This document shows positions 1-5,951 of a stretch of 5,951 nt of DNA, in pieces (position 1 is the first letter of the stretch; each line of letters opens with the position of its first letter). Below the pieces are notes generated by a model, which did no database searches, was not told the DNA's origin, and saw only the letters and a list, made by a program, of their open reading frames with translations. Made by a program: the position numbers and the translations under genes. The stretch spans positions 1 to 5,951 of the forward strand of contig DAHVXO010000079.1 of the NCBI GenBank assembly GCA_027356675.1, in the 5' to 3' direction. The DNA comes from Symbiobacteriaceae bacterium. GTDB lineage: Bacteria > Bacillota_E > Symbiobacteriia > Symbiobacteriales > Symbiobacteriaceae.

Positions 1-249
1 GTGAAGGCTGTTCTGACCAGCCGCATCAAGCGGCAGCAGATTCAGCTTGCCTGGGCCGAGGGCCGGCTGCCCGTGATCAAAGCCCTGCCAAAGGACTGGC
101 TGACCGGCGCCATTAGCCTCGCCAAGTATGATGTGGACTTCTTCACCAAGACGAGTGCGAATGACGTGGACAACCAGAAGTGGATCACCCTCCGGTTGGA
201 GAACGCCCAGACTCGTCTGGTAGCCCTCGAGGCGCAGGTTAAGCAGTAA
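1..249 (+). CDS. Unrecognised protein, C-terminal part or short complete gene
   Basis: The reading frame is open from the first base and stops at TAA 247-249, giving 82 residues if GTG 1 is the start. Because the window begins there, I cannot tell a true start from a gene cut by the edge, and no ribosome binding site can be checked. The product is soluble-looking and mixed in charge, with no cysteine and no signal peptide. The last 30 or so residues (TLRLENAQTRLVALEAQVKQ) look like a charged amphipathic helix, possibly a short coiled coil. Codon use resembles the confident genes downstream. It is followed within 25 bases by a strong terminator, so it is the last gene of its own transcription unit and not part of the cstA unit. 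I recognise no family. Confidence 0.6.
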   Translation: MKAVLTSRIKRQQIQLAWAEGRLPVIKALPKDWLTGAISLAKYDVDFFTKTSANDVDNQKWITLRLENAQTRLVALEAQVKQ

Positions 250-272
250 CGTCTCGATTCCCTTCCTAGCAC

Positions 273-324
273 AACACCGAACGCACGATCGCTTTGTCGA
301 AAGCGGCCGTACGTCCGGTGTTTT
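273..324 (+). terminator. Intrinsic terminator after the first gene
   Basis: A long imperfect hairpin has an outer stem AACACCG (273-279) pairing with CGGTGTT (316-322). Mostly paired middle sections follow, then an inner stem CGCTTT/AAAGCG around a GTCG tetraloop (296-299). The descending arm runs directly into TTTT (321-324). It is the only hairpin in the window with a T-run and separates the first gene from cstA. Confidence 0.8.
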
Positions 325-585
325 GCTATGTGACGACCGCGAACCATTATGTTCGGCAGATTAATTATCGGTCATTCGATTTTTATGTCTTTGCAGGAAT
401 TTCCGTAAGCGTGACAAAACTGAGTACATACACTTGTTGGATAGGCTGAATCGGGCGAGTTCGGCGTAACCATAACCAAAAAGGTCGCAATGCTAGCACC
501 CCAGGAGGTGAATTGGGACCACAGGGTTTGGATTGGGGGATTGCCGGTCCTAGCGATTGCAATGCCGAAAGGAGGTTGCGGATTC
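325..585 (+). promoter_or_regulatory. cstA upstream region, probably containing its promoter and 5' leader
   Basis: These 261 bases lie between the terminator and the preferred cstA start. The stretch at about 340-480 is clearly richer in A+T than the genes around it, as expected for a promoter region. I found no convincing paired -35/-10 boxes, so no promoter is placed. A second strong Shine-Dalgarno-like sequence, AGGAGGTGA (503-511), lies 65 bases upstream of the one used for cstA. A short inverted pair (GGGACC near 515-520 with GGTCCT near 546-551) lies between them. The leader could therefore be translated or folded, but this is inference. Confidence 0.4.
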
Positions 586-588
586 GTG
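568..588 (+). promoter_or_regulatory. Ribosome binding site deciding the cstA start
   Basis: AAAGGAGG at 568-575 lies 10 bases before GTG 586. This is a far better initiation signal than the one before ATG 490, and it places the first CstA transmembrane helix at the N-terminus. Confidence 0.75.
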
Positions 589-2355
589 AATTCACCAGCC
601 TTGTTCGTGTTGCTTGCGTTGGTCGCCTATGGGATTGCGTACTTCGGGTATGGCAAGTGGTTTGATCGCACGGTTTGGAAGCCCGAAGCGAAGCGGACGA
701 CTCCGGCGCACATGTACACCGATGGCGTGGAATACTTCCCAGTCACGAAGTACGTCCTCTGGGGATACCAGTTTAAGAGCGTAGCTGCGCTCGGCCCCAT
801 CCTTGGTCCTTTCATCGCCATTAATTACGGCTGGGCCCCGGCGCTCGCGTGGATCATCCTCGGTAACTTCTTCATCGGCTGGCTCCAGGACTATGGCTCC
901 ATCATGTTGTCCATTCGAAATGGCGGACGTTCATTTGGACCGATCACCTATGAGTTCACCGGCAACTCCGGCCGGAACACTCTCCTCGGCTTCATCCTCT
1001 TCTATCTCCTGATTATCTCAGCGACCTTTATCTACTTTATCGCCCTCTTCTGGCACATCTTCCCGGCCACCTTTGCAGCTACCGTGGGAATCATCCTGGT
1101 GGGCGTAGGCGCTGGTCAGTTGCTCTACAAGATGCGGGCGAACGTGGTCACCACCACGCTGTTGTCGATCGCGGCGATTGCACTGGTGATTTGGGCGGCA
1201 GCAGCGATTCCGGCGCTGCAGACCCCCGTGGGTGTCTGGCCGCCCAACCCCGCCAAGAACATCAATGCGGGCGGCATCGCTGGCAACTACTCGATCCTGA
1301 TCTGGAGCCTGGTGGCCTGCGTGGTGCTTTACCTGGCCTCCGTGCTGCCGCTGCCGACCTTCATCCAGCCCATTAACTATGTCTCCTTCTTCCCGGCGTT
1401 CCTGGCGATCATTCTGATTCTCGTAGGTGCGCTGGTCTCCGGGTTCACGGGCATTAAGCTGGAGCAACCAGCCTATATCAGCTTCAATCCGGGCGGAAAC
1501 GCACCGATGTGGCCACTGATGTTTGTCGCCATTGCCTGCGGCTCGATCTCGGGATGGCACTCCCTGGTCTCCAGTTCCAGTACTTCCAAGCAGCTTGACG
1601 TCGAGACCGACGCCCACCCAGTCGGCGCCGGCGCCATGCTCTCGGAGGGTTTGCTGGCCCTCGCGTCTTTGGCCGCGTACATGATCATTCCGAAGGCTCA
1701 GCTAAGCAGCAACATTGGGGGCTGGGTGGCCGGGGCCGTGAAGTTTACCGCTCCGTTCTTGGGTGGCCAGGCCTCTGAAGCCTTCCTCAAATCCTATTTC
1801 GGCGTCGTGCTGATCATTTACGCTCTGACCGTGCAGGCACTAGTGACGCGGTTTTGGCGCCTGGTCTCCACCGAGGTCTTCCAGGGTCCGTTCAGCAATC
1901 TCGGTCAGAAGCATGTCGCGACCGCCGTCGGGTTGCTGATACCGCTACTCTTCACAACCACGGGCTCCTGGAACAACTTGTGGTTGTATTTCGGTGGCGC
2001 TAATCAGCTTCTGGCGGGTCTGGCCTTGATGCTGATCACGATTCACCTGGCTCGCACCAAGGCACCAAGTCTGTACACGTTGGTTCCAGCGACCTTTATG
2101 ATCATCACAACGCTTTCCGCCCTTGCCTGGCAGGTAGTGAGGGTGTACTGGCCGGCCTTCATCAACAAGAAGACACTGGTGCAGTTCCCCTTCAATCAGT
2201 ATCCGGCCTTTGCCCGCACGATGGACGGAGTCTTCGTGGTGATTGGTGTCGCCCTCTTAGTCCTCGGGGCAATGATGGCCTGGCAGACGTACGTGTCGTG
2301 CGCTACCGCAACCAAGACCGGAGCAGCGCCAAAGCTGGCTGCGGGCGACGACTAA
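586..2355 (+). CDS. cstA: CstA-family carbon starvation permease (peptide/pyruvate transporter)
   Basis: This is an integral membrane permease of the CstA family. Characterised members take up peptides or pyruvate and are induced when preferred carbon runs out. The 589-residue product is close to the shorter CstA proteins and shorter than the roughly 700-residue E. coli form. By eye it has about 14-16 hydrophobic segments. Family hallmarks include YFPVTKYVLWGYQFKSVAALGP near residues 45-66 (the CstA 'F.i.GP..GP' region), SGWHSLVSSSSTSKQL near 322-337 followed by ETDA and a GAGAML segment, and LWLYFGGANQLLAGLAL near 466-482. The GTG 586 start is chosen because AAAGGAGG (568-575) sits 10 bases upstream and the protein then begins directly with a hydrophobic helix (NSPALFVLLALVAYG). 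The in-frame ATG 490 would add 32 residues unlike CstA and has only a weak AAGG ribosome site. It appears monocistronic, with a terminator before it and a strong hairpin after it. Confidence 0.93.
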   Translation: MNSPALFVLLALVAYGIAYFGYGKWFDRTVWKPEAKRTTPAHMYTDGVEYFPVTKYVLWGYQFKSVAALGPILGPFIAINYGWAPALAWIILGNFFIGWLQDYGSIMLSIRNGGRSFGPITYEFTGNSGRNTLLGFILFYLLIISATFIYFIALFWHIFPATFAATVGIILVGVGAGQLLYKMRANVVTTTLLSIAAIALVIWAAAAIPALQTPVGVWPPNPAKNINAGGIAGNYSILIWSLVACVVLYLASVLPLPTFIQPINYVSFFPAFLAIILILVGALVSGFTGIKLEQPAYISFNPGGNAPMWPLMFVAIACGSISGWHSLVSSSSTSKQLDVETDAHPVGAGAMLSEGLLALASLAAYMIIPKAQLSSNIGGWVAGAVKFTAPFLGGQASEAFLKSYFGVVLIIYALTVQALVTRFWRLVSTEVFQGPFSNLGQKHVATAVGLLIPLLFTTTGSWNNLWLYFGGANQLLAGLALMLITIHLARTKAPSLYTLVPATFMIITTLSALAWQVVRVYWPAFINKKTLVQFPFNQYPAFARTMDGVFVVIGVALLVLGAMMAWQTYVSCATATKTGAAPKLAAGDD

Positions 2356-2359
2356 GAAC

Positions 2360-2452
2360 GTGGACACGGAGCAGGGACCGACACACTGTCGGTCCCTGCT
2401 ATCCCTACGGTCCACCGAGCGGCACCGGGCAGGAGTCAAGCACCGTGTCCAC
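2360..2452 (+). repeat. Inverted repeat enclosing the post-cstA hairpin (possible branched RNA)
   Basis: GTGGACACGG (2360-2369) is the exact reverse complement of CCGTGTCCAC (2443-2452). The left arm abuts the 14-bp hairpin at 2370-2400, so the two helices could stack. A 42-base segment (2401-2442) is left as a third, weakly structured arm. The closing stem ends 34 bases before the Shine-Dalgarno sequence of the next gene, so the element could belong to the cstA 3' end or to the leader of the downstream operon. Confidence 0.55.
2370..2400 (+). terminator. Perfect 14-bp hairpin after cstA, without a T-run
   Basis: AGCAGGGACCGACA (2370-2383) pairs without mismatch to TGTCGGTCCCTGCT (2387-2400) around a three-base CAC loop, 14 bases after the cstA stop. 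It is very stable but is followed by ATCCCTACGG, not a T-run. It may terminate transcription or protect a 3' end. It is also the inner arm of a larger structure described separately. Confidence 0.6.
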
Positions 2453-2499
2453 TTCATCGAGCAGAATAACCCCTGAGCGAAACGCGGAGGTGAACCAGC

Positions 2500-2781
2500 T
2501 TGAGTGGAAAGAGCGACGAACCCAAGAAGAAGGGCGGGTTCATGGGTGCCGTCAAGGGCGTCTTGTACGGCATGGCCAGCCATGGCAACGTGACGGCGGC
2601 CCTCCGTACTCGGATGCACCTGGAGCACCTGTTCATGTTCATCACCCTTGGCGACATGCTCGGTATTCCTGTCCTGCCGCCATACTACTCCCTGCGCATC
2701 CTGCCCTACGCCGTGCCCAACATCGAGTCCTGGAAGCAGCGTGTCTTCCGGGAACGGGACTTTACGGACGCGATCTACTAG
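2500..2781 (+). CDS. Small protein with one hydrophobic segment, first gene of the ArsA-like operon
   Basis: I do not recognise a family for this 93-residue product. The TTG 2500 start is supported by GGAGGTGA (2486-2493), six bases upstream. The N-terminus is Lys-rich (KSDEPKKKGG, residues 4-13), followed by a Gly- and Ala-containing region up to about residue 35. A hydrophobic stretch (HLFMFITLGDMLGIPVLPPYY, about 43-63) follows, interrupted by Asp52 and by prolines. The tail is charged (ESWKQRVFRERDFTDAIY). This could be a monotopic or single-span membrane protein, or a buried amphipathic helix. It has no cleavable signal peptide. The stop lies 36 bases before the first ATPase gene, so the two are probably cotranscribed. 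Given that context, I infer a client, adaptor or membrane anchor for the ATPase pair. No motif proves this. Confidence 0.8.
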   Translation: MSGKSDEPKKKGGFMGAVKGVLYGMASHGNVTAALRTRMHLEHLFMFITLGDMLGIPVLPPYYSLRILPYAVPNIESWKQRVFRERDFTDAIY

Positions 2782-2802
2782 GGTTCCATTTAACGCTCGC
2801 CG

Positions 2803-2820
2803 TAGGAGGTCCTCATCATG
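2803..2820 (+). promoter_or_regulatory. Ribosome binding site of the first ATPase gene
   Basis: TAGGAGGT (2803-2810) stands seven bases before ATG 2818, a near-ideal signal that fixes the start. The P-loop then begins at residue 22, as is usual for ArsA/Get3 proteins. Confidence 0.85.
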
Positions 2821-3837
2821 CCAAAGGGACTTGGAGCCTACTTTGAACTGCACCCTGAGGTGGAGATCGTCATCTTCGCCGGCAAGGGTGGACTGGGCAA
2901 AACCACCAGCTCGTCCGGGTTGGCCTACTATATGTCGCAGGTCAAGAAGCGGCGGACCCTGCTCTTCTCCACCGACCCACAGGCCTCGTTGTCCGACATC
3001 TTCGAGCGGAATATCTACGGCCAGGGCGAGGTTGAGCTGTTGCCCAACCTCTTCGTAGTCGAAATCGACGCCGATCGCCGGGTCTCGGAGTACCAGAAGC
3101 AGGTCAAGCAGAAAATCATGGATATGTATGGCCTCGACGCCGTACCCAAGGAGATTGAAGAGTACATCGACTCCACCTCCGCCGAGCCGGCCATGTACGA
3201 GAGCGCCACGTATGACGCCATGGCCGAACTGGTAGCGAAAAAGGAGTACGACCTTTATATCTTTGATATGCCGCCCTTCGGCCACGGCGTCCGGATGGTC
3301 GCCATGGCGGATATCCTCTCGAAATGGGTGGAGAAGATCACCGACGCCCGCTCGAAGGTGGCGGAGTACGATGCGGTGGCCGCGACCCTCAAGGGGGAGA
3401 AGGGCCACGAAGACATGGTCATGATGGAGCTGCTCGACATCCGCAACAAGATCAAGGCGTTTACGGACCTGATCACCGCCCGCAAACGCACATCCTTCTT
3501 CATGGTCCTCATCCCCGAGAAGATGGCGATTCTCGACACCGACCGGGCGCTGCAGATGTTCGCCAACCTGGGCATCGATCTCTCCGGCCTCGTGCTCAAC
3601 CAGGTCTACCCGGCAGAACTCCTGACCAAGGAGGGTACCTCCGAGTACCTGCACAACCGGGTCACCATGCAGCAGGAGCATATGAAGACGATTGGCGACA
3701 AGTTCGGCGACAAGGTCAAGGGCATCGTGCCCATGTTCACTCGAGAGCCCAAGGGCTTCGAGATGATCAAGGTCGCCTCCGAGGCGCTGGTTGACTGCAA
3801 GGTCGATCTGCCGTCCACCAAGGGAGGTGTCCTCTAA
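2818..3837 (+). CDS. ArsA/Get3-family ATPase, catalytically complete paralogue
   Basis: This is a soluble P-loop ATPase of the ArsA/Get3 branch of the SIMIBI class, 339 residues and single-domain (classical ArsA is a two-domain fusion of about 580). The deviant Walker A is GKGGLGKTT (22-30), with Lys23 as the residue that reaches across the dimer interface in this family and Lys28 in the P-loop proper. Switch I is STDPQASLSD (51-60), keeping the catalytic Asp53 but with QA in place of the usual AH. Switch II is DMPPFGHG (150-157), keeping Asp150, Gly155 and His156 of the DTAPTGH pattern. Asn261-Gln262 (LVLNQV) match the adenine-contacting NQ of Get3-type proteins. The middle region (about 160-235) is helical and charged, where Get3 carries its client-binding subdomain. 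The only cysteine is near the C-terminus, so there is neither an As(III) triad nor a CxxC zinc site. It overlaps the next ATPase gene by one base, implying translational coupling and equal dosage. Confidence 0.93.
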   Translation: MPKGLGAYFELHPEVEIVIFAGKGGLGKTTSSSGLAYYMSQVKKRRTLLFSTDPQASLSDIFERNIYGQGEVELLPNLFVVEIDADRRVSEYQKQVKQKIMDMYGLDAVPKEIEEYIDSTSAEPAMYESATYDAMAELVAKKEYDLYIFDMPPFGHGVRMVAMADILSKWVEKITDARSKVAEYDAVAATLKGEKGHEDMVMMELLDIRNKIKAFTDLITARKRTSFFMVLIPEKMAILDTDRALQMFANLGIDLSGLVLNQVYPAELLTKEGTSEYLHNRVTMQQEHMKTIGDKFGDKVKGIVPMFTREPKGFEMIKVASEALVDCKVDLPSTKGGVL

Positions 3838-3839
3838 TG
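3822..3839 (+). promoter_or_regulatory. Coupled stop/start (TAATG) with internal ribosome binding site
   Basis: The stop TAA (3835-3837) shares its last A with ATG 3837 of the next gene. GGGAGGTG (3822-3829), inside the end of the first gene, is spaced seven bases before that ATG. This arrangement favours stoichiometric synthesis of the two ATPases. Confidence 0.85.
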
Positions 3840-4862
3840 GCTGAAACCCTGCAGCAGTTCCTGGACGCTAAACCGAACCTGCGCTTCGTCTTCACCGGCG
3901 GCAAGGGCGGGGTGGGCAAGACCATCTCTGCAGCGGTGTTGGGCCTCCGGTTCGCCCAGGAAGGCAAGAAAACGCTGGTCGCATCGCTCAACCCAGTACA
4001 TTCCCTGACATCGGTCTTCGACCAGAACCTCTCGGGCGGCAAATTCGTCCCCGTGGAAGGGGTGCCCAACCTCTTCGCCGTCGAAGTGGACGCCTCCGAC
4101 GTGGTTGCCCGTTACCGCGACAACATCGGCGTGCGCGTCAAGGAGTTCCTGAAGTACGCCGACATTCCCGTCGATTCAAAGCCCTTCGTCGATATCGCCG
4201 TCACCAATCCCGCCTTTGAGGAATCGGCCATGTTCGACAAGATGATCGACATCATGCTGAATGAAGGGAAGGATTTCGACCGGATTATCTTCGACACGGC
4301 GGCCGTGGCCAACGCCATCCGGCTCATTGGCCTGTCGAAGATCTATGGCCTTTGGTTGGGCCGCATGATCGACAGCCGCAAGGAGGCCCTCTCCCTGCGA
4401 GTCCAGCTCTCCTTTCGCAAGGAGAAGGTGGAGGCCGAGGTCAAGAAGGACCCGATGCTGGGCGACCTCATCGACATGAACGACCGCTTCAATCGGGTCA
4501 AGCACCTGCTGGTGGACCCGGAGATCACGGCCTTCTTCTTCGTGACCCTGCCGCTGACGCTGCCAATTTCGGTGGTGACCCGTTTTATCCAGCAGGTCAA
4601 GGCCTACGACATTCCCGTGGGTGGCGTGCTGGTCAACTCCTGCATCCGCACAGCGGAGGCCGAAAAGGCGCGCGGCGACGAGTATCTGCAGAACAAGTTC
4701 AAAGAGCAGCTGACATACATGAAGACCATCGCAGATACCCTGGGCGGTCTGGTCCGGTCGTACGTGCCGCTCTATAACGATGAGGTGCATGGACTCAATG
4801 CCCTTCGGCAGGTGGCGACGGATATGTTCGCCCCTGCGGACCCGACGCAGTACACCGCCTGA
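3837..4862 (+). CDS. ArsA/Get3-family paralogue with degenerate switch regions (probable non-hydrolysing partner)
   Basis: This 341-residue single-domain protein is paralogous to the preceding gene. Their C-terminal parts align directly (MKTI.D..G..V...VP near the end of both). The Walker A is intact: GGKGGVGKTI (21-30), with Lys23, Lys28 and Thr29. Switch I reads SLNPVHSL (50-57), so the catalytic Asp of the DPxHS motif is Asn52 (codon AAC at 3990-3992). Switch II reads DTAAVANA (153-160): Asp153-Thr-Ala are kept, but Pro, Thr, Gly and His of DTAPTGH are replaced. The adenine-contact pair NQ is Asn267-Ser268. In yeast Get3 the equivalent Asp-to-Asn change (D57N) is the standard hydrolysis-deficient mutant, so I infer that this subunit binds nucleotide but hydrolyses it poorly. 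The single Cys269 gives no metal site. Helical residues of about 170-235 would be the client-side subdomain. It is probably the obligate partner of the first ATPase. Confidence 0.92.
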   Translation: MAETLQQFLDAKPNLRFVFTGGKGGVGKTISAAVLGLRFAQEGKKTLVASLNPVHSLTSVFDQNLSGGKFVPVEGVPNLFAVEVDASDVVARYRDNIGVRVKEFLKYADIPVDSKPFVDIAVTNPAFEESAMFDKMIDIMLNEGKDFDRIIFDTAAVANAIRLIGLSKIYGLWLGRMIDSRKEALSLRVQLSFRKEKVEAEVKKDPMLGDLIDMNDRFNRVKHLLVDPEITAFFFVTLPLTLPISVVTRFIQQVKAYDIPVGGVLVNSCIRTAEAEKARGDEYLQNKFKEQLTYMKTIADTLGGLVRSYVPLYNDEVHGLNALRQVATDMFAPADPTQYTA

Positions 4863-4863
4863 G

Positions 4864-4896
4864 GGGGTTCGACTATCCGAGACCAGTCGAAGCCCC
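4864..4896 (+). terminator. Hairpin after the ATPase pair, without a T-run
   Basis: GGGGTTCGACT (4864-4874) pairs with AGTCGAA (4885-4891) and, after a one-base bulge at 4892, with CCCC (4893-4896). This makes an 11-bp stem beginning one base after the ATPase stop codon. TGCTGACG follows instead of Ts, so it may be a Rho-assisted terminator, an mRNA-stabilising 3' structure, or a partial block before the next gene. Confidence 0.5.
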
Positions 4897-4907
4897 TGCT
4901 GACGAAA

Positions 4908-4941
4908 ACGGCCGCAGGCCCTCTGAACCGGCCGAGGCCGT
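4908..4941 (+). repeat. Second GC-rich hairpin in the spacer before the 176-aa gene
   Basis: ACGGCC (4908-4913) pairs with GGCCGT (4936-4941). Internal GGCC copies at 4917-4920 and 4930-4933 can pair within it. Alternatively, the self-complementary CGGCCG at 4909-4914 can pair with the copy at 4929-4934. It ends nine bases before the AAGGAGG of the next gene, so it could tune termination or ribosome access. No T-run follows. Confidence 0.45.
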
Positions 4942-4967
4942 GCTAAACCTAAGGAGGCAGGGGGCCG

Positions 4968-5498
4968 TTGCGAGAACAGTTGCTGGCTGCCAACAACCTG
5001 CTGATCGGGACGACGAACATCCTGCTGGTCGGCGTGCCGGATACCTGGCGGGTCGCCAGGGGGCATTCCGGACCCGAAGTCGAGCGGTGGAGCGAGTACC
5101 GGACCCGGCGTTGGATGACTTTGGGTCAGGGTCCGTACCGGTTGGTGGATCCCCATCCCGAACAGCCGGCGTTGGTGCGGGCCGAGGTGGAACTCTTCAT
5201 CACGGCGCGGCCAGGAGAGGATGCCACTGTCGCAAAGCACCGCCTGACCACCACCGGCGAGAGCGGCGTCATGGACCTGGCCGGCCATGAGGCGCACTAC
5301 ACCTACGGCACGGTCAAACGGGGATTTCTGCGCAGCAGCGAGGTGCCGGCGCTGCACCTGGCATGGACTTGCGCCGAGACTTCCCGGCACCTGACGGTAG
5401 AGTACAGCGCTTCCTTCCAGAACGGGAACGTCATGGCGACGACCGACGACCTGTCCCAATTGCTCCAGGCCCTGACCCAGGCGATCCGGTGCCACTGA
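4968..5498 (+). CDS. Unrecognised 176-aa protein downstream of the ATPase pair
   Basis: The TTG 4968 start is supported by AAGGAGG (4951-4957), ten bases upstream. The 176-residue product matches no family I know. It has no signal peptide, though residues 11-23 (LLIGTTNILLVGV) are moderately hydrophobic. After that it alternates short polar and hydrophobic stretches, suggesting a beta-rich globular fold. Visible motifs are GHEAHYTYGTVKRG (106-119) and LHLAWTCAETSRHLTVEY (about 129-146). These carry one mid-protein cysteine (Cys135) next to a Trp and Thr-Arg pattern, with a second Cys two residues before the end. The spacer from the ATPase operon is 105 bases with two hairpins, so cotranscription is possible but not assured. 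Codon use matches its neighbours. A role with the ATPases is inference from position only. Confidence 0.8.
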   Translation: MREQLLAANNLLIGTTNILLVGVPDTWRVARGHSGPEVERWSEYRTRRWMTLGQGPYRLVDPHPEQPALVRAEVELFITARPGEDATVAKHRLTTTGESGVMDLAGHEAHYTYGTVKRGFLRSSEVPALHLAWTCAETSRHLTVEYSASFQNGNVMATTDDLSQLLQALTQAIRCH

Positions 5499-5506
5499 AC
5501 GACGTT

Positions 5507-5533
5507 CAGCCCTCCTGTTACCCAGGAGGGCTG
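5507..5533 (+). terminator. Perfect 11-bp hairpin after the 176-aa gene
   Basis: CAGCCCTCCTG (5507-5517) pairs exactly with CAGGAGGGCTG (5523-5533) around TTACC, starting nine bases after the stop codon. No T-run follows on either strand. Its position between convergent genes suggests a terminator or a 3' end block for the plus-strand unit. Confidence 0.6.
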
Positions 5534-5554
5534 CGCCTGTAGCAGGAACTGACC

Positions 5555-5638
5555 GTGGTAGTGGACGGGAGGGCCATCCCGGTGGACGAAGGTTATGAGC
5601 CGGTGCGCCAGGCGGTGACAGAGGCGCTATCGCGGTGA
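5555..5638 (+). CDS. Possible 27-aa mini-gene or gene remnant
   Basis: GTG 5555 to TGA 5636-5638 encodes a short peptide containing VVDGRAIPVDEGYEPVRQAV. Its composition looks protein-like and unlike random GC-rich translation. A weak AGCAGGA (5541-5547) lies seven bases upstream. The frame is closed by a TAG at 5540-5542, just before this site, so it is not the tail of a longer gene in the present sequence. It could be a genuine small protein or the leftover end of a decayed gene. I recognise no family. Confidence 0.25.
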   Translation: MVVDGRAIPVDEGYEPVRQAVTEALSR

Positions 5639-5746
5639 ATGTGGATGGCTGTGCGGATGGCCGGACGCCGTCGCCTTTAGCGCGCACGGCGCAGGCTTCT
5701 GGCCGGCGTCGCTGGCACTGGTGCCCTCCGTGGAGTTGTCTACGCC
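5639..5746. other. Spacer between convergent genes
   Basis: GC-rich spacer with no gene I can support. GACGCCG (5664-5670) and CGGCGTC (5704-5710) can pair, with short internal pairings (GCCT/AGGC). This could form a loose hairpin at the 3' end of the minus-strand gene, but no T-run follows on that strand. Confidence 0.35.
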
Positions 5747-5951
5747 TCACTTGGCCAGCCGCTGCGCCAGGTCCAGACACTGCGCAATGGCGCCCTCGCC
5801 GCCGGTGGGAACCTGCAGGTTCATCTGCAGGTGGGGCTGGTCCACCTTGAGTTCGACCCCTGTGAGACCCTTGATGCCGTAGGCGGTGGCCTCAGGCTTG
5901 CCAGGTGCCTTGGGTGGGCGGTTGAAGTCCGCATGGATCACCAACTGGTCC
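5747..5951 (-). CDS. Unrecognised protein, C-terminal part, cut by the right edge
   Basis: On the minus strand a frame runs from the window edge to TGA (complement of 5747-5749), about 68 residues. TTG at 5944 or GTG at 5941 could serve as starts. The codons before them (GAC CAG) are still open to the edge and no Shine-Dalgarno sequence is visible, so the gene probably continues outside the window. The visible part contains HADFNRPPKAPGKPEATAYG, then GIKGLTGVELKV, and ends in an amphipathic helix (EGAIAQCLDLAQRLAK). The regular hydrophobic spacing and the Gly/Pro pattern look like genuine protein, and the gene is convergent with the 176-aa gene. I recognise no family. Confidence 0.55.
   Translation of the reverse strand, partial: DQLVIHADFNRPPKAPGKPEATAYGIKGLTGVELKVDQPHLQMNLQVPTGGEGAIAQCLDLAQRLAK

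What the first reader, a model, noticed from the sequence alone, without database searches (positions are those of the whole stretch)
2818..4862. Tandem, translationally coupled ArsA/Get3 paralogues that look like an asymmetric heterodimer
Two single-domain paralogues overlap by one base, so they are made in equal amounts. One has complete switch motifs and the other has degenerate ones, while both keep the P-loop and the interface lysine (Lys23 in each). ArsA/Get3 proteins work as dimers or pseudodimers with nucleotide at the interface. The simplest reading is one hydrolysing and one non-hydrolysing subunit. Paired ArsA-like proteins are known in mycobacteria (Rv3679/Rv3680), but the small hydrophobic protein and the 176-aa protein beside this pair make the local system distinctive. 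Arsenite extrusion is unlikely because the cysteine sites and other ars genes are absent from view.
Basis: partly seen in the sequence, partly recalled or inferred. Interest (0 to 1): 0.72.

Follow-up and report, generated by a model that had tools for sequence, protein, structure and literature searches.

The report
Lopsided ATPase pair beside CstA transporter
Two neighbouring genes encode a matched pair of ATP-using proteins, one with an intact catalytic centre and one carrying the change that blocks ATP splitting in a well-studied relative; the pair sits beside a nutrient transporter, and the same arrangement recurs in distant bacteria and archaea.

Summary
ArsA1 (2818-3837) and ArsA2 (3837-4862) overlap by one base, are 27% identical, and both keep the P-loop and Lys23. 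The asymmetry is a fixed family trait. At the catalytic switch-I Asp (Asp57 of yeast Get3), ArsA1 has Asp in 89 of 89 sequences and ArsA2 has Asn in 98 of 98. ArsA2 also loses the switch-II Gly-His. D57N traps yeast Get3 with ATP (PMC12506534, passages). In an 84-row tree each paralogue is one clade and the two are sisters. Their trees mirror each other (r = 0.958). In sampled genomes ArsA2 lacked ArsA1 only at contig ends.

The 93-aa protein is CstX-like. CstA-CstX-ArsA linkage was published in 2010 (PMC2963123), with adjacent ArsA pairs in two organisms; that paper suggests homodimers and never uses "heterodimer". New here: the fixed Asp/Asn asymmetry, the pair's spread, two CstX paralogues in most paired loci, and a fifth protein with invariant His/Cys. 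Most likely an asymmetric heterodimeric ATPase acting on CstA through CstX. The dimer is not shown: my fused model recovered no interface.

The parts
490..2355 (+). CstA-family transporter (621 aa)
   Evidence: PF02554 331.9 bits, cut-off 27; found in 21 of 21 relatives with at least 4.5 kb held on both sides of ArsA2
2370..2400 (.). perfect 14-nt inverted repeat just after the CstA stop codon; role unknown
   Evidence: not among the terminator-like sites
2500..2781 (+). CstX-like small protein S1 (93 aa, TTG start)
   Evidence: weak NF041419 'cory-CC-star' match, 32.5 bits against cut-off 80; S1 present in 54 of 54 relatives with at least 1.6 kb upstream of ArsA2; no C-terminal CC
2818..3837 (+). 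ArsA1: ArsA/Get3-type ATPase with the catalytic Asp
   Evidence: PF02374 and TIGR00345 above cut-off
2878..2907 (+). ArsA1 P-loop AGKGGLGKTT (residues 21-30, Lys23)
2968..2997 (+). ArsA1 switch I STDPQASLSD; Asp53 at 2974-2976
   Evidence: Asp in 89 of 89
3265..3294 (+). ArsA1 switch II DMPPFGHGVR; Gly155-His156 kept
   Evidence: Gly-His in 89 of 89
3837..4862 (+). ArsA2: paralogue with degenerate catalytic motifs
   Evidence: PF02374 and TIGR00345 above cut-off
3894..3923 (+). ArsA2 P-loop TGGKGGVGKT (residues 20-29, Lys23)
3984..4013 (+). ArsA2 switch I SLNPVHSLTS; Asn52 at 3990-3992 replaces the catalytic Asp
   Evidence: Asn in 98 of 98
4293..4322 (+). ArsA2 switch II DTAAVANAIR; Gly-His replaced by Ala158-Asn159
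   Evidence: Ala in 98 of 98, Asn in 97 of 98
4968..5498 (+). 176-aa cassette protein, predicted PsbP/Mog1-like fold, invariant His107, Cys135, Arg140, Cys175-His176
   Evidence: 25-row alignment; pLDDT 87.6; fold matches; matched in 14 of 21 well-flanked relatives at 25 bits or more, and in three more of the 21 (L011, L018, L023) at E below 1e-3

Best explanation
ArsA1 and ArsA2 form an obligate heterodimer of the ArsA/Get3 ATPase family. ArsA1 hydrolyses ATP, with its own Asp53 and the Lys23 that ArsA2 supplies across the interface. ArsA2 binds ATP but cannot hydrolyse it, being naturally Asn52, so it is a structural or regulatory half of the nucleotide clamp. The clamp acts at the membrane on the CstA transporter through the CstX-like small protein(s), making CstA activity ATP-dependent or ATP-gated. 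Shown by comparison: motifs, their fixation, gene linkage, single origin of the pair. Inferred: heterodimer, one-sided hydrolysis, contact with CstX and CstA, direction of coupling, substrate (pyruvate or peptides, by analogy with E. coli CstA).
For: Asp in 89 of 89 ArsA1; Asn in 98 of 98 ArsA2; switch-II Gly-His in 89 of 89 ArsA1; in ArsA2 the Gly is Ala in 98 of 98 and the His is Asn in 97 of 98; Lys23 and Lys28 kept in all. Thirteen aligned positions are at least 95% fixed but different in the two paralogues; six lie in the P-loop, switch I and switch II, and a seventh two residues after the P-loop. In yeast Get3, D57 is essential for hydrolysis and D57N gives an ATP-bound closed dimer (PMC12506534, passages). 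ArsA1 and ArsA2 are each one clade (100/100) and sisters (99/96). Mirror-tree r = 0.958 over 27 pairs, best of 2000 permutations 0.43; mean distances 1.57 and 1.53, so ArsA2 is not decaying. ArsA1 adjacent in 60 of 60 loci with at least 250 nt upstream and in 62 of 64 sampled genomes, the other two at contig ends. In 7 of 10 genomes the pair are the only full-length ArsA_ATPase matches. CstA in 21 of 21 well-flanked loci, S1 in 54 of 54. Published coevolution of ArsA, CstA and CstX (PMC2963123).
Against: The fused ArsA1-ArsA2 model was weak (pLDDT 72.9, pTM 0.47) and does not superpose on two-domain ArsA (rmsd 20.7-23.6 A, TM 0.29-0.44): no positive structural support. In E. coli, CstA with YbdD is described as a pyruvate import system and the passages read name no ATPase partner (PMC5847655), so a CstA may not need ATP. 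In two genomes CstA lies far from the pair (G347, G363). The sequences are related, so counts are not independent. Four of 33 well-flanked paired loci show only one CstX (two of the four, L052 and L233, are the same locus).
Confidence: 0.6

Rival explanations
1. The pair is an asymmetric heterodimer, but a chaperone or assembly factor: it shields and delivers the CstX-like proteins (or CstA) to the membrane, as Get3 does for tail-anchored proteins, instead of energising or gating transport.
For: Archaeal Get3-type proteins are the closest solved relatives of ArsA1 by sequence (3zq6, 3ug6) and second and third for ArsA2, after an algal ArsA1 (5zme). CstX-like proteins carry a conserved, moderately hydrophobic stretch. 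E. coli CstA is described with YbdD and no ATPase in the passages read (PMC5847655).
Against: The CxxC motif, present in 24 of 32 other ArsA/Get3-like rows, is found in 1 of 89 ArsA1 and 0 of 98 ArsA2. The hydrophobic stretch is borderline and not at the extreme C-terminus.
Confidence: 0.25
2. Each ATPase works as its own homodimer; the genes are merely co-expressed paralogues with different jobs.
For: Castillo & Saier suggest homodimers for the single-domain CstA-linked ArsA proteins (PMC2963123). Single-gene CstX-linked ArsA proteins with canonical motifs exist (7 loci).
Against: An ArsA2 homodimer would have two predicted dead sites in every member (98 of 98). Neither gene was found alone away from contig ends. 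Mirror trees r = 0.958.
Confidence: 0.12
3. An arsenite or other anion efflux ATPase.
For: Names only: many relatives are called 'arsenite-transporting ATPase' by a source.
Against: Single-domain; no cysteine among the invariant columns; NCBIfam arsenical-pump models far below cut-off; no ars gene recognised among the 7 ORFs scanned; CstA linkage instead. [quoted passage not shown]
Confidence: 0.03

Closest known systems
CstA-linked ArsA homologues, clusters 14-18, above all cluster 15 (Symbiobacterium and Pyrobaculum pairs) of Castillo & Saier 2010 (PMC2963123)
   Same: single-domain ArsA beside CstA and a ~90-aa CstX; adjacent ArsA pairs 25-31% identical in two organisms; ArsA proposed to energise CstA; Asn noted as the only substitute for the Asp of an SXD motif
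   Different: the paper suggests homodimers and does not use the word heterodimer; the division of Asp and Asn between the two subfamilies, the wide spread of the pair and the 176-aa protein are not described in the parts I read
Get3/TRC40 (yeast, archaeal)
   Same: family, P-loop Lys, switch motifs; the D57N mutant matches the ArsA2 state
   Different: homodimer with two like sites; many members have CxxC; handles tail-anchored proteins
E. coli ArsA
   Same: two unequal ATPase halves acting with a membrane carrier (ArsB)
   Different: one fused chain, arsenite-binding cysteines, ars operon
Mycobacterial Rv3679/Rv3680 (BagA/BagB; PDB 6bs3)
   Same: two ArsA-like proteins of one operon (PMC10597346, passages), both present in one solved entry
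   Different: very distant (E 2e-4 to 3e-5); NCBIfam BagA/BagB models 30-44 bits against cut-offs 400 and 521; CstA linkage not examined here
E. coli CstA-YbdD pyruvate importer (PMC5847655, passages)
   Same: CstA plus a small accessory protein
   Different: no ATPase named in the passages read; S1 has no Pfam match to link it to YbdD (that YbdD has a Pfam family of its own is recalled)
Heterodimeric ABC exporters with one degenerate site (recalled analogy)
   Same: one hydrolysing and one binding-only nucleotide site
   Different: unrelated ATPase family; analogy only

Membership tests
ArsA/Get3/TRC40 family (PF02374, TIGR00345) | curated score cut-offs | tested here: met
   PF02374 217 and 181 bits against 24.3; TIGR00345 210 and 192 against 135
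CstA-linked ArsA group (Castillo & Saier cluster 15) | adjacent single-domain pair, 25-31% identical, with CstA and CstX | tested here: met
   27% identity; CstA and CstX-like genes upstream; same order in L001, titled Symbiobacterium thermophilum. Their own sequences were not compared
Arsenical pump ATPase ArsA | two fused domains and NCBIfam equivalog cut-off | tested here: not met
   single domains; TIGR04291 91 and 98 bits against 650
Arsenical pump ATPase ArsA | conserved arsenite-binding cysteines | tested here: not met
   no Cys among invariant columns of either 19-row alignment
Get3 tail-anchored protein targeting factor | CxxC motif (many members) | tested here: not met
   1 of 89 ArsA1, 0 of 98 ArsA2, against 24 of 32 other ArsA/Get3-like rows
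Get3 tail-anchored protein targeting factor | binding of tail-anchored substrates | not testable with these tools
   needs biochemistry
BagA/BagB | NCBIfam equivalog cut-offs | tested here: not met
   29.7-43.5 bits against 400 and 521
cory-CC-star protein NF041419 (for the 93-aa protein) | score cut-off 80 bits | tested here: not met
   32.5 bits; all 14 S1 rows match at E up to 1, but bits were printed for the window's alone
cory-CC-star protein NF041419 (for the 93-aa protein) | C-terminal Cys-Cys (read from the name and from L225, which passes the cut-off) | tested here: not met
   window S1 ends in AIY; 0 of 110 CstX-like proteins in paired loci end in CC, 6 of 7 in single-ArsA loci do
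CstA transporter family | PF02554 cut-off | tested here: met
   331.9 bits against 27
Asymmetric ArsA/Get3 heterodimer | 1:1 complex in solution or a confident interface | tested here: inconclusive
   fused model pTM 0.47, no ArsA-like arrangement
PsbP/Mog1-like fold (176-aa protein) | structural match over most of the domain | tested here: inconclusive

The most novel reading that the evidence does not exclude
A transporter complex built on matched asymmetry: one CstA, a half-dead ArsA heterodimer and two different CstX adaptors, each docking on one ATPase subunit, so that ATP hydrolysis at a single site gives CstA a directional or gated stroke. This would be the ArsA/Get3 counterpart of heterodimeric ABC transporters with one degenerate site, and it would have spread through bacteria and archaea in place of an ancestral symmetric ArsA with one CstX.
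Probability: 0.3. Interest if true: 0.78.

Novelty: new variant of a known kind. Interest (0 to 1): 0.6.

Why it matters
It supplies a natural, conserved 'one live site, one dead site' ArsA/Get3 ATPase. That lets one test whether these clamps need two hydrolysis events per cycle, which fixed homodimers and fused ArsA make hard to ask. It also gives a defined gene set for testing the 2010 proposal that ArsA proteins power CstA, a nutrient importer for which no ATPase partner is named in the E. coli passages read. Many relatives carry the name 'arsenite-transporting ATPase', which is probably wrong.

Tried and rejected
Arsenic role: rejected. BagAB membership: not met; canonical adjacent pairs in L107, L109 and L215 fall in another clade. 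Get3 chains match one half at a time (target-normalised TM up to 0.81) and two-domain ArsA aligns in order along both halves, but the mutual arrangement was not confident and not ArsA-like. Regulatory RNA: no Rfam match at gathering scores. Terminator-like sites 2 against a shuffled mean of 4.5; promoter-like sites 4 against 1.4 (sd 1.1), all on the minus strand, so none explains these genes. Interface coevolution between the two proteins was not attempted: about 90 related pairs are too few.

Rows left out and limits: of 68 loci, L063 (ArsA2 cut by the contig end), L064 (single ArsA) and L065-L068 (partial hits, no cassette gene found) were not counted as ArsA2 loci, leaving 62. The one locus of 62 without ArsA1, L038, has 51 nt upstream. 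The 'single, CstX-linked' group (8 rows) holds one misfiled row, the truncated ArsA2 of L063, its only Asn; without it 7 of 7 have Asp. It was left out of the tree. In one search L030, L038 and L039 were filed as 'single' only because their contigs end inside the pair; true singles are L219-L225. L233 repeats L052, so the two-CstX count is 29 of 33 as run and 29 of 32 distinct. The tree used 84 of 227 sequences, chosen by hand for spread; labels 'pairlike' and 'get3like' were set by locus number and are loose (L069, L070 and L108 are lone genes; L215, labelled get3like, groups with the adjacent pairs). The genome searches used the ArsA2 profile; ArsA1 shows in them as a weaker match, and at most 8 candidates a genome were scored. 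G151 and G145 gave fragments only and were not counted. The 176-aa alignment took 24 relatives found by similarity; L002 was dropped. The output was cut by about a sixth; the motif counts come.

Against the CstX rule: Castillo & Saier report two CstX in Thermococcus kodakarensis, listed in their single-ArsA cluster 14; my seven single-ArsA loci come only from draws around two Bacillota genomes.
Full report
1. What is in the window. On the + strand lie a CstA-family transporter (490-2355; PF02554 331.9 bits), a 93-aa protein S1 (2500-2781), ArsA1 (2818-3837), ArsA2 (3837-4862) and a 176-aa protein (4968-5498). Shine-Dalgarno-like sequences precede S1, ArsA1, ArsA2 and the 176-aa gene. The two ATPases share one base, match ArsA_ATPase strongly and are 27% identical. 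No whole genome is held for the window. Named close relatives include Symbiobacteriaceae, Thermaerobacter and Caldinitratiruptor proteins.

2. The asymmetry is real and fixed. In two 19-row alignments the motifs are invariant. ArsA2 has Asn in 98 of 98, Ala for Gly in 98 of 98 and Asn for His in 97 of 98. Both keep Lys23 and the P-loop Lys28 in all. Of 13 positions at least 95% fixed but different between the two, six lie in the P-loop, switch I and switch II, and a seventh two residues after the P-loop. Asp57 of yeast Get3 is essential for hydrolysis, and D57N gives an ATP-bound closed dimer (PMC12506534, passages only). That ArsA2 Asn52 corresponds to Asp57 rests on the STDP motif of Get3 (recalled) and on the alignment with other ArsA/Get3-like rows (32 of 32 Asp). 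Sequences are related, so these counts are not independent events. The divergent pair of L131 (genome G150, drawn from the phylum of a Crenarchaeota-titled MAG) has Asn but keeps the switch-II His, so Asn is the steadier mark.

3. Origin. In a tree of 84 hand-chosen rows, ArsA1 (28) and ArsA2 (29) are each one clade with 100/100 support and are united at 99/96; seven single ArsA proteins linked to CstX are the next clade (the root is at the midpoint, for drawing). One duplication explains the pair. Patristic distances of 27 pairs correlate at r = 0.958 (best of 2000 permutations 0.43), and the degenerate copy evolves no faster (means 1.53 and 1.57).

4. The pair is obligate and self-contained. 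Of 62 loci with ArsA2, ArsA1 lies directly upstream in 61, and in 60 of 60 with at least 250 nt upstream. In whole-genome searches by phylum with the ArsA2 profile (119, 29, 251, 148, 249 and 145 genomes, the first and fifth draws overlapping), 64 distinct genomes have an ArsA2-type match above 330 bits by my reading of the tables. In 62 an ArsA1-type match is adjacent; the two exceptions (G157, G324) are at contig ends. In 7 of 10 genomes searched with PF02374 the pair are the only full-length matches (the others are G001 with a lone gene, and G006 and G008 with one more each).

5. The setting. CstA lies in 21 of 21 loci with at least 4.5 kb on both sides (50 of all 62, the rest cut short), S1 in 54 of 54 with at least 1.6 kb upstream, a second CstX-like protein S2 in 19 of 21 and the 176-aa protein in 14 of 21, with weaker matches in three more. 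By record titles the cassette occurs in Bacillota/Symbiobacterium, Chloroflexi, Crenarchaeota/Thermoproteota, Bathyarchaeota, Asgard and euryarchaeal (Thermoplasmata) MAGs. In a wider set of well-flanked paired loci, 29 of 33 (29 of 32 distinct) hold two or more CstX-like genes, and 0 of 110 CstX-like proteins in paired loci end in Cys-Cys. The seven single-ArsA loci show one CstX each, ending in Cys-Cys in 6 of 7. The rule is tentative: Castillo & Saier report two CstX in Thermococcus kodakarensis, which they list in a single-ArsA cluster. In two genomes drawn with the Chloroflexi MAG G008, CstA is not next to the pair (G347, G363), but 18 of 18 genomes searched have a CstA match.

6. What is known. 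Castillo & Saier 2010 (PMC2963123; abstract, sections 3.2 and 3.12 and found passages read) proposed that ArsA homologues energise CstA through CstX, noted adjacent ArsA pairs in Symbiobacterium and Pyrobaculum, noted Asn as the only substitute for Asp in an SXD motif of single-domain proteins, and suggested homodimers; the word heterodimer does not occur in its main text. Searches for work combining CstA/CstX with ArsA listed that paper and, by title, no other relevant one; a search for degenerate ArsA/Get3 heterodimers listed none. The library holds open-licence papers only. BagA/BagB papers were seen as listings and passages.

7. Mechanism. By analogy with Get3 D57N, ArsA2 should bind ATP without splitting it, and Lys23 of ArsA2 should still complete the ArsA1 site (the cross-interface role of this Lys is recalled). 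Hydrolysis would then occur at one site per dimer. The gene company points to CstA as the target and CstX as the link. Whether the ATPase powers, gates or assembles CstA is open: E. coli CstA with YbdD imports pyruvate, and the passages read name no ATPase partner (PMC5847655), which argues that ATP is not intrinsic to CstA transport.

8. What failed. A fused read-through of ArsA1 and ArsA2 of L004 with 7 other rows gave pLDDT 72.9 and pTM 0.47. Get3 chains match one half at a time (target-normalised TM up to 0.81), but the whole superposes badly on two-domain ArsA (rmsd 20.7-23.6 A). The linker was short and the alignment shallow, so this neither supports nor refutes the heterodimer.

10. Verdict. 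It is a new variant of the known CstA-linked ArsA group: an obligate, ancient pair with one intact and one catalytically degenerate subunit.

Noticed in passing
window 4968-5498: A 176-aa cassette protein without a known family: predicted PsbP/Mog1-like fold, invariant His, Cys, Arg and a C-terminal Cys-His, suggesting a metal or redox site.
   Followed up: partly
L219-L225 against paired loci L001-L062 and L226-L234: Single-ArsA loci show one CstX-like protein, ending in Cys-Cys in 6 of 7; paired-ArsA loci mostly carry two, and 0 of 110 end in Cys-Cys.
   Followed up: partly
window 2370-2400, 4862-4897, 5507-5533: Strong inverted repeats directly after the CstA, ArsA2 and 176-aa genes, not among the terminator-like sites.
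   Followed up: no
window 267-328: A 29-nt, 83% complementary inverted repeat in the gap upstream of cstA; no Rfam match.
   Followed up: no
L107, L109, L215: Adjacent pairs of canonical ArsA-like genes in other genomes of the Bacillota draws, in a separate clade; the L110 frame of about 610 aa also falls there.
   Followed up: no
L064 and L222 (same genome, G001): A single ArsA and a CstX-like gene with no CstA found in the 21 kb held; CstA matches lie on other contigs of that genome.
   Followed up: partly
P0006, P0139 and P0249: Close relatives of ArsA2 (86%), ArsA1 (83%) and the 176-aa protein (49%) are labelled 'MAG ... Mycobacterium leprae'; given the Symbiobacteriaceae neighbours this label is probably a misnamed MAG.
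   Followed up: no
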